From: Paenibacillus oceani
GTDB taxonomy: Bacteria; Bacillota; Bacilli; Paenibacillales; NBRC-103111
Length of the DNA: 64,000 nucleotides
Assembly: GCF_014705615.1 (NCBI RefSeq)
Contig: NZ_JACXJA010000049.1
Coordinates: forward strand, 1 to 64,000
Direction: 5' to 3'
Positions 1 to 64,000 of the stretch are shown piece after piece. How positions within the stretch are numbered: the first letter of the stretch is position 1; each line of letters begins with the position of its first letter. The notes beneath the pieces are model-generated. The model saw only the letters and a list, made by a program, of their open reading frames with translations. It had not been told where the DNA came from and ran no database searches. The position numbers were made by a program, and so were the translations under genes.

Positions 1-240
1 CATCCGCTCCCGACCCGACTCTCGATTCTATGACTCTAGCATACACCAAAATTCGCCATTTTCAGAGTCGTAGGGGTGCGGAATGTGAGTACCCCTCAAT
101 TTTTGCTATCTTTATTTTATCCAGCCTCCGCCCCTCCTTTATTGATGCACTGCGTTGTATCTATAAAATGAATTATTATAAAGTTCGATTGAGTATGAAT
201 TTTTCAGGTTAAATCTTCCAAATTAAACTGCCCATTAACT
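1..240. other. No gene seen at the left edge
   Basis: Short open frames here show no start with a ribosome binding site and no recognisable domain. I see no promoter I would defend. Confidence 0.4.
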
Positions 241-280
241 GAAAAAAAGCAGCCGATCGCTTCTTCTGGACGGCTGCCTT
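241..280 (-). terminator. Rho-independent terminator
   Basis: On the minus strand GCAGCCG pairs with CGGCTGC across a 15-nt loop and is followed by seven T. It would have ended the truncated solute-binding protein gene to its right. Confidence 0.75.
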
Positions 281-343
281 CAACTATCGTACCCGTTAGC
301 TGAGCCACCTTCACTTTACTTCGGCATCCCACTAACAATCGCT

Positions 344-646
344 TCATGGGTTCGGCTGCTCGTCTATCATTTTCTGTGTCTCTTCCGCCATCATACGCAA
401 GCCTGTGTTGAGATCGACCGTTCCCGCAAGCAACGCATTCAGATGCTTCTCATAGATGCTCCTCGCTTTGGAATCGACGTTCGTTGTCGCTGCAAGCGGC
501 GCGAAAGGATAATAGGTGACCGCCTGCCAATTTTTACTCGGGAAAGGAGATTCCGATCCAAGCGTCTCCCTCACTTCCTTGGCTCTCGAAGCCATCAATG
601 TACCGCCCTTCGAATTCTCGACAAAAAATTCGAGCGAGTTCAACAA
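344..646 (-). pseudogene. 3' remnant of a family-1 ABC sugar-binding protein
   Basis: About 100 codons matching the C-terminal end of family-1 extracellular solute-binding proteins. The tail LNTGLRMMAEETQKMIDEQ has the same layout as VNTALARAEEEINKMIEAE in the intact binding protein at 62.3-63.6 kb. A normal family member has about 430 residues, so the signal peptide, lipobox and most of both lobes are missing. The 5' side stops abruptly where a degraded resolvase gene begins, so it was probably cut by insertion or deletion. A good terminator still follows. Family assignment rests on the tail alone. Confidence 0.7.
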
Positions 647-955
647 AGACGATTGCTTTCGTTTTCATTGACATGCCTATAAAATGTTCTATGCTTCATA
701 TTCAATTTCTTCATCGCATCTGTAGCTGTGATCGCCCAGCCTTCCATTCATCATAGACGAGAGCGAATGCTGCACCGATCTTGACCTTCGGACGACCGAG
801 CTTTCCCCGGTCTGCTTTAGCAACCTCAGTTCCCTCCGCTTGTCGCTGCCGGTTCTTCTTGCGTTCCTCTCGGCCACGTACGCAAGCATGCTTAAAAACT
901 GATCCTCGAGCAATTTCCTCAAGTCACCCACTGTTTTTAAATGTCCTGGAGTCAA
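640..955 (-). pseudogene. Frameshifted serine resolvase remnant
   Basis: Two frameshifts must be corrected to read it. The longest frame gives LLEDQFLSMLAYVAER. One base over gives KKNRQRQAEGTEVAKA then GKLGRPK, the signature stretch of Tn3/gamma-delta type small serine resolvases between the catalytic domain and the DNA-binding domain. After a second shift comes ITATDAMKKLNMKHRTFYRH, the helix-turn-helix end. The N-terminal catalytic domain with its serine is absent. It can no longer make a recombinase and marks an old mobile-element scar. The stop at 640-642 touches the beginning of the solute-binding protein remnant. Confidence 0.75.
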
Positions 956-1110
956 ATAAACGGGAGCCGCGGATCAGGTCGGCGTTCGCCTTCGATCCGC
1001 ATCCCAAAGATCCGCGATTTCACGGCGCCGTTCACGGAGCGCTGGTCGGCGCGCTGTTCAGCGGCAGTCAATCCAGCCGGGGTGATCTTTAAACCCCTGC
1101 TACAGTCACG

Positions 1111-1146
1111 AAAACGCCGCTATTCTCCTTAAGGAAAAAAGCGGCG
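1111..1146 (-). terminator. Probable terminator
   Basis: Minus-strand AGCGGCG-type hairpin (CGCCGCT with AGCGGCG) ending in TTTTCG, just beyond the DUF4870-like gene. Confidence 0.5.
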
Positions 1147-1168
1147 GTCCGTGAGACGCGGTTTTCGA

Positions 1169-1507
1169 TTAGTGTTTGATGATCCGGAAGCTTCCGATGA
1201 GCGGAAGCGGCTTGCATCTTCCCCCGGCCGCATTAAGAATTCCTAGGATTGCGAGAATGAATAAACCCAGATTCGCGAGCGGGCCGATCAAGAGCCAGCC
1301 GATAACCGGGACGATCGTGCTGACGATATTGACGGCAACCAACGCCAGAAACAAGATCAGCCCTTGATTGGCATGATACATCGCGAACCTCGATTGCTTG
1401 GCCGCGAGCAGCGGGATAAGGAAGAGAATGTAGGCCAGAATCGCCATCCCTTTGTTGTTGGCGACATCCGTCGGTTCGGCTTGAAGCTCCGGATTTTCGA
1501 CGTTCAT
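1169..1507 (-). CDS. DUF4870-like small membrane protein
   Basis: 112 residues. After a polar N-terminus there are three hydrophobic stretches: about residues 20-36 (MAILAYILFLIPLLA), 48-68 and 75-95. The pattern and the AILAYILFLIPLL..HANQGLILFL signature resemble the DUF4870 family of small integral membrane proteins, whose function is unknown. The C-terminus is short and basic. It is followed by a hairpin and preceded by a 39-nt gap to a lipoprotein gene in the same direction, so the genes from 3332 down to 1169 may form one envelope transcript. The family call is from pattern memory. Confidence 0.65.
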   Translation of the reverse strand: MNVENPELQAEPTDVANNKGMAILAYILFLIPLLAAKQSRFAMYHANQGLILFLALVAVNIVSTIVPVIGWLLIGPLANLGLFILAILGILNAAGGRCKPLPLIGSFRIIKH

Positions 1508-1546
1508 TGTTCATTTTCCTTTCCGTCGTTTAGAATGGATTTTCGT

Positions 1547-2032
1547 TTATTGTTCGGTCTCCGGCTTATTCGAATAGACCAGAGCTCCTGTAACGATCTT
1601 TTTGTCCTCCAGATCGAGCTGCAGCGTAAATACGAACCGTTCCATGCCTTTCTTGGACGAGTAGTTGATAAAATCCTTGTCCTCCAGCTTATGAACCTCC
1701 GAGTAGCCGGCTCGCTTCGTATAGTCGTAATACAATTTGACTACGTCATCGTAAGGCATCTTCGTTTCGATCGTCAGCGTGACGGAATCCTTGCCGCCGA
1801 TAGACGACGTAACTTGAATCTCGTCCGGAATCGGCACGTCGGACGGGAACAAATCCGGGATGTCCGCTTTGCTGGATAGCTTAATCTCCTCGCCGTTTCC
1901 CTTTGTGATTGTCGTCGTTCCCTGTTCGGCCTCTTGGATTGCCTTTTCGACCTTCGAGCAGCCTGTCGCGAAAATCATGGCTATCAGCATGACGGCGGAC
2001 ATAGCTATACTCCATTTTTGCCTGTTCTTCAT
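1547..2032 (-). CDS. Small lipoprotein of unknown function
   Basis: The ATG at 2032 is chosen because GGGAG lies about 8 nt upstream; the ATG at 2047 has no such site. The 161-residue product starts MKNRQKWSIAMSAVMLIAM and has a lipobox ending IFATGC, so it should be a lipid-anchored surface protein with the cysteine near residue 25. The mature part has no domain I recognise. It contains a polar segment and a stretch (KMPYDDVVKLYYDYTKRAGY) typical of small Paenibacillus lipoproteins that pair two alpha/beta repeats. It lies 35 nt beyond the copper-amine-oxidase-N protein and is probably co-transcribed with it. Confidence 0.7.
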   Translation of the reverse strand: MKNRQKWSIAMSAVMLIAMIFATGCSKVEKAIQEAEQGTTTITKGNGEEIKLSSKADIPDLFPSDVPIPDEIQVTSSIGGKDSVTLTIETKMPYDDVVKLYYDYTKRAGYSEVHKLEDKDFINYSSKKGMERFVFTLQLDLEDKKIVTGALVYSNKPETEQ

Positions 2033-2066
2033 TTTACGCTCTCCCATCTTTTTTGTATTCGGACCG

Positions 2067-3332
2067 TTACCAGTTCCATTCCTTGTTCTGATCTATCCGA
2101 TTGCCATTAATATCGTAGACCGCGTCCCAATCTATCTCCGACGGGTCCTCGGCCGGCGGCTTGACGACATCGAGCTTCAGCTCAAGCTCCATTTTGTAGA
2201 TTTTGTCTGTGACTCTTTGGAAGCCGGCGACGACCGATGGATGAAAAGGATCATCCTGACCCGGGTTCACAACCCTGATCAGCATGTGCTGGGGCTCGGC
2301 TCCGGGAGACGCATAGACCGCGCTTACTTTGTACTTGCCGATCGGCACGTTATGCACGCCGTAACCGTTGTTCGACCGGCTGCCCTTACTGACGATTTTC
2401 TTGCCCGAGGTTCCGTCCAGCATCTTGCCCTCCGGCTCGAGCGTCAGCGTGACGTCGTCCCGGTTCGGCGGCTCGGCGACGGGGTCGAGCGGATGAATGA
2501 GATCCATCATATAGAACAGCACTTCCGCGCTTCCGCCCGTTCCGGTCGAGCTATCGAGTTTGACGGTAAAATTGCGGACCGCGCCCTCGTTGCCGGCGAA
2601 CGGACTATCGTCATCGGGAATCAAATCGACGCTATGCTTCACACCCTCGTACATGATCGAATATTCCGCATACGCCTTATAAGTCGCCGCCATTTTTGTC
2701 AGCTCGATCCGATACTGTCCGTTCGCGTCCGTCTTGATTTGCGAATTGCTGTTGTACAGCAGTTGGTTGTCGATCGTGATCAAAGCGCCCTTGATCGGCT
2801 CGCCTTGCGGGTTGACGACTTTGCCCTTCACGACATAAGGCTCCGCCTGATCACCCGTTTCGCCCGCCGTATTGCCGGCAGGCGCACCTGTGCCGATCCG
2901 GATGACTGTCGTGCCGGATTCTTGTGAGTAAATTACGTCATAGCCGCTGTTCTCCGAAACGAATCGCAGCGGAATCATCGTGTGATTGTTGATGATTTGC
3001 GGCGGCACGGACAGCTCCGCTGCTTGGCCGTTGACTTTGGCGGTCAGACTGTCGATCGTCAGCTCGATTTCCAGTCCTTTTTTTATCCCAATCGCTTTCC
3101 TTTCCTCGCCGTTCCATTCTACTTCATAACTTAGTGCTTCGAATATTGCGCGAAACGGCACGAGTGTCGTCCCGTTTTGGATCACCGGCTGTTGATCGGC
3201 AAATGCAAGCAGCTCCCCGTTAAAATAAACCTCCACCTCATCTTCCTTGGCCATGGCGAACGATGCCGTGCAGGCAAGGACAAGAATCAGAATGGAGAGC
3301 CAAATGACCGCTTTAGCTGAATACTTTCCCAT
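2067..3332 (-). CDS. Secreted copper-amine-oxidase-N / carboxypeptidase-regulatory-like protein
   Basis: 421 residues with a signal peptide (hydrophobic core about residues 9-27, cut after FAMA). Residues about 30-145 form a copper amine oxidase N-terminal domain, recognisable from the paired VQNGTTLVPFRAIFEAL and NNHTMIPLRFVSENSGYDV repeats. In Paenibacillaceae this module is a common cell-surface domain, not an enzyme. Residues about 168-225 look like a carboxypeptidase-regulatory-like beta sandwich (VKGKVVNPQGEPIKGALITI). The rest is beta-rich and unassigned. GAGGAG lies 8 nt before the ATG. It is divergent from the zinc-ribbon/VWA operon across a region with phased TGTCA repeats. Confidence 0.75.
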   Translation of the reverse strand: MGKYSAKAVIWLSILILVLACTASFAMAKEDEVEVYFNGELLAFADQQPVIQNGTTLVPFRAIFEALSYEVEWNGEERKAIGIKKGLEIELTIDSLTAKVNGQAAELSVPPQIINNHTMIPLRFVSENSGYDVIYSQESGTTVIRIGTGAPAGNTAGETGDQAEPYVVKGKVVNPQGEPIKGALITIDNQLLYNSNSQIKTDANGQYRIELTKMAATYKAYAEYSIMYEGVKHSVDLIPDDDSPFAGNEGAVRNFTVKLDSSTGTGGSAEVLFYMMDLIHPLDPVAEPPNRDDVTLTLEPEGKMLDGTSGKKIVSKGSRSNNGYGVHNVPIGKYKVSAVYASPGAEPQHMLIRVVNPGQDDPFHPSVVAGFQRVTDKIYKMELELKLDVVKPPAEDPSEIDWDAVYDINGNRIDQNKEWNW

Positions 3333-3438
3333 TCTCCCATCTCCTCGTCAAAAATCCGCAGCACTCCTACATCTGCAGTTGTAAGCGAAATTCGATTTCA
3401 TCGTATTCCTTTTGATAACCGGACGCCAGTTACAAGAT

Positions 3439-3526
3439 GTCATTGGAGTTGTCACATCATTGTCATCGCCCGCTGCCGAATCTCCTTATGTTGAAACAAT
3501 CAATGGAGATGACAAAAAAGGTGACA
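3439..3526. promoter_or_regulatory. Phased TGTCA repeat array in a divergent promoter region
   Basis: TGTCA occurs at 3439, 3450 and 3461, exactly 11 bp apart. The inverted pentamer TGACA occurs at 3510 and 3522. The array sits between divergent genes starting at 3332 (minus) and 3602 (plus). Direct repeats one helical turn apart are typical of response-regulator or activator binding sites. The binding protein is not known. Confidence 0.5.
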
Positions 3527-3601
3527 GCCTGTAACTAGGGGGTGTCTCGGCATTCTTTTACAATGAACGTAATAAACCTTTATCTCTTGGGAGGAATGGA
3601 C

Positions 3602-3961
3602 ATGAGCTTCATGGACAAAGTGAAATCGGGCTTCTCGGAAGCTGGCAGCAAGGCGAAAATCGTCGTGGAGGTCAACAAGCTCAAACTGCAGAACAGCAAT
3701 AAACAGAAGGAAATCGAAAAGCTGCATCAGAGCATCGGCCGTCTGTTTTTCCTGAAGGCGGTCGGTCGGCTGGAAGAGGTCGCGGAATCGGATTATCAAT
3801 CAGACGTAGCGGAAATCGTACGGCTGGAACACGAAATCGAGGAGAACAAAAAACAAATCAAAACGATCGCGAACGAAAAAGACTGTGTCTGCGGCAAAGC
3901 GTCCCCGCTGGATGCCCGGTTCTGTCCGTCCTGCGGGCATACTTTTTCGGCGACGGATTGA
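3602..3961 (+). CDS. Zinc-ribbon coiled-coil protein
   Basis: The start is the ATG at 3602, 7 nt after GGGAGG; in-frame codons further upstream lack a site. The 119-residue protein has a charged N-terminus and a long predicted coiled coil (about residues 20-88, rich in K, E, Q and L). It ends in a CxC...CPSCG zinc ribbon (CVCGKASPLDARFCPSCG), the arrangement of small zinc-ribbon proteins found beside membrane-stress and surface genes in Firmicutes. It has no membrane segment and is probably cytoplasmic. It precedes the giant VWA gene by only 24 nt with its own GGAGG, so the two are an operon and may work together (inference). Confidence 0.75.
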   Translation: MSFMDKVKSGFSEAGSKAKIVVEVNKLKLQNSNKQKEIEKLHQSIGRLFFLKAVGRLEEVAESDYQSDVAEIVRLEHEIEENKKQIKTIANEKDCVCGKASPLDARFCPSCGHTFSATD

Positions 3962-3985
3962 GCGGGAACGGAGGAAAGACAGTCC

Positions 3986-6900
3986 ATGAAAAGCTTGCTT
4001 GCCAATAAGAACGCCAAGATCGCCTTGCTTCTTCTCGTCGGCGCGCTCTTGGCGTTTGGCGCTATTGTCGTATGGGTCAAGAATAACCGCGGCCCCCTCG
4101 GCACGGTCGTCGAATCCGTCGCTCCGGGACCGTCCGGAAGAGCAGAGGCCGTCAAAGATTTGCCGCGCAGAAAGACGTATCCGATCGGCAAGTGGGATAT
4201 CGCGATCCCCTACTTGAATCCGTTCGGCTCCCAAGACAACTATCAATCCGTCAATTACACTCCGAATCAGACCCAGGAGCTGAAATACGTCGATGAAGAA
4301 AACATGGAAATGTCCCGAATCACCGGCGGGGATCTGTGGCAATTGCAGGTGCAATGGAAGGATTCGCAAACCGACCCCTGGGAGGATCTGCGGCTGTACG
4401 TTACCGAGCTCGGCGGAAAATATTATATGGGCGCCTCCGAAGGCAGTTGGGTGCTTCGCGCGGACGATCCGGAGGGAACCGCCTGGTGGGGAGTCGCTTC
4501 GAAGAGCGGCGAGGGATACCTGTTGAAGATATACAAGGAGCTTCGTCTGAAGCATGGAGAATCCGTCTCCTTCCAGACATCGTCTTACCCGAATCAGGAA
4601 ATCTATTTCATGACGGACAACGAACGGCACAAGTACCAGAGCTTCAAAGTCGATCTGGCAGGAGGCCATGTTCGGCTGTCGGGCAAAGGCTCGTATTCGC
4701 AAGGGCAGTACCGTAGAGATCTGTCATACATTCAAGAGCTGTTCGCCTACAAAACGAATCATTATACGCTGAGCGATATTCCCCAGGATACGTCCGCCCC
4801 CTTGCTGTGGAAGCTGTCCTGGAGCCCGGATACCGACCCGAAGGAAATTGTCTTCACGCTTGACGAAGGGGAGGACATCCGTCCGGTCAAAGACGGGGAA
4901 CGGCTGGGAGCGCTCAAGGTTCGCGGGAATGCGCTGGACCTTATCCAAGTCGAAGCGCCTCCGGGAGTCACATTGACCCACCCCGAGCTTCATCTGAAAG
5001 GCGATAAGACGCCGGAAGGAGACACGCTGTTCTGGCTGCCCTCCGGCTTCTGGAACGTCGTGGCACAGCCGGAAAATCGCCCCCCTCTGAATACGAGGCT
5101 GGTTCCCGTCAGCGCGGGAGAGATGACGGAGCTGGAGATCAAGCCGCTGCTGCAGAGCGCCTATCGGAACGACGGAATTGGAGACGCCAGCGGCGAAGAG
5201 AGCAAGCTGAAAATCGAAGAAGCTGTCGAGCTGGGCAATCAGGCCCGCGTTACCTTCATGCTGCTCGATTCCCAAAACCCCAAATTTACGCCCGATATGA
5301 AGGATATCGATATTGTAGAGGGAGGCAGGCCGGGACAGCCGGTCAAGCTCGATCGGATCGAGACGCCGCCTAGCGTCGTATTGGCGCTTGATTCCTCCGG
5401 CTCTATGTCAATGTCGATGGAGCAAGTGCTGGAATCTGCCCGCGCCTTTATTCAAGGGCTGCCGGACAACGCCTATATCCAGGTGATCGATTTCGATTCC
5501 CAGATTCGGGTGTTGGAAGGCACGAGTAAGAAGGATGTACTGGCGAATCTTGGTCAGATCAAGGCGCTAGGACATACCAAGCTGTACGATTCGGTGATTG
5601 AGGGACTGAACCTGCTGAACGATAAGCAGCGGCCGACGCTGGTCGTGTTCACCGACGGAGTGGACAGCAACACCGAGAAGGCGGGAACGGGCAGCAAGGC
5701 GAGCAAGGGCGATGTCGAGCAAGCTGTGGGGCATTCCGGCATTCCGATCTACTCGATCGGCTTCGGTCCGGATCACGATAACTCCACGCTGTTGGAGCTG
5801 GCAGCGATGTCGGAAGGAACGTATTATCCCGCTAAGGATACAGCCGCGCTGAAGCATGTGTTCGCCGCCATTAACGACAGGCTGGGCAATCGGTTCGAGC
5901 TCACCTACGAGCGGCCGAAGGAGCAATCTCCGTCCGACGTTCCGGTCATCGCTATGACGCTGGACGTAAGCGGATCGATGGATGTCGATCCCGCTTCGGG
6001 CAACGGCGCTTACCGGATCGATAAGGTGAAGCATCTGTTCCACGACTTCGTCGGACAGCTTCCGGAGCATAGCTTGATGCAGTTGCTCAGCTTCTCCGCG
6101 AAGCTGAAGTTCGATCAGGTGTTCACCTCTCGCAAGTCTGAACTGATGCAGGCGCTGGGCAACCTGAAGGCCGTCGGGGGAACCGACATTTTGAATTCCG
6201 TCTACGTGACGTACAATTCGATCAAGCAAATCCCTTCCGAAAAGCGCGTTATTGTCTACTTGACCGATGCGGCGCTTGATGTCGAAGAGAGCAAAAAGGC
6301 CTTTTTCGAAGAGATGCTGACCGGTATTAAAGAAGAGGGCATCCAGGTGCTGTGGGTAGGCCTCGGTACGGACGACAGCGCGGAAGCGTTCAAGTGGGCG
6401 GCGGAGAAATCGGGAGGCAAGTACGTGATCTCGGAAGATCCGGCCATATTGGCCAAAGCGTTCCAAGATGCGCTTGCTGAAGTCCAGAAGCGGCCTTCCG
6501 AGCAAATCCCGCTGATGCTCGCCGTCCGCAACGAATCGGATGACGGCCGAGCTCGTATTTATTCAGACGATCGATTGGTCGATTTCCCTGTGCTGCTTGA
6601 CGCAGGCGACAAGGTCGAATTCCAGACGATCGGCTACGAGACGGGCAAGAAGGTCGCGCAATACGAACAGGCAACAGCTGCGCTGGTCTACGGACGCGAT
6701 CTGCCGAGTGAGGAGGTCAAAATCTACAAGCGCGTTCCGCTGAACAGCCAAGGGAAAAACAAAGCGGTCGAATGGACGGCCCGGGAGCTTCTCTTCCTCA
6801 AAAAGCTGAAGGGTGTAGATGCGCCGGCGAAACGCAGCTTTGCCGCTATCGAGATGGAGCTCACAAACGCTCACCCGGGCGGAGCCGACTACTTGATTCC

Positions 6901-9900
6901 GGATTTCGCTTCGCATTTCTTCATGAACGTAAACGGCGAGGGCACCTATCCGGCTTCGACGGCCACTTGGTTGACGGAACAGCCGCTGGCGCATTCCGGA
7001 CAAGGAGACATCACGGTCAAAAAAGGCGAGAGCGTTAAAGGAATGCTAGTATTTCTCGTACCTGACGAAGAGATTGAACGGGCTTCCGTCCACTACTACG
7101 ACGTCGAACACGGGCATATATCGCTCGCCTTGGTAGGTTCCCTGCCGAGGGAGGAGCCCGCCGTATTGGCCGGCATGCCGAAAAGCGCCACAGGCAAGCT
7201 TTCGGATACGTTCGAGCTGGTCTTGACGGCATTCGGTGAAACGGATCATATCGAGAAGGTCGCGCTGACCCGCAAAACGAGCGTGTTCAAAATCGTGGAA
7301 GCCGAATTGAAATCCCTGGTTCAGGCCGATCTGAAGCTGAACCCGCAGGATCGGTTTTATATGAACATCATAACAGCCGAGGGCCCTTTCCTTATCCCCG
7401 TTCATACGGCCACCGCCCTGCTGCCTCACGGCTTGCTGCGACCCGTCATGTTCGGTCCCGGGTCTTCCAACAAAGCCCGCCTGGCCTTTCAGACGCCGAA
7501 TGCGCTGGGGGCTATGCCGATGGAGCTATACGTCGACCTTTTCGGCGGCGCGACGGTGCTTCCGGTAAGAGACGGTTCGGCGGACAATGTGGGCGCAGGT
7601 GACGCAACAAGAGCATTAGGTGCGGACAACACAGCGATGCTCCCAGACAAGGGGGTATCGCTGGTCGTCAACTCGCTGGCTCGCATTCGCGACATCGAGT
7701 CCAGCAGCGGTAACTTCGTCATAGCCGACGTGACGGTTGCCGACGAATCCGACGGCTTCGGATCGTCCGGCTTCCGCGAGACGTTTAAGCTTGTGCCGGT
7801 TCAATCGCCGGCAGGACGCGAGGTTTCGGATCTGCAGGCAGACCCGGTTACCGACGAACTGCTGCTTGGCGTCGATAAGGATTGGTCCGTATTCGACGGC
7901 GCCTCGCGGCGCGGGCTGCTCGTGTTCTCGATCCCTCACAATCAAGCGGATCTGAACTGGACGCTGCAATCCGACCTGTTCGCCGACCTGAACCTTCCCG
8001 TCGGCAACGAAACCTACAAGGAAAACGGGCTGCTCGTCAAACGGGTGGAGCCGCCTCTGGACGAGAAATTCGATATCCAGCTCTCGAAGGCGCTCACGGA
8101 AGCGATCAGCCGCCACCGCACGCTGGAGGCCGCCAAGGTGCCGGCCGACGCCGTGCGGACGGCCGATTTCGACGCCGGCCAAGGCCGCAAGGAAGGCATT
8201 CCGGCTCCTCTGCCAACCGTTCACGGCATGCTGCAGTTGGAATCGGTCAAGACGTGGTCCGACTTCCAGGCACTGGTGAACGGACTGAGATGGCTGCCCT
8301 CCGCCGACCCGTATTCGACTTATCGGAGCTCCCCGGAAGCCGTGTTGGCGCAAGGCTGGGGAACCGAAGGCGACTTGGCCTACCTGACCGGAGGCCTGCT
8401 CGCCAAGTTCGGTTACAGCCCGGCGCTCAGGATGGTGCAAGTAACCGATCGGGGAAGAGCGGCGCTTGCGGAGCTGGGAGCGGTAGATTCGGTAATTCTG
8501 AAGCATTTGCCCGCATGGTCCTACCTCGACGAAGAAGGAAAAACGAAAATCTTCGTCGTGCCGTTCATGAAAGACCTGTCAGAGCTGGACGGTCTGGCCT
8601 TCTTCCCCGGCGGTCAGGGAAGCAGGCGGATGACGTCCGCGCAAAGCACGATCAGCGTCTATTTCATGGCCGAAGCGAAAGAGGATCGGGGAGTGGGAGG
8701 CATCACCGGGGACATCGGCGGCGCGCTCGGCGGAGGGGGAGGCCAAGATAAGCCATTAATCGAGGAGGTTCGTGTTCTCGAAGCCGCTCTGGACCTTGAT
8801 CAGTTGAGCCGCGAGCCGGTGGATATCCGCGCGGGCGGTTCCGAAGGCAAGTATACCGCCGTGCTGGAAAGCCAGACGTTGCAAATCGTCGGCAACCGTC
8901 TGATCGACGCTAACGAACAGAAAATCGTTGGCGTGCGCATCGAGGTTCAATTGCCGAAGAAGAAACTCACGCATGAAACCCGACTTAAGGACGGAGAAGA
9001 GATCGCCGACGTCTTCCATACGGTCGCGGTCAATCTTCCCGATCTGTCCGCCGAAGCAGCCGAAGCGCTTCAGCAAGCGGCCGACCGGGTGCATAAGGCG
9101 ACGGAAAAACCGGATGACCACTCCGCGCTCATCTGGTATACCCGAAGCGTTCTGTATCGGATTATCGCCAATCAAACCGCCTACGAAAACGAACTCGCAG
9201 CGGTATTGGACGTTACTGCGGGACGCGTCGACAAGGAACGGGTGATTTTCGTAACCATCCGAAACGACCGGGCGCAATCGAAGTTCCGAACAAGCGTTGA
9301 CCTGCAGCAGAGCGCCAATCGGATTCATCGGGGCTCGGAGGAAGCCGTCCGCGGCTTTCACATCATGAGCGGCTTGTTCGCCTCCCGGCTCGAAGGCGCC
9401 GCGCTGCCGGGTGACAAGACGGATTTCATGGACGTATGGCAGAGCAGCCCGGAGAATACGATGCTGTTCCTGAGCCTCAGGAACAACCGAAACAAGGATT
9501 TGAAGTATATGGAGGAAAACGGCTTCCCGGACACGCTCATCGAACGGGCCAAAACCTCTCCCGCGATCATGCTGATTCCGAACCGGCCGGCGAGCATTCA
9601 GGGCGAAAGCCGCTGGGCTTGGCTGGAGATCGACCCGAACACCTACGAGACCATCTCCGTCACGGACACGGGCGAGCACGGAAGCTTCGCGGAGTACCTG
9701 ATGTCGCTTGAGCCCGTTTCTCCGACGGGCGACGATTATATGGCTTTCATGTCCGGCGCGTTTATCGGCGTCAGTTCTTCGGTCTGGAGCGTCAGCTCCT
9801 TCGCGTTAAAGCTGGACGATTACGAACAAATCATCAAAGCCGCCAAAGCGTATACGTACGGATTGGGCGAAGTGCTGAGCGGCATGATGAGCAACAAGGA

Positions 9901-10144
9901 TCTCCCCAAGCTCGAGTACAGCATCGGCTCACTTAAGCTGAAGCTGACGGACTTCGATCAGGATAAACTGGCCAAACAGTTCCATATTCTGAAATCGGGC
10001 AAGGCAGTAGAAGGAGCCGGCGACGTCGTAGGCTTCGGACTCGGCTTCCAGATCGGCGCCGCTTACTACTTCAAGCAAGCGGAGATGGCCATTAAGAAGC
10101 CAGTCGTCAAAAACGGGCCTCCGAGCGGAGGCTCCGCCAAGTAA
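3986..10144 (+). CDS. Giant membrane-anchored protein with two von Willebrand A domains
   Basis: 2052 residues. A single N-terminal membrane segment (about 9-29, KIALLLLVGALLAFGAIVVW) with a short basic lead predicts an anchored protein with almost all of its mass outside. Two VWA domains follow, each with an intact metal-site motif: DSSGS at about residue 469 (with TDGVD later) and DVSGS at about 660 (with GGTD later). Beyond them lie beta-rich regions, then residues about 1415-1530 resembling a transglutaminase-like fold in which the expected GxCxD stretch reads GTEGD, so the catalytic cysteine is missing. A glycine-rich linker lies near 1570. Such architecture suggests metal-dependent adhesion or a surface scaffold; the ligand is unknown. 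I recognise no peptidase or sortase motif. Confidence 0.8.
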   Translation: MKSLLANKNAKIALLLLVGALLAFGAIVVWVKNNRGPLGTVVESVAPGPSGRAEAVKDLPRRKTYPIGKWDIAIPYLNPFGSQDNYQSVNYTPNQTQELKYVDEENMEMSRITGGDLWQLQVQWKDSQTDPWEDLRLYVTELGGKYYMGASEGSWVLRADDPEGTAWWGVASKSGEGYLLKIYKELRLKHGESVSFQTSSYPNQEIYFMTDNERHKYQSFKVDLAGGHVRLSGKGSYSQGQYRRDLSYIQELFAYKTNHYTLSDIPQDTSAPLLWKLSWSPDTDPKEIVFTLDEGEDIRPVKDGERLGALKVRGNALDLIQVEAPPGVTLTHPELHLKGDKTPEGDTLFWLPSGFWNVVAQPENRPPLNTRLVPVSAGEMTELEIKPLLQSAYRNDGIGDASGEESKLKIEEAVELGNQARVTFMLLDSQNPKFTPDMKDIDIVEGGRPGQPVKLDRIETPPSVVLALDSSGSMSMSMEQVLESARAFIQGLPDNAYIQVIDFDSQIRVLEGTSKKDVLANLGQIKALGHTKLYDSVIEGLNLLNDKQRPTLVVFTDGVDSNTEKAGTGSKASKGDVEQAVGHSGIPIYSIGFGPDHDNSTLLELAAMSEGTYYPAKDTAALKHVFAAINDRLGNRFELTYERPKEQSPSDVPVIAMTLDVSGSMDVDPASGNGAYRIDKVKHLFHDFVGQLPEHSLMQLLSFSAKLKFDQVFTSRKSELMQALGNLKAVGGTDILNSVYVTYNSIKQIPSEKRVIVYLTDAALDVEESKKAFFEEMLTGIKEEGIQVLWVGLGTDDSAEAFKWAAEKSGGKYVISEDPAILAKAFQDALAEVQKRPSEQIPLMLAVRNESDDGRARIYSDDRLVDFPVLLDAGDKVEFQTIGYETGKKVAQYEQATAALVYGRDLPSEEVKIYKRVPLNSQGKNKAVEWTARELLFLKKLKGVDAPAKRSFAAIEMELTNAHPGGADYLIPDFASHFFMNVNGEGTYPASTATWLTEQPLAHSGQGDITVKKGESVKGMLVFLVPDEEIERASVHYYDVEHGHISLALVGSLPREEPAVLAGMPKSATGKLSDTFELVLTAFGETDHIEKVALTRKTSVFKIVEAELKSLVQADLKLNPQDRFYMNIITAEGPFLIPVHTATALLPHGLLRPVMFGPGSSNKARLAFQTPNALGAMPMELYVDLFGGATVLPVRDGSADNVGAGDATRALGADNTAMLPDKGVSLVVNSLARIRDIESSSGNFVIADVTVADESDGFGSSGFRETFKLVPVQSPAGREVSDLQADPVTDELLLGVDKDWSVFDGASRRGLLVFSIPHNQADLNWTLQSDLFADLNLPVGNETYKENGLLVKRVEPPLDEKFDIQLSKALTEAISRHRTLEAAKVPADAVRTADFDAGQGRKEGIPAPLPTVHGMLQLESVKTWSDFQALVNGLRWLPSADPYSTYRSSPEAVLAQGWGTEGDLAYLTGGLLAKFGYSPALRMVQVTDRGRAALAELGAVDSVILKHLPAWSYLDEEGKTKIFVVPFMKDLSELDGLAFFPGGQGSRRMTSAQSTISVYFMAEAKEDRGVGGITGDIGGALGGGGGQDKPLIEEVRVLEAALDLDQLSREPVDIRAGGSEGKYTAVLESQTLQIVGNRLIDANEQKIVGVRIEVQLPKKKLTHETRLKDGEEIADVFHTVAVNLPDLSAEAAEALQQAADRVHKATEKPDDHSALIWYTRSVLYRIIANQTAYENELAAVLDVTAGRVDKERVIFVTIRNDRAQSKFRTSVDLQQSANRIHRGSEEAVRGFHIMSGLFASRLEGAALPGDKTDFMDVWQSSPENTMLFLSLRNNRNKDLKYMEENGFPDTLIERAKTSPAIMLIPNRPASIQGESRWAWLEIDPNTYETISVTDTGEHGSFAEYLMSLEPVSPTGDDYMAFMSGAFIGVSSSVWSVSSFALKLDDYEQIIKAAKAYTYGLGEVLSGMMSNKDLPKLEYSIGSLKLKLTDFDQDKLAKQFHILKSGKAVEGAGDVVGFGLGFQIGAAYYFKQAEMAIKKPVVKNGPPSGGSAK

Positions 10145-10149
10145 AACGA

Positions 10150-10978
10150 AAGGGATCGTCTCAGAGGCAGCGATAAATAGCGCGACGAATCGGTGCGGAC
10201 GCTGCTTCCTGAGATTTTGGAGCCTTGACCGTCGTAATCCAGATAAAGCTTAAACGCATACTCGATCGGCGTGTCCGCCTGGAAGTTGCCGAAGCGTGTG
10301 GCCAGATCGACACCCTCCTTGCCGAAGATCGCGAGCGCTTCCGCCTGCGCCAGACCCGCCGTAACGCCGAAGCCGTTGCCGAAGTTGTACTCCGTAATCG
10401 CCAGCTTCAGTCCGGGCTGATTGCGCTCGATGACTTCTTTCATGCGCGGAATGAGTCGAACTGGCTCTTGAATCCAGGATTGATCGACGAACTGACCATC
10501 GTACAGCCCCTTCCGGCAGCCAATGCTCGAGCGGGCGTCCGAAGGCCGTTACGCCTCCTGCAGTCAGCGCCAGTTGTACTTGCTGTCCGCCTTCGGAACC
10601 TCCATGCACCCACAGTCTCAGCTTGTCGTAGTCGTTCACCGTCAGCAGTTGAGTGCTGTATAGATACAACGCTCCGTCTCCGTTTGGAGTAAAGCGAATC
10701 GAACGAGCGCCTGTCCGTTTCACCGAGCCTTCCGCCAGGTTGACCTGTCCCCAGATGTTGTTCGTTACCGAATCCGCCAGCTTGTCATCGAACAAGTACA
10801 ATCCCTCGACCGGCTCGATCGGATCTCCCGGTTCTTCACCTGGATCTTCACCGCCAGGTTCTCCTCCCGGCTCTTCTCCTCCGGCTTTGCCCGTAAAGAC
10901 AAGGTTGTCCAAAAATAGTGGACTCTGCTGGCCCTCCCGAAGCAGTCTCCGGTCATCCACGATGATGATGGAAATCAA
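10150..10978 (-). pseudogene. Internally deleted GH44 glycanase with carbohydrate-binding module remnants
   Basis: The upper part (about 10507-10978) reads SPLFLDNLVFTGKAG, then a Gly-Pro-Glu linker, then a carbohydrate-binding-module-like sandwich (YDKLRLWVHGG, TAFGRPLEHWLPEG). Near 10506 the frame breaks and becomes YDGQFVDQSWIQEPVRLIPR, then KLAITEYNFG and GKEGVDLATRF, the core of GH44 endoglucanase/xyloglucanase catalytic domains including the ITEYN nucleophile glutamate. GH44 is normally about 500 residues; here under 130 remain. A large deletion joined the binding module to the second half of the enzyme out of frame. The remnant ends beside the stop of the VWA gene. It is dead as an enzyme. 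Confidence 0.8.
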
Positions 10979-11169
10979 GTTGGCTAAAGTTCAGCAAACG
11001 CCGCCCGAAGCGTGTAGAGGTACGAACGCGATCATGACATACATGACTTAGATGATGACAAACGGTAACTGGTCGTACAAGTGAACACGATCTATGATGA
11101 ATGAGGAGCTTGCGCCGTTCCGTAGCAGAACGGCAAATCTTTCACCACTCGTCGAGGAGGAACGGTTTC

Positions 11170-11700
11170 ATGGAAGTAAAACAAATCATTAGAATTTTAG
11201 GCGTTGTTGCGCTTCTGGGAGGAATCGCACGAATCTGTATGGCGCCTTCCGCCTACATCTGGGGAGCCGACAGCATGCCGGAGCTGGTTAGCGGATTCGT
11301 CGCTTGCGTGTTGATGGGGATCGGCATCATCGGAGTTTACCTGTATCAGGCACCGCGAAGCGGTCTTCTCGGTTTGATCTCGGTGCTGCTTCTCTCCGTC
11401 AGTAGTTCGCTGACGGCAGCGCTCGTCTGGAACAACATGCTGGGTTTATTGCCAGAAGACCACAACTACATCTCAATGCTGCTGCCCATTAACTCCATTC
11501 TGACGCTGATCGGGCAGATCGTTTTCAGCCTTACAGCGATCCGTGCCCGCGTTTATCCCATTTGGAGCCTGATTTTGTTCATCGTATATCCCGGCATTTA
11601 CTTTATCCCTGCTGTGTCGGATTTGGGTTCGGTCGCCTGGGGACTCTGTTACGTCGTATTTGCGCTCTACATTTTGCAAGTGCGCGCTCGCAGAGCCTGA
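11170..11700 (+). CDS. Multi-pass membrane protein, unknown function
   Basis: Start chosen at 11170, preceded by GAGGAGG at about 8 nt. The 176-residue product has six hydrophobic segments spread over its length (about residues 9-27, 38-58, 66-88, 100-122, 128-146, 150-170) and only short loops. It ends in a basic QVRARRA tail. No domain is recognised; the size and topology resemble uncharacterised six-helix proteins of Paenibacillus. It is followed after about 70 nt by a small frameshifted hydrophobic gene and a terminator, so both may share a transcript. Confidence 0.65.
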   Translation: MEVKQIIRILGVVALLGGIARICMAPSAYIWGADSMPELVSGFVACVLMGIGIIGVYLYQAPRSGLLGLISVLLLSVSSSLTAALVWNNMLGLLPEDHNYISMLLPINSILTLIGQIVFSLTAIRARVYPIWSLILFIVYPGIYFIPAVSDLGSVAWGLCYVVFALYILQVRARRA

Positions 11701-11769
11701 TAGGACATTCGGTGCGAAAAAGGCCAGTCGTCTAGGGACTGGCAAAGTCCTAAAGGAGAAGTTGATAAC

Positions 11770-12043
11770 ATGGGAGCAGCGACATTTTGCTTGGTTACAA
11801 TTACTCTGGCCTCTATCGTTCAAACCGTACCACCTCTCGCCGGTCACGATTCCGGTGGGGGTTAATCTGGTTACGGCCGTGCCTTTTCCCGAGGTAGGAG
11901 GCAATGTCACTATTGATCTCTTACCCATACTTGGGGTCGATCTTGATATTACGGTTCCTTGTCCGAGTGTCACAACGCAAGCTGTAGTCGTTACTCCGGT
12001 ATTAACTGCAAACCTCGTTATTACCGTAACTGATTCTCCGTAA
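11770..12043 (+). pseudogene. Small hydrophobic protein gene, frameshifted
   Basis: AAAGGAG is followed by an ATG at 11770 reading MGAATFCLVTITLASIVQTV, but the frame closes after 31 codons. The adjacent frame stays open across PVTIPVGVNLVTAVPF, then LLPILGVDLDITVPCPS and VVVTPVLTANLVITVTDSP, up to a stop at 12041-12043. Joining the two near 11830-11860 gives about 90 residues made of alternating V/T/L/I stretches like a secreted beta-rich peptide. The joint is inferred and could be a sequencing error or a true mutation. I do not recognise a family. A terminator follows at 12074. Confidence 0.4.
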
Positions 12044-12073
12044 TGAGAACGTTAGGGATCAGGTAGCATGCCC

Positions 12074-12104
12074 CCCGCTGGCTTCGGCTGGCGGGAATCT
12101 TTTG
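12074..12104 (+). terminator. Rho-independent terminator
   Basis: Nine-pair stem CCCGCTGGC/GCTGGCGGG (two G-T wobbles) with TTCG loop, then AATCTTTTG. It ends the 11.2-12.0 kb transcript. Confidence 0.75.
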
Positions 12105-12242
12105 CTAGTCCGGCTTAATTTTTAATTATTCTCTTCGCTGCGGTTGTTAACGAGCCTACGCTGGTGCGACATATAAAACAGAAGCGATATTCTGTAATTC
12201 GTTTTACAGAAAGGTATGCTTTCTGACACTCTTTGAGCATTC

Positions 12243-12272
12243 AAAAAGGCCGTCGAAGTAATCGACGACCTT
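12243..12272 (-). terminator. Rho-independent terminator
   Basis: Minus-strand stem AAGGTCGTCGA with TCGACGGCCTT and five T after it. It lies about 100 nt past the VOC gene ending at 12369. Confidence 0.8.
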
Positions 12273-12368
12273 GCATCCCCTTTACTAAGTCGATCTGCAC
12301 GTTCCTCGTTTTTAACCTTTAAAATGCATTCCACATTCTCTGAGATTTCATAGTTAGTCCTATACTTT

Positions 12369-12719
12369 TTATTGCCACACTGTGATTACATTTCCATCTA
12401 AATCCTTTAAGTTAAAACAATTGATTTCCCTATTTATTTCGCTAACTTCCACTCGTAGTTCCTTCAACTTGTTGTAGCTTTCCTCAAGATTAGAGGTTTG
12501 GATTACAAATAAAGATTCAGAACAAGGGCTGAAGTTTTCTTTTTCGAATAATACTAATCCAACCCCCAACTGATTCGTCCTGTTCCCATCAAAACCACCA
12601 AAATTTAGTCCGAGTACTTCCGAATACCATTGTTTCGACTTTTCCAAATCTTTTACATAAATAAATACAGAAAGAATCTCTTTAGCTAATACAAAACCTC
12701 CTACGTTACTATTCACCAT
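12369..12719 (-). CDS. VOC (glyoxalase/bleomycin-resistance fold) protein
   Basis: The ATG at 12719 is preferred because GGAGG stands 8 nt upstream; the frame also opens at 12746. The 116-residue product has the paired beta-alpha-beta-beta-beta modules of vicinal-oxygen-chelate proteins: EILSVFIYVKDLEKSKQWYSE starts module one and LFVIQTSNLEESYNKLKE starts module two, ending LKDLDGNVITVWQ. Family members are metal-dependent lyases, dioxygenases or drug-binding proteins; the substrate cannot be told. The gene is clearly AT-richer than the genes around it, with a second VOC gene just upstream, suggesting transfer as a pair. Confidence 0.8.
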   Translation of the reverse strand: MVNSNVGGFVLAKEILSVFIYVKDLEKSKQWYSEVLGLNFGGFDGNRTNQLGVGLVLFEKENFSPCSESLFVIQTSNLEESYNKLKELRVEVSEINREINCFNLKDLDGNVITVWQ

Positions 12720-12797
12720 TTCCACTACCTCCAAATCACTATTCATTTGTCCGTGTATGACTCTTAAAGCCTTTGGTATACTTGTGGGCCTGTGGAA

Positions 12798-13226
12798 TCA
12801 ATCAGAGTGCACATAAACCAGATTTCCATCTGGATCGTAACATTCCAACCACTTCCCACATCCATCGTCAAACCGTTCGTTCGTTCGTATGCCACTGTCC
12901 CTAAGAACAGAGTATACAGCCTCTATATCATCGGTATGATAGGTAAAGACGATGGGGGATCTGCCATTGTTTTGTGAATTTGGTTTCTTAACAAGAATAA
13001 TGTTTGGACCGCCATCGACTCGAATAATAGCATTGTCTTCAACGTCTTGATCGAGATGGAATGGTGGTCGTACTAAGGTGAAGCCTAATAATTCAACATA
13101 GAAATTCAATGCCTTTTTCAAATCGGAAACATGCATGTCAATGGTGATCATCGCTTTAATCTTAGCCTTATCCCGCTGGCTAAATGGACTATCGACTTTC
13201 TGAGCGACCCGAACTTCTTCAGCCAT
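12798..13226 (-). CDS. VOC family protein
   Basis: 142 residues from the ATG at 13226 (GAGGAG about 9 nt upstream; an ATG at 13235 is also possible). Two VOC modules: MITIDMHVSDLKKALNFYVE with LLGFTL, and PIVFTYHTDDIEAVYSVLRD, closing with the usual WLECYDPDGNLVYVH strand, in which Asp-Pro-Asp-Gly is the conserved turn. It resembles glyoxalase-superfamily proteins used against antibiotics or reactive aldehydes, but metal ligands cannot be fixed without an alignment. The 50-nt gap to the next VOC gene on the same strand suggests one transcript ending at the 12243 hairpin. Also AT-rich. Confidence 0.8.
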   Translation of the reverse strand: MAEEVRVAQKVDSPFSQRDKAKIKAMITIDMHVSDLKKALNFYVELLGFTLVRPPFHLDQDVEDNAIIRVDGGPNIILVKKPNSQNNGRSPIVFTYHTDDIEAVYSVLRDSGIRTNERFDDGCGKWLECYDPDGNLVYVHSD

Positions 13227-13358
13227 TTCATACATCTCCTCTTTAAGTTTTATCCTCGTTCTTCTTAAACGACTTTCAACGGTGATACTTGAAATAGCTG
13301 AATTTTTCGCTTTCTTTTGTTTGGGTTGAACTATGCTGCCCGTTACGGAGCTAACTTA

Positions 13359-13970
13359 TTAGAAGTGCGGAAGGACATTTTCAAGCGTAACTTGCCATTT
13401 CCCATCACGATGCTCCACTTTATGAACACTGGTGTTGGCCGCAGGAAACGATTTGTTGGTATTGCTCCATTCCAATTTTTTTAGAACATGGTAAATGACA
13501 TTAATGACCCCGCCATGAGTAACAACGAGTACATGCTCACGGTGACTGCTTGCTGCCTGTTCCTCGCACAATTGCTCAAACGTTTCCCGGATTCGCGTAA
13601 AAAACTCGATAGGGCTTTCGCCGTCAGGATATCGTTCATCCATCCGTAAACTTGAAAAATACAAGCCGGGGTATCGTTCATTTACGATCTCGTTCGGCAT
13701 CCCGGCGATTAGGCCATTGTTCGTTTCTCTCCAGTCGCGGCTGCGATGCACCGGCAAGTCAAGGAATTGGGCAATCTCATTTGCGGTATCCAGCGCACGC
13801 TGCAAGTCGCTGCTAACGATCCGATGAATGTTGTACACATCCCGGTTTTCCTGAAGATACCGGCCTAGTTTCTCGGATTGTCTGTACCCTTCCGCGATGA
13901 GTCCCCGCTGACTCCAGCCGCCGCGAAACCCGTCCTCGTCTTTACCATGCCTAACCAAGTAAATAGCCAT
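13359..13970 (-). CDS. Histidine phosphatase (phosphoglycerate-mutase-like) family protein
   Basis: The start at 13970 follows AAGGAGG at 5 nt; upstream codons are read-through. The 203-residue protein opens with IYLVRHGKDEDGFRGGW, the RHG motif carrying the phosphohistidine at about residue 8. Later come the SSDLQRALDTA arginine segment and VVTHGGVINVIYHV, the second catalytic histidine. This is the full core of the histidine phosphatase superfamily, which includes mutases, broad phosphatases and cobalamin-pathway enzymes. The substrate is unknown. Monocistronic by position; a four-palindrome repeat lies just upstream of its start. Confidence 0.85.
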   Translation of the reverse strand: MAIYLVRHGKDEDGFRGGWSQRGLIAEGYRQSEKLGRYLQENRDVYNIHRIVSSDLQRALDTANEIAQFLDLPVHRSRDWRETNNGLIAGMPNEIVNERYPGLYFSSLRMDERYPDGESPIEFFTRIRETFEQLCEEQAASSHREHVLVVTHGGVINVIYHVLKKLEWSNTNKSFPAANTSVHKVEHRDGKWQVTLENVLPHF

Positions 13971-14021
13971 TGTTCCCTCCTTGGGATCGCGATAGTTTTT
14001 TGCGGCCCGACTACCCTCTTC

Positions 14022-14208
14022 CGGAAGTATCACTTCCGTTATTTGTTTCTTGCAGCAGGAAATCGACCCATAGCGGAAATATCGTTTCCGCTATTTGCTG
14101 CATAACCGCCTGGATCAACCCAAAAAGCTAAAATAACGGTAACCAAACTTCCGCTAAGGCATGAAAGTTGCGGGTTTTGCGAAATTAGCGGAAGTCATAC
14201 TTCCGCTG
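14022..14208. repeat. Four-palindrome intergenic element, locus B (TAGCGGAA core)
   Basis: Four palindromes of the TAGCGGAA-N7-TTCCGCTA type with centres at 14030, 14082, 14145 and 14197, spacing 52, 63 and 52. The first and third copies are degenerate in the outer arm. The fourth overlaps the stop codon of the membrane protein gene at 14185. The same core recurs at 58.1-58.3 kb. Confidence 0.85.
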
Positions 14209-14559
14209 CGCCCACATCCGATAAAACCCGATAACCAGGCAGCCGTACGCTATCAGCTGGAACAGATAGGTAATGGAGCCGTTCGCATAAGAAATCCACA
14301 TGAGCAGTTCTCCCGGCCTCATTCCAAATGAGGGCTTCGAGGCAGCATTGACGGAATCCATATACGTTTGGAGGATGGGCGAGAGCACCCAAGTAACCAG
14401 AAAGGAGTAGATTTTGCCGATCAGCAAAAACAGAAAAAAATAGTAGCCTCCCCGAAAGGAAAGCTTCCTGCATAAAAGAAGTCCCGCGATCCATAGCACG
14501 GAGAGCAGTATAAAAGACAAAACAGCAGACGCGACTCCAAACACAGGTACCAGAGCCAA
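14185..14559 (-). CDS. Four-helix membrane protein of unknown function
   Basis: A TTG start at 14559 is chosen: AGGGGGG stands 8 nt upstream and the first membrane segment begins at once. The frame extends to 14604 without a good site. About 124 residues with hydrophobic stretches near the N-terminus, at FFLFLLIGKIYSFLVTWV, and two more after the central polar loop (GRMPGE-like KPSFGMRPGELL). No family recognised. The last codons, reading TAT GAC TTC CGC TAA, lie inside the fourth palindrome of repeat locus B, so the repeat has supplied or reshaped the C-terminus. It sits convergent with nothing and is isolated. Confidence 0.6.
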   Translation of the reverse strand: MALVPVFGVASAVLSFILLSVLWIAGLLLCRKLSFRGGYYFFLFLLIGKIYSFLVTWVLSPILQTYMDSVNAASKPSFGMRPGELLMWISYANGSITYLFQLIAYGCLVIGFYRMWAQRKYDFR

Positions 14560-14643
14560 CCGATCATCCCCCCTGCGGCCGTTTCCTTTCTTATACGCTT
14601 CCAATACCTGGAAGGTTGCGCGTATCTATACAGGACCGCACAC

Positions 14644-14674
14644 AAAAAGGCCGCCGGATCGCTCTCCGGCAGCC
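14644..14674 (-). terminator. Rho-independent terminator of the maltodextrin operon
   Basis: Minus-strand stem GGCTGCCGGA with TCCGGCGGCC, six-nt loop, then five T. It lies 48 nt past the last esterase gene. Confidence 0.85.
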
Positions 14675-14721
14675 TCGTTACTATCCTTTTACGTTTGAAC
14701 CGGAATATCCAGCCCTAGAGG

Positions 14722-15786
14722 TTATCCGGCGGTGACGCGAACCGTTCGGCTCGCCTGCACACCGCCGTATTCGGCGGTAATAACGGTCTCGCCGGTCGTT
14801 AGCGGCACGATCGTTCCGTCCTCCCGCACCTTCAGAACGGAACGGTCTTCGACCGTATAAACCGGCCGCAGCACCGAGTGGGTCAGTCCGTCGGCACGAA
14901 CCGCAACCGGGTTCAGGCGGCAAGCCGGACCGGCCATGCTGACTTCCCCGCAGCCGCACAGCCTCAACGTATCGACAGGCGACCGCTCGTCGCCGAACAA
15001 ATGAAGCAAGGGCGAAGCCAGCCGTGCGGCCCAATCATGCTCTACATGCTCCGCCTCGGCATCCAAATAATACGCCAGCTCGCTGTCCGGCGCATAACCA
15101 AGCGCAAGCAAGTGCTCGACAACGCCGCGGACGTGCTTTTCCATCACCAATGTGCCTTCGCGTCCGCCGAGATCGATCCAGATCCGGGACAGCGGCTGCT
15201 TCTCCCGGAACAGGTGCACGAGCGGCACTTCGGCCGAGCTGCTTGGGTCCACGCAATAAAAATAAGGAGACACGATAGCGAGCTTGCCGAAAACGTCCGG
15301 CCGGCGGAAGCCGATATGGTACGTCACCTGTCCGCCCCGCGACGATCCCATCAGCGCCGTATGCTCCGGACCCGGCTCGGTGCGAAACACCGCATCGATA
15401 TACGGCTTCACTTCATCGATCAGAAATGACTCATACAGCAAGCCTTTCGGCTGCACGGTTACTTTATCCTCACGATACAACACGCCGGCCAGATCGTGGG
15501 TAAACTCATCCGATCGCTCCGTCCCCCGGTTGGCGATCCCGACCACTATGATCTCTTCCATCAGGCCGAGTGAGACGAGACGGTCGACCGTTTCGTGCAC
15601 GTTCCACGAATAACCGTTGAAGGCCGGATGAAATACATTTTGACCATCATGCATATACAACACCGGGTAACGCTTGGCCGTATGGTGCCGGTAGTTTGGA
15701 GGCAAATAAACGAACAGTTCTCTTGAGTTGTCCAGGCTGGCGGAATAAAAGTTTTCGATTCGCAAAAGGCTCGATCCGTTTGTCAT
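14722..15786 (-). CDS. Putative esterase (Fes/CE1-like alpha/beta hydrolase), paralogue 2
   Basis: The start at 15786 follows GGGGTG formed at the end of the preceding gene, so the two are translationally coupled. 354 residues. RELFVYLPPNYRHHTAKRYP and VLYMHDGQNVFHP mark the esterase D/enterochelin-esterase fold. The nucleophile elbow reads TALMGSSRGGQV (Ser at about residue 149) and EHVEHDW near 256 supplies the expected histidine region. Residues after about 260 form a separate domain ending VTAEYGG..TVRV, similar to bacterial Ig-like (Big_2) repeats. There is no signal peptide, so it acts inside the cell. Its place in a maltodextrin operon suggests removal of acyl groups from imported glucans, but that is inference. 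Confidence 0.75.
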   Translation of the reverse strand: MTNGSSLLRIENFYSASLDNSRELFVYLPPNYRHHTAKRYPVLYMHDGQNVFHPAFNGYSWNVHETVDRLVSLGLMEEIIVVGIANRGTERSDEFTHDLAGVLYREDKVTVQPKGLLYESFLIDEVKPYIDAVFRTEPGPEHTALMGSSRGGQVTYHIGFRRPDVFGKLAIVSPYFYCVDPSSSAEVPLVHLFREKQPLSRIWIDLGGREGTLVMEKHVRGVVEHLLALGYAPDSELAYYLDAEAEHVEHDWAARLASPLLHLFGDERSPVDTLRLCGCGEVSMAGPACRLNPVAVRADGLTHSVLRPVYTVEDRSVLKVREDGTIVPLTTGETVITAEYGGVQASRTVRVTAG

Positions 15787-15791
15787 CTTAT

Positions 15792-17135
15792 TCACCCCGA
15801 TAAGCGCTCCGACGCCGTATCTATCCAATCTTCCACTTCATAATGCAGCACCTGGCGGCCGTCCGCCGTGAACGTCCGGTACGGAACTTCCCGGCCCCGG
15901 GCATCGACCTCGTGCCGGCCCAAGCCGCGGGAAATGCGGAACACGAAGGAAACGTCTCTCGGCACCTCGAACGTCCCCCCGTACCAGCCCTCGCGAAGAA
16001 GGGGCAGCTCGATGCCCGCGTACAGCTTATCTGCAGGCGGCGTGCCCTCCGGTACCTTCACGTACATCTCGACCGGAACCGTAGCGGGCACATGCGGGAC
16101 GACGGCGAGCTCGTGACAGGCTGTCACCGCAGAGCCGTTATACGTAATTTTCGTGCTTCCGGTCCGCTTGGGCAGCAGCTTGCCGTCCGCGCTCGCCTCG
16201 ACGATCCCGGGATCGTCCGCTACATAATGCGCATTCAAGTCCGTGACCATAAACCCGCTGTCGTAATGGACGACCGGGTTCAGCGCACGCCTCGGCCCTT
16301 CCAGCCCGATGACGGCGGGGCCGTGCAGCTCCGCTCGGACCGGCTTGCCGATCCCGCCGAAAAAGTACAGCAGCGGAGCATGGACACGGGCGGCCCAATC
16401 CCTCTGGGAATGCCCCGAGCCGATGGCCACATGGAACATGAGATCGACTCCCGGCTGGAAGCCCGCCCGGATCAGAGTATCGGCGACATGCCGCACATGT
16501 TTTTCCATGACGGTATAACCTTCGGAATCGCCCACGTCCATCCATATTTTCAAATCCTGCTTCTCCGTATATACCCGGCTTAACCAGCGTTCCTCCATCG
16601 TCGCCGGATCGACGCTTACGAAGAACGGACATAATGCGCCGATCATGCCGAACGTATCCGGATGCCGGAACCCGATATTGTACGAAACCAGCCCGCCGGC
16701 GGACGATCCCATCAGAGCGGTATGCTCCTTGTCCGGCAAAGTGCGGTATTTCCTGTCGATAAAAGGCTTCACTTCGCGCAGCAGGAACAACTCGTACAGC
16801 TCGCCCTGGTTCGTCATCCCGAACACGTCATGCCCGTCCGGGCTTGCATGCATATATTCGGCGATGCGCGCATCCTCGACATGGGCGACCGCAACCACGA
16901 TAATTTCGCGCATGCGTCCTTCCGCAACGAGCCGATCCACCGTAAGATGAACGTCCCACGACTCGCCCTTCCGGTCTTTGTGGAAGACGTGCTGGCCGTC
17001 GTGCATATACAAAACCGGATAACGCGCATCCGGATCGCTATCATAACTCGGGGGCAAATAGACGAACAATTCGCGATTGTTGTTTAAAATAGCGGAATGA
17101 AACGATTCGAATGCGATCAACCGCGATGAATTCAC
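15792..17135 (-). CDS. Putative esterase (Fes/CE1-like alpha/beta hydrolase), paralogue 1
   Basis: A GTG start at 17135 is preceded by AGGAGG at 8-9 nt; upstream codons in frame lack a site. 447 residues, no signal peptide. The esterase part (about 8-275) has RELFVYLPPSYDSDP, VLYMHDGQHVFH and an intact GSSAGG nucleophile elbow. SGHSQRDW gives the histidine. A Big_2-like segment follows (DPGIVEASADGKLLPKRTG), then about 90 residues resembling an early-set sandwich (PREVSFVFRIS..VDARGREVPYRT), like carbohydrate-binding folds in esterase and amylase proteins. Paralogous to the next gene over its first half. Read together with the LacI gene 25 nt upstream. Confidence 0.75.
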   Translation of the reverse strand: MNSSRLIAFESFHSAILNNNRELFVYLPPSYDSDPDARYPVLYMHDGQHVFHKDRKGESWDVHLTVDRLVAEGRMREIIVVAVAHVEDARIAEYMHASPDGHDVFGMTNQGELYELFLLREVKPFIDRKYRTLPDKEHTALMGSSAGGLVSYNIGFRHPDTFGMIGALCPFFVSVDPATMEERWLSRVYTEKQDLKIWMDVGDSEGYTVMEKHVRHVADTLIRAGFQPGVDLMFHVAIGSGHSQRDWAARVHAPLLYFFGGIGKPVRAELHGPAVIGLEGPRRALNPVVHYDSGFMVTDLNAHYVADDPGIVEASADGKLLPKRTGSTKITYNGSAVTACHELAVVPHVPATVPVEMYVKVPEGTPPADKLYAGIELPLLREGWYGGTFEVPRDVSFVFRISRGLGRHEVDARGREVPYRTFTADGRQVLHYEVEDWIDTASERLSG

Positions 17136-17160
17136 TTGGTGCCTTCCTCCTGTCCTTGTC

Positions 17161-18075
17161 TTACGAGATAACGGGCAAATAAAGGAACTTCTCCGGACTG
17201 CTGTGATCCGCATCGTGAATGTTGCGGTCCATCATATCCACAATCCGCTTGTAATCGCTTAGATCGAACGTTACCTTGGCGATCCGCTCCGCCAGCATTT
17301 CCGGACAATCGCTTGTGCATACAGCGACGATCCGGTCATGAGTCCGCACTGCCTCGCCTGCCAAAAATTCGTTGACGACGATTCCCGGACAGCCAGGGTA
17401 CTTGGCCAAAAAAGCGTTCAGCCCTTCGGGCCCCTCATACACGTGAATCCGTTCCTCGTCCATACCCGACAGCCGCTTGATTTGCCCGACAAGTTGCGAA
17501 TCGTTATATCCGTCCATCACGAGGAAATGCGGCTCTTCGCCAAGTTTCTCCCGCGCGGACCGGAAGCCGGCCGCGAAGTCGGGAAGCACTTTATGGAAGA
17601 TCGTATCTTCGATATGGCTGTCGATCGCAAAGACGGGAATGCCGAATCCGAAGTAGCGGGAGATGGTCGCAAACCGCTCCTGGTCCACATTCATCAGAAA
17701 CACCCCGTCCAGATTCCGCTCCCGGATCATGTCATAGGACGGAGCGTCCCCTTCGATCTGCATGAAGATCGTATGGTAGCCGAGCTGGCCGCACAGCCGT
17801 TCGATCCGGTATAACGTTTTGACGTACTTCAGCTCCGACCAGCGGTGGGGCTGTAAATCTTTGAACAATAAAATCCCGATCAGCCCGGTTTTCTGCAGCT
17901 TCAGCGAACGGGCGCTCCGGTTCGTCACATACTGGAGCTGCTGGGCGATTTTCAATACTTTAACCCGTGTCTCGTCGGAGATCGATTGGGTTTTGACGTC
18001 GTTCAAAATATAGGAGACGGTGGCAATCGACACGTTGGCCGCCTTAGCAATATCTTTGATAGTCGCTTTTTTCAT
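17161..18075 (-). CDS. LacI-family regulator of the maltodextrin operon
   Basis: 304 residues. The N-terminal helix-turn-helix is intact: ATIKDIAKAANVSIATVSYI, with LNDVKT and a hinge containing VTNRSARSLK. The rest is a periplasmic-binding-like sensor (QKTGLIGILLFKD.., NLDGVFLMN), somewhat shorter than the usual 330-340 residues; the final inducer-lobe strands look clipped. It lies inside the operon between the GH13 and esterase genes. LacI-type operators lie just upstream of its start (18094-18110) and at the operon promoter (23446-23496), so it probably represses the operon and itself. The inducer is presumably maltose or a maltodextrin (inference). Confidence 0.85.
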   Translation of the reverse strand: MKKATIKDIAKAANVSIATVSYILNDVKTQSISDETRVKVLKIAQQLQYVTNRSARSLKLQKTGLIGILLFKDLQPHRWSELKYVKTLYRIERLCGQLGYHTIFMQIEGDAPSYDMIRERNLDGVFLMNVDQERFATISRYFGFGIPVFAIDSHIEDTIFHKVLPDFAAGFRSAREKLGEEPHFLVMDGYNDSQLVGQIKRLSGMDEERIHVYEGPEGLNAFLAKYPGCPGIVVNEFLAGEAVRTHDRIVAVCTSDCPEMLAERIAKVTFDLSDYKRIVDMMDRNIHDADHSSPEKFLYLPVIS

Positions 18076-18093
18076 CTCAAATCTGCCGCCTTT

Positions 18094-18110
18094 GCTTAAA
18101 CGTTTCAGTC
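18094..18110 (-). promoter_or_regulatory. LacI-type operator-like site before the regulator gene
   Basis: GCTTAAACGTTTCAGTC shares the CTTAAACGTTTCAG core with the two sites upstream of the binding-protein gene. It lies 19 nt before the regulator start, in the 61-nt gap after the GH13 gene, suggesting an internal regulated promoter or roadblock. Confidence 0.6.
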
Positions 18111-18136
18111 GATTTAATCACACGCCATCCGATTTG

Positions 18137-19885
18137 TCAATCGCTCCCGGACGCCGCGATCAGTACGTGCCAGCCGAACGGAGGCAAGGTGACGTTCGCC
18201 TCCTTCTCCGCGATCTGAACGACGCCGTTCCCCCACACCGGAACGGGCGAAAAGCGCGGCTCGACGGCGAACACGAGATGAGCCGGAGCGGCGTCATGAT
18301 TGAAGCACACGTACACGTCCCCGCTGGCATGAGTTCTCCGCACGACCAATTGGCGGCCCCGGGCATACAGCCAGTCGAACGAGCCTTCCTGCAGGGCGGG
18401 GTGCGACTTGCGCAGCGAGACGAGGCGGCGGTAAAAGTCGAGTAGCTGTGCGTTTTGCCACTGCGGGTCCCATACCATCGGCCTCCGGCAGTCCGGGTCG
18501 GGCCCTCCCTGCATTCCCGTCTCGTCACCGTAATACACGCACGGCGTCCCAGGCAGTATAAATTGAAACAGCGCGGCCTGTTTCCCTTTCCGCTCGTCCC
18601 CGGCGACCGTAAGCAGCCTCGGCGTATCGTGGCTTCCGACGATATTAAAAGCCGCCTCGTTCACTTGCTGCGGATAGCCGGCCAGCAGCCGGTTGATCCG
18701 ATCCGCTAACGTCTCGGCATCGATCTCGCCTTTGGCAAAAAACTGCAGCACCGCCTCCGTCGCCGGATAGTTCATCACCGCATCGAACTGGTCGCCTCTC
18801 AGCCACGGCATCGCATCGTGCCAGATTTCCCCCAGAATATACAGATCCGGCTTCAACGACTTCAACGTCTTGCGGAACTGCCGCCAAAACCCGTGGTCGA
18901 CCTCGTTCGCCACGTCCAGTCTCCATCCGTCGATATCGCACTCCTTGACCCAATACTGCGCCACGTCCAGCAAATAATCGCGCACTTGCGGATGAGCCGT
19001 ATTCAGCTTCGGCATGTGCGATTCGAAGGCGAAGCAGCGATAGGACGGCCGCGGCTCCCTCGTCAGCGGATATTCGTCGATATGGAACCAGTCGCGGTAA
19101 GCCGACGCCTCCCCCTTCTCCAGCACGTCCTGAAAAGGCGCAAACCAAAAGCCGCTATGGTTGAACACCGCATCGAGGACGACGCGAATGCCGCGTTCGT
19201 GGAACGCCTGCACCAGCCGTTTCAGCAGCTTGGCGTCTCCAAAATGGGGGTCTATACGCAGATAATCCGACGTATCGTACTTGTGGTTCGTACGCGCCTC
19301 GAAGAGCGGAGTAAAATAGACCGCGTTGACGCCGAGCGACTGGATATAATCGATCCGGTCCAGCACCCCTTGCAGATCGCCGCCGTAATAATCGTGCGGT
19401 CCCGGATCGTCCTGATCCCAAGGACGGACGCCTGCCGGATCGTTCGCCAGATCACCATTCGCAAACCGTTCGGGGAATATTTGATAAAAAACGGCCCGCT
19501 TGACCCACTCCGGCGGCTTCAACACCTCGCTCGGCCACAGAAACGGGTAGTCGAAGCAGGACAGCGGATCTTGCGGCTTCCGCTCCGAGAAGCCCTGCTC
19601 CGTATACCACAGCTTCCTGCTGCCGGACGCCAGCTCGAACGCATAGCGGAGCCGGCCGTACGGAGGCGTCAGCTCGGCCTGCCAATAATCGAACAGCTCG
19701 TCGCTGGCGATCTTGTGCAGATGTTTCTCCTTCGCGGTATGTTCCCAATCGTATTTGTCTCCGTATAAAGCTTTGACAGTCCGCAGATCGCCTTTTTTGG
19801 CGCGCAGCCGAATGTGGACCGTCCGGTCGTCATAGGCGTAACAATAACTGTCCGTCGACCTGTGATAGATCGCTTCGACGTGCAT
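18137..19885 (-). CDS. Neopullulanase / cyclomaltodextrinase (GH13_20-type)
   Basis: Start at 19885 after GGGGGAG, 6 nt away. 582 residues, no signal peptide, the usual size for a cytoplasmic neopullulanase. Residues about 1-115 match the CBM34-like N-domain of this subfamily. Catalytic regions in order: GIRVVLDAVFNHSGFWF (region I), MPKLNT (region V, the neopullulanase-type fifth motif), DGWRLDVANEVDHGFW (nucleophile Asp), YILGEIWHDA (acid/base Glu) and VGSHDTPR (third Asp). All three acidic residues are present. It should cut maltodextrins, cyclodextrins or pullulan taken up by the importer encoded just upstream, giving maltose and glucose. Confidence 0.9.
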   Translation of the reverse strand: MHVEAIYHRSTDSYCYAYDDRTVHIRLRAKKGDLRTVKALYGDKYDWEHTAKEKHLHKIASDELFDYWQAELTPPYGRLRYAFELASGSRKLWYTEQGFSERKPQDPLSCFDYPFLWPSEVLKPPEWVKRAVFYQIFPERFANGDLANDPAGVRPWDQDDPGPHDYYGGDLQGVLDRIDYIQSLGVNAVYFTPLFEARTNHKYDTSDYLRIDPHFGDAKLLKRLVQAFHERGIRVVLDAVFNHSGFWFAPFQDVLEKGEASAYRDWFHIDEYPLTREPRPSYRCFAFESHMPKLNTAHPQVRDYLLDVAQYWVKECDIDGWRLDVANEVDHGFWRQFRKTLKSLKPDLYILGEIWHDAMPWLRGDQFDAVMNYPATEAVLQFFAKGEIDAETLADRINRLLAGYPQQVNEAAFNIVGSHDTPRLLTVAGDERKGKQAALFQFILPGTPCVYYGDETGMQGGPDPDCRRPMVWDPQWQNAQLLDFYRRLVSLRKSHPALQEGSFDWLYARGRQLVVRRTHASGDVYVCFNHDAAPAHLVFAVEPRFSPVPVWGNGVVQIAEKEANVTLPPFGWHVLIAASGSD

Positions 19886-19919
19886 GGCGCACTCCCCCAT
19901 CCTCCAAATACCGGCTTCG

Positions 19920-20798
19920 TCAGCCTTTGTCGGCGCCGGCCGCGAGCCCGCCGATCAAATATTTCTGAAAATACATGTACAGCAGCGTAATCGGCAATGC
20001 GACAAGCACGGCCCCGGCGGCAAATACGGTAAAACTGGAATTCGTCTCGTTGGCGACCATATTGTACAGCCCCTGGGCCAGCGTCATCTTCTCCGACGAC
20101 CTCAAGACGATTTGCGGCAAGATGAAATCCATGAACGGCGTAATAAAGCTGTTCAGCGCCACAAACGTCACGGCAGGCAGCGACAAGGGGACAATAATTT
20201 TGAAAAACGTGTCCTTATGGGTAGCGCCGTCCAGAAAAGCCGCTTCCTCCAGGTTGCGCGGGATCGTATCGAAATGGCCCTTCATCACCCACGTTCCCAT
20301 CGAGACGGCCCCTCCGGCGTATATGAGCACGATGCCCAGATGCGTATCGAGCATTTTCGTTTGCAGCAGCAGCACGAAAATCGCCATGATCGACAAGAAG
20401 CCCGGGAACATTTGCAAGACGAGCAAGGTCATGAGTCCTTGCTTCCTGCCCTTGAAGCGGAAACGGGAGAAGGCATAAGCCGTTATCGCCACCAATGCCG
20501 TCGACAAGACGGCGTTGCACACCGCGATCTTGATCGTATTGCCGTACCACAGCACAAAATCGGTATCGCCGATCAGCTCGGCATAATGGCCGAACGTCGG
20601 ATTCGCCGGGAACATGCTGCTGACCAGTAGTCCGGTGCCGGGATTCAGCGACGTCCCGATCACCCATACGATCGGATATACGATCGCCGCGAGCAGCAGT
20701 GCGAACACCGCGTAGATGCCGGTTAAGATCAGCTTCTCCCGGAACTTCGCCGAATTTGCGCGTATTCCGTCACGTCCATTGTTTTTCAGCTTCGACAT
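19920..20798 (-). CDS. mdxG: Maltodextrin ABC transporter permease, MalG type
   Basis: 292 residues with six membrane segments (first about 24-44). The cytoplasmic EAA loop reads EEAAFLDGATHKDTFFKIIV..PL, the docking site for the ATPase. The C-terminal tail is LIGGLAAGADKG, as in MalG/GanQ-type proteins. Its ATG directly abuts the stop of the preceding permease gene, so the two are coupled. No ATPase gene is in the window; such importers in Firmicutes commonly share an MsmX-type ATPase encoded elsewhere (established for Bacillus). Confidence 0.9.
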   Translation of the reverse strand: MSKLKNNGRDGIRANSAKFREKLILTGIYAVFALLLAAIVYPIVWVIGTSLNPGTGLLVSSMFPANPTFGHYAELIGDTDFVLWYGNTIKIAVCNAVLSTALVAITAYAFSRFRFKGRKQGLMTLLVLQMFPGFLSIMAIFVLLLQTKMLDTHLGIVLIYAGGAVSMGTWVMKGHFDTIPRNLEEAAFLDGATHKDTFFKIIVPLSLPAVTFVALNSFITPFMDFILPQIVLRSSEKMTLAQGLYNMVANETNSSFTVFAAGAVLVALPITLLYMYFQKYLIGGLAAGADKG

Positions 20799-22115
20799 TC
20801 AGACCAAATCCTCTTCTCGGGTAGACTTCATCCGCCTGTAATTCCATAACGAGAAAGCCGCGATAAACACAAACATAATAATGGAGACGGCCGAGGCCAT
20901 GTTGAACTGGCTCTGGTTCAGCGTCATCTTGTAAATCCACGAAATCAATATATCGGTGCTCCCCGCATAGTAATAGCCGGGATGGTCCGGACCGCCGTCC
21001 GTCAGCAAGTAAATCAGGTTGAAGTTGTTGAAATTAAACGCGAACTGCATAATGAGAATCGGCGCGGTAGCCGCCAGCACGAGCGGCAGCGTAATGCCGA
21101 CGAACTTCTGCCGTCCCGACGCCCCATCCACTTCCGCCGCTTCGTACAAATCGCGGGGCAGCGTCGTCAGCACTCCCGACATCAGAGCCATCAGAAACGG
21201 AGTCGAAAACCACAGGTTGACCAGCACGATCGTCACTTTCGCCATCAGCGGGTCGGATAGCCACGGAACAGCCGGGATACCCAGCTTCATCAGCATATCG
21301 TTTACCGGGCCGAACGACCCGTTGAGTAACACCCGGAACACGAGAATCGAGATAAATTGCGGCACCGCCCAAGGCAAAATGAACATGGTTCTCCAAAACC
21401 GCTTGAACCGGATGCCCGGGTAATTCACCATCAGCGCCAGCAGCAGCCCGCCGAAAAACACCGATACGGTCGAAGCGGCGGCCCAAGCGATGTTCCAGAC
21501 GGATATGCCGAGAAAGGTCGAGCGCCAAGCTTCCTGCGTGAACAAATCGGTGAACGTCCGCAGCCCTACCCAGTCCACCAGCGCCCGGTCGGGAATATGG
21601 GCGGGAGCGGAATAATTCGTAAAGGCGATCAGCACGTTAAACGTCAGCGGTATGACGGTGACGAACAGCGCGAAGCCGCAGGCGGGCAGCAAGAGCAAAT
21701 AAGGCAGATGCCGGAACTTCGCCGTCCGGAACGAATCGATAAGACCGGGAACGCGCCGTCCTTCGTCACGAAGCTCCCCGTTTTTGCGGGCGTCATAAAT
21801 ATTCAGCGCATAAAAGCCGACGAACAGCAGGACGATGACAAGCGTGATGAGACCGCCTATCAGCAGGAAGATGGAATGGTCGCCTTGAACGATTTTGCCT
21901 CCGACGATGCGGGTAGGCGCTTTCCCCAGCGTAATCAGTCCGGCAATTCCTTTGAAAGCGATCGGATAATAAGTCCAGAACAACAGCTGCGCCGCCGTCA
22001 TGAACAGCAGGCCTTTGCCGTATTGCCTGTTGTACAGCTGACCGAGCCCGATCAGCAGCGCGGATAATAAGCCAGCCTTCGTCCGGTACCGCCCGGCTCC
22101 TTGTGTCAAGTTCAT
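20799..22115 (-). CDS. mdxF: Maltodextrin ABC transporter permease, MalF type
   Basis: The ATG at 22115 has AAGGCGG 8 nt upstream and lies 13 nt after the binding-protein stop; codons up to 22172 belong to that overlap. 438 residues, about eight membrane segments. The N-terminal part has the extra helices and the cytoplasmic KNGELRDEGRR stretch typical of MalF/MdxF. The core permease has YEAAEVDGASGRQKFVGITL, the EAA loop. It forms the channel with the MalG-type partner. Confidence 0.9.
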   Translation of the reverse strand: MNLTQGAGRYRTKAGLLSALLIGLGQLYNRQYGKGLLFMTAAQLLFWTYYPIAFKGIAGLITLGKAPTRIVGGKIVQGDHSIFLLIGGLITLVIVLLFVGFYALNIYDARKNGELRDEGRRVPGLIDSFRTAKFRHLPYLLLLPACGFALFVTVIPLTFNVLIAFTNYSAPAHIPDRALVDWVGLRTFTDLFTQEAWRSTFLGISVWNIAWAAASTVSVFFGGLLLALMVNYPGIRFKRFWRTMFILPWAVPQFISILVFRVLLNGSFGPVNDMLMKLGIPAVPWLSDPLMAKVTIVLVNLWFSTPFLMALMSGVLTTLPRDLYEAAEVDGASGRQKFVGITLPLVLAATAPILIMQFAFNFNNFNLIYLLTDGGPDHPGYYYAGSTDILISWIYKMTLNQSQFNMASAVSIIMFVFIAAFSLWNYRRMKSTREEDLV

Positions 22116-22128
22116 ACGTGTAACCGCC

Positions 22129-23427
22129 TTACTTCGTCGTCTTGATTGCTGTTTTGATCTGCTCGACCGCATTGTTCAGAGCGATGCGCGGGTCCTGATT
22201 GGAGTTCCAGAGCGAGGAAAGCGCAGCGCCCGCCGGCACCCATACGTTGCCCATTTCCGGAATCGACGGCATCGGAGTGGAGTATTTCGCCTGCTCCAGG
22301 AAAGCCGAAGCGTTCGCGTCCTGGGTAAGAATCGGATCTTCCATCATATCTTTTCTCGGCGGCAATTGCTTGGTCATCTCGAACCGTTTCGTCAGATTCG
22401 GCTTGTTCGTCGCATAACTCGCAAACAGCTTGGCCGCAGCCGGATATTTCGTATACGAATTGACGTACAAGCCGCGGATGCCGGAGAAGCTGATCGGGTG
22501 CTGGCCGTTCGGCAGCAGCGGCAGCGGAGCGACGCCGTATTGGAAGTTGACCTGGGTCAGGCTCGATTGCAGCCACGGCCCGTTAATAACCGCCGCCGTT
22601 TTCCCTTCCTGGAAAAAGCCCGTAATGATATTGTCGTTGATGTCGTTCGTATTTAACGGCAAAATCTGCTTAAGCGATTGGATATAGGATGCGCCTTCGA
22701 CCGCTTTTTCATTGTTCAGCCCGATATCGCCCGCATCGGTTCCTTTGCTCCCGAACACGTAACCGCCGTAACCGGCCAGGAACGAGTAAGACTGGTACAA
22801 TTGGCCGACGTTCCACATGAAGGCGTATTTTTTGTTTTTCGGGTCGTTGTACCCGGCGGCGAACTTGACGATATCTTCGTACGTTTTCGGAGGGGCCGCC
22901 ATCAGGCTTTTGTTGTAATACAGCGCGTACGTATCGATGGCCGTCGGAAATCCGTACAAAGTCCCTTTGTTGCTCACCCCGTCGATGGCCGACTCCATGT
23001 ATTCGCCCCTCGCCGCCTCATCGAATACGTCGTTTTGCAAAACAAGCCCGGCCAGCACGGCATTCCCCAATTGATCGTGCGGAGCGGCGAATACGTCAGC
23101 CCCGAGGCCGGCCGGACCGTCCGTCGTCAGCTTTTTCACCGAGTCGATCGCGGGTACGGGCTCCACCTTCACCTTGACCCCGTATTCTTTCTCGAATTGC
23201 TCTGCGATCGCTTTCAAATAGTCCAGCTCCGGGCCCTTCGATTCCCATACGAGCAGTTGCGCTCCCGCCTCCGGTTTCAACCCACCCTCCCGCTTGACGG
23301 TTTCGTCCGCAGGACGGCTTTGCCCTTGATCCGCCGGCGGGCTGGCCTTGCTGCCGCAGGCGGCCAAAAGCGCAAGGCTGGAAATAACGGCGACCGAGGT
23401 GAAAAGATGCAATCGTTTGAACAACAT
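22129..23427 (-). CDS. mdxE: Maltodextrin-binding lipoprotein, MalE/MdxE type
   Basis: 432 residues. Signal peptide with lipobox LALLAACGS (Cys about residue 25), so anchored outside the membrane. Family-1 maltose-binding features: LLVWESKGPELDYLKAIAEQ, KVKVEPVPAIDSVKKLTTDG, AVINGPWLQSSL and the closing NNAVEQIKTAIK. GGGGG with AAACGT precedes the ATG. First gene of the operon (binding protein, two permeases, GH13, LacI, two esterases); its promoter region carries two LacI-type operators. The ligand is assigned from the neighbouring GH13 enzyme and overall similarity to MalE, so other alpha-glucans remain possible. Confidence 0.9.
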   Translation of the reverse strand: MLFKRLHLFTSVAVISSLALLAACGSKASPPADQGQSRPADETVKREGGLKPEAGAQLLVWESKGPELDYLKAIAEQFEKEYGVKVKVEPVPAIDSVKKLTTDGPAGLGADVFAAPHDQLGNAVLAGLVLQNDVFDEAARGEYMESAIDGVSNKGTLYGFPTAIDTYALYYNKSLMAAPPKTYEDIVKFAAGYNDPKNKKYAFMWNVGQLYQSYSFLAGYGGYVFGSKGTDAGDIGLNNEKAVEGASYIQSLKQILPLNTNDINDNIITGFFQEGKTAAVINGPWLQSSLTQVNFQYGVAPLPLLPNGQHPISFSGIRGLYVNSYTKYPAAAKLFASYATNKPNLTKRFEMTKQLPPRKDMMEDPILTQDANASAFLEQAKYSTPMPSIPEMGNVWVPAGAALSSLWNSNQDPRIALNNAVEQIKTAIKTTK

Positions 23428-23445
23428 ACGTTTCCCCCTTGTTTA

Positions 23446-23496
23446 TCATACTTAATCGTTTAAGTGAAGTTGGTACTGAAACGTTTAAGTATTAAT
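23446..23496 (-). promoter_or_regulatory. Two LacI-type operators of the maltodextrin operon
   Basis: ACTTAAACGATTAAGT (minus strand, centre about 23457) and ACTTAAACGTTTCAGT (centre about 23482) are imperfect palindromes 25 bp apart, just upstream of the ribosome binding site. Both match the site before the regulator gene. A TATGAT lies at the edge of the first site, so a repressor there would block transcription. No clear -35 found. Confidence 0.65.
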
Positions 23497-23629
23497 TTGC
23501 CCCTATCTTATCGCGCTCTAACGGGAAAGTCAATGGAAAATAAAGGGGGATGCGCCGCAGTTGGCTTTGCTTTCGGACAGTAAGCGTCCCGCTTGGCTGA
23601 ACCCGAGTATACATGCCGGTTCCCAAACG

Positions 23630-23823
23630 AATTAAGAGTCTTTTGCACCCGCTATTTCCGGCAGATTGGGCAGAATGAAGCGAATAAAGGCGGTTTGCAC
23701 CTCTTATTCCAACCATCTGACGGGGTCTGCGCCCTATTCGCGGATTATAGCAGCTTCAAACCGCTCTTATTTCCCCATTCAAGCTGGTTTCGGACCAAAT
23801 AAAGGGTACAAACCGCTCTTAAT
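23630..23823. repeat. Four-palindrome intergenic element, locus A (AATAAAGG/CTCTTATT core)
   Basis: Four 26-bp imperfect palindromes with AATAAAGG...CTCTTATT ends and a shared inner GCACC or CAAACC. Centres at 23643.5, 23695.5, 23758.5 and 23810.5, spacing 52, 63 and 52. First copy is the most degenerate. Short open frames running through it look like by-products of the repeat. Confidence 0.8.
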
Positions 23824-23994
23824 CGGCTCTCGGCTCTTCCCCGTCCATGAGCAGGGAAGTACAAGGCCACACGCCCGCCGCTCTCCCGTGATATATGCCC
23901 GCTGCCGCGTAAGCGGCTAGCGCCTTATTGCAAGCAAAACATGCCCATCCCAGCCCAGCTTCGCTGCACCCTTATCCGTTTTGACCTCTACTAG

Positions 23995-24026
23995 AAAAGG
24001 CAGCCTATCGTTTAGGATAAGCTGCC
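23995..24026 (-). terminator. Rho-independent terminator
   Basis: Minus-strand stem GGCAGCTTAT with ATAGGCTGCC, eight-nt loop, then TTTT. It ends the dehydrogenase/lyase/binding-protein operon. Confidence 0.8.
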
Positions 24027-24104
24027 AGCCGTATTTTCATTCACAGGATCGAATCCCTTGCCAGGTTCATCCTATCGGCTTTCGCACTTCAAGCCGTCGC
24101 TTGC

Positions 24105-25421
24105 TTATTTCGCTGCCGTAGCGGTTATCGCCTGGTCGGTCGCTTCCGCCGCTTGGCGCAGCGCCGTATTGACATCGCTGCCGCTCGCGTATTTGTTAAG
24201 CGCATTCAAAATTTCTTTGTCGGCGGCATCCTGGAATTTCGTTTTCGTCGTCGCAGGGGCGAACGATTGCGGCATGAGCGACTTCACGTTTTTGCCCACA
24301 TAGATCGGGTTCGTTTTGCCGAAGTCCTCCATCAGTTTGGACGATTCGCGCACGACCGGGAAGCTTCCTTTTTCCGTCAGCCATTTCTGGTATTCCAGCG
24401 AGGTAACGTAGTCCATCACCTGGAAGGCGGCATCGCGTTTTTTGCTCATATTCGTCAAATAAAAGTAGTTCGGATACGCCTGAGGCCCTGCATTGCGCTT
24501 GTCCGCGAACACCGGCAGCTGCACCGCATCCCAGTTCATCGCGCCGAACGATACGGCCGATCCGCTGAGCGACAAGAACATCGCGATATCCTGCACTTTG
24601 TAGAAGTCGTCCCGCTGCGAACCGAGCGCAAACTTGTTATTAGGCAGCTCGTTGCCTTGTATCCGGTAAAACCGTGCCAGGTTTTCAAAGGATCGGACAA
24701 AGCCATCCTGCAAAAACGCCGCTTTGTTCGTTTTCTTATCCACATGGGGAGCGGACAATTGGTTCAGGAACAGCACATGCTGGAACGCCATCGTCAGCCC
24801 GCGGTATTTGACCCCGCCGTCCTGACGCGTCATCTGCTGCGCCAGGGCAAACGTCTCGTCCCACGTCATGCCGTCCTTCGGATAACCGACGCCGAACTTA
24901 TCGAACAGGTCCTTATTGTAGAACAGCGCTGCAGACGTATTGGTCACCGGCAATCCGTAGATGCCGCCGTCGGCCAAATCCCGCTGAATATCGACCAGAG
25001 ACGTCTCGAGACGGGTCAAGTCGTAGCCGTACTTCTTGATCAGATCGCTAATATCGCTCTCCAGCCCGTAATTCAGCAGGAAGGCGGGCGTCAGCCCGAT
25101 GGAGGCCATCAGAATATCGATTTGCTGACCCGTTGTCAGCAAGTTGGGCAGCGTCTGGCTGTTTTCTTGCGTCACGAATTTGAGCGTGTAGTTCGGAAAT
25201 TTCTTCGCAATCGGATTGCCGTACTCTTCCATAAACCGCTCTTGCGTCCAGCCGTTCGACGTGTTGTAAAAGACGAGCTCGGTCGGTTCGCTGGCGATCC
25301 GGGCCGCTTCTTCCTTGTTGGCGTCGGCGCTTGTGGCCGTGCCGTCATTGCCGCATCCGGCGAGCAATAGTGCCATACATCCTGCTGCGATAAGCGATGT
25401 GCGCGTGCGTGTCCTGTTCAT
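24105..25421 (-). CDS. Family-1 extracellular solute-binding lipoprotein
   Basis: 438 residues with lipobox ALLLAGCGND (Cys about residue 22). Typical family-1 sugar-binding features: TEPTELVFYNTSNGWTQERF, NTSAALFYNKDLFDKFGVGY followed by PKDGMTWDETFALAQQMT, and the closing NTALRQAAEATDQAITA. It is close to the protein at 62.3 kb over the same segments. It is the last gene of a three-gene operon and no permease or ATPase gene is nearby, so it either serves a transporter encoded elsewhere or acts as a sensor ligand carrier. The substrate is unknown, but the neighbouring PL6 lyase points to uronic-acid-containing oligosaccharides (inference). Confidence 0.85.
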   Translation of the reverse strand: MNRTRTRTSLIAAGCMALLLAGCGNDGTATSADANKEEAARIASEPTELVFYNTSNGWTQERFMEEYGNPIAKKFPNYTLKFVTQENSQTLPNLLTTGQQIDILMASIGLTPAFLLNYGLESDISDLIKKYGYDLTRLETSLVDIQRDLADGGIYGLPVTNTSAALFYNKDLFDKFGVGYPKDGMTWDETFALAQQMTRQDGGVKYRGLTMAFQHVLFLNQLSAPHVDKKTNKAAFLQDGFVRSFENLARFYRIQGNELPNNKFALGSQRDDFYKVQDIAMFLSLSGSAVSFGAMNWDAVQLPVFADKRNAGPQAYPNYFYLTNMSKKRDAAFQVMDYVTSLEYQKWLTEKGSFPVVRESSKLMEDFGKTNPIYVGKNVKSLMPQSFAPATTKTKFQDAADKEILNALNKYASGSDVNTALRQAAEATDQAITATAAK

Positions 25422-25480
25422 TGATCTACCCCTCTCTGTTTTGGAACGAACTCCCCTATGCCCTTACCCTTGGCTAACGA

Positions 25481-26953
25481 TTAACGTATGACTGGCTCCG
25501 GCTGCTTCCAGGCCGTCCCCGTTCGGCTGTCCCGGCTCCCCAGCGGCTCCTCGCCCCAGAAGTCCGAGGGCGAAGGAAAAACCGGTTCGGCTGTAATCGT
25601 AAATGCAATCGCCGCAGGGTCGCCAGCAGTGACGCTTCCCCGGTTGAGCCGGTCCGTCCCGAACGTACGATTGCCCTTAAACGTTGCCATCGACGGATCA
25701 AATGCCGGCGCTTGCTCGTGCATCGTGAAGTCTTTCGCTCTGACGGACGAAAGATACACGTCGTTGTTCTCGATCCGCAGCGCGGTCGGCAGCAGCGGCC
25801 ACTGGTCCGACTTGTAGTTGCGTCCGAAGACGAACGCCGCTTCGCTGGGCCGCACGATGATGTTGTCCGTAATAAGCGAACGGTCGGACTGGTAATACGG
25901 AGCGGCGACCTGCTCTTTCTCGCCGGTCTTCGTGTCGGCTGCCGGGAACTGGATGCCGATCCGGCCGCCTGCCAGGTAATTGCGCGCGATCGTCTGATCG
26001 TACCCGTACGAGCGAATGCCTTTCTCCGCATTTTCGAAATAGTTGTCCCGAATCGTATTGCCCGCCCCCAGACGGATCGTCAATCCGGACGGACTGTTCA
26101 GAAACGAATTGCGATAGATCGCGTTGCCGCTCGTTTTGACGCTGATAATCTCATCCAGGTCGCCCGCAACATGCTCGAACACGTTCTCATACACTTGGGT
26201 CCGGTGGACGACATGCACATCACGCCCCTGCCCCAATTGAACCGCTTCCATTCCGTTCGTTTTGTTGTACACGCTTTTCACCGTCGGAATGTTGTAAAAC
26301 AAATTGGCGTAGATCCGATTGTCGGTGTTGTTCACGTCATCCGGCGTATGCCCGTTGTAGGTCGCCACCGACTGCCCGTAGCTTTGATCGAACGTATTGT
26401 GATGAATCTCGTTGCGGGCCGAACCGTTGCGAATGCCGACGATTTTGCTCGTCGGGGTGCGCCCGTTGCGGTAAAAGTAGTTTTCCGTCACGTGGACGTC
26501 AGACGACCCATCCAGCACGACGCTGTTGTCCGACGTTACGGCGTCAAACCAAAAACCGCTCAGCACGACATGCCGGCTGCCGCGAATCGTTACAAGCGAA
26601 GTCCCGGTCAAGCGGACGCCGCCTTCTTCCCGGGCCCGGATCGCCACAGGGCCTTCGCCCTTGTATGTCCAGACGAGTTGCCGGTCTGCATAAGTACCCG
26701 AAGCGACCCAGATCGTCTCGCCCGCCGCTTGATCCAGGGCGTCCTGCACCCGATCTATCGCCACAGGCTGCGCGTCCCCGGGAAGCTCCGCCGCCGCTTG
26801 CGGGTTGATCCGCCCGCGCCGTTCTTGACTCGTGTTCATGTGCTCCGCCTCCTGAATGTGCTCTGCTTCCCTTATCGGCGGAGACGACGTGCAGGAGACG
26901 AGCAGCAACAGCATGGCTGCCGCCGCAGCTCCCCGACTCGTCCCCCGACACAT
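25481..26953 (-). CDS. PL6-like polysaccharide lyase (parallel beta-helix lipoprotein)
   Basis: About 490 residues. Signal segment GAAAAAMLLLLVSC gives a lipoprotein. The mature part is a right-handed beta-helix with chondroitinase-B/alginate-lyase (PL6) signatures: ETIWVASGTYADRQL, VVLSGFWFDAVTSDNSVVLD, IVGIRNGSARNEIHHNTFDQ, then DEIISVKTSGNAIYRNSF and LTIRLGAGNTIRDNYFENA. In PL6 the Lys and Arg of these last strands are catalytic; here KTSGN and TIRLG keep both. The start is uncertain: AAGGAGG touches an in-frame GTG at 26980 with no spacing, ATG lies at 26953, and an in-frame ATT stands 8 nt after the site. It probably attacks uronic-acid glycans at the cell surface. Confidence 0.75.
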   Translation of the reverse strand: MCRGTSRGAAAAAMLLLLVSCTSSPPIREAEHIQEAEHMNTSQERRGRINPQAAAELPGDAQPVAIDRVQDALDQAAGETIWVASGTYADRQLVWTYKGEGPVAIRAREEGGVRLTGTSLVTIRGSRHVVLSGFWFDAVTSDNSVVLDGSSDVHVTENYFYRNGRTPTSKIVGIRNGSARNEIHHNTFDQSYGQSVATYNGHTPDDVNNTDNRIYANLFYNIPTVKSVYNKTNGMEAVQLGQGRDVHVVHRTQVYENVFEHVAGDLDEIISVKTSGNAIYRNSFLNSPSGLTIRLGAGNTIRDNYFENAEKGIRSYGYDQTIARNYLAGGRIGIQFPAADTKTGEKEQVAAPYYQSDRSLITDNIIVRPSEAAFVFGRNYKSDQWPLLPTALRIENNDVYLSSVRAKDFTMHEQAPAFDPSMATFKGNRTFGTDRLNRGSVTAGDPAAIAFTITAEPVFPSPSDFWGEEPLGSRDSRTGTAWKQPEPVIR

Positions 26954-26990
26954 CCTGAGTCTGGATGGAATGGGACACACCTCCTTATTG

Positions 26991-27980
26991 TTAGGCGAGT
27001 ACGGCCATCTGCTCCTCCCTTACCTCTCCTTCCAGCGGCTGTCCCTGCTGCAGCCTGGCGATCTCGTCAACGGCAAAGGCGCCGAGACGCTTCAAGCCGT
27101 TCGTCACCGCTCCCGCAATATGCGGGGTCATGATGCAGTTGGGCAGCTGACGCAGCGGATGATCCGGCGGCGTCGGCTCGGGATCGGTCACATCGAGGCA
27201 GGCAATCAGCCGGCCTTTGCGCAGCTCCGCCTCAAGCGCCTTCTCATCGATGATCGAGCCGCGTGCGGTATTGATAAGGATCGCATCGTCCTTCATCGCG
27301 GCCAGACGTTCCTGATTGAACATGTGGTACGTTGCCGGCAATGACGGCGCATGGATGGAGATGACGTCGCTCCTGGCGAGCAGCGTATCCAGATCCGCCT
27401 TCGTCCCGCCGTGCGCCGCTATCGTCTGCGCGTCCATAACCGGATCGTACACCAGCACGTCGACTTGGAACTGGCGCAGCAGCCGGATGTAGTGCTGGCC
27501 GGCACGTCCTGCGCCCACGACGCCAACGGTTACCTCGTACAGCTCCCGCACGTCGCCGCGTCCTTTTGTCCACTGGCCGTCCCTCATGTTCTGCGTCAAG
27601 GCCCACATGTTTTTCAACGTCGCGATCGTGAATCCGAGCGCCGTCTCCGCAACGCCGATCGCCAGCGCGTTGTTGCCGCTCGATACGCGGATGCCCCGCT
27701 CCCAAAGCGCCGGGGTCACGATCGGTTTGACGGTGCCGGCCGCATGGATGACGGCTTTCAATTGCGGGGCGCGGTCGAGCAGCCGCGCGGTCAGCGCCGG
27801 AGTGCCCCAGGACGTGATGACGATATCCGCTCCGGTTATGAGCCCGGCAATCGAATCCTCCGTCGGTTTTTCCTCGACCTCATTACACGCCACGGTTCCC
27901 AACGATTGGAGTTCTTCCCACGCCCGCGCGGAGAACAATCGCTTCTGACCCGCAGGTGGTGGCAATACAGCAATTCTCAT
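26991..27980 (-). CDS. D-isomer-specific 2-hydroxyacid dehydrogenase
   Basis: 329 residues. The NAD-binding Rossmann motif reads GVVGAGRAGQHYIRLL (about 150-165). The catalytic trio is present: Arg in INTARGSIIDE, Glu in DVTDPEPTPP and His in MTPHIAGAV. The family reduces 2-keto acids or oxidises D-2-hydroxyacids with NAD(P); in sugar-acid clusters members act on keto-acids from uronate breakdown, which fits the PL6 gene downstream (inference). It is the first gene of its operon, with a strong promoter at 28050-28077 and a direct-repeat operator in the first transcribed bases. Confidence 0.85.
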   Translation of the reverse strand: MRIAVLPPPAGQKRLFSARAWEELQSLGTVACNEVEEKPTEDSIAGLITGADIVITSWGTPALTARLLDRAPQLKAVIHAAGTVKPIVTPALWERGIRVSSGNNALAIGVAETALGFTIATLKNMWALTQNMRDGQWTKGRGDVRELYEVTVGVVGAGRAGQHYIRLLRQFQVDVLVYDPVMDAQTIAAHGGTKADLDTLLARSDVISIHAPSLPATYHMFNQERLAAMKDDAILINTARGSIIDEKALEAELRKGRLIACLDVTDPEPTPPDHPLRQLPNCIMTPHIAGAVTNGLKRLGAFAVDEIARLQQGQPLEGEVREEQMAVLA

Positions 27981-28020
27981 CTAGTAACACTCCCATTAGC
28001 CGCATTTACAATCCAAGTAT

Positions 28021-28077
28021 TGACCCACTTCTAACCCATATCTAATGTCATTATAACGCATAACGATCAAGTGTCAA
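28021..28077 (-). promoter_or_regulatory. Promoter and operator of the dehydrogenase/PL6/SBP operon
   Basis: Minus strand: TTGACA, 16-nt spacer, TATAAT (28077 to 28050). Just downstream lies ATGGGTTAGAAGTGGGTCA (28021-28039), two direct 7-mers TGGGTTA and TGGGTCA 11 bp apart. A copy with 15 of 19 bases the same lies in the equivalent place at the regulator promoter. An adjacent TCTAA half-site extends it to 28050. Confidence 0.7.
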
Positions 28078-28087
28078 CGGTGAAAAT

Positions 28088-28113
28088 AAAAAAAGACTGG
28101 CACAATGCCAGTC
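28088..28113 (-). terminator. Rho-independent terminator of the regulator gene
   Basis: Minus-strand perfect eight-pair stem GACTGGCA/TGCCAGTC followed by seven T. It isolates the regulator transcript from the operon promoter that begins 10 nt away. Confidence 0.9.
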
Positions 28114-28140
28114 AGTTGCGAGTCAATATGACGTTGTATC

Positions 28141-29556
28141 TTATTTCGTCGGCATCATCGGCTGGAGTCCTTGGCCCGCTTCGGTCAGCGTCTGCTCCAC
28201 CCGGCGGCAGAAATCGTGCGCGTTAAGCAGGCCGGTCCAATACAGCTTCACGTCCCGCTGCATACGGGACAGCTGCAAATAGCTCAGCTGCAAATCCCCC
28301 ACGGTCCGGTACGAAGGGACGATCTCCCGGTACATCCCATACCGGGACGGCCGGTACCCCGACTCCTCGCCCCGCCATTCGGCGGCGCGCCGGTTCGCCG
28401 GTATGCTCATCGTGTTTTTGCGAATATGCTGCTGCGTCTCATACCCGCTCATATAATCGGCAAGCAGCAACGCTTCTTCGCGGTGGGCGCTCTGCCGGTT
28501 GACGGCGACCCCGATGAGCACCAGCATCGTCCGGAATGAATCAAACTGCGGCAGCGGCGCGATATCATAAGTGACGTTCGCCTGCCTCAATTCATTCAGG
28601 CCGAAATACGTCGTCATAATCATCGACACTTGCCCGTCCCTGAATAAATCCTCCGCATCCGTATCGCTGGCCGACAAAGCAATCGGGAAGGCGTCGGCCA
28701 TGCCCAGCAGCTGCTTGCCAACCTCGAGGCTGGCGATCAGCTTGTCATCGTCCACGACGTACCGTCCGTCGCCGTCCCTTTGGAACACAACGCCGTTCTG
28801 CAGCAGAAAAATCGGCCAACGGTTGCGCATGAACATATTAAAGTAAAATCCGAACCGGACTCCGGGCCTCGCCAACCGCACCGCATAATCCAGCAGCTCC
28901 GGCCACGTCCAGCCGCTGTGCGGCTCCGGCAGCGCGCACTCTTCGAGATGGTCCTTGTTGTAGCAGATAATCACCGGCGAGAAGAGCAGCGGCTGGACGA
29001 CCGGCGGGTTCATCGGCGGCAATAGCGGCATCAGGAACGGATACGTATCCGGGTGGATGTCGCAGGGCTGCAGCAAGTCCGCCGCTCCTTGCGTTATCAG
29101 CTCGCGCACGTTCATCTCGTTCACCGTCACGACATCGAGCAGGCCCGCCTGCAGCTGCTCCAGCACGAACGGGACGTAGCCGCTCGTCGGGAGAGCCACC
29201 GTCTGCACCTGAATATGCGGGTATAACGCATGAAACCGGTCCAGCAGCCCGCGAACTCCCGCATCATTTTCCATCGTGCTGTGGTACCCGAACCGAATGA
29301 CCGTATGCGGCTTCTCGGGCTTCTCCGTCACTTTATTGCCGATTCGCGGAATTTTCTCGATCAGCCGTTCCTGGACGAGCACGTCCAGCCCTTTGCGAAC
29401 CGACTGGTTGCTCAGCCCGTACATCCCTTCCAGATCGCTCTCGGACGGCAGGAAGTCTCCCGCAGCGTATTTGCCTGTCACGATACCGGAACGAAGCTCC
29501 TCGATCATATGCTCCAACCGCTGTCGAAAAAATTTGCGACTTCCTTTGTCCACCAT
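28141..29556 (-). CDS. GntR-type regulator with a solute-binding-protein sensor domain
   Basis: 471 residues in one frame. Residues about 1-85 are a GntR winged helix: GDFLPSESDLEGMYGLSNQS followed by VRKGLDVLVQERLIEKI. From about 92 to the end the protein looks like a family-1 solute-binding protein without signal peptide: IRFGYHSTMENDAGVRGLLD, then PHIQVQTVALPTSGYVPFVL, PVIICYNKDHLEECALP and a closing VEQTLTEAGQGLQ. The body normally found outside the cell is thus used inside as ligand sensor. GAGGAG with 5-nt spacing precedes the ATG. It has its own promoter, a shared operator motif and a terminator, and most likely controls the PL6 operon and itself. Confidence 0.85.
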   Translation of the reverse strand: MVDKGSRKFFRQRLEHMIEELRSGIVTGKYAAGDFLPSESDLEGMYGLSNQSVRKGLDVLVQERLIEKIPRIGNKVTEKPEKPHTVIRFGYHSTMENDAGVRGLLDRFHALYPHIQVQTVALPTSGYVPFVLEQLQAGLLDVVTVNEMNVRELITQGAADLLQPCDIHPDTYPFLMPLLPPMNPPVVQPLLFSPVIICYNKDHLEECALPEPHSGWTWPELLDYAVRLARPGVRFGFYFNMFMRNRWPIFLLQNGVVFQRDGDGRYVVDDDKLIASLEVGKQLLGMADAFPIALSASDTDAEDLFRDGQVSMIMTTYFGLNELRQANVTYDIAPLPQFDSFRTMLVLIGVAVNRQSAHREEALLLADYMSGYETQQHIRKNTMSIPANRRAAEWRGEESGYRPSRYGMYREIVPSYRTVGDLQLSYLQLSRMQRDVKLYWTGLLNAHDFCRRVEQTLTEAGQGLQPMMPTK

Positions 29557-29608
29557 CGATTCTCCTCACATTTCCGCACGGTTCCTACGAGTTGCTTGCT
29601 CGCCGCTG

Positions 29609-29669
29609 TAACTCATTTCTAACCCGTTCATTTCTCTTCAATATAGCCTATGTCCGAAATTCAAGTCAA
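29609..29669 (-). promoter_or_regulatory. Promoter and operator of the GntR/SBP regulator
   Basis: Minus strand: TTGACT, 18-nt spacer, TATATT (29669 to 29640), then ACGGGTTAGAAATGAGTTA at 29609-29627, about 12 nt past the -10, the same layout as at the operon promoter. Suggests autoregulation. Confidence 0.65.
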
Positions 29670-29872
29670 CTCCCGCGCACCTTCCGCTCTGCAAACCGAA
29701 ACAATAGGGCGTATAACGTCGGTGCGATCATTGGGATTTCTTCGGTGATCGCATGTTTGGCGAATTATTTGAAGATCCCGTTGCTTCCACCCTCACAAAG
29801 ATCGAGGGGGAAATCGAACATGTTAGGGTACATAGATTTGGAAAGTAATTCTACTACAAAGGAGCTTTCAAA

Positions 29873-30742
29873 ATGAAAACAAAGAAAGCATGGTCAATCA
29901 CAGCAGCTTGTCTGGTGGCAACAAGTCTTATGGCAGGATCCGCCTTTGCGGCCAAGCCGAACGACAACGGCAACGCGGACAATAAAGCGGAAGCTGCGGC
30001 TCATTCTAATGCGGCTGCGAAAGAAAAGGAACCGAAGGTCGAGTCAGAGTCACAAGATTCTGTTACCTCCGATACCTACGGCAACAACGGTAAACAAGGA
30101 TATAAGGGGCTTCTGAATGCCTTGGAGAATGTGAAGGACAAGCCGGCCGGACCTGTTATCGCAGACCTGCTGCTGAACAAATACGAAGTCATGCTTAGCG
30201 CAGAGCAAAAGGCTGAACTGGAAGCGTTAATCGAAAAGGACAAAGCGCTTTCCGCCGTTGCCGATATTTTGGACAGCCAAGGCAATGTAACCGATGCCGT
30301 ATATGTGCAAAAGGATGCGATAAGAGCTAACCTGAAAAATATCGATTCTTACAAAAAGTTGGGCAAGCTTTATGAGAAACTGGGGAAAAAGGGCGTTAAA
30401 TTGTATGTAAACGGTGAAGAACCGGCAGTCGAAGTGCCGCCATTCATCCGTGACGGCAGCACGCTGGTACCTTTCCGCGCCATCTCGGAGGCTCTAAAAG
30501 CGGAAGTGAGCTGGAATGCCGACGAGCGTTCCGTCACAGTTACGCGTGACGATATCACAGTGAAGCTGTTTATCGACAATGCAACCGCTTATGTGAATGG
30601 GAAAGAAGTGACTTTGGAAGTACCGGCCGCGATCGTTGAAGGAAACACGGTAGTACCGGTTCGTTTCGTTAGCGAGGCTCTAAAAGCAGCTGTAGATTGG
30701 GAAAGTGAAACGCAATCGGTTGTGATTACCGAAGAGGAGTAA
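29873..30742 (+). CDS. Secreted copper-amine-oxidase-N domain protein
   Basis: 289 residues with signal peptide (cut after GSAFAA near residue 26). A low-complexity N-A-K-E spacer follows to about residue 60, then a helical segment. The C-terminal part (about 175-289) is a copper amine oxidase N-terminal domain with the doubled VPPFIRDGSTLVPFRAISEA and VEGNTVVPVRFVSEALKAAV repeats. No catalytic role is known for this module; it is common on Paenibacillaceae surfaces. AAAGGAG stands 8 nt before the ATG. Single-gene unit with a hairpin downstream. Confidence 0.75.
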   Translation: MKTKKAWSITAACLVATSLMAGSAFAAKPNDNGNADNKAEAAAHSNAAAKEKEPKVESESQDSVTSDTYGNNGKQGYKGLLNALENVKDKPAGPVIADLLLNKYEVMLSAEQKAELEALIEKDKALSAVADILDSQGNVTDAVYVQKDAIRANLKNIDSYKKLGKLYEKLGKKGVKLYVNGEEPAVEVPPFIRDGSTLVPFRAISEALKAEVSWNADERSVTVTRDDITVKLFIDNATAYVNGKEVTLEVPAAIVEGNTVVPVRFVSEALKAAVDWESETQSVVITEEE

Positions 30743-30798
30743 GGCGTACCATTAATCTAGATTTTAAAAAAGCAATAAATAATTTTTCTAAACGAAGC

Positions 30799-30845
30799 CC
30801 GAAAGCTCCGGCCAGGATCATAAGCCGGAGCTTTCGGTGCGTTTA
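30799..30845 (+). terminator. Terminator-like hairpin
   Basis: Fourteen-pair stem CCGAAAGCTCCGGC with GCCGGAGCTTTCGG, then TGCGTTTATT. The T-tract is weak but the stem is perfect. Confidence 0.65.
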
Positions 30846-30930
30846 TTGCAGACAGCTCGAAAATTAAATGTCGACCGACATTAGCCTCACCGGATTCGTC
30901 TGTAAAGCTAATTTCTTTTCTCCATGGCAA

Positions 30931-31380
30931 TCAAAATCGTTTTGATAACGATAATTCACGCTCTTTTTGGTAGCCTGAATCCTGGTAAACTTGAATTGCC
31001 CTTTCATTAGTTAACCCCGTAAGCAATTTGACACTTCGTACCCCGCGCTCCCGAAGCCCCTCCTCAAGCAAGGAGATCATCCCGGCAGCCAATCCTTTTC
31101 TGCGGGCATGCTCCTGCACATACATTTCCGTTATTTCTCCATACGGATGGTCGTAACAAAATGACGTAAACCATTGAGCGCAAACGAATCCTACGACTGT
31201 ATCATCCAAGCAGGCCAGCACAACCAGTTCCCGGTTCCCTTCGAGTGACGCCCGTACATGTTCAACGGCCCGATATCCGCCGTTAAACTCCCGGTTTAAA
31301 CGGGCAAGAGCTTCTGCATCCTCTACGGCAAACAGCGTTCGATGCTCCTGTCCGTTTAACCGTTCCTGCCCTATTACCTC
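30931..31380 (-). pseudogene. GNAT acetyltransferase with damaged start
   Basis: The frame reads DAEALARLNREFNGGYR, VVGFVCAQWFTS, EITEMYVQEHARRKGLAAGM (the acetyl-CoA loop region Q/RxxG/A) and ERAIQVYQDSGYQKE, a complete GNAT N-acetyltransferase core. But the open frame has no start codon: upstream it hits TAA near 31395, while a well-placed ATG in the next frame gives only five codons. The first GTG inside the frame (31221) would drop the first strand and helix. A one-base change near 31375 would restore it. Either a recent pseudogene or a base error; the substrate is unknown. Confidence 0.65.
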
Positions 31381-31479
31381 ATCACAACCATTTTACCTCA
31401 AATTTTGGAAAACCGCTCCGCCATCATCCTGTTATACCTAGCAATCCATGTAATGTTCCATCTTTGAATTGTACCTTCA

Positions 31480-31509
31480 TTGCCCCCTGCCTCTCCGATG
31501 AGATATACT
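31480..31509 (+). promoter_or_regulatory. Promoter of the GntR regulator gene
   Basis: TTGCCC, 18-nt spacer, TATACT, 46 nt before the start. Unlike the operon promoter, I find no CTTGTATACAAG site here. Confidence 0.45.
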
Positions 31510-31554
31510 AAAAGGAATGTAAATTATTTTTTCAACCTCTAAGGAGCTTCAGCC

Positions 31555-32223
31555 ATGCCGGACGTGCCTCTTGTAGATATCGCCTATCAGGAAATTCGCC
31601 AAAAGCTGTTGAATGGACAATATTTGCCAGGGAGTCTTCTCTCGGAGAGCGACCTTGCCGGCAAACTGAGTATGAGCCGTACTCCCGTTCGGGCGGCAAT
31701 CTCCCAACTGGAGAAGGACGGCTTCGTCGAAACGTTGAATAAACGCGGCGTCCTGGTAAAAGAGATCGATGTCCAGGAGCTGTACGATATGTTCGACCTG
31801 CTGAATGCCTTGTACATCTACGCTCTCGATCAGTTCGACGAGCATGCGTACGATCTGGATCTGGAGGCGTTCAGGACGTATTTGGACCGGTTGACGGAGG
31901 CGAGCGCGGAGAAAAGAGACCGCGATTACTACGAGAACGGGCTGTTGTTTATGAGAACGATCCTCGAGGCACTCGACAACCGGTGCATGGAGCAAACGTT
32001 CGATCGCTACAAAGATAAAATTTTGTTTTTCGTCGTCGCTCACCGCTCGATGGAAGGCAAGCATCGTCCCTATACCGGTAAAAAGCTGTATGCGGACATT
32101 TACCGGGTCCTGTGCGACAAAAACTACCGGGAAGCCAAGCTGATGATTCTCGAATCGAAGCGAAACCTGCGGGAGGAATTGCTGCGGACCGGTTTTAAAG
32201 CCATCTCACACCGACATGCGTGA
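31555..32223 (+). CDS. GntR-family (FCD-type) regulator
   Basis: 222 residues. Winged helix at about 10-70: YQEIRQKLLNGQYLPGSLLS then SESDLAGKLSMSRTPVRAAI, classic for the FadR/FCD branch. The helical C-domain (about 78-215) has the FCD layout, but the metal-binding histidines are hard to place by eye. AAGGAG precedes the ATG. It is followed by a strong terminator and then the phosphodiesterase/phosphatase/ABC operon, whose promoter has two CTTxxATACAAG sites, the palindrome expected for FCD regulators. Most likely the local repressor; the ligand is unknown. Confidence 0.85.
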   Translation: MPDVPLVDIAYQEIRQKLLNGQYLPGSLLSESDLAGKLSMSRTPVRAAISQLEKDGFVETLNKRGVLVKEIDVQELYDMFDLLNALYIYALDQFDEHAYDLDLEAFRTYLDRLTEASAEKRDRDYYENGLLFMRTILEALDNRCMEQTFDRYKDKILFFVVAHRSMEGKHRPYTGKKLYADIYRVLCDKNYREAKLMILESKRNLREELLRTGFKAISHRHA

Positions 32224-32250
32224 ACCTTGCTCGGTTCTTATCCCCCATAC

Positions 32251-32286
32251 ACTCGCGACTTCTTCCCGGAGGTCGCGAGTTTTTTG
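32251..32286 (+). terminator. Rho-independent terminator
   Basis: Nine-pair stem ACTCGCGAC/GTCGCGAGT followed by five T, 28 nt past the GntR gene. Confidence 0.9.
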
Positions 32287-32332
32287 CGTTTCACCGCCGA
32301 ATCCCCCCTTTTTACAAAATCGATAAATCCCG

Positions 32333-32377
32333 TTAACACTGATCTTACATACAAGATTTATAGTTCTTGTATACAAG
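32333..32377 (+). promoter_or_regulatory. Promoter with twin GntR-type operators
   Basis: TTAACA (32333) and TTATAG (32358) form a promoter with a 19-nt spacer. CTTACATACAAG (32344-32355) lies between them and the perfect palindrome CTTGTATACAAG (32366-32377) lies near the start point, 22 bp apart. A bound FCD-type regulator would block transcription. Confidence 0.65.
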
Positions 32378-32425
32378 TTATTCTTCCGTTTTACAACCTA
32401 CCCATTCCATTTGGAGGCGATTTCG

Positions 32426-33247
32426 ATGAAACCTATTCAATTCGTGCACCTGACAGACACCCACATGAACGCGCCCGACACAGAAGGCCCGTTCGCGAAG
32501 CTGCAGTTGGCGGAAAAAGTCAAACACGTTTTCGGCCATATTCAACAATCCGGCCTCCGCCCTTCTTTCCTGCTCATCACAGGCGATTTGTCCCATGAAG
32601 GCGACACCGCGGATTACGCCTACATCCGCAAGCTTCTTGACGAAGGCTCCGAAACGATTGGCGCGCCCGTCTATGTCGTGCTTGGCAACCACGATCACCG
32701 CTCTCCTTTCCGTGAAGGGTACTTGGGCGAGACCGCATCCGAAGAGCCTTACTACTACACGCATATGATCGACGGCCTGCGGCTCATCGGTCTGAACTCG
32801 CAAGTTCCGGGAGCGCACAACGGAACGATCGACGACCGGCAGCTGGCTTGGCTGGCCGAGCAGCTCCGGACGCCGGCTTCCCGTGGAACGATCGTCGCCG
32901 TCCATCATCCGCTGCTGACGATCAACGGCATGCCCGGCGATCATAGTCTTACAAACCGTGATGCGCTCATGGATGTGCTCGCCGGTACGGACGTCATCGG
33001 AATGATGGCGGGACATGTGCATTCGAACAATGTCGGCACGTTCCGCGGCATCCTCAGCGTTGCCGCAGCCGGTACCGCATTCGGCGGGGAACTGGCTGAC
33101 GCCGAGCATTTCCGCATGTTCGACGCCTGCAGCTATAACGTGGTGACCGTCGATCAAGACGGCGTCGCCGTATCGACCGTCACTCTCCCGACTTCGAACG
33201 CCGAATTTTTCCGTTTTCCGCTGAAGGCGCTGGCCGAGCAGCACTAA
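32426..33247 (+). CDS. Metallophosphoesterase (CpdA/GpdQ-like phosphodiesterase)
   Basis: The ATG at 32426 has GGAGG 9 nt upstream; 273 residues, no signal peptide. All dinuclear-metal motifs are present in order: HLTDTHMN (D-x-H), LLITGDLSHEGDTADY (GD), VVLGNHDHRSP (GNHD), VAVHHPLL (H) and MMAGHVHSNN (GHxH). This is the class III cyclic-nucleotide phosphodiesterase/glycerophosphodiesterase group. It leads an operon with a phosphatase and a Ugp-like importer, so cutting an imported phosphodiester such as a glycerophosphodiester is more likely than cAMP turnover (inference). Confidence 0.85.
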   Translation: MKPIQFVHLTDTHMNAPDTEGPFAKLQLAEKVKHVFGHIQQSGLRPSFLLITGDLSHEGDTADYAYIRKLLDEGSETIGAPVYVVLGNHDHRSPFREGYLGETASEEPYYYTHMIDGLRLIGLNSQVPGAHNGTIDDRQLAWLAEQLRTPASRGTIVAVHHPLLTINGMPGDHSLTNRDALMDVLAGTDVIGMMAGHVHSNNVGTFRGILSVAAAGTAFGGELADAEHFRMFDACSYNVVTVDQDGVAVSTVTLPTSNAEFFRFPLKALAEQH

Positions 33248-33281
33248 TTATTTCAATAGAGACAGGAGATTCCAATTCCTT

Positions 33282-34073
33282 ATGACTAGCCACACGATCC
33301 CGCAACCAGAGTGTCTTCTTCCTCTGGAAGGCGCCTTTAATTTCCGCGATATGGGCGGATACCGGACGGCTGACGGCCGCACCGTCAAGCATGGTCTGTT
33401 CTACCGCGCGGCCGAGCTGACAGGGTTAACGCCGGGCGATCATAAAGTGCTCGAGGCGCTTGGCATCCGGCATGTGCTGGATTACCGCAACCGGGCGGAA
33501 GCCGAGCTGAAGCCGGACCCGCAGATCGGGCAAGCCGTCCTTTCCCGCGTTCCCGCCAATATGGCAGCCGAATCATCACCGCACGTTACCTTGGAGCAAA
33601 TGTTCGAAGCCGGCATGCATAAGGCGTTTACAGCCGACATGCTGACGAAAATGTACGCGGCGCTGCCGATCGGCAACGAAGCCTACAAGCATCTCATGAA
33701 GCTGCTGGCCGAGCCGGAGCTCCACCTGCCCCTCGTTCATCACTGCGCCGGAGGCCGCGACCGGACAGGGGTAGGCAGCCTGCTGATTCTGCTTACGCTT
33801 GGCGTTCCCTATGAGACGGCGGTGGAAGATTTTCTGCTGTCCAATGTAACGCTGACCGCCTATCACAATCATTTGTTCGAGATGGCCTCCCGGTACGTAA
33901 GCAAGGAGGAGCTCGAATCGTTCCAGAAGGCGATGCTGCTCAAGCAGCCGCTATTGGATGCAACAATGACTTCCATTCATGAAACGTACGGGTCGTTCGA
34001 ACGTTATCTGCAAGCCGAATTCGGAATCGACGCAGCCGCCAGAGAACGAATTCAAGCCTATTGTCTTCAATAA
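33282..34073 (+). CDS. Tyrosine-phosphatase-like protein (Y_phosphatase3 family)
   Basis: 263 residues. N-terminal FNFRDMGGYRTADGRTVKHG followed by LFYRAAELTGLTP is the family hallmark, and the P-loop reads HHCAGGRDRTGVGSLL (HCx5R, Cys about 153). All catalytic residues are kept. Related proteins act on phosphotyrosine, phosphoinositides or small phosphomonoesters. Encoded 34 nt after the phosphodiesterase and before the importer genes, so the two enzymes could remove the phosphates of an imported phosphodiester in sequence (inference). No export signal. Confidence 0.85.
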   Translation: MTSHTIPQPECLLPLEGAFNFRDMGGYRTADGRTVKHGLFYRAAELTGLTPGDHKVLEALGIRHVLDYRNRAEAELKPDPQIGQAVLSRVPANMAAESSPHVTLEQMFEAGMHKAFTADMLTKMYAALPIGNEAYKHLMKLLAEPELHLPLVHHCAGGRDRTGVGSLLILLTLGVPYETAVEDFLLSNVTLTAYHNHLFEMASRYVSKEELESFQKAMLLKQPLLDATMTSIHETYGSFERYLQAEFGIDAAARERIQAYCLQ

Positions 34074-34121
34074 ACATGGCAAGTGTAGTTCCGATCCCAC
34101 TCTTTCTCTGGAGGCGTAACC

Positions 34122-35441
34122 ATGAAACGGATTACGAAAACGGCAGCCATCCTTGCAATTGCAACCGCAACTGCCGTCAGTCTCACCGCATGCAACTCCA
34201 ACGCCGGATCTGCCGGCCAAGCGGAGCTGGGCAAGCTGGACCCGAGCAAACCGACGAAAGTTACCTTTTACTCGTACAGTCTGGCCTATCCGACGATGAA
34301 AGCCGGCATGGAGCAGCTGATACGGGAATTCAACGAAACGGTAGGCAAGGAGAAGGGCGTCGTGGTGGAAGGCGTAGCGGATGCGAGCTTTCAGCAATTT
34401 AAGGCCGACATTTCCGCCGGAAAGCAGGTCGATGTCGTTCAGCACGCTTTCGGCACGCTCGACAGCTCCCGTTTGACGCTTGGCTTCAAAGCTTACGAGG
34501 ACGTATTCCCCAAGGACGTTCTGGACGAGCATTTCCAAGGCATTTCCAAAAACGCTCTGGAGCTGGGCAAAATCGACGGAAAGATGTACGGCCTCGCCTT
34601 TACGTTCAGCACGCCGATCGTGTTTATTAACGGCAAGCTCTTCCAGGAGGCGGGCCTCGACCCGGCCAAACCTCCGCAAACGTGGGAAGACATCAAAGCC
34701 GCCTCGCTCAAAATTAAAGCCGCAACCGGCAAGGACGGCTTCGGACTGGCGCCGAACAACGGCTGGATTACGGAAGGACTCATTCTCAGCAACGGCGGCG
34801 GGGTGCTTGCCAAGGACCGCAAATCCGTGACATTCGGAGAGGATGCGGGCGTCAAGGCCATGCAGATGTGGAAGGACCTGTACCAGAACGGCGCTCATGC
34901 CAAAGGCAGCGACGCCGAGCTGTCCGAGCAGTTTATGGCAGGCAATCTCGGGATGTTCGTTACGTCGACCGCGCTGCACAGCGGATTCAAAAAGGCGTCG
35001 GAAGCGGGCGGCTGGAAGCTGTACGGCGCCGGGCTGCCGAGATTCGGCGACAAGCCTGCGGTACCCGTCAACTCCGGAAGCGTACTCGCCATCCGTCCGG
35101 ACAATCCGGTCAAAAGCGCTGCGGTCTGGGAGTTCGTCCAATTCGTAACGGGCAATCGAGGCTATACGATCATCACGTCCTCCGTCGGGTACTTGCCGCT
35201 TCGCACCGCGCTCGCCGACGATCCGAACTATTTGAAGAGCTTCGTCGACCAAAATCCGCTGTATAAAATCAATCTGGCGCAGCTTGAACAAATCAAGCCG
35301 GTCGCGATCTGGCCGGGCGAATATGCGACGGAAATATCTACCGCCTTCTCCGACGCTGTGGCCAAAACGATTATGACGAATGAAGACGCCGCGGCCACGC
35401 TCAAGAAAGCGCAAACCGAAATTAACGCTTTGCTGAAATAA
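34122..35441 (+). CDS. Ugp-like family-1 solute-binding lipoprotein
   Basis: 439 residues, lipobox AVSLTACNS (Cys about residue 25). Recognisable parts: KVTFYSYSLAYPTMKAGMEQ followed by LIREFNETVGKEKG, FTFSTPIVFINGKLFQEAGL then DPAKPPQTWEDIKAAS, and VNSGSVLAIRPDNPVKSAAV. The FSTPIVFIN..LFQEAGLDP block and the VNSGSVLA block resemble glycerol-3-phosphate binding proteins (UgpB) more than sugar binders. GGAGG is 7 nt upstream. Substrate call rests on similarity by eye plus the phosphatase genes beside it. Confidence 0.8.
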   Translation: MKRITKTAAILAIATATAVSLTACNSNAGSAGQAELGKLDPSKPTKVTFYSYSLAYPTMKAGMEQLIREFNETVGKEKGVVVEGVADASFQQFKADISAGKQVDVVQHAFGTLDSSRLTLGFKAYEDVFPKDVLDEHFQGISKNALELGKIDGKMYGLAFTFSTPIVFINGKLFQEAGLDPAKPPQTWEDIKAASLKIKAATGKDGFGLAPNNGWITEGLILSNGGGVLAKDRKSVTFGEDAGVKAMQMWKDLYQNGAHAKGSDAELSEQFMAGNLGMFVTSTALHSGFKKASEAGGWKLYGAGLPRFGDKPAVPVNSGSVLAIRPDNPVKSAAVWEFVQFVTGNRGYTIITSSVGYLPLRTALADDPNYLKSFVDQNPLYKINLAQLEQIKPVAIWPGEYATEISTAFSDAVAKTIMTNEDAAATLKKAQTEINALLK

Positions 35442-35482
35442 ACGTTCGAACCTTTCGAATCCAGCAACGGAAAGGAACTGTC

Positions 35483-36454
35483 ATGAGCCAGGTAATCGAG
35501 AACTCGTATGCTCCCCCTTTGACGGGGCGGCCTTCTCTCACCGGGAAACGGAAAGGGAACCGGATCAAGATGCTGCGGCGCCTGAAGCCTTATTTGTACT
35601 TGTCTCCGGCTTTGCTGCTGCTTGCCGTCTGGATGTACAAGCCGCTTCTTTCCACCTTTTATTTGGCTTTTCACAAATGGAGCATGGTGCCCGGCACCGA
35701 ACCGGCCTTTGTCGGATTGGACAACTTCACGCGCCTGCTAGCCAACAAAAGCTTCGCCGATTCGATCGGCAACACGGTTTTTTATACGATCGGCTTGCTG
35801 CCGTTCTCCATCGTAATTCCCGTCCTGCTTGCAACCGTAACGCATCAGATGACCGGCACCATGAAAAACGTATACCGTGCTTTATTTTTCATCCCGATGA
35901 TCCTGGCTCCGGTGTCCATAAGCGCGATATGGCGCTGGCTGTTTCACCCGTCCAACGGATTAGTGAATCAGGCGCTGATCCAGCTCGGGCTGCTTCAGGA
36001 ACCGATCGCCTATTTCTCGAATCCGGATTTCGCCAAGTGGATCATCCTGCTCATCACCGGCTGGAAAATGATCGGCTTCAGCACGCTTATGTTCTCGGCG
36101 GCGCTAACGAGCATCAACCGGGAGTATTACGAGGCGGCTTCCCAGGACGGCGCCGGGCGGCTCGCGTTGTTCCGGCATATCACCGTTCCGCTTTTGTCCC
36201 CGATGATCCTGTTCATGCTGACGATGAGCATTTTGTTCTCGAGCCAGTGGACATTCGCTTATATCGATATTTTGACCGGGGGCGGACCGTACGGCACCTC
36301 GACGAACATTTATTACGAGATGTACAAGTTCGGCTTCTCCAACCTCAACGTCGGGTTCAGTTCGGCGGCGTCCATGATGTTTTTCTTCGTATTCGGGCTG
36401 ATCGCCCTGGCCTTGACCGGATTGACCCGCAAATACTCCTTTTACGACAACTGA
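35483..36454 (+). CDS. Ugp-like ABC permease 1
   Basis: 323 residues with a 30-residue cytoplasmic lead and six membrane segments starting at LYLSPALLLLAVWMYKPLLS. EAA loop: EYYEAASQDGAGRLALFRHI (about 215-234). The layout is that of UgpA/LacF-type permeases. It is 41 nt after the binding protein with AAAGGAA before the ATG and 13 nt before the second permease. Confidence 0.9.
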   Translation: MSQVIENSYAPPLTGRPSLTGKRKGNRIKMLRRLKPYLYLSPALLLLAVWMYKPLLSTFYLAFHKWSMVPGTEPAFVGLDNFTRLLANKSFADSIGNTVFYTIGLLPFSIVIPVLLATVTHQMTGTMKNVYRALFFIPMILAPVSISAIWRWLFHPSNGLVNQALIQLGLLQEPIAYFSNPDFAKWIILLITGWKMIGFSTLMFSAALTSINREYYEAASQDGAGRLALFRHITVPLLSPMILFMLTMSILFSSQWTFAYIDILTGGGPYGTSTNIYYEMYKFGFSNLNVGFSSAASMMFFFVFGLIALALTGLTRKYSFYDN

Positions 36455-36467
36455 TGAGGAGACGACG

Positions 36468-37286
36468 ATGAAACGCACACCTCCGGCTTTAAAGCTGATC
36501 CAGCACGGACTGCTCGTCGCCATGAGCGCGGCGGCTATATTTCCGCTGTATTGGATGATTATTTCTTCATTCAAAAACGAATCCGAAATTTTCACATCCA
36601 GCCTGCTTCCTTTGCACCCGACATGGAGCAACTACAAGTATGCGTTCACGGAAATGCCGATTATCCGGATGCTGCTCAATTCGCTCGGCATGTCTACCTT
36701 AATGACCGCGTTTCAGCTGGCCACGAGCCTGTTGGCCGCTTACGCGCTGGTCCGCTGGCGGTTCCGGGGACAAACGTTTATTTTCATGCTTCTCAGCTTA
36801 ACGTGGCTTATCCCGTTTCAGTCGATCATGATCCCGAATTACGTATTGGTCAACCAAATGGGGTTAAACGAACAACTGCTTGGCATCGTTATCCCTTTTG
36901 CCGTGTCCGCCTTCGGCATCCTGTCTCTCTACCAGAGCTTCCAGTCGTTTCCCCGCGTGTTGATCGAGGCGGCGAGCATCGACGGCCAGAGCGATTTCGG
37001 CATTTTGACGAAGCTGATTTTGCCCAATATCCGCTCGACGATCGCGTCGCTCGGGATCATCATGTTCATCAACAGCTGGAACGAATACTTATGGCCGATG
37101 CTGATCACCAAAAAGATGGAGAACGCACCGCTGCAGATCGGTCTGAAGCTATTCGTCAACTCGGATACGAACATGTGGGGATCGTTGATGGCGGCGACGA
37201 CCGTCTCCTGCTTGCCGATCCTCCTGCTCTACCTGACGCTTCAGCGGCAAATCGTCGATTCGTTCGTGCGCTTCGGGATTAAATGA
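36468..37286 (+). CDS. Ugp-like ABC permease 2
   Basis: 272 residues, six membrane segments, first at ALKLIQHGLLVAMSAAAIFP. EAA loop: LIEAASIDGQSDFGILTKLI. Ends LQRQIVDSFVRFGIK as in UgpE/MalG-type proteins. GAGGAG precedes the ATG by 7 nt. Last gene of the five-gene operon; no ATPase gene follows, so a shared ATPase elsewhere is implied. A long hairpin lies 12 nt downstream. Confidence 0.9.
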   Translation: MKRTPPALKLIQHGLLVAMSAAAIFPLYWMIISSFKNESEIFTSSLLPLHPTWSNYKYAFTEMPIIRMLLNSLGMSTLMTAFQLATSLLAAYALVRWRFRGQTFIFMLLSLTWLIPFQSIMIPNYVLVNQMGLNEQLLGIVIPFAVSAFGILSLYQSFQSFPRVLIEAASIDGQSDFGILTKLILPNIRSTIASLGIIMFINSWNEYLWPMLITKKMENAPLQIGLKLFVNSDTNMWGSLMAATTVSCLPILLLYLTLQRQIVDSFVRFGIK

Positions 37287-37295
37287 CATCTATGC

Positions 37296-37355
37296 GAAAA
37301 AAACAGCGGCTATCCGGGACGCGAAACGAAAGTCCTGGATTGCCGCTGTGTTGAT
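37296..37355. terminator. Long terminator hairpin
   Basis: ACAGCGGC-TATCC-GGGAC pairs with GTCC-TGGAT-TGCCGCTGT across an 11-nt loop. Seven T follow on the minus strand and a weaker T-tract on the plus strand, so it may work in both directions. Confidence 0.65.
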
Positions 37356-37469
37356 TTGATCCTGACATACTGTTGTCAGGGAGGGAGGCTTACCATAGAG
37401 ATATAAACGAACAACACGCCACAATAGACACGATCCCCCAACCATCCCGATAACAAAGGCGGCCAAGCG

Positions 37470-37790
37470 ATGAATCCACGGACGAACGAACCGAATGCCC
37501 TTAAGCCGAAAAACAGCATGCTGTCTTACCACAACCGCACCCGGATCATGCAGGATAACGATAAGATCAGCGTCTTCACGAGGAATGGCATCATTCGGGC
37601 CACCGTTCTCATCGACGGATTCGTCAGCGGTTTGTGGTCGATCGAAGAGCAGCGCGGGACAGCCACTTTACAAATCAACCCGTTCCGGCCCATCTCCTCC
37701 GCAGACCAAGCCGCCCTGCACGAGGAAGGCGCGAAGCTGCTTACGTTCGCCGCAGCAGATGCAGCCTATCATGACATTCGCTTTCTTTAG
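37470..37790 (+). pseudogene. C-terminal remnant of an AlkZ/YcaQ-type winged-helix DNA glycosylase
   Basis: About 90 codons reading LSYHNRTRIM, VFTRNGIIRATVLIDGFVSG then LWSIEEQRGTATLQINPFRP. This matches the end of winged-helix DNA-binding (HTH_42/AlkZ-like) proteins, where the usual text is LLSHADRTRI..VLVDGFVAGTW. Full-length members have 350-400 residues and carry the catalytic QxQ/D part far upstream, which is missing. The first 20 codons look unrelated, so the real homology begins near 37515. No convincing ribosome binding site. Probably a decayed repair gene. Confidence 0.65.
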
Positions 37791-37923
37791 ATGAGTGAGG
37801 ATGCGCATTTTTAATCTTTCCTTCAAATTAGTTTCTCGGCAAACGCATCTACGACGTAACATTTCATTATTGAAAAAGCCTCCTTGTTAGTAGCGCGCCA
37901 TGATTAAAAAGATCTTCGCACAT

Positions 37924-39384
37924 TTAAACTTTCTTAGTCAAAGGAAATAAAACGCAATCCTTAATCGTATCGCTATCAGTCAGCACCATCAACAGGCGTT
38001 CTATGCCAAATCCCCAGCCGGAGATAGGGGGCATTCCGTATTCCATCGCGGTAAGATAATCTTCATCCATCTCCATAGCTTCTAAGTCCCCGCTGCTCTT
38101 AAGAAGGGCTTGTGCCTCTAACCTTCTTCTTTGTTCAAGCGGGTCAACCAGCTCGGAATAGGCATTAATGATTTCCGCACCATTCACTACCAACTGAAAA
38201 CGGTCTGTAAGTGTTGGATTCTGATCATTAGCTCTAGCTAGTGGAGATAAATCAATCGGGTGCTGGACCAGAAAAGTCGGCTTTACCAGTTGGGGGCGGC
38301 ACATCTTCTTGTACAGAAGATCAATAAAATTACCTCTGCCTAAAACTTCAAGATCCGCATGCTCTAAATCGATATTTTTCCTTTTCGTTTCCCGGTACAA
38401 CTCTTTAACATCAGGGTACAGGTCTATATCAATCCCTGTGTCTCTTAAGATTAAGTCCCTGAAGGAAATTAGGTCCCATTCTAATGAGAAATCGATCATG
38501 CGGCCTTTTATTGTAATAGTTGTCGTACCAAAGGTTTCCTCAAGAATAAACAGGATCATATCACGCATGAGTTTCAGGGTGTCGACATAGTTCCAGTATG
38601 CAGCATATCCTTCAACCATCGTAAACTCTTGAAGATGTTGAGGGCTGATCCCTTCATTTCTGAAACACTTTGCGAATTCAAATATTTTGGTAAAGCCGCC
38701 TATAATCAATCGTTTTAAATAGGTTTCGGGGGCAATACGCAAGTTTAATTCCGTATCTAACGAGTTATGATAGGTCCTGAAAGGTTTAGCTATTGCACCT
38801 GAGGACGTATGCTGCAAGACCGGCGTTTCTACTTCCAAGAAATGTTGATCCTCCAAAAATCGCCGAATAGCACGAACCATTTTCGTTCTGGCTAACAAAC
38901 GTAATTGAGTTTCTTTGGTCATGATTAAATCCAAATAGCGTTGCCTATACCGGGTTTCAATGGAACTTAACCCGTGCCACTTATCCGGTAAAGTACGCAA
39001 AGCCTTCCCAAGAAAGACGCAGCTTTGAATCCGCAACGTTTTCTCATTCGTTCTAGTCGTATACATATGTCCCTCAACCCCAATAAAATCCCCAATATCC
39101 ACCGAGTTATGGAATTGTTGAAACGACGACTCCCCGATCTCTTCCTTATTCAAAAGAAGCTGTAAACTTCCTGCTATGTCCGATATCGTGATAAATGTGA
39201 ATTTACTGAAGTTCCTAATACCCCGTATTCTTCCCGCGACTCGTACATCCGAAATTCCGTCTTCAAGCAGAGAGGCTTCAGCAAGTTCATAATTGGCAGA
39301 AAATCTTTCAGGATATACCGGGATTCCTTGAGATCTTAAAGTCTCTAATTTCTCTAACCTAAGGCTCGTTTGTTCATTACTCAT
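37924..39384 (-). CDS. lysS: Class II lysyl-tRNA synthetase
   Basis: 486 residues, the normal size. The anticodon-binding OB fold (about 45-140) starts VRVAGRIRGIRNFSKFTFI. The class II core has motif 1 around RAIRRFLEDQHFLEVETPVL, motif 2 FRNEGISPQHLQEFTMVEGY and motif 3 GWGFGIERLLMVL; the lysine-pocket Glu and Tyr positions look intact. It attaches lysine to tRNA(Lys). It stands alone, is far AT-richer than its surroundings and has a T-box leader instead of the usual housekeeping context, so it is probably a second, horizontally acquired, lysine-starvation-induced copy (inference). Confidence 0.9.
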   Translation of the reverse strand: MSNEQTSLRLEKLETLRSQGIPVYPERFSANYELAEASLLEDGISDVRVAGRIRGIRNFSKFTFITISDIAGSLQLLLNKEEIGESSFQQFHNSVDIGDFIGVEGHMYTTRTNEKTLRIQSCVFLGKALRTLPDKWHGLSSIETRYRQRYLDLIMTKETQLRLLARTKMVRAIRRFLEDQHFLEVETPVLQHTSSGAIAKPFRTYHNSLDTELNLRIAPETYLKRLIIGGFTKIFEFAKCFRNEGISPQHLQEFTMVEGYAAYWNYVDTLKLMRDMILFILEETFGTTTITIKGRMIDFSLEWDLISFRDLILRDTGIDIDLYPDVKELYRETKRKNIDLEHADLEVLGRGNFIDLLYKKMCRPQLVKPTFLVQHPIDLSPLARANDQNPTLTDRFQLVVNGAEIINAYSELVDPLEQRRRLEAQALLKSSGDLEAMEMDEDYLTAMEYGMPPISGWGFGIERLLMVLTDSDTIKDCVLFPLTKKV

Positions 39385-39420
39385 TCATCTCACTCCAGTT
39401 TTCGTTTATGTAACAAAAAA

Positions 39421-39780
39421 ATCAAAAAACTCCCGTCTTCAAGATCATTAATCTTGAGGACGAGAGTTATTCACTTCGTGGTACCACCTCAGTTTATCGA
39501 TATGTTGCCATATCAACCTCTTCGGGTACGGCAATTTTATAAAAAAAATTGATTATACCCTATCTCTATAACGGGAGATCCCGTCGCAGCATCACTAAGA
39601 AAACAATCTTAGATCCATGCGAAGCTCCGAGTCTTTTTTCATTTAGATCCTTATTACTCCTTTCCACCAGACAGGAGCTCTCTGTAAATAATGAATCCAA
39701 ATTACTGTTCTCTTCATAGCCGTATGTTATTTTTTGAAAATTTAAAATTAACTTAGCAAATAGAAATGGTTGTTGTCAAC
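39421..39780 (-). promoter_or_regulatory. T-box riboswitch of the lysS gene, with promoter
   Basis: Minus strand. TTGACA at 39779-39774 begins the promoter. Then come an AGAGAG element with CTGG-TGGAAAGG (stem I), a GATGAAAAAAGAC-like segment with AAA as likely lysine specifier (about 39635), and the T-box GAGGTGGTACCACG (39491-39478), which pairs with the tRNA acceptor end. A terminator follows (CTCTCGTCCTCAAGAT with its complement, then TTTTTT, 39466-39425). Uncharged tRNA(Lys) should stabilise the antiterminator and switch lysS on. The specifier position is inferred, not folded. Confidence 0.85.
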
Positions 39781-40055
39781 CTCAATCTTCCTGCGTTCTT
39801 TATTAATAAAATATATGCTGACCGTTAACTTTGAGACCGCCCGATCATTCCTCAGCGTCCTCTCTGTCGATTTCATCTATCTTGTCGTATCAGATAGCAT
39901 GCGTCTCATCTCGCTTACCACTCTTAGTCATACAATTTATGGAATAATTTAGCGTTTTCAGGTTTATACTAAATTTGAAGTTTGTTATATGTACAATTGA
40001 AGTTCAATTGAAGTTTTGAACATAACATGTTAAGATAGGCGGTGAGGTGATGTTT

Positions 40056-40739
40056 ATGTTTAATCTAGCGGAAAAGGAAATCGCCATTACCGAAGCGGTC
40101 ACGATCTCTGAATTAGTTAAGAGCGTTCCAGAGCCACAAAGCAAAAATCTTCCACTTTTTGTCATGGCTCTGGCCAACTACATTGAAAAAACATCCTCCC
40201 ATAATCCAAGCGGAATTTTACAGGAAGTTCAACGTTGTCTTACTGAGCAAAATACGCATCGTGCTCTACAGCGGTTGCTTGTGCATATGGTGACTGTAGG
40301 TACGTCAGAGGACTCCTTAAACATGCGCATGTACACGACAGGAGAAGTTGCTCGCTTTTTCGGTGTAAGTGTCGCTACGATCAATAACTGGCTCAACCAA
40401 GGGCGTTTTCTCGGTATTGAGAAGGGGGAGCGGTTTAAGCAGGTACGCATACCGGAAAACGCCGTTTATTCTGCTCCAACAGGTGTACAAACATCAGTGG
40501 CAGATGCCGCCGAAGCGTATGAGCGCGAGCAAGCCCGTCTGCACCGGGTCCGGCCGATGACAGAGGCTGAAGAACTTGCTGAACTGGTAAATGCAGTCGT
40601 TTATTTCGAGGAAAAGTATGACGGCACCTACGAGGATACGCTTGACACCAAACTGGAACTTACGCCTGACGAAGCCCGCGACGCGCAGCAGTGGGAGGGC
40701 TTACTGCGATCGATAGAAAGACGAGGAGGCGGCGCTTGA
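40056..40739 (+). CDS. HTH antitoxin of a TumE-type toxin-antitoxin pair
   Basis: The ATG at 40056 lies 6 nt after GAGGTG; GTG and ATG codons just upstream overlap that site. 227 residues. The N-terminal half is helical (ITEAVTISELVKSVPEPQSK). A MerR/excisionase-type helix-turn-helix follows at about 92-135: MYTTGEVARFFGVSVATINN then WLNQGRFLGIEKGERFKQVR. The acidic C-terminus (AEELAELVNAVVYFEEKYDG) is the likely toxin-binding tail. The stop overlaps the start of the broken toxin gene (TGATG), the usual coupling of such pairs. It probably still binds its own promoter, but its partner is dead. Confidence 0.7.
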   Translation: MFNLAEKEIAITEAVTISELVKSVPEPQSKNLPLFVMALANYIEKTSSHNPSGILQEVQRCLTEQNTHRALQRLLVHMVTVGTSEDSLNMRMYTTGEVARFFGVSVATINNWLNQGRFLGIEKGERFKQVRIPENAVYSAPTGVQTSVADAAEAYEREQARLHRVRPMTEAEELAELVNAVVYFEEKYDGTYEDTLDTKLELTPDEARDAQQWEGLLRSIERRGGGA

Positions 40740-41165
40740 TGAAATCACATCGAGCTGCAAGGCCGCCTTCTAATATACCGCAATTAGAGCGGGTTACGCC
40801 CACATCATAATCGACACCAGAGACGGGGATGGAACTGGATTAAGGTCCTCCCGCAAATTTACGCGTCATACGTTCGTCTTCGTCGACGGGTCGCGTCTGT
40901 TGATCACAGAAGAATTGCACAGCGGTATCATAGATGTTTCCTACTACAATTGGGTGGATTCAAACGGAAATACGATCCTCTGTTTCCATAGCGAGCCGCA
41001 CGACCTGAATCCGAGTTATCAAACTGCGACCGAGCCGCACCACGTTCATCGCCCGACGATACCAAGTTGACCAACATCACGCGTTACCCAAACTTTCATC
41101 ATCAGGAACTACATACGATCATGGAGCATATTTTCTTCTCGCTTGTGGCAGCAAAAAAAATTTAA
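40739..41165 (+). pseudogene. TumE-like (DUF6516-type) toxin, twice frameshifted
   Basis: The ATG at 40739 overlaps the antitoxin stop. Frame one gives MKSHRAARPPSNIPQLER; near 40793 it must shift by one base to AHIIIDTRDGDGTGLRSSRK then FVFVDGSRLLITEELHSG and ISYYNWVDSNG-type text (DVSYYNWVDSNGNTILCFH), EPHHVHR; near 41053 a second one-base shift gives PDDTKLTNITRYPNFHHQEL and a stop at 41163. The order DGSxL, YxYxWxDxxGxxIxRxDxxPHH, HHxH and RYPNFH is that of TumE/DUF6516 toxins. Each break looks like a lost base in a G or C run. Unable to make the toxin unless these are sequence errors. Confidence 0.7.
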
Positions 41166-41326
41166 ATTCACCCTTAATTACAAGATTGGACTAAGACCCT
41201 AAGACGAAATTTCCTGCGCGCTTCCATTCGATAACCCAGCTGCCCCCCTTCATTTTATCCATATTAAACTTTATAATAGGTGGACGGTTCCGTTCACAAA
41301 AGTAATAATATGGAAGTGACGCTTTA

Positions 41327-42043
41327 ATGGAGGATTGGATTCTGCTCGTTGTGATTGTCCTTGCCGCCTCGCTGTTGCAGACCAGTACCGGGTACGGCTT
41401 TTCAATTATCGGCACGCCGTTTTTGTTTCTGATTTACCCGGCTCATACCGCTATTCAGATCAATATTATTCTGTCGCTCTGCCTTTCCTTTGTGATGATC
41501 TATAACATTCGCAAGGAAATCGATCCGGTTTTATTAACCCGATTAATCAAAGGCAGTATCCTGGGGTTAGTACCGGGAATATTCATTTATTTATACGTGG
41601 ATGTTCAATGGTTGAAAATGGTCGTAGGCGGCCTGATCCTGCTCTTGACGGCACTTCTGATCCTCAAGCTGACTGTCCGGCAGACCGTAACCAAAGATTA
41701 TGTCACCGGCGGCATCTCGGGTCTGTTAACGACGAGCATCGGGGTGCCCGGACCGCCTCTGCTGCTCTACTTCGCAGGCGTCGGCACTCGCAAGGAGACG
41801 CTTCGCAGCACTACGCTGGCCTACTACCTGTTCGTCTATTTGGCCAGTTTGATTATGCAAATCGGATTGGACGGGACGAATTCCGAGACGTGGATCTCGG
41901 CTGCGATTGCGTTGCCTTCGCTGTTCCTCGGGATTTTCCTGGGGCAATTTTTATTTAAGTATATGAATCAACAGGTATTCAAAATGATTACGTACGTCAT
42001 CCTGCTGTTTACCGGGTTGTATCTGTTGATCAGCAGTATGTAA
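41327..42043 (+). CDS. TauE/SafE-family membrane transporter
   Basis: 238 residues with seven to eight hydrophobic segments. The first (about 4-20) leads to QTSTGYGFSIIGTPFLFLIY, and the repeated half has GGISGLLTTSIGVPGPPLLL, the paired TG(Y/F)G..G-P signature of the sulfite exporter TauE/SafE family. Members move sulfite, sulfoacetate or other organosulfur and small acids; the direction and substrate cannot be told here. No sulfur genes are nearby. The gene ends with a bidirectional terminator shared with the converging ydjG-like gene. Confidence 0.85.
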   Translation: MEDWILLVVIVLAASLLQTSTGYGFSIIGTPFLFLIYPAHTAIQINIILSLCLSFVMIYNIRKEIDPVLLTRLIKGSILGLVPGIFIYLYVDVQWLKMVVGGLILLLTALLILKLTVRQTVTKDYVTGGISGLLTTSIGVPGPPLLLYFAGVGTRKETLRSTTLAYYLFVYLASLIMQIGLDGTNSETWISAAIALPSLFLGIFLGQFLFKYMNQQVFKMITYVILLFTGLYLLISSM

Positions 42044-42086
42044 AAAACCTCCACTCCCGCGTTCTAACGGAGTTGGAGGTTTTTTA
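42042..42086. terminator. Bidirectional terminator
   Basis: AAAAAACCTCCACTCC pairs with GGAGTTGGAGGTTTTTT across an 11-nt loop; A-run on one side and T-run on the other serve both converging genes. Confidence 0.9.
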
Positions 42087-42115
42087 TTCCATCGGGCCCG
42101 GGAGCGTTCCCGGGG

Positions 42116-42826
42116 TCATCCGACCGGAGAACCGCAATATTCGCACTCTTTGCTTTGGCCTTGTACCAGCTCGGTCTTGTAGCCGCAGCCCGAGCATTCT
42201 ACGACTTTCACAGCGGGTGCGGTTTCTTTTTTTACGGGAGCTGCAGCGGGCGCCGCCTGCATGCGGGAGTATCCCGTCTCGATCACGATGTTCACGTCGT
42301 GTCTGTGAGGGTCGGCATGCGCGTTCCGGAACAACACTTCGCGGGAATACGAATCTACGAACGCGCCCGGCAAGCGGCCGGTGTAGATCATATGACAGAT
42401 GTCGTTCATCACCGTATGGGCATTTTGTTTGGTCATGTCCGCGATCCGGTCGATCGATGCGATATGCTTATGTACGATCAGATTTTCGTAATAGGTATAC
42501 ATCTGATGCAGCTTACGCTCCTTGCGTCTGGCCCACAAACCAAGGAGGACGCCGGGAAGCGCAAGGAATAGAAACGTGATCACGGCGAACAAGACGACAT
42601 CCCCGGGATACTCTTGCACCATCGCCACCATGTACACGAACGACATGAACGCCCAAACGACCATCAGCGACACGGAAATTAATTTTATATCGTCAATTTT
42701 CAAATGATTGGCATGGCGGTGCTTATAGATCCGGAACAGCAGAAAGAAAACACCGATCGGAAAAAACAACGTACAGCCAATAAACACCAAACAGCCGTGA
42801 ACGGATGGCTTTGCCTGATAATTCAT
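42116..42826 (-). CDS. ydjG: YdjG-like two-helix membrane protein with zinc ribbon
   Basis: 236 residues. Two N-terminal membrane segments (about 11-30 and 48-70) and a third at about 78-98, then a helical region (IASIDRIADMTKQNAHTVMN) like a winged helix, a Pro-Ala linker and a C-terminal zinc ribbon CSGCGYKTEL..CEYCGSPVG with two CxxC pairs. This resembles YdjG of Bacillus, except that there the ribbon is at the other end as far as I recall. ATGA overlap with the gene before it. Part of a YdjG/YdjH/YdjI-type membrane-stress module. Confidence 0.6.
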   Translation of the reverse strand: MNYQAKPSVHGCLVFIGCTLFFPIGVFFLLFRIYKHRHANHLKIDDIKLISVSLMVVWAFMSFVYMVAMVQEYPGDVVLFAVITFLFLALPGVLLGLWARRKERKLHQMYTYYENLIVHKHIASIDRIADMTKQNAHTVMNDICHMIYTGRLPGAFVDSYSREVLFRNAHADPHRHDVNIVIETGYSRMQAAPAAAPVKKETAPAVKVVECSGCGYKTELVQGQSKECEYCGSPVG

Positions 42827-43590
42827 CCGATACCTTCTCCTCTCGATGCCTCGCTCCGAAGCTTGCGTCTCCGCGTCTCCAGATCCGTGAGCACGTCCTG
42901 CGCGAGCTGACGGGCCATCTCCAGATGACCGGCATGACCGTTCTCTTCACGCAGCAGACGCACGCAATTCTCCAGTTCCCTCATTTGCCACAGCAAGCTG
43001 TCTTCCAGTTGGGAGACGGAAGGGCGGCTGACCGGATCGCCGGCGGACAAGCGCTCGGCCAATTGTTCCACAAGCGAATGCAGCAATTCCTTCTCTCTGC
43101 CGCTCCCGTCTAACGCCAGCAGCTCCCGGATCGTGTGCAGGGAACTTTTCATTTGCTTCATAAATACGCTCCGCTGTCGAAGCTCCGTCTCGTGCTTCGC
43201 AACGAACCGGACGTACCGGCCGGACGCCATTACACCTGCGGCGAGCAAGACGAGCATGCCGGCCTGGACCCCGGCATAGACAGGCCACGACAGGCGGAAG
43301 GCAAACCCGAACACGAACGTAATCACCAGTACAGCCGCTCCGTACAGCACGATCAGCGTGCCTTGCACCAAATAAGCCGGTACCAGCTGTTTCTCCTTCG
43401 CTCCGGCTCCGACCCGCTCCCAAACAAAGCGGAAGGCGAGCAGCTCGGCTACAAGCATAGCGGCCCCGGAGACGATACTATGCGCAGGCGGCAAGCCGAT
43501 CCGGCTCAACAATCCGAACAAACCGGCGGTCGCGGCAGCCGCGATTAGAAAAAGCACCGTCATCAAGCCAGTCACGTTGCGTTTGCTCAT
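42823..43590 (-). CDS. ydjH: YdjH-like membrane protein
   Basis: 255 residues with four membrane segments (about 9-28, 36-55, 76-98, 104-124) and a long charged C-terminal coiled coil (HETELRQRSVFMKQMKSSLH and ELENCVRLLREENGHAGH). No enzyme motif. The middle position in a ydjI-ydjH-ydjG order, 12 nt after the SPFH gene and overlapping the next gene by 4 nt, supports the assignment more than the sequence does. In Bacillus subtilis such proteins cooperate with a PspA homologue at the membrane (from literature memory). Confidence 0.55.
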   Translation of the reverse strand: MSKRNVTGLMTVLFLIAAAATAGLFGLLSRIGLPPAHSIVSGAAMLVAELLAFRFVWERVGAGAKEKQLVPAYLVQGTLIVLYGAAVLVITFVFGFAFRLSWPVYAGVQAGMLVLLAAGVMASGRYVRFVAKHETELRQRSVFMKQMKSSLHTIRELLALDGSGREKELLHSLVEQLAERLSAGDPVSRPSVSQLEDSLLWQMRELENCVRLLREENGHAGHLEMARQLAQDVLTDLETRRRKLRSEASRGEGIG

Positions 43591-43602
43591 CGTCTTCTCC
43601 TC

Positions 43603-44787
43603 TCAACCCAGCTTATGTCCGCATTCCTTGCAAAACTTCTCTCCGGGTTGAAACTCCTGCTTACACGAGCTGCACTGCAGCGTCTGGCTCTGCCCGCATT
43701 CCGGACAAAACTTGGCTCCCTGCGTTATCGAAACGCCGCAATGCCTGCACCCTCCGGCCATCGCCTGCCCGCACTTGGCGCAGCTCCGGGCGTTCGCCGG
43801 GTTGTCCGCTCCGCAGGCTGCACACGGATGGTACGGATCGCCGCAATTGGAGCAAAACTTCGAACCTGCGGTAATCGGGTGGCCGCACTTGCTGCAGCCA
43901 GACGCCGGGGCGCTCGCCTGCCGGGACAGCTCGGACATCGTTCTCCCCATCGTGCCTCCGATTCCGGCTCCCATCTCCATGCCGATGCCGACTCCCATAA
44001 ACGTTCCGGAAGCCGCCTCGTTTTGCGCCGCACTTTGCAAGGTGTCGAACGTCCGCTCCTGATGATACGTGTAGCCGAGAATGTTCATCTCCGCTTTTTT
44101 GGCCAAAGCTTCCTTCAGCCGTGCCGTTACGGAGTCGCTTTCCGGAATGTTGATCGAGTCGGTATGAAAGTTCACCAGCCGGATTCCGTAGGATTGGAAT
44201 GCCGGAGCGATCCGCTCTTCGATATGTTTCGATATTTCGCCGACATACGCATTGATCTCCAGTATGCTGATCTTCTTATGGATCAAGTAGCTCGAGATCA
44301 GCTCGTTAATATTCATCATCATGGCGGCCCGAAAATGTTTGCCGAGCGTCGCCTGATCGTATTCCTCAACCGTTCCGATCAGCTTGGTCAAAAAACTCCG
44401 GGTGTCTTCGATCTGAATGCCGAACTGCCCGAACGCCCGCACCGATACCGGAACCTGGTATACCGGGTCCTTCAACTGGATCGGCGCCGCCGTCCCCCAT
44501 TTTATATTCAGCGTCCGCAGCTTGTTGACGAACCACACCTCCGCCGTAAACGGCGACTTGCCGCCGAACGGAAGCTTGACGATCGAAGTCAGTATCGGAA
44601 TATTTTGCGTAGAAAGCGTATGGCGCCCGGCCGGAAACACATCCAGCGCCTGTCCGCCCATGAACAATAACGCCTCCTGCGACTCGTTCACGATCAGCTG
44701 AGTCCAGGTGCCCAGCTCCTGATCCGGATATTTCCAGGCCAGCACATCGGCAGGCCCGTCGTATTTCACCACTGTAATCAGTGCCAT
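43603..44787 (-). CDS. ydjI: YdjI-like SPFH-domain protein with zinc ribbons
   Basis: 394 residues. Residues about 15-290 form an SPFH (band-7-like) domain of the virion-core/YdjI type: LAWKYPDQELGTWTQLIVNE, FVNKLRTLNIKWGTAAPIQL and VRAFGQFGIQIEDTRSFLTK. The C-terminal 110 residues hold about five double-cysteine knuckles (CSKCG, CSNCG, CAACG, CPECG, CKECG), i.e. at least two zinc ribbons after a glycine-rich hinge. No membrane segment. It opens the three-gene operon; a TATAAT lies 60 nt upstream, and a MITE-like element starts 95 nt upstream. Probably a membrane-stress scaffold. Confidence 0.85.
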   Translation of the reverse strand: MALITVVKYDGPADVLAWKYPDQELGTWTQLIVNESQEALLFMGGQALDVFPAGRHTLSTQNIPILTSIVKLPFGGKSPFTAEVWFVNKLRTLNIKWGTAAPIQLKDPVYQVPVSVRAFGQFGIQIEDTRSFLTKLIGTVEEYDQATLGKHFRAAMMMNINELISSYLIHKKISILEINAYVGEISKHIEERIAPAFQSYGIRLVNFHTDSINIPESDSVTARLKEALAKKAEMNILGYTYHQERTFDTLQSAAQNEAASGTFMGVGIGMEMGAGIGGTMGRTMSELSRQASAPASGCSKCGHPITAGSKFCSNCGDPYHPCAACGADNPANARSCAKCGQAMAGGCRHCGVSITQGAKFCPECGQSQTLQCSSCKQEFQPGEKFCKECGHKLG

Positions 44788-44882
44788 CGTCCTATCCCCC
44801 TGTCGTTCGATCCATTCTTTCCCTCGTAAAGACTATTCTGATTATAGTACGAACAAACTATTTTTTCGATTCATATTTATAG

Positions 44883-45127
44883 CTATATAGGTTGAACTAA
44901 TGAAAGTTGAAGTCCATTTCGTTGCGAAAAAAATTGCTTGAAGCTTCAGACATCTTGTTTTGAGTGTCTCGGATTGAATTGGCCTTCGGACTGTTGACAC
45001 TCAAAGCTTATCCTTCCGAAGCAGCTTTCTAACGAAAGCTCTTAAGCCAAAACTCGCTTTCAAGCTAATTTCTTTTCTCCACTACATTGGGTTTTACCAT
45101 CGTAGATCTTTAGTTCAACTTATATAG
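44883..45127. mobile_element. MITE-like element
   Basis: 245 bp bounded by 18-bp inverted repeats, CTATATAGGTTGAACTAA at 44883-44900 and TTAGTTCAACTTATATAG at 45110-45127 (17 of 18 match). No coding frame inside. No clear target duplication. It fills the gap between the SPFH operon promoter and the aminotransferase gene. A 20-bp internal stretch (45062-45081) recurs exactly at 30905-30924. Confidence 0.6.
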
Positions 45128-45213
45128 ATTCGAAAGAAGGACGGGAAGCAAGGAGATCCAGCTGGCCGCAGCGAATAGTAGATTCATGGAAACTAGACTA
45201 GGAGGCCGCCTGC

Positions 45214-46503
45214 ATGAGCAACTTATGGACAAGAAGCACGGACGATTTACAACAACTCGAACAATCTTTACAAGCACGGTATGAGGCGTATCAAAGCCGC
45301 AGGCTGCGCCTGGACATGTCGCGCGGCAAGCCTTGCCCGGAGCAGCTCGATCTGTCGATGGGCATGCTGGATGTCCTAAGACCGGACGAAGCGCTGAGGG
45401 CGGCGGACGGTACGGATCTGCGCAATTACGGAGGGCTGGACGGCATTCCCGAAGCAAAGGCGCTGTTCGCTTCCTTCCTGGGCGTCCAGACCGGCGAGAT
45501 CCTCATTGGCGGCAACTCCAGCCTGAATATGATGCACGACACGATCTCCCGGGCGATGCTGCACGGCGTAGCCGGCGGCGAAGTGCCGTGGAGCAAGCTT
45601 CCGTCGGTTAAATTTCTGTGTCCGAGCCCGGGGTACGACCGCCATTTTGCGATCTGCGAGCTGTTCGGCATCGAGATGATCGTTATCGATATGCGGCAGG
45701 ACGGTCCGGATCTGGACCGGGTCGAGGAGCTGGTACGGGGAGACGAGTCGATCAAAGGCATCTGGTGCGTGCCGAAATACAGCAATCCGGACGGTATCAC
45801 GTACTCGGACGAGGTCGTCGATCGTCTGGCGCGGATGGTGACCAAAGCGTCCGACTTCCGGATTTTCTGGGACGACGCGTACACGGTTCACCATCTAAGC
45901 GATACGCCCGACCGCTTGAAGCCGATTCTGGAGGCTTGCCGGGCTGCGGGCCATCCGGATCGTCCGTTTATTTTCAGCTCCACTTCCAAGATCAGCTTCC
46001 CGGGAGCCGGCGTAGCGGTGATGGCCGCCAGCGAGCATAATCTGAGCTTCATCCGCAAGCAGCTCTCGGTTCAGACGATCGGACCGGATAAAATCAACCA
46101 GATGCGTCACGTACGCTTTTTCGGCAGCGCAGACGGCATTCGTGCCCATATGGAAAAGCACGCTGCGATCATAAAGCCGAAATTCGAGGCGGTGCTGGAC
46201 ATCCTGGAGTCGGAGCTGGGCGGACTGGGAATCGCCTCCTGGAACAAGCCGAACGGCGGTTATTTCATTAGCTTGAACACACCGGACGGCTGCGCCAAAG
46301 AGGTGGTCCGGCTGGCCGCCGAAGCCGGAGTCACCTTGACGGGAGCCGGTGCCACGTATCCGTACGGACTCGATCCGCGCGACCGCAACATCCGGATCGC
46401 TCCGACCTTGCCGCCGCTGGAGGAGCTGCGGACCGCGATCGGGGTACTGGCGCTTTGCGTGCAGCTGGCGAGTGTCCGGGAGCGGCTCGGCAGGAGCAAA
46501 TAA
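45214..46503 (+). CDS. PLP-dependent aminotransferase, AspT/group-Ic type
   Basis: 429 residues; AGGAGG lies 8 nt before the ATG. Fold-type I aminotransferase. LDMSRGKPCPEQLDLSMGML and DLRNYGGLDGIPEAKALFAS open the N-domain, CVPKYSNPDGITYSDEVVDR carries the Asn-Pro, FWDDAYTVHHL the Asp/Tyr cofactor contacts and FSSTSKISFPGAGVAVM the PLP lysine (STSKIS). RIAPTLPPLEEL holds the substrate-carboxylate Arg. This layout fits the aspartate aminotransferases of the group represented by Corynebacterium AspT. Likely an aspartate or alanine transaminase. Its promoter region has been replaced by the MITE-like element. Confidence 0.8.
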   Translation: MSNLWTRSTDDLQQLEQSLQARYEAYQSRRLRLDMSRGKPCPEQLDLSMGMLDVLRPDEALRAADGTDLRNYGGLDGIPEAKALFASFLGVQTGEILIGGNSSLNMMHDTISRAMLHGVAGGEVPWSKLPSVKFLCPSPGYDRHFAICELFGIEMIVIDMRQDGPDLDRVEELVRGDESIKGIWCVPKYSNPDGITYSDEVVDRLARMVTKASDFRIFWDDAYTVHHLSDTPDRLKPILEACRAAGHPDRPFIFSSTSKISFPGAGVAVMAASEHNLSFIRKQLSVQTIGPDKINQMRHVRFFGSADGIRAHMEKHAAIIKPKFEAVLDILESELGGLGIASWNKPNGGYFISLNTPDGCAKEVVRLAAEAGVTLTGAGATYPYGLDPRDRNIRIAPTLPPLEELRTAIGVLALCVQLASVRERLGRSK

Positions 46504-46663
46504 GCCGGCACCAAGCCTCGTTCCTTTAATTCAAATCAAACGCATCGGGTCAGGCAGCCTTCGTTCATGACTTGAACTGAGGCTGTTTGTTTTACTCGGA
46601 TATTCGCGATCCTATTGCCGTTTTCGACAGTAGGCTGCCGCTAATTTGGGGAGGGATTCCAGG

Positions 46664-46801
46664 ATGCATCAATCCACCGTTATTTGTATTAGCGGGCCTT
46701 CGGGCGCAGGGAAAAGCTCGTTAATGGAAAGAACCGTCGAGCTTCTCGAGGATTCGGTCAGTTTTTATTTCGATGCCTATCAATCGACGCTACTGCATTA
46801 A
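46664..46801 (+). pseudogene. Truncated P-loop kinase start
   Basis: An ATG at 46664 preceded by GGGGAGGG opens a 45-codon frame: MHQSTVICISGPSGAGKSSL, a perfect Walker A (GPSGAGKSS) at the start of a nucleoside/uridine-kinase-like fold, then SVSFYFDAYQSTLLH and a stop. Full family members have about 180-210 residues. What follows is a hairpin and repeats, so the rest of the gene is gone. The ribosome binding site and start are intact, so a short peptide could still be made. Too short for the specific kinase to be named. Confidence 0.65.
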
Positions 46802-46802
46802 G

Positions 46803-46832
46803 AAAAACCGTCCGGAAAATCATCCGGACGGT
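46803..46832 (-). terminator. Perfect hairpin with minus-strand T-run
   Basis: ACCGTCCGGA pairs exactly with TCCGGACGGT over a six-nt loop; five T follow on the minus strand. Nothing on that strand upstream needs it except a possible transcript through the repeat element. Confidence 0.65.
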
Positions 46833-46939
46833 CCTTGACGTACAAACCCATACGCTAACGCGTGAAAGGGAATGGGAACCCCCTTCCTTCGCTCCAGCCG
46901 CTCGCCCTCAGTCGTGTTGTCTTTTTACGGTGGTATCGC

Positions 46940-47122
46940 TAACGAACCCAGCAACCGTTATCAGAGCCGAATGCGGGCGTTTGAATTTGTAACGAACTCT
47001 AGTATGGTTATTTCCGCCCAAATCCGATCGTTTTTTTCCACTTTCGGTTCAATAACGATCCACGGATTCGTTACGTCTGGAATAACGTCGTTTTTCAGTC
47101 ATAAGCGTGATCCGATTCGTTA
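46940..47122. repeat. Four-palindrome intergenic element, locus C (TAACGA core)
   Basis: Four 21-bp palindromes of the TAACGAx...xTCGTTA type at 46940-46960, 46990-47010, 47053-47073 and 47102-47122. Spacing 50, 63 and 49. Third copy is the best (TAACGAT..ATTCGTTA). Fills a gene-free stretch between the kinase remnant and the protease terminator. Confidence 0.75.
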
Positions 47123-47262
47123 GTCATCGGACCTGAGTATACGTTCTCTAACGCCAAGGAAGGAAACTCCTCCCCTTCATTTTAGCACGGTAAAGAACTT
47201 AAACTTTCTGGCAGATAAAAAAGCCTTTCTACCCACGAAATTTTATAAATTCTTACATGTTT

Positions 47263-47297
47263 AAAAAGAGTCCGCTTGGTTTCCCAAGCAGACTCTT
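47263..47297 (-). terminator. Rho-independent terminator
   Basis: Minus-strand AAGAGTCTGCTTGG with CCAAGCGGACTCTT (one mismatch) followed by TTTTT, 67 nt past the protease gene. Confidence 0.85.
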
Positions 47298-47363
47298 CGT
47301 GCTTCTTAAGTGATGCTCCGATGCATGTCCAAATTTAAAGTTTGGTGAGAACCTTAGTCAAAC

Positions 47364-48630
47364 CTAACTGTGATTAATGTTCCAGATAGCGGATATACTG
47401 GTCGAGCTAGAGGTACCGTGGTTTGCCAAGCCAGCCACATTAATAGTTGTCCAGTTAGGTGTTACAAAAGCTGGTCCGCCACTGTCACCGCCAGAAATTT
47501 TCATGTTCGCTTGTATTTGATTATTGAAATAATAAGAAGTATCAGTCCATGTTGTACAACTAACACAAGTGATCGGTCCGGATTGGAGATTATTAATAAT
47601 TCCTTCGTATGCAATATAATTACCAACATCTATATTGCTAACGCTCGTTAACTCTCCCTTTACCGGATCGTTTTCCCAAATCAAAGCATCCACATCATCA
47701 TAAGGGATAAAGGCAGCATCTGCAGTTGTAGTTTCCCCGGACCAAGCCGTAGGTTTAGCGGTTCGATTTGTTGTACTGAAAGCTTGTACTTCGGGTTGCC
47801 ATACATATTGACTGGTATTAAAGCAATGTCCTGCTGTTATGAAACCGTTGGTTCCGTTTTTCTCCACTGCAAATCCAGAAGTACAAGGGATATCCCCAAA
47901 AGCAGTATCTTTTTCAAATTTTTACTCCAGCGATAACAGGACGAAATTTATCTGTTCGTGCCATTGGTTGGTATGGCTCCCCATCGACTTCAATGAGGAC
48001 GTAATCTTCACCGATGATTTCTTTTATTTTTTGTATCTTTTCTCCTGGTGTCTTTTCGGAAACCACTACTCGAAATTTATTATGCTCGGGATCGAAACCA
48101 GAAGAAACTAGACCAAACGCTTTGAATTCCTCTGGACTAACGGATTTCATAAAATCTTTAAGAGGAATCTCTCTGTCTTCGAGTTCCTTCTTTGTGTACT
48201 TAGCAGTAAAGAACTTAACTCTTTTTTTATCTTTTTCGGAAAGAGGCGAAAGAATCTGTGCCTGGATACTTGGATCGTCATTAGTAAACCCAATATGCAG
48301 GTTACCTGTCTTTGTATCAATGTATTGTCCGGCAAAGGAGTCGATCTGTTTATGCTTATTACCAATTTCAGAAGGCACTCTTTGTCTATCAAATAGCTCC
48401 TGTGCTTCAGCTTCCGTTAATTCAACGCCATACAGCCGCTTTGATTTATTATTCCCACTTTCTTTTTTCCCTTGTTCAAGAGCAGCCGGACTAACGGAAA
48501 AACCAGCCTCTTCTCGAAATTTGATACTTTTAGGATCTGACAAAGTATCCGCAGAAGCTGAACTCATCACAACAGAAACAGCTAATACACACGAAATTGC
48601 AGCCATTGAAGCGAACTTTTTAATTTTCAT
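47364..48630 (-). pseudogene. Secreted S1-family serine protease, one frameshift
   Basis: The upstream frame (48630-47914) gives a signal peptide (MKIKKFASMAAISCVLAVSV) and a 200-residue propeptide-like region. One extra A in GTAAAAATTTG near 47917 ends it. In the next frame the mature enzyme reads VKFEKDTAFGDIPCTSGFAV, FITAGHCFNTS (catalytic His), ADAAFIPYDD (Asp) and MKISGGDSGGPAFV (catalytic Ser), ending at 47364. All three catalytic residues are present, so this is an alpha-lytic/streptogrisin-type endopeptidase with prodomain. Removing one base restores about 420 residues. AT-rich like a transferred gene. Recent inactivation or a base error. Confidence 0.8.
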
Positions 48631-48807
48631 AAAGCACCTCCTCCTAAATTTAATATCATCCCCAAAGCATGTAAACCAACCATCATAAAATACAAAATAT
48701 AGGTAATTGTCACTTAAATATATAATATATCAATACTATACAGTATTCCATGGTACAATTATTCTATTTTTTTCCAAATATTTCATTATTAAAACTTAAG
48801 AACCCAA

Positions 48808-48978
48808 CATAACATATTAAGCTATGAAACCAGCTATCATGATTATGAAGGCAAGGCGATACGCTACCTGTACGAACAGCTCAAATTAAGGGCGGATCTG
48901 CTGCTAGACGGTCTCAAGCCTAAAGAAGTGATCGTACAGCAATTACTGGAACATATTAGGGAAATAAATCGGCGTTAG
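48808..48978 (+). pseudogene. Possible C-terminal gene remnant
   Basis: An open frame without a start codon reads SYETSYHDYEGKAIRYLYEQ and then KLRADLLLDGLKPKEVIVQQ up to a TAG at 48976. The amphipathic, charged pattern looks like real protein, about 55 residues, but I do not recognise a family. It may be the tail of a gene lost by deletion. Confidence 0.3.
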
Positions 48979-49078
48979 CAGGAGCCGGTGTTAGTTCGTA
49001 ACCGGCCTTTGATTGGTCCTTATCCTCCAGGGGGAAGGCGAGGCTAATGATAACCGCTGTTGCCGATCACGAGGCCAA

Positions 49079-49107
49079 TTGCATTTCGCCCCGGATTCCG
49101 GTATGAT
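49079..49107 (+). promoter_or_regulatory. Promoter of purT
   Basis: TTGCAT, a 17-nt spacer and TATGAT. It starts the leader that holds the ZTP-like riboswitch. Confidence 0.7.
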
Positions 49108-49114
49108 CAAGCTG

Positions 49115-49240
49115 ACAATTTAACGTGTATGTGTAACTGGCGGAGCATGGGGAACCATGAGGGAGCACATGGACGGTAACGGCCGTACGCCTGGGCAGAG
49201 GTAAGGGGACTTGGTTTCTCCTTGCCTCTTTTTGGTTTAC
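49115..49240 (+). promoter_or_regulatory. ZTP (pfl) riboswitch with terminator, upstream of purT
   Basis: The conserved 3' end of the pfl motif is clear: GGCCGTACGCCTGGGCAGAGG at about 49180-49201 (only the first 20 bases are typical of the family, and CCTGGGCA is its hallmark), preceded by the GGAACCAT..ACGG segment. A terminator follows at once: AGAGGTAAGG with CCTTGCCTCT and then TTTTGG (49198-49234). ZTP should stop the terminator from forming and turn purT on. The structure was read by eye, not folded. Confidence 0.75.
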
Positions 49241-49288
49241 TTGCGGGAAATGGGCATGACAAAATAGAACGAATTGAGGGACAAGCCG

Positions 49289-50449
49289 ATGTTGCGTACA
49301 ACCAAATTGCTGCTGTTAGGCTCGGGAGAACTCGGGAAAGAAGTGATCATCGAAGCTCAGCGCCTGGGTGTGGAGACGGTCGCCGTAGACCGCTACGCGG
49401 ACGCGCCTGCCATGCAGGTCGCCCACCGCAGCTACGTGATCGATATGCTGGATGCGGAGCGGCTGCGGGCCGTGATCGAGCAGGAGAAGCCGGATCTGAT
49501 CGTACCGGAGATCGAGGCGCTGGCCACCTCCGAGCTGGTGAAGCTGGAAGCGGAAGGCTACCGCGTCATTCCGACCGCCCGCGCGGCGAAGCTGACGATG
49601 GACCGCGAAGGGATACGCCGGCTTGCCGCAGAGAAGCTGGGACTTCCGACCGCCGGCTACAAGTTCGCCGATACGTACGAACAGTTCGTGCAAGCCGTCA
49701 AGGAGACTGGCTACCCTTGCGTCATCAAACCGCTCATGAGCTCATCGGGCAAAGGGCAGAGCGTATGCCGGGAAGAGAGCGATATCGAGAAAAGCTGGAA
49801 TATCGCGATGGAAGGCGGCCGGGTGCAGAACGGACGGGTCATCATCGAAGAATTCATCCGATTCCAATCCGAGATTACGCTGCTGACGGTCCGTTCGGTA
49901 AGCGGGACAAGCTTCTGCGCGCCGATCGGGCACGTTCAGGAGAGCGGCGATTATATCGAGTCGTGGCAGCCCCACGAGATGACGGAACAGCAGATCGCGG
50001 AAGCGAAGCATATCGCGAAGACGATTACGGACGAGCTCGGCGGTTACGGCCTGTTCGGCGTCGAGCTGTTTCTGGCCGAGGATAAAGTGTACTTCAGCGA
50101 AGTTTCTCCACGGCCGCACGATACCGGGCTGGTGACGCTGGTCACGCAAAATTTATCCGAATTCGCCATCCACGTCCGCGCCATCCTCGGGTATCCGATT
50201 CCGGAGATCGTACTCGTTACGCCGGGCGCCAGCCGGCCGCTGAAGGCGGACCGCGAGCTGGAGCATTACCGGATCGGCGGCGCGGCCGAGGCGCTGGCCG
50301 TCTCGAACACGCAGCTGCGCATCTTCGGCAAGCCGGTTACGAAGGCAGGACGCCGTATGGCGGTAGCTTTATCGTCCGCTCCCACGGTTCAAGAAGCACG
50401 CGACCGCGCCAAGCAGGCGCTAGACAAGCTGTCCGTCGAGGAAGCATAG
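49289..50449 (+). CDS. purT: Formate-dependent phosphoribosylglycinamide formyltransferase 2
   Basis: The ATG at 49289 follows GAGGGAC. 386 residues, ATP-grasp enzyme. N-terminal [20 protein letters not shown] is the PurK/PurT-type nucleotide-binding start, [20 protein letters not shown] follows, [17 protein letters not shown] is the ATP-grasp lysine/glycine loop, and [20 protein letters not shown] then [20 protein letters not shown] hold the Mg-binding acids ([11 protein letters not shown]). It makes formyl-GAR from GAR, formate and ATP in purine synthesis without using 10-formyl-THF. Controlled by the leader at 49115-49240. A terminator-like hairpin follows. Confidence 0.95.
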
Positions 50450-50483
50450 GAGATTCAACCGATCCGGAACAGGAACAAGACAC

Positions 50484-50510
50484 GGGGCCGCCTCAGCAGC
50501 GGTCCTTTTG
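50484..50510 (+). terminator. Probable terminator of purT
   Basis: GGGGCCGC..GCGGTCC hairpin, then TTTTG. Confidence 0.6.
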
Positions 50511-50638
50511 TTCGATCTTGAAGCCCGTTCGCATGGCCTGACGAGTAAGCAGCATACATTTTCTCGCACTATGACATGTTATGCTATATTGGGCATACGC
50601 ACTGTACTGCGAACGATACAACCCAAAGGAGAATCGAT

Positions 50639-51046
50639 GTGACGAACACTCAAGGCACCCAAGAAAATCCTTGGAAACTAAAAACTCCGCCGCAAACGTC
50701 CGAATACGAAATGTACAAGGACGAGAAAGACGGCAAAGCCATCCTCGTATGCACAGTCGGGAAAACGGTACTGCACTATGACTACCGCTGCATCGAGGAC
50801 CTCCACGCGATGCTGAAGCAGCACGGAGACTGGATCGAGCTCGGAAGCGCCGACGAGCAGAAACCGGCCAAGGAAGGCACAGTCGAAGCGTGGGGACGTT
50901 CCCCGGATAACCCGATCGGCGGCTGGTACGGCCTGAAGAAAGGATTCCGCGGCCGGTTCGGAATGTATATCCCTCCGCTGATGGAGCAGCTCGGACTGGC
51001 CGAGGTCGAGCACCATCCGAGGAATAACCGGATGAGGGCGATCTGA
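50639..51046 (+). CDS. Conserved hypothetical protein (DUF6855-like)
   Basis: A GTG start at 50639 is preferred because AAGGAG is 7 nt upstream; the frame from 50576 has none. 135 soluble residues. The sequence is strikingly composed of conserved-looking blocks: NPWKLKTPPQTSEYEMYKDE, ALVCTVGKTVLHYDYRCIED-type text (ILVCTVGKTVLHYDYRC), DEQKPAKEGTVEAWGRSPDN then PIGGWYGLKKGFRGRFGMYI, and the end RNNRMRAI. I recall a domain of unknown function (DUF6855) with this text, but its role is not known. A single gene, followed by repeat locus D. Confidence 0.65.
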   Translation: MTNTQGTQENPWKLKTPPQTSEYEMYKDEKDGKAILVCTVGKTVLHYDYRCIEDLHAMLKQHGDWIELGSADEQKPAKEGTVEAWGRSPDNPIGGWYGLKKGFRGRFGMYIPPLMEQLGLAEVEHHPRNNRMRAI

Positions 51047-51082
51047 CGATCGGCATACGCCCATATGCCGCAACGGAACAAG

Positions 51083-51264
51083 TCCTGCTCAGAAGCAGGA
51101 ACATTGCTGGAAATGGACGGTAATCGAATGTATTCCTGCTGGAGCGCAGGAATCTTTTTCAGAATGAGCCAAAACGAACGTCAACTTGCTCCAATTCCTG
51201 CAGATACGCAGGAATAGTACTGGCAGGAGTAGCCGCTTCCCGGGATTTGGGTAATACTTTCCCA
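51083..51264. repeat. Four-palindrome intergenic element, locus D (ATTCCTGC core)
   Basis: Palindromes TCCTGCT..AGCAGGA (centre 51091.5), ATTCCTGC..GCAGGAAT (51142.5) and ATTCCTGC..GCAGGAAT (51204.5), spacing 51 and 62. The fourth expected centre (51256) carries a weak TGGG-N9-CCCA palindrome with another core. The middle spacer contains TTTGGCTCATTC in inverse orientation relative to locus E. Confidence 0.75.
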
Positions 51265-51295
51265 CAGTTGTACAGGCTCCCCATTTCCACTATAA

Positions 51296-51334
51296 CAAAG
51301 AAAGCAGCAGGCTCCGCGCCTCGCTGCTTCTTTG
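51296..51334. terminator. Terminator-like hairpin
   Basis: CAAAGAAAGCAGC with GCTGCTTCTTTG (one bulge). It could end the ArsR gene transcript on the minus strand or read-through from the left. Confidence 0.5.
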
Positions 51335-51469
51335 ACTTTGGACGTTTAGACCGGAGTCCGATCGCTCCGGCTAGACGTCTGTGCGGCCCGTTCCCGGCCC
51401 ACGGCTTCGTTCAAGAACGAGGCCGACCCGGGCACTGGCGCGACCTGCCATACATCCCCCGCGGGAACC

Positions 51470-51808
51470 TTACTTGTTCCCGTCTTGATCGTGTTCCTTC
51501 GCTTGCAGCTCGCGCAAATATTCGTCCAACCGGTCGTATCGTTCCTCCCATAGACGGCGGAACGACTCCAGCCAGCTATCCAGCTCGAGAAGCGGCTCCG
51601 GACGCAGCCTGTAAATCCGCCGATTGGCGACCGGATTCACCTCGACGAGCCCGGCATCGTGAAGAACCCGAAGATGTTTGGAAGCTTGCGGCTGGTTGAG
51701 TTCGAGCCTCTCGGTTATTTCCCCTACGGTAAGGGGGCCGTCGCGCAGAAGTTCGACGATGTCTAAGCGGTTGGGCTCGGCTAATGCACTGAATGTGGTC
51801 GTATCCAT
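51470..51808 (-). CDS. ArsR-family winged-helix regulator
   Basis: Start at 51808 (MDTTTFSALAEPNRLDIVEL); the frame extends to 51862 but the domain begins here. 112 residues. Winged helix at about 5-80: PLTVGEITERLELNQPQASK then HLRVLHDAGLVEVNPVANRR. There is no CxC metal motif, so it is of the metal-independent ArsR branch that usually sits next to an SRPBCC/AHSA1-type gene controlling stress or detoxification. No such partner is seen: the gene is alone between repeat locus D and a sialidase-like gene. Confidence 0.8.
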   Translation of the reverse strand: MDTTTFSALAEPNRLDIVELLRDGPLTVGEITERLELNQPQASKHLRVLHDAGLVEVNPVANRRIYRLRPEPLLELDSWLESFRRLWEERYDRLDEYLRELQAKEHDQDGNK

Positions 51809-51988
51809 GACCTGAACCCCACTCCATACAAATAATGGTGCTACGGATATCCGACGGCGCACGCGCTAGACCGGATTCGAGATCCGTGCCGCCCTCCGGC
51901 AATGAACCGGATAACAGCAAAACAGCTAATCTTATAACGTTATCATGATTAGCTCCTGTTCGTCCATCCTTTCAGCACGCCGGCCCGG

Positions 51989-53080
51989 TTACTTCCCGTA
52001 CAGCTCCGCCAGCTTATATTTCTTGACCTTCAGTCTGGCCAGGCAGATGCCGTCCTCCGGCTCACCCGCACAATAAGCCAGCAGCAGCGAATCCGCTGTA
52101 AAATGAATCGCCGTGTAACAGTACCCGCCCCGCGTCTGTTCTCCTTCTATCGTAAAGCGGTGCCCCCACGTCTTCCCGTCATCCGTGCTGATCGCGCCGA
52201 CCAGCGGGATGCGCCCCCAGGAATGCCTCTCCAGCGTCCGGGTCTCATAGTTCGGGACCGGATTCCAGACAGCGAACAGATCGCCGCTCTCCGGATTGCG
52301 CTTGACCGACAATGGTGAGGTCGGCGAAGTGAACCGCGACGGAACGGCGGGACTCCACGTCTCCCCCCCATCGAACGAAAACATCTCGTATTGGCGGCCG
52401 AGATCGGTGCGGGCGTAAGCCCATAAGGTGCCGTTGGACAGCTCGACGACTCCCGGCTCCTGAAGCCCGCTGCCGCAATGTGCCAGCGACAAGGAGCATC
52501 CGCTTTTCGCTTCGCGCCACGTCGCCCCGTCGTCGTCCGACAAGTAAAAGTAGGCCATGCCCCGCTGGTCGAACGATTTCCAGTCGGTCGTGCTGTCTGT
52601 TCTCATTTTATGCAGGGCAGCAGGTACTATGGTCCGACCACTAGATAAACGAACGACCCTGTCGTTATTCGTCACATAGTAGCCCAGGCCCGGGACGCAG
52701 CACACGGGTTCCCCCCAAGTCTCCCCCTCGTCGGATGAACGCCATAACCGGAGCCGCGTGTCATGCCAGCCGTACCGGATAATATAAAACAGCCCGACAT
52801 CACCGTTGCCCATCCTCAGCAAAGATACGCTCATCAGATTCAGCGCGTCATAATCGCCCGGCTGTGCCACAATCCGGTCATCTGACCACGTATCGCCGCC
52901 ATCGGACGAATAGCGGACCGCAATACACGCCGCCGCCTCGTCGCTGTGCGAATCTCCGATAAACCGGCTGTACGCGAACATCAGCCGTCCGTCCTTCAGC
53001 TCCAGAAATGCTCCCTCGCTGTTGCGGGGATTCCCCTTGGCCGGCCTCAAATCCAGCACGACAGTCCCTTTGTTGTCCAT
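51989..53080 (-). CDS. Sialidase-like (BNR-repeat) beta-propeller protein
   Basis: The ATG at 53080 follows GGGAGGGG by 7 nt. 363 residues without signal peptide. Several Asp-box repeats, S/T-x-D-x-G-x-T-W: RYSSDGGDTWSDDR, RSSDEGETWGEPV, LSDDDGATWREAK, SFDGGETWSPA and STDDGKTWGHRF, the mark of six-bladed sialidase-like propellers. SEGAFLELKDGRLMFAYSRF and EPGVVELSNGTLWAYARTDL match exo-sialidase-type proteins. Paenibacillus members without signal peptides are generally glycan-acting enzymes of unclear substrate, so true sialidase activity is not established. Confidence 0.8.
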   Translation of the reverse strand: MDNKGTVVLDLRPAKGNPRNSEGAFLELKDGRLMFAYSRFIGDSHSDEAAACIAVRYSSDGGDTWSDDRIVAQPGDYDALNLMSVSLLRMGNGDVGLFYIIRYGWHDTRLRLWRSSDEGETWGEPVCCVPGLGYYVTNNDRVVRLSSGRTIVPAALHKMRTDSTTDWKSFDQRGMAYFYLSDDDGATWREAKSGCSLSLAHCGSGLQEPGVVELSNGTLWAYARTDLGRQYEMFSFDGGETWSPAVPSRFTSPTSPLSVKRNPESGDLFAVWNPVPNYETRTLERHSWGRIPLVGAISTDDGKTWGHRFTIEGEQTRGGYCYTAIHFTADSLLLAYCAGEPEDGICLARLKVKKYKLAELYGK

Positions 53081-53477
53081 TCCATTGCCCCTCCCTTTAC
53101 CGAATCCGATGAAATGCACCCGGGCGGCTGATCGTACATTGCGGCTGTTGGATCAACAGATCGCAAGCCAAACCGGGCAGCGCTTTCATTTTAACCGCAC
53201 TTGATTTGGATCGTCAATCTATTTCCATCTTCAGGATGCCGCCCCGCCGCAGCCTCCCTCCTTCCCGCGTGCACGGTCCATTCCGCGAGCCGAGAAACTT
53301 CAGCAAGGTTGCCCTATTCCTGTTACCGTTAAACTGACCAGAGTTCGTGTCCCCAACTAGATCTGTTATGTAAAATATTTGTAGAACAATTGAAAATCAA
53401 TGAAAATGGTGATAAAATCCGATTACAGTTACCTGACTGAGGTAAGGCAACTACTAATTCGCCGAGGGGTCATGCAG
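53081..53477. other. Gene-free promoter region before the TetR/MATE operon
   Basis: About 400 bases with no coding frame I can support. TAAAAT at 53372-53377 is a possible -10 and TTGTAGAACAA at 53380-53390 is a weak palindrome that could be a regulator site. Nothing else is seen. Confidence 0.3.
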
Positions 53478-54047
53478 GTGAGCCGAAGAGACGAGATCAA
53501 AAAAGTTGCGGTCCGCCATCTTCTGCAGTTCGGTTACGAGGGGACGAAGCTGGCGGATATCGCCCAGGGAGCCGGCATTAAGAAGCAGTCGATGTACGCT
53601 CATTTTGAGAATAAAAGAGACCTGGTCGTTGAAATCCACGAGGAGGCGACCAAACAGGAGATCGCCTTTCTCACTGCGTTTTTCGACAAACACCGGGGAA
53701 AGCCCCTGCCGAAGACGATGCAGACATTCGCTGCCGAGATGAAGGAGCGTTACGAGACGAACCCGAACGTGAAGCTCATGTTCCTGATGGCCTTTATGCC
53801 GCCCGAGCCGCTCCAGCAGCTGTTCATCACCTTGTACGACCTGTACTCGCATCATCTGCTGCATCTGCTGGAGCTCGCCTTCCGCAGCGACCCTACGCTC
53901 CGTGCGGACGCCAAGGAAGCCGCATTGGCCGTCCATACGGTGCTCGAAGGATTGTCCGCGAAGCTTATATTCGGCAGTCCCGATTATTTTATCCAGGCGT
54001 CGGAAACGACCTTCTCCTTCTTGTGGAAAGGCATTCTTCATTCGTAA
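53478..54047 (+). CDS. TetR-family regulator
   Basis: A GTG start at 53478 is preferred (GAGGGG with 8-nt spacing); earlier codons lie in a long leader. 189 residues. The N-terminal helix-turn-helix reads KKVAVRHLLQFGYEGTKLAD then IAQGAGIKKQSMYAHFENKR, an intact TetR domain. The C-terminal ligand domain is helical and not assignable. It is followed after 15 nt by a MATE efflux gene, so it most likely represses that pump and responds to its substrate (inference). Confidence 0.85.
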   Translation: MSRRDEIKKVAVRHLLQFGYEGTKLADIAQGAGIKKQSMYAHFENKRDLVVEIHEEATKQEIAFLTAFFDKHRGKPLPKTMQTFAAEMKERYETNPNVKLMFLMAFMPPEPLQQLFITLYDLYSHHLLHLLELAFRSDPTLRADAKEAALAVHTVLEGLSAKLIFGSPDYFIQASETTFSFLWKGILHS

Positions 54048-54062
54048 TCGTTATCGAGGTGT

Positions 54063-55424
54063 ATGATGCATAATGAAAACCAAAAGCTGACGGCCCTGGA
54101 ATCCGATTCCGTGGGCAAAGTGTTCGTCCGTTATCTGATCCCTTCCATGATCGGGATGTTTATGATGTCGGTCAATGCGGTCATTGACGGCATATTCGTA
54201 GGAAATCGTTTCGGCGAAGTGGCGCTTGCGGGCGTTAATGTCGCGTTTCCGGTGTTCTCGATTTATTTTGCGGTCTCGCTGTGGATCGGCATCGGAGGAG
54301 CGGCTCTGTATTCGAGACATCTGGGCGCCAAGCAGGTGAAGCAAGCCCAGTCGGTCTTCACCCATTCGCTTGCGCTTATATTCAGCCTGACGCTGATCAT
54401 CGCCGGGATCGCTTATGTGTTCCGGCACAAACTGGCCGTTTTTCTCGGGGCCAACGACGATACGATGCCGTATGTGATGGAGTTTATGAACGTGCTGCTC
54501 GCGTTCGGCTTTATCGTAACTGTCCAGAATACGTTCAACATTTTCGTCCGCAACGACGGCAATCCGAACCTGGCGATGATCTCGCTGATCGTGACTTCGG
54601 TATGCAACGTGGTATTGAACTATCTGTTTCTGTTCGTACTCGATTTCAGCGTAGCGGGCTCAGCCTGGGCGCTGATCGGCGCTTCTGCGATCGGGACGCT
54701 CGTGCTGGTCACCCATTTTCTGCGCAAGGAATGCTCGCTGCGGTTCGTGAAGCTGCGCTTCTCCTGGGAGCTGCTGAGAAATACGTTCACAGTCGGCTTT
54801 CCGAGCTTCGTCGCGGAGCTGGGCATCGCCGTCTTCATGGCCGGATACAATATCGCCATGGTCCGCTGGGCCGGAACGCTCGGCGTGTCCGCCTTCTCCG
54901 TCCTGAACTATGTTCACAGCGTGATGCTTATGCTGTTCATCGGCATGGGGGCGGGCATCCAGCCGCTTATTAGCTACTACCGTGGAGCGAAGCAGCACGT
55001 CCGGGAACGCCAGACGATCCGGCTCGCCGTCAAGACCGCTTTCGGCATCGGCTCCGGCATCTTTCTGATCGGGCTCGTCGCGGCGGACGGGATCGTGTCG
55101 CTGTTCGGCTCGTTCGCCCCCGAAGTCCGGGAGATGGCCGCTACCGGCATCCGGCTGTTTTTTATCGGCTACTTGTTTATGGGCGTCAATTTCGTGATGA
55201 TGACCTACTTCCAGTCAACCGATCAGGTCAAAATGGCGACCTGGATTACCGTGGCCCGGGAAATGCTGTTGATGGTCGCCATCCTGTTCACGCTGCCGCA
55301 TCTGATCGGCACGACCGGCATCTGGCTGGCGATTCCGCTCTCCGAGCTGATCGTCGTTATTACGGTATACGCCTATATCCGCAGACGCGCGCGTATCGCT
55401 CCTGCAGCGAATTCGGCCGTGTAA
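54063..55424 (+). CDS. MATE-family multidrug efflux transporter
   Basis: 453 residues (ATG at 54063 or 54066; GAGGT lies just before). Twelve hydrophobic segments arranged as two six-helix halves; MSVNAVIDGIFVGNRFGEVA then LAGVNVAFPVFSIYFAVSLW is the typical first-half signature, and GMGAGIQPLISYYRGAKQHV starts the second. Na+- or H+-driven export of drugs or cations. Transcribed with the TetR gene and ended by a good hairpin, so a self-contained inducible pump module. Confidence 0.9.
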   Translation: MMHNENQKLTALESDSVGKVFVRYLIPSMIGMFMMSVNAVIDGIFVGNRFGEVALAGVNVAFPVFSIYFAVSLWIGIGGAALYSRHLGAKQVKQAQSVFTHSLALIFSLTLIIAGIAYVFRHKLAVFLGANDDTMPYVMEFMNVLLAFGFIVTVQNTFNIFVRNDGNPNLAMISLIVTSVCNVVLNYLFLFVLDFSVAGSAWALIGASAIGTLVLVTHFLRKECSLRFVKLRFSWELLRNTFTVGFPSFVAELGIAVFMAGYNIAMVRWAGTLGVSAFSVLNYVHSVMLMLFIGMGAGIQPLISYYRGAKQHVRERQTIRLAVKTAFGIGSGIFLIGLVAADGIVSLFGSFAPEVREMAATGIRLFFIGYLFMGVNFVMMTYFQSTDQVKMATWITVAREMLLMVAILFTLPHLIGTTGIWLAIPLSELIVVITVYAYIRRRARIAPAANSAV

Positions 55425-55471
55425 CGTTCCTGCGGCGGGAAATGTCCGGCTTCCGGACAGGTACACAACGC

Positions 55472-55504
55472 GGCGGCCCTGCTGGAAGGGACCGCCCGTT
55501 TTTG
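55472..55504 (+). terminator. Rho-independent terminator
   Basis: GGCGGCCCT with AGGG-A-CCGCC and then GTTTTTGG, after the MATE gene. The remaining gap to 55739 shows no gene. Confidence 0.75.
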
Positions 55505-55739
55505 GGTTGGCCTGCGGGGCGCCGGGCTACCGCGATACAGCTTGCCCCTCTAACGTCAGCCGACTGCCAGCCGAACGCCTCCTGCGCCGCGATACCGCCC
55601 GCTGGAAGACGCATGCGGGGCGCAGCGGCAGTCCGATGCCGTTTCCCCTCGACCTGGCAGGGCGTACTCTTCCCCCTCTTTTTCCCGCCTGTTACAATAA
55701 AGACAGAACCTTTCGCCGCCAACCGAGGAGGGATCGCTG

Positions 55740-57062
55740 ATGGCCCGAGAAAGCTTCGACAAGGAAGTCCAGTTTCTGCGTTTGCTCGCCTTGACGAGCG
55801 GTGCGTACAGCCGGCAGCAATTTGCCGAGCGACTTGGCATATCCGTACATACTTTCGATAAAACGATCAAGCGCCTCAAGGAAATTGTCGGCACCGTGCA
55901 CGGGCAATTGCCGGAGGAGCAAGGCAAGGAGCTCTCCGAAGCGGTCCGCTACAGCTACTATGACTGCGCCGATCCGATGCTGCTGTTCCTGTTCCGCGCC
56001 AAATCGCTGAAAGAGTCCGAAAGCGAGCGGATCTCGATGCTGCTCGCCGCCTTAAACAACCGGCCGTTCACCGCGATGGAACTGCTCGATCTGCTCTGCG
56101 GCCAGCTGCCTGCCAGCTCCGCTCTGCCGGATGAGAAGACCGTTCGCTCCGATCTGAAATATTTGGAGGAAGTCGGCGTCATCCGCAAGGAAGCGGGTCC
56201 GCGTCCGTACCGGTACCGGCTGGATAACGAATTTATTATGCAATTATCCGAGGAGGAGCTGTACGATCTGTACGACTTCGTCGATGTGATGACCCATACG
56301 CAGGTGCCGTCGGTTCAAGGCTATATGCTGCGGGACGGGCTGAAGAAGCATTTCCTACGCGGCGCCGCCGACAAGCCGGCCGTGGAGCCGTTTCTATACA
56401 AATACCATTATTATTCGAGAATATTGGACGAAGCTCACCTGTTCCCGCTGATTCAGGCGATCCGCAGCCGCCGCAAGGTACGCTTTCTGTATTTCTCCCC
56501 GAAAGCCGACAAGAGCTACGCCTCCAAAAATACGAATCCGCTGTTCGAGCGGGAATCCAGCGGCAGGCTGGAGACCGCGCTTCCGCTGAAGGTGGTATAC
56601 GATCATCAGTACGGACGCTGGTATATGCTCGCCTCCGGCCGGGAGGGCATCCGGAAATACCGGATGGAAGGCATGACTCAGATCGAAGAAGACGCGGCGG
56701 TTGCCGAGACGGAATTTGCCGATAAGCTCCGGGAGCTGGAGGAGCGCACGCGGTTCAGCTGGCTCATCGATACCGGCCGTCCGGTCAACGTGCGCGCCCG
56801 CTTCTATAACCCCGGACCCGGAGAGCCGAACTTCGTCAAGGAACGGGTGCTGCTGCAAGGGCAATGGGGGCGGATTACAGAGGAAACCGACGACCGCTTC
56901 GACTTCGAGATTACCGTGAACGGTACGATCGAGATCCGCCCGTGGCTGCGCAGCTTCGGCTCGAGCTGCGAAGTGCTGGAGCCCGCCGGGCTGCGCCGGG
57001 AAATGATCGAGGAATGGAAGGAGCTGCAAGCCCGTTATGAACCCGTTCGAGAAAATATTTAA
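55740..57062 (+). CDS. HTH-WYL transcriptional regulator
   Basis: 440 residues; GGAGG lies 8 nt before the ATG. Helix-turn-helix near 18-45 (SGAYSRQQFAERLGISVHTF) and a second winged-helix-like part around 115-155 (LDLLCGQLPASSALPDEKTV). WYL domain at about 255-330 with KVRFLYFSPKADKS.. and PLKVVYDHQYGRWYMLASGR, including the W-Y-x-like core. A C-terminal WCX-type domain follows (about 350-435). WYL regulators often respond to nucleotides or DNA damage. The gene overlaps the next one by 26 nt. Confidence 0.85.
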   Translation: MARESFDKEVQFLRLLALTSGAYSRQQFAERLGISVHTFDKTIKRLKEIVGTVHGQLPEEQGKELSEAVRYSYYDCADPMLLFLFRAKSLKESESERISMLLAALNNRPFTAMELLDLLCGQLPASSALPDEKTVRSDLKYLEEVGVIRKEAGPRPYRYRLDNEFIMQLSEEELYDLYDFVDVMTHTQVPSVQGYMLRDGLKKHFLRGAADKPAVEPFLYKYHYYSRILDEAHLFPLIQAIRSRRKVRFLYFSPKADKSYASKNTNPLFERESSGRLETALPLKVVYDHQYGRWYMLASGREGIRKYRMEGMTQIEEDAAVAETEFADKLRELEERTRFSWLIDTGRPVNVRARFYNPGPGEPNFVKERVLLQGQWGRITEETDDRFDFEITVNGTIEIRPWLRSFGSSCEVLEPAGLRREMIEEWKELQARYEPVRENI

Positions 57063-57891
57063 TTACCGCCTCTTGTCCCGGCTTGACGACTCGGGGACGT
57101 TCATGGTGACCTCGCACGAGCGGCAATGGCTGAAGACGATGCTCCGGCACCCTTCCGCCGCCGATGCGTTCTCCCCGGGCACGTTGGAGAAGCTGCGCTC
57201 CATCCTCGAGCGCGAGCCCTCCATCGAAACGGCCGTATATGTAACCGAGAAAGCGCGCAGCGCCGACAAGCAGCTGTATCATCCGATGCTTCGTCCGCTG
57301 CGCCGGTGCTTGCAGCGTTCATTGGGGGTGCACCTAACGTACTCGACCAAGGGAGGACAGATCGTATCCCGCCAGACGGGGATGCCGTTCAAGCTGGAAT
57401 ATTCCATGATCAAAAAAGAGTGGTACCTGCTCTGGTACCATCTGAGGCACCGCGCCTTGATGAGCACCCGGCTGCAAAAAATCGTCTCGGTCTCGGATAT
57501 CGCCATCTCGCCGGACGAGGCCGAGAGGATTCGCGGACAGATCGCCCGGATGCTCGACTCCCGCAAGACGGATGCCCTCATCGAAGTCGTACCCGCGTAC
57601 AACCGCGAGCTGTCCCGCATCCTGTACGCCTTCTCCTGCTTCGAGAAGGATGTCGAATACGATCCGGCGGCCGGCCTCTACCGGATTCGGGTCTGTTTTC
57701 TCGGCGACGAGAGCGAATATTTGCTCTCCAAGCTCCGTTTCCTCGGCAAGCGTGTCCGGGTCGTGCAGGGGGTTTACTTGCAGAAGCGGATGCACGAATC
57801 CGCGACCAAGGCCCTGGCCCGATACGGCATCGTCCCGGACGCGGAGGGACGGGAGGAAGCTGCGGCTGCCTCGGAAGCGCCGGAGGGGTAA
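57037..57891 (+). CDS. WYL-domain protein without helix-turn-helix
   Basis: 284 residues, start inside the previous gene (26-nt overlap), so translationally coupled. A WYL domain at about 95-160: LQRSLGVHLTYSTKGGQIVS then FKLEYSMIKKEWYLLWYHLR with the W-Y-L core. The C-terminal half is alpha/beta and may be a WCX-type partner. There is no DNA-binding domain, unlike its neighbour, so it probably acts as a partner or ligand-binding subunit of the first regulator (inference). The long tail (EEAAAASEAPEG) is low complexity. Downstream are repeats only. Confidence 0.8.
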   Translation: MNPFEKIFNYRLLSRLDDSGTFMVTSHERQWLKTMLRHPSAADAFSPGTLEKLRSILEREPSIETAVYVTEKARSADKQLYHPMLRPLRRCLQRSLGVHLTYSTKGGQIVSRQTGMPFKLEYSMIKKEWYLLWYHLRHRALMSTRLQKIVSVSDIAISPDEAERIRGQIARMLDSRKTDALIEVVPAYNRELSRILYAFSCFEKDVEYDPAAGLYRIRVCFLGDESEYLLSKLRFLGKRVRVVQGVYLQKRMHESATKALARYGIVPDAEGREEAAAASEAPEG

Positions 57892-58103
57892 ACCCTCTGG
57901 CCCTCTGGCGGGGCCGATGAGGCCAGCTCAGCGGCTGGCGTGGCGGACGCAGAGGGGAGCTACGGCGGTATGTAGCAGCGACTGGCGGGAGGGAGGCGTT
58001 CCTTTAACTGGAAGCCACCCAATGGTTATCGAAATTCGGCGCGATGCACCAAAATGGCGTGAGGTGCGGCGGCGGTGCTCCTTCAGCCAGAGGTCACCCA
58101 TGC

Positions 58104-58293
58104 TACCGGAAGAATGACTTCCGTTATTCTCGCTCCACGCTCGTCAAATCGGTGTTAGCGGAACTTTCATTTCCGTTATTTCCGCCGATTTGGCTCATTC
58201 GGCCTTACGAGCAAGCAATAGCGGAACCAAAACTTCCGCTATTGCTCTCCCAGACGGCTTCCTCCCCAAATAACGGAAGTCGTTCTTCCGCTA
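58104..58293. repeat. Four-palindrome intergenic element, locus E (TAGCGGAA core)
   Basis: TAGCGGAA-N7-TTCCGCTA palindromes with centres at 58115, 58167, 58230 and 58282, spacing exactly 52, 63 and 52. Second, third and fourth copies are nearly complete; the first begins TACCGGAA. The same family as locus B. Confidence 0.9.
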
Positions 58294-58349
58294 AGTCCAT
58301 ACAGTCGACCGATAGCAGCCAGGCAGCGAATCACACTGCGCCGGGCGAG

Positions 58350-58552
58350 CGTCGCTCTGGCGGCTCGAAGCAGCCGCAGACGGGCGAGAGACGGTACCTT
58401 GGAGCGATGCAGCATCTGGCGGACGGAAGCCCGGCCGGGGGAGCTACGCGGTGACTGGTGGACGAACGGCGCTTTGGCGGCTCGAAACAGCCGCTAGGGC
58501 GAGAGACGGGCCGTTGGTGCGAAGCAGCAACTGGCGGGCTGAAGGCGCTCCG
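58350..58552. repeat. Tandem 116-bp degenerate repeat
   Basis: TGGCGGCTCGAAGCAGCCGC (58358-58377) recurs with one change at 58475-58494, 117 bp on. GGGCGAGAGACGG recurs at 58382 and 58497. A third element, GCAGC-x-TCTGGCGG-type, appears at 58402 and 58519 and once more near 57971. GC-rich, non-coding. Confidence 0.7.
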
Positions 58553-58661
58553 ACGGCGCTGAACTGTGACCGTGGGCGAGCGGCTCGTCCGAGTAGTAAC
58601 CAGCGAGTCCAAGTCACAAGACGAGTCATCCAGACGGCTGCCATCACGACGACTGACCAAA

Positions 58662-58692
58662 CAAAAAAACGCCGACGCTTCCCATGCCGGCG
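58662..58692 (-). terminator. Probable terminator
   Basis: Minus-strand AGCGCCGGC..GCGTCGGCG hairpin followed by seven T, just past the small hypothetical gene. Confidence 0.7.
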
Positions 58693-58700
58693 CTTCTCCG

Positions 58701-58985
58701 TTATTTTCTTCTGTAAAACTTCTCCCAATTTCGAAGGATTCTATCCTTGGTAAATCTCGCTTGAAGCCGTGCGCACCTTTCCCACTTTTCTACAGCCTGC
58801 CGCTTTGTCTGGTAAAACCGGTAATCGCAAATGTTCCACGGATTGAACACTTTCCGGTACGATTTCCCGTTCGTCAGACAGCCCGCGTACCGGCGCACCG
58901 CTTTCGCGGCCTGGCGCTTGGCCCAGCGTGTTCCGGGCGTAACATGGTCCGTCATAACGGGTGAATTTTTAAAACTTCGGCTCAT
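58701..58985 (-). CDS. Small basic conserved protein, unknown function
   Basis: 94 residues, rich in K and R (MSRSFKNSPVMTDHVTPGTR). WAKRQAAKAVRRYAGCLTNG and then SYRKVFNPWNICDYRFY are typical of a small family seen in Firmicutes and phages (usual start MSRSWKKTPY..FAKRQANRKVRR). High positive charge suggests binding to nucleic acid, but no motif proves it. Preceded by the start signals GGAGG-like AGGTTAGAGATG and followed by a terminator. Confidence 0.6.
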   Translation of the reverse strand: MSRSFKNSPVMTDHVTPGTRWAKRQAAKAVRRYAGCLTNGKSYRKVFNPWNICDYRFYQTKRQAVEKWERCARLQARFTKDRILRNWEKFYRRK

Positions 58986-59188
58986 CTCTAACCTCCTAAC
59001 GGGAAGCTAGAGACCGTCCAACTTTTTCATCCACCCACCCTTTCCTCGTTCCTACCATCATGTATACGTTATACTCCTCCATACTAGGTTTGGTTGCGCT
59101 TCAAAGCTTGGCCGTGCTCCAAACTCTACAAGCCGGAGGCGCATGGCTATATATGCTTACACTAGAGCCTATCGGTTGACACCGGCCC

Positions 59189-61330
59189 CTAGAGGGCCAT
59201 CCCTGCCGTCCCCCGGCCTCTCAACGAGACAGGGACGGGAATCAAGGCTTCGCCGCTCCCAATCGCCTCGTCCCGCGCAAGAAGCGCCAGCTCATCCGCT
59301 TGCATCTGCATCGCCTGGCGAAGGAACATGTATTCTCTGCAAGCGACATACGCCATGTAGGGAGGCAGCACCGTTTGCATCTCGGCAAGAAGGGCGTCCA
59401 GCTCGTCCAGATGCCGCTCCAGCTTCCCGCCGATTTCGGCCAGCCGGCTTCTGTCTGTGACCGGTCTCCCCGCCAATCGCTGCCCGGCCTGAACCGCATC
59501 GGCCAGGCCGAGCAGCGCGTCGATCAGTCCGATCACTCTGCGGCATTCGAACCGGTTGACGAGCAGGTCGTATTCCCGGCCGGAAACCGGATCTCCCCGC
59601 TCAAAGAGCAGCAGCGTATGTTGAGCGAGCGCCCGGGTAATTCGGTACGCTTTATGAATCCCGTCGGAAGCGAGCACGCCTTGTATGATTCTGGAGGGGT
59701 ACGGGCGCGAAGCATCCCCGTTGCCGGAAAACACGCCGATCTCCAGCAGCAGGACAAACGTCGGGTTGTACTGGAACATTTTCCGCATTTCCTGAAACCC
59801 TCTAGCCCACTGCTCCGCTTCTTGGCCGTCTACGATCCAGCCCGCGTATAAACGCTCGAACTCGGAGGCGCTTCGTTTGCGCGTATTCCAGCTTTTCTCC
59901 GCCAAGAAGGCCGTATTCCGGCGAAATGTCGGCGAATAGAGTGCATAGGCCATCGCTCCCTCGAAGGAATGCTCCGCTCCCTCGTTCAGCCGGTTCTCGA
60001 TATTTTCCACATAATCCTGATAGAACATGCCCGCCAAATACCCTGTGCTCGGCGCCGTCCAGCCTGCCGCCCCGTGAACCGATCGGACCGGGAGCACCGG
60101 CATCGTATAGTTCCACCAATGAATGACCACCTTGCCGGCGAGGCCGCTCCGGTCCAGCAGCGCTTCGAACGCCTCGTCAAACCCGGTCAAATGGTCCGCC
60201 ATGTCGTGCCATATTATAATTTTCTCCATCCCGTTATCGACGAGAAACCGGCCGATCTCCGTCAAATAAAGCTCCAGCAGCTGGCGAGGAGAATGCTTCT
60301 TCAAATCTTCGGCACACCAGTCGGTGATTTCATCCATGCCGATATGGAACCACGTCTGGCCGAACGGCTTCATGTAACGATCGATCATCCGTTTCAGCAT
60401 CCGTTTCAGCATCGGGAACGTCTCCGGATGGGTCAGCGAGTAGCCGGTGCCCGTCGCTTGGCCCTGCCCGTCCACCGACGAGATCGCCGGGTACAGTCTC
60501 GGCAGCAGCCGCGAATGGCCGGGACCGTTAAATTGCGGAATGACCCGGACGCCCCGTTCGACCGCATACGCGATAAGCTTACTCAGGCCGTCCTGCTCGT
60601 ACAAAGCCGGCCGGTACGTCTTCGTCTCCGCTTGCCCCGTCGCGGGATTCCAATAACGGATGCTCCGTTCCTCCACCAGCTCCGGATCGTCCAGCACCGG
60701 CGCGAACAGAAACTCGGAGCTGCTGTTGCCTTCCGCCGGGTACCGTCTGGGCCAGCAGCCGTATATCCCGATCCCGAGCGTGTTCAGCTTGAAGGATACC
60801 ATCTCGTCGACCATCGCTTTCCAGTCGTCCAGCTCCATCAGATCGGAGCCCCAGAAGCTTTCGGCGAATATGCCCCGGACGGCCAGATCCGGCTCGTCTT
60901 CAATGTCGGCGAGAGGCAGACTCAGCAGGTCGCGGGTCGTCCCGGGCTGAAGCAGCTGAAGCAGCGTCTGGACGCCATACAGCAGCCCTTGCGGCACTCC
61001 TGTGATCCGCAATTCATTCGCATCCGACAGAAACGTATACCGCTCCGCCTCTGCGCCTCTCTCCACCAGCCGCACCCGATAAGCGGCACCTTCGCTCACA
61101 CTTTCGTCCCTCTGCGACTCTTGCATGTTCACCTTTACCGTTCCGCCCCAATGCTCCTCCAACCAAGCAGTCAACTGGCGCACAGCCGTTAACGTAACTG
61201 CCGCCGGCTGTGATCCCGCTTCAACCGTCACTTCGACTGTCACTGGCCGGCTGCTGTCGAGCACCTGCTTTCCTTCGTACCTCATCTTTTTGGGTGCCGG
61301 TATGAGGATAGGAACACTGCTTCCGTTCAC
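59189..61330 (-). CDS. Cytoplasmic GH20-type beta-N-acetylhexosaminidase
   Basis: 713 residues from a GTG at 61330 (AAAGGAAG 8 nt upstream), no signal peptide. N-terminal alpha/beta GH20b-like domain (about 1-130: SSRPVTVEVTVEAGSQPAAV, YTFLSDANELRITGVPQGLL). TIM barrel from about 140: EPDLAVRGIFAESFWGS, VIPQFNGPGHSRLLP and WFHIGMDEITDWCAEDLKKH, where Asp-Glu is the catalytic pair of GH20. Usual text is HxGGDE; here the second Gly is Met. IIIWHDMADHL follows. The C-terminal 250 residues are helical and unassigned. Probably cuts imported chitin or peptidoglycan oligosaccharides. Divergent from an AraC gene. Confidence 0.75.
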   Translation of the reverse strand: MNGSSVPILIPAPKKMRYEGKQVLDSSRPVTVEVTVEAGSQPAAVTLTAVRQLTAWLEEHWGGTVKVNMQESQRDESVSEGAAYRVRLVERGAEAERYTFLSDANELRITGVPQGLLYGVQTLLQLLQPGTTRDLLSLPLADIEDEPDLAVRGIFAESFWGSDLMELDDWKAMVDEMVSFKLNTLGIGIYGCWPRRYPAEGNSSSEFLFAPVLDDPELVEERSIRYWNPATGQAETKTYRPALYEQDGLSKLIAYAVERGVRVIPQFNGPGHSRLLPRLYPAISSVDGQGQATGTGYSLTHPETFPMLKRMLKRMIDRYMKPFGQTWFHIGMDEITDWCAEDLKKHSPRQLLELYLTEIGRFLVDNGMEKIIIWHDMADHLTGFDEAFEALLDRSGLAGKVVIHWWNYTMPVLPVRSVHGAAGWTAPSTGYLAGMFYQDYVENIENRLNEGAEHSFEGAMAYALYSPTFRRNTAFLAEKSWNTRKRSASEFERLYAGWIVDGQEAEQWARGFQEMRKMFQYNPTFVLLLEIGVFSGNGDASRPYPSRIIQGVLASDGIHKAYRITRALAQHTLLLFERGDPVSGREYDLLVNRFECRRVIGLIDALLGLADAVQAGQRLAGRPVTDRSRLAEIGGKLERHLDELDALLAEMQTVLPPYMAYVACREYMFLRQAMQMQADELALLARDEAIGSGEALIPVPVSLRGRGTAGMAL

Positions 61331-61420
61331 GATACATTCTTCCTTTCCATGGGGGGATCGATAATCGCCCGTTTTTCATTTATAATTCGAGTACAACACT
61401 GATGCCGGGAGATGCGGCCG

Positions 61421-62239
61421 ATGAAGCCCTATCCGATCGGGGAGCTGTCCCCGTATGTTCATATCATCGTCAGATGGTGCAGCAAGGAACAATTTGTATA
61501 CGACCGGGAACCGAACGAGACCTGGACGCTGTTTATTCCCGAAAGCGGCGAGTTTCGATATGAGATCGGCAGCCACCGGGGAACGGCGACGTTCGGCGAT
61601 CTCGTGCTCTGCCCTCCCGACGTGCTGATGGAGCGGGAAGTGATCCATCCGCTTACGTTTCTCGCCGTGTATTTCGACTGGTATGCGGAAGGCGGGCGCA
61701 AAATCGAGAGCGAGCACGAGCTGACGCCCCATGCAGTCGGAAAATGCGCCTTGCAGGATACGCAGCGGCTGTTCTCGTCCAACGAATATTTGAAAAAAGT
61801 AATCAAGCAGAAAGATCCGGCCAGCGTCTATCGCCGAAACTTCCTGCTCCAGGACTTATGGCAGCTGTATGCCTGGGAGACCCGCTCGGCCGCCCAAGAC
61901 AAGATCAGGCAGCCGATCGATACGCTAATGCGTCAAGCGGAAAGCCTGCTCCGGGAATCCAGCGCCTCGCCCGTCAACATGAAAAGCATCTCGGGAGAGC
62001 TCGGTCTGAGCGCCGTTCAATTCACTCGCCGTTTCAAGGCGGCATACGGAGTGACCCCTTCCGACTACGTCACGTCTCTCCGGCTAAGCCGCGCCCGCAC
62101 TCTGCTCGCGGAGACGAAGCTGACACTGGAGCAGATCGCGCTCCAATGCGGCTACGAGAACGGATTGTACCTCAGCCGGATCTTCTCCAGAAAGATGAAC
62201 GTAAGCCCCTCGCAATACCGGAAAGCTCATTTTGTATAA
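61421..62239 (+). CDS. AraC-family regulator
   Basis: Start at 61421 with GGGAG 9 nt upstream; an ATG at 61412 lies too close to the site. 272 residues. A cupin-like sugar-sensing N-domain (YEIGSHRGTATFGDLVLCPP) and a C-terminal double helix-turn-helix: MKSISGELGLSAVQFTRRFK, YGVTPSDYVTSLRLSRARTL and LTLEQIALQCGYENGLYLSR with FSRKMNVSPSQYR. Placed 90 nt head-to-head with the GH20 gene and near a binding-protein gene, so it probably activates them with an amino-sugar ligand (inference). Confidence 0.9.
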   Translation: MKPYPIGELSPYVHIIVRWCSKEQFVYDREPNETWTLFIPESGEFRYEIGSHRGTATFGDLVLCPPDVLMEREVIHPLTFLAVYFDWYAEGGRKIESEHELTPHAVGKCALQDTQRLFSSNEYLKKVIKQKDPASVYRRNFLLQDLWQLYAWETRSAAQDKIRQPIDTLMRQAESLLRESSASPVNMKSISGELGLSAVQFTRRFKAAYGVTPSDYVTSLRLSRARTLLAETKLTLEQIALQCGYENGLYLSRIFSRKMNVSPSQYRKAHFV

Positions 62240-62338
62240 CATCCGGTTCGGACTCGGTTCGGCCCCTGCCGATCGGCGGCGGCATCCGCTTGCAGAAGGC
62301 GGGCGCCGTCAGGCTGACCGGGGTGCACTCCTTCTACT

Positions 62339-63631
62339 CTATTTCTGTTTTTCCGCCTCGATCATTTTATTGATTTCTTCTTCGGCGCGGGCCAGCGCGG
62401 TATTAACGTCAATCGTGCCTTCCGTATATTCCGTAAATTTCGCTTTTGCGATATTTTCGGCTTTGGGGCGATACTGGGAAGCGACGGGGTACGACACCGG
62501 CTTGCTTTTGAATATGCCCGCTACATTTTTGCCTTGCAGAAACGGCATGTCGGCGCCAAACGACTTTTTGACCTCCTCGCTTTTTAAGGTGGTTATGCTG
62601 CCCGACTTGGCCCGTACAGTCTGGAACTCCTGCGAGGTCAATACATCAAGCACTTGCAGCGCCGCTTTCTTATGCTTGCTCGCCTGCGTGATCGTGCCGA
62701 CGTACACGCTGGAATTGCCGTAAATGTTCGGCTTCTCGGGAAAGCTCGGATACTGCACGACATCCCACTCCAGCCCTTCCTTCTCCGCCGGCTGCAAAGC
62801 GGAAAAAATATTCAAATGCCCGACCATGGCAAGCGTCTTGTCCTTCGTAAACTCGTTCAGCACGTTTCCAACCGGTTTATTGCCAGGAATCGAATACATC
62901 GCATTCACCAGTTCAAAAATCTTTTTCCACCCCTCGTTGTTAATCGACGCCTTGTCCGTCTTATAGTCGACGGCGGCCAGCGACAGCGGCTGCGAGATCC
63001 ATATAATCCCCGCTCCCGGGTCCAATCCGCGATATTGCGTCCCGCTTTCGTACCGGGTGACCCGTTTGCCGAGCTCGACCGTCTGGTCCCACGTCATCCC
63101 GTCCTTCGGATAATCGACCCCGAACTTATTAAATATCGTTTTGTTGTAATACAGGGCGTGAAACGTCGTTTCGTAGGGCAAAGCGAACAGTTCGCCGTTC
63201 GTTGAAGCAATTTTGACATCGTCGATATAATTCGTTTCAAAACGGTCCAGGTTGAAATTGTTCTCTTGGATCACGCCCGTCATGTCGTATAACAAACCTT
63301 TGGTGCGGTACGAGCTCAGGTTGCCGTTAAAGGTGAAGATGATGTCCGGGATCGTGCCGGCGATGATCAGATTATCCAGCGTATTTCCTTCCGCAGGCCG
63401 CATCAGGCTCAGCGTAATATGCGGGTATTTCTCCTTCACGTGCCGGGTGAGCAGCGTATCGAATACTTCGTTGTACGCACCGTCAACTGCCGCTGTAATC
63501 GTCACCGGCTCCGCTTTCTCCGGCTCTTTCGGATTGCCGGCCGTACCTCCCGGGTTCTCGCTTTGACCTGCACAGCCTGTAACCAGGACAAGCCCGAGCA
63601 TCGACAGCAGCAGCGTTTTTTTTGTAACCAC
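62339..63631 (-). CDS. Family-1 extracellular solute-binding lipoprotein
   Basis: A GTG start at 63631 after AAGGAGG with 9-nt spacing; codons to 63727 lack a site. 430 residues, lipobox LVLVTGCAG (Cys about residue 20). Typical family-1 blocks: TFHALYYNKTIFNKFGVDYP then KDGMTWDQTVELGKRVTRYE, and FTEYTEGTIDVNTALARAEE at the end. Close to the protein at 24.1 kb and to the remnant at 0.35 kb. No transporter genes within the window; the gene beginning at 63926 runs the other way. Ligand unknown; perhaps GH20-type oligosaccharides. Confidence 0.85.
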   Translation of the reverse strand: MVTKKTLLLSMLGLVLVTGCAGQSENPGGTAGNPKEPEKAEPVTITAAVDGAYNEVFDTLLTRHVKEKYPHITLSLMRPAEGNTLDNLIIAGTIPDIIFTFNGNLSSYRTKGLLYDMTGVIQENNFNLDRFETNYIDDVKIASTNGELFALPYETTFHALYYNKTIFNKFGVDYPKDGMTWDQTVELGKRVTRYESGTQYRGLDPGAGIIWISQPLSLAAVDYKTDKASINNEGWKKIFELVNAMYSIPGNKPVGNVLNEFTKDKTLAMVGHLNIFSALQPAEKEGLEWDVVQYPSFPEKPNIYGNSSVYVGTITQASKHKKAALQVLDVLTSQEFQTVRAKSGSITTLKSEEVKKSFGADMPFLQGKNVAGIFKSKPVSYPVASQYRPKAENIAKAKFTEYTEGTIDVNTALARAEEEINKMIEAEKQK

Positions 63632-63925
63632 CGGGTAACCCCTCCTTGTTCGATATGGATATTCTTGAGAGCGCTCGCATTCATCGTAATCGATAACCCG
63701 GACCGTTCCTATGGACAATCCCTTCACCTTTTATGCACTTCATTTCACCGGGAAAAGATCGGTTCGGACGAGCCTCGATCGCCTGCCTGCTTGGCCGGCA
63801 CGACAAATAAGCCCTCCCTTTGCAAGGGTGGCCGGTGTCCGCTCTATTCTCTATCACGATCAGCACATGCACTCCCGCATCTCATGCTATACTGGTTCTA
63901 TCGTGACCAAGAAGATGGTGATCAT

Positions 63926-64000
63926 TTGAAAAAAATCCGGATTCTCTCAGCCTTAATCCTGGCAGTGGTCTTACTGGGCATCGCGAGCTTCCTCTGGAAA
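63926..64000 (+). CDS. Start of an exported protein, cut by the window edge
   Basis: A TTG start with GGTGAT upstream reads KKIRILSALILAVVLLGIAS, a signal peptide or first membrane segment. Only 25 codons are visible. Divergent from the binding-protein gene at 63631, with TATACT near 63888. In Paenibacillus such neighbours are often sugar-binding sensors or YesM-type kinases, but the identity cannot be seen. Confidence 0.5.
   Translation, partial: MKKIRILSALILAVVLLGIASFLWK

Follow-up and report, generated by a model that had tools for sequence, protein, structure and literature searches.

Dispersed repeats of bacteria are usually recognised by their sequence. In CRISPR arrays, palindromic repeats alternate with spacers of fixed length and unlike sequence. 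REPINs are paired REP sequences mobilised by RAYTs; in the part of the source drawn on here, a trans-acting RAYT accounts for their having conserved ends around a free spacer whose length is maintained (PMC3116915). BIMEs are described, in the portion of the source used, as regularly spaced REPs of alternating orientation (PMC2817692). The bcr1–bcr18 repeats of the Bacillus cereus group are intergenic, partly transcribed in untranslated regions and in some cases MITE-like, according to the section of the source cited here (PMC3446304).

Here we analyse a window of 64,000 nucleotides (the whole stretch of DNA studied; contig NZ_JACXJA010000049.1) from Paenibacillus oceani, whose genome assembly (G000, the own genome) comprises 8.05 Mb in 94 contigs. 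The element found in it, the quartet, consists of four units of approximately 23–27 bp in the orientation > > < <, with centres approximately 52, 63 and 52 bp apart. Since it is the layout that is constant here, clustering by sequence would split one class of elements into unrelated families.

Results

The five loci of the window

The first-pass annotation of the window had listed five intergenic loci with four palindromes each, at spacings of or near 52/63/52 bp. We scanned the window for four similar and palindromic units in the > > < < orientation. Four of the loci were borne out, with scores of 59.5–82.5. Locus E (58104–58293; centres 58115, 58167, 58230 and 58282; score 82.5; − strand as predicted by the CCGGAA end rule, our own orientation rule for family 1) and locus B (14017–14208; centres 14030, 14082, 14145 and 14197; score 75; − in its predicted orientation) had the spacing 52/63/52, and locus C (46938–47124, − strand; centres 46950, 47000, 47063 and 47112; score 62) had 50/63/49, as annotated. 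Locus A (23630–23824, − strand; centres 23643, 23695, 23759 and 23811; score 59.5) was fitted best by 52/64/52 instead. In nine control spacing cubes the top scores were 57.5, 55 and 52, all within loci E or B, and the rest were at most 51.5.

Locus D (51082–51214, no strand assigned) is a partial member only. It contains three TTCCTGC..GCAGGAA palindromes with the annotated spacings of 51 and 62; TTCCTGC-N6-GCAGGAA occurs at 51082, 51133 and 51195 with at most two mismatches. The chance mean was 0.26 and none of 100 shuffles reached three, and the three palindromes are real. The core is absent from the claimed fourth palindrome, which is at noise level. The score of locus D as a quartet, 48.5, was within the control range and below that of a presumably chance match at 50191 (50.5).

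The annotation had also stated that the cores differ from locus to locus. This applies to three families: family 1 (loci E and B, TARCGGAA-N7-TTCCGYTA), family 2 (locus A, AATAAGAG..CTCTTATT) and family 3 (locus C, TAACGA..TCGTTA), loci E and B having one core family in common.

Excess over chance and spacing

Scanning for palindromes alone was too noisy at low scores (158 matches vs. a control mean of 85 at score 24, and 17 vs. 0.1 at score 30), and for this reason the own-genome score added the similarity among the four units, with reversal, to the palindrome matches; a first scan requiring 8/8 pairs was overly strict. In 852 kb of the own genome, a sample enriched by picking most stretches around family-1 matches, 39 matches of at least 52 were found at 52/63/52 and none at each of 25 random spacings. 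Six stretches not picked by core (120 kb) gave five matches of at least 54, compared with one across seven control cubes together. Scaled naively, and with a wide error, this sample would correspond to some hundreds of quartets per genome.

The family-1 pattern had 80 matches in the own genome (35 forward and 45 reverse, perfect palindromes being tallied on both strands), and its reversed control none. Nearly all good TAGCGGAA-type sites in the sampled sequence (102/104 with at most one mismatch) had two or more partners at the distances of a quartet, and no further unit extended any of 29 family-1 quartets. A pattern for family-2 pairs, open to 31 lengths, matched 13 times in the own genome, every time 52 bp apart. 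Among 60 own-genome quartets scoring at least 54, the first interval was 52 in 51 cases and the last in 51, and the middle one was 63 in 36 and 62 in 13. The mean intervals of 97 quartets from several genomes were 51.7/62.7/51.7, and the first and last differed by at most 1 in 94 of them, which is partly by construction (the blind-sample scans described below permitted a difference of at most 1 only).

The sites of a quartet are alike, oriented and set at constant distances close to whole helical turns, as in a phased array. The annotation had predicted that all four palindromes face one side of the DNA. Approximately 5, 6 and 5 turns are compatible with four proteins on one face; the phasing may not be exact, as the families differ by 2–3 bp.

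Quartets in other genomes

Family-1 site pairs were present in nine of 104 Paenibacillaceae genomes. At the places listed they lay at quartet distances in G009, G010, G011, G024 and G025, and they also matched in G092, G094 and G098 (107 in the last); none were found in G008, of the same genus. A search of 398 genomes drawn from the class gave two matches, the own genome and one tandem repeat. Around the family-1 matches in G009 and G024 there were further quartets with other cores, in G024 at approximately 50/62/50.

Blind 100-kb samples yielded six matches of at least 54 in G029 (controls 0), four in G051 (controls 0) and four in G103 (controls up to 2), and none in G008 (controls up to 2). 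The cores were CCTGC..GCAGG, CATTGGA..TCCACTG and AATAAGAG..CTCTTATT in G029, TAAGGGAACTACAGTACGCTAT in G051 and AGTCCGAAATTGCCCGCTTGGAG in G103. The AGTCCGAAATTGCCCGCTTGGAG core also occurs in the P. contaminans record NZ_QMFB01000011.1, the only record of 22 loci with matches of at least 54 (two, with none in six control cubes). Conserved geometry with unconserved cores, as first annotated, therefore holds both here and in further Paenibacillaceae genomes: 52/63/52 stands well above the control spacings, and the spacing recurs in other genomes, the G008 sample being without it.

A tandem array of more than four units with alternating spacing near 51 and 61 was seen at approximately 229–720 of a G029 locus (L137).

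Element boundaries, placement and turnover

The 191 bp of locus B had 18 other matches in the own genome, 13 of them end to end at 70–77% identity. The element is mostly discrete, approximately 190–225 bp long, with inverted outer units. Of 12 copy pairs taken from G029, G103, G051 and G024, 10 had a similarity that began 7–39 bp before the centre of the first unit and whose end lay anywhere from 7 bp ahead of the centre of the last unit to 46 bp past it; in the remaining two the likeness ran further out than the element.

By a crude ORF caller, on which all these counts rest, 44 of 48 quartets lay between called genes, 26 in co-directional, 16 in convergent and two in divergent gaps, and these stretches had 199 gaps of 190 bp or more, of which 98 were co-directional, 44 convergent and 57 divergent. 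Quartets are mostly located at the 3' ends of genes, and divergent gaps are avoided. No neighbouring gene family clearly recurred beside 101 quartets, the largest excess being five neighbours vs. 1.6 expected.

Short size, dispersal, inverted ends and placement at gene ends are also properties of an ordinary MITE, i.e. the non-autonomous remnant of a DDE-type transposon, with the outer units as terminal inverted repeats. However, target-site duplications of 4 to 9 bp showed no excess over rotated controls; at 3 bp the best value was 6 vs. a control maximum of 5 (32 own loci), and G009 and G024 had no excess, so that a MITE with target duplication is unsupported. The copies are old, and duplications may since have been lost. 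The quartet further has four conserved sites rather than two, its core varies while the layout stays, and no autonomous copy was seen in searches of the quartet neighbours and for PF01797. We regard a MITE as very unlikely.

A MITE-like repeat of 245 bp, with the inverted ends TATAGGTTGAACTAA..TTAGTTCAACTTATA, lies at 44883–45127 of the window, and full or partial copies of it occur in the own genome and in G008–G011.

Quartet positions turn over between species. At all three orthologous gene ends compared in G009, a sister species (68–78% identity, one flanking gene compared at each), the quartet was missing, and no synteny reaching up to a quartet was found between 10 G009 quartet regions and 41 own-genome stretches. 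Synteny around locus B stopped at 14666 in both G009 and P. ginsengarvi, the closest named relative among the matches listed (92% identity of the probe protein). Conserved genes near loci C, D and E are present in other genomes.

Constraint on sites and spacing

We aligned 29 of 37 family-1 clusters on the exact geometry, leaving out eight with other spacing or a weak unit. Mean pairwise identity was 0.86 in the arms, 0.51 in the loops, 0.385 in the spacers (median 0.325) and 0.28 in the flanks, compared with 0.251 by chance, the means being inflated by one recent group of five loci. Copies of a subfamily have spacers in common. Drift alone is expected to leave more length changes than are seen in the quartets. 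Since the spacers have diverged far in letters and their lengths have mostly stayed, we infer that the spacing matters to something.

The main rival to the mobile element favoured in the Discussion starts from this point: the same complex of four proteins could serve the cell, in chromosome architecture, insulation or regulation at gene ends, and the copies would be kept by selection on each locus and not by mobility. The preserved arms and spacing next to spacers near chance identity, the phased, oriented layout and the gene-end placement would all suit such an array. Selection on each locus is harder to reconcile with the loss of position at the three gene ends tested in G009, with G008, whose sample lacks quartets and whose genome lacks family-1 pairs, and with the change of cores between genomes. 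We therefore consider a host function unlikely, if the strongest of the alternatives.

Larger repeats and a terminator-like module

Some quartets were amplified inside larger repeats. Locus C is contained in a dispersed repeat (46796–47275, − strand) of approximately 430–480 bp, with approximately 30 other full or partial own-genome matches at approximately 79–93% identity; 18 copies were aligned. Five family-1 quartets lie within a repeat of approximately 560 bp, one copy being truncated. This recent repeat (L028, L055, L040, L058 and partly L037) begins with CTAGTGC, ends near GACTAGTA and carries the family-1 quartet.

The conserved − strand end of the locus C repeat is the module R1 (46795–46886, − strand; 96.9 bits with model R1, from alignment A1). 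It has a hairpin around CCCAT..ATGGG, followed by CCGTCCGG..CCGGACGG and a T-run resembling the 3' end of an intrinsic terminator. R1 was found in 52 of the 104 Paenibacillaceae genomes (E ≤ 0.001), with at least 41 matches in the own genome, and it is absent from Rfam. In the own-genome sample, 18 of 23 matches (E ≤ 0.065) had a quartet 47–257 nt upstream on the same strand, the model having been built from some of these copies; of 24 weaker matches only two (L047 and L051), chosen as adjoining quartets, were inspected. Elsewhere the link is loose: a quartet was upstream in five of 20 R1 loci (with no control cubes there), and in L196, L074 and L184 it was on the other side of R1, beyond the terminator. 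For these reasons we regard R1 as a module in its own right, which comes together with quartets at gene ends and has been co-amplified with family 3.

The nearest upstream ORF was on the same strand in 17 of the 20 R1 loci, two loci resembling copies of each other. The terminator stems of loci such as L137–L156 vary but stay paired (e.g. CCGTCAGG/CCTGACGG and CCTAGCGGA/TCCGCTAGG). No structure emerged from an initial consensus fold of 37 R1 copies. When R1 was evaluated as RNA, standard pairs filled 84% of the pair cells, a value equalled by 52 of 500 letter shuffles, and slid partners gave 20–42%. The support for an R1 RNA is kept pairing, not covariation.

RNA structure or DNA sites

The quartets might also be transcribed structures in the 3' flanks of genes, the units forming RNA hairpins that serve in stabilisation, in termination or as protein-binding sites. 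Of 29 quartets that could be oriented, 24 were on the strand of the upstream gene (13/15, 9/11 and 2/3; 15 family-1 loci could not be oriented), family-1 units fold into hairpins (−9.1 vs. −2.2 kcal/mol for shuffled sequences), wobble pairs outnumbered A–C mismatches by 11:1 and 11:4 in six elements each of families 1 and 2, respectively, and a terminator-like module follows the quartet at the 18 R1 matches above. The group filed as family 3, however, had the opposite wobble bias (5:11), the family labels being rough (21 elements filed, approximately three more than put in). The consensus fold of 18 family-3 copies had changes on both sides in three of 73 pairs, which neither proves nor excludes RNA. 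The units of G051 (−1.7 vs. −2.4 kcal/mol) and G103 (−2.6 vs. −3.9) folded no better than shuffled ones, and their layout is kept. An RNA with spacer helices was rejected, as no consistent spacer helix or covariation was found in 16 non-redundant loci of the 29 of family 1, and the three quartets beyond the R1 terminator also speak against an RNA. We judge this explanation improbable.

A further proposal is that the units are bidirectional tandem terminators, in which inward U-rich tails after the hairpins stop transcription both ways. It agrees with the gene-end placement, the stable family-1 hairpins and the T fraction of the own-genome family-1 tails (inward 0.56, outward 0.24). The tails showed no such asymmetry in G009 (0.35/0.35) or in G024 family 1 (0.41/0.41), and G051 and G103 lack the hairpins. 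A stable hairpin followed by a T-run was thus seen in own-genome family 1 only and not in G051, G103, G009 or G024, and bidirectional termination, not being general, is hardly credible as an explanation of the quartet.

The comparison with Rfam 15 was carried out, and no curated family matches the quartets: in the window only T-box and ZMP-ZTP reached the gathering score, and the sole match in the region of locus C was Hrs13, whose 19.9 bits fell far short of its gathering score of 52. The two former are a T-box leader at 39453–39726 (− strand) and a ZMP/ZTP riboswitch at 49123–49203 (+ strand), both at gathering score.

What unites the families is a set of four similar sites with an orientation, and not hairpin formation. 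Because the units of two core families do not fold into hairpins, a hairpin or cruciform is unlikely to explain every family. The retention of the layout in families whose units do not fold favours a DNA-level array of sites over RNA hairpins. Of the three options first offered, the protein array and the mobile palindrome unit are retained and can be combined, and the transcribed four-hairpin RNA is weakened.

Discussion

The quartet is a discrete multi-copy element with a fixed layout, a variable core and placement at 3' ends. Its positions turn over between species, and its sites and their spacing are constrained, whereas the letters of the spacers are not. The reading that we tentatively prefer, at somewhat below an even chance, is that of a dispersed REPIN-like non-coding element, the four oriented sites of which would dock a putative trans-acting DNA-binding protein that copies or moves it. 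Trans-acting recognition is proposed by analogy with REPINs, where conserved ends likewise flank a free spacer of kept length. Each site would bind one protein unit, or a dimer where the site is palindromic, and the four units would form a dyad-symmetric complex on approximately one face of the DNA. The layout would be set by this complex and the core by the protein reading it, different cores being read by diversified trans-acting proteins. The complex would copy or move the element, and since copies inserted into promoters would be lost, those that persist would lie mainly at the 3' ends of genes. The terminator-bearing module on some copies may be a passenger or a co-opted part.

There are also points against the preferred reading. 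Old, diverged copies have retained their spacing, which a neutral mobile relic would not need to do. No RAYT-type transposase was found in G029 or G051, no target duplication and no clearly recurrent neighbour gene, which leaves the protein wholly putative. Moreover, two of 12 copy pairs are alike further out, and some quartets were amplified inside larger repeats.

It is possible, with less than even confidence on our part, that the quartets form a geometry-defined superfamily of the Paenibacillaceae, in which the layout is inherited and each family has exchanged the recognition word for another, in step with a diversified and undescribed family of DNA-binding or mobilising proteins. The quartets give direct access to the question of how recognition sites diverge jointly with the proteins reading them, and their many natural copies could be used to test what keeps the spacing constant.

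Comparison with known systems

The papers searched and Rfam gave no matching description of the four-site layout, short core words being uninformative as queries. Dispersed extragenic repeats are already known; a class defined by layout with exchangeable cores would be new. The many Paenibacillus repeats of four motifs, with a fixed layout and letters that vary by family, point to an undescribed kind of dispersed element.

With respect to RAYT-type proteins, PF01797 had no match in the quartet-bearing G029 and G051, nor in G098. It had five short matches in the own genome, two of them presumably IS200-like, and there was no quartet in those five loci. On this PF01797 result the quartets were not assigned to the REPIN/RAYT system; a spacer hairpin with compensatory changes was also missing in the 16 loci.

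As in CRISPR arrays, the palindromic repeats are alike within a locus and the spacers are dissimilar and of fixed length. The quartets differ in their four units, of which two are inverted, in their two spacing values and tens of loci, and in that copies of a subfamily have spacers in common; the inversion, the two spacing values and the spacer similarity rule out a CRISPR-like array. Like bcr1–bcr18, the quartets are intergenic repeats of Firmicutes; they are set apart by description, since the cited part of that account describes no four-site layout with exchangeable core (PMC3446304). With BIMEs, as characterised in the portion of the source used, they share clusters of short palindromes in a fixed, extragenic array, but they comprise exactly four units in mirrored order (102/104 good family-1 sites in quartets, 0/29 quartets extended) (PMC2817692).

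The likeness to REPINs, as far as the cited part of the source describes them, is that both are dispersed and extragenic, with conserved palindromic sites, a variable spacer of kept length and several site families per genome (PMC3116915). The spacers of the quartets, however, are without pairing, and some quartet families are non-palindromic. A REPIN, in the same description, is one inverted pair, whereas the quartet has four sites in the order > > < < (PMC3116915); its outer and inner units do form inverted pairs, but the unit is the quartet.
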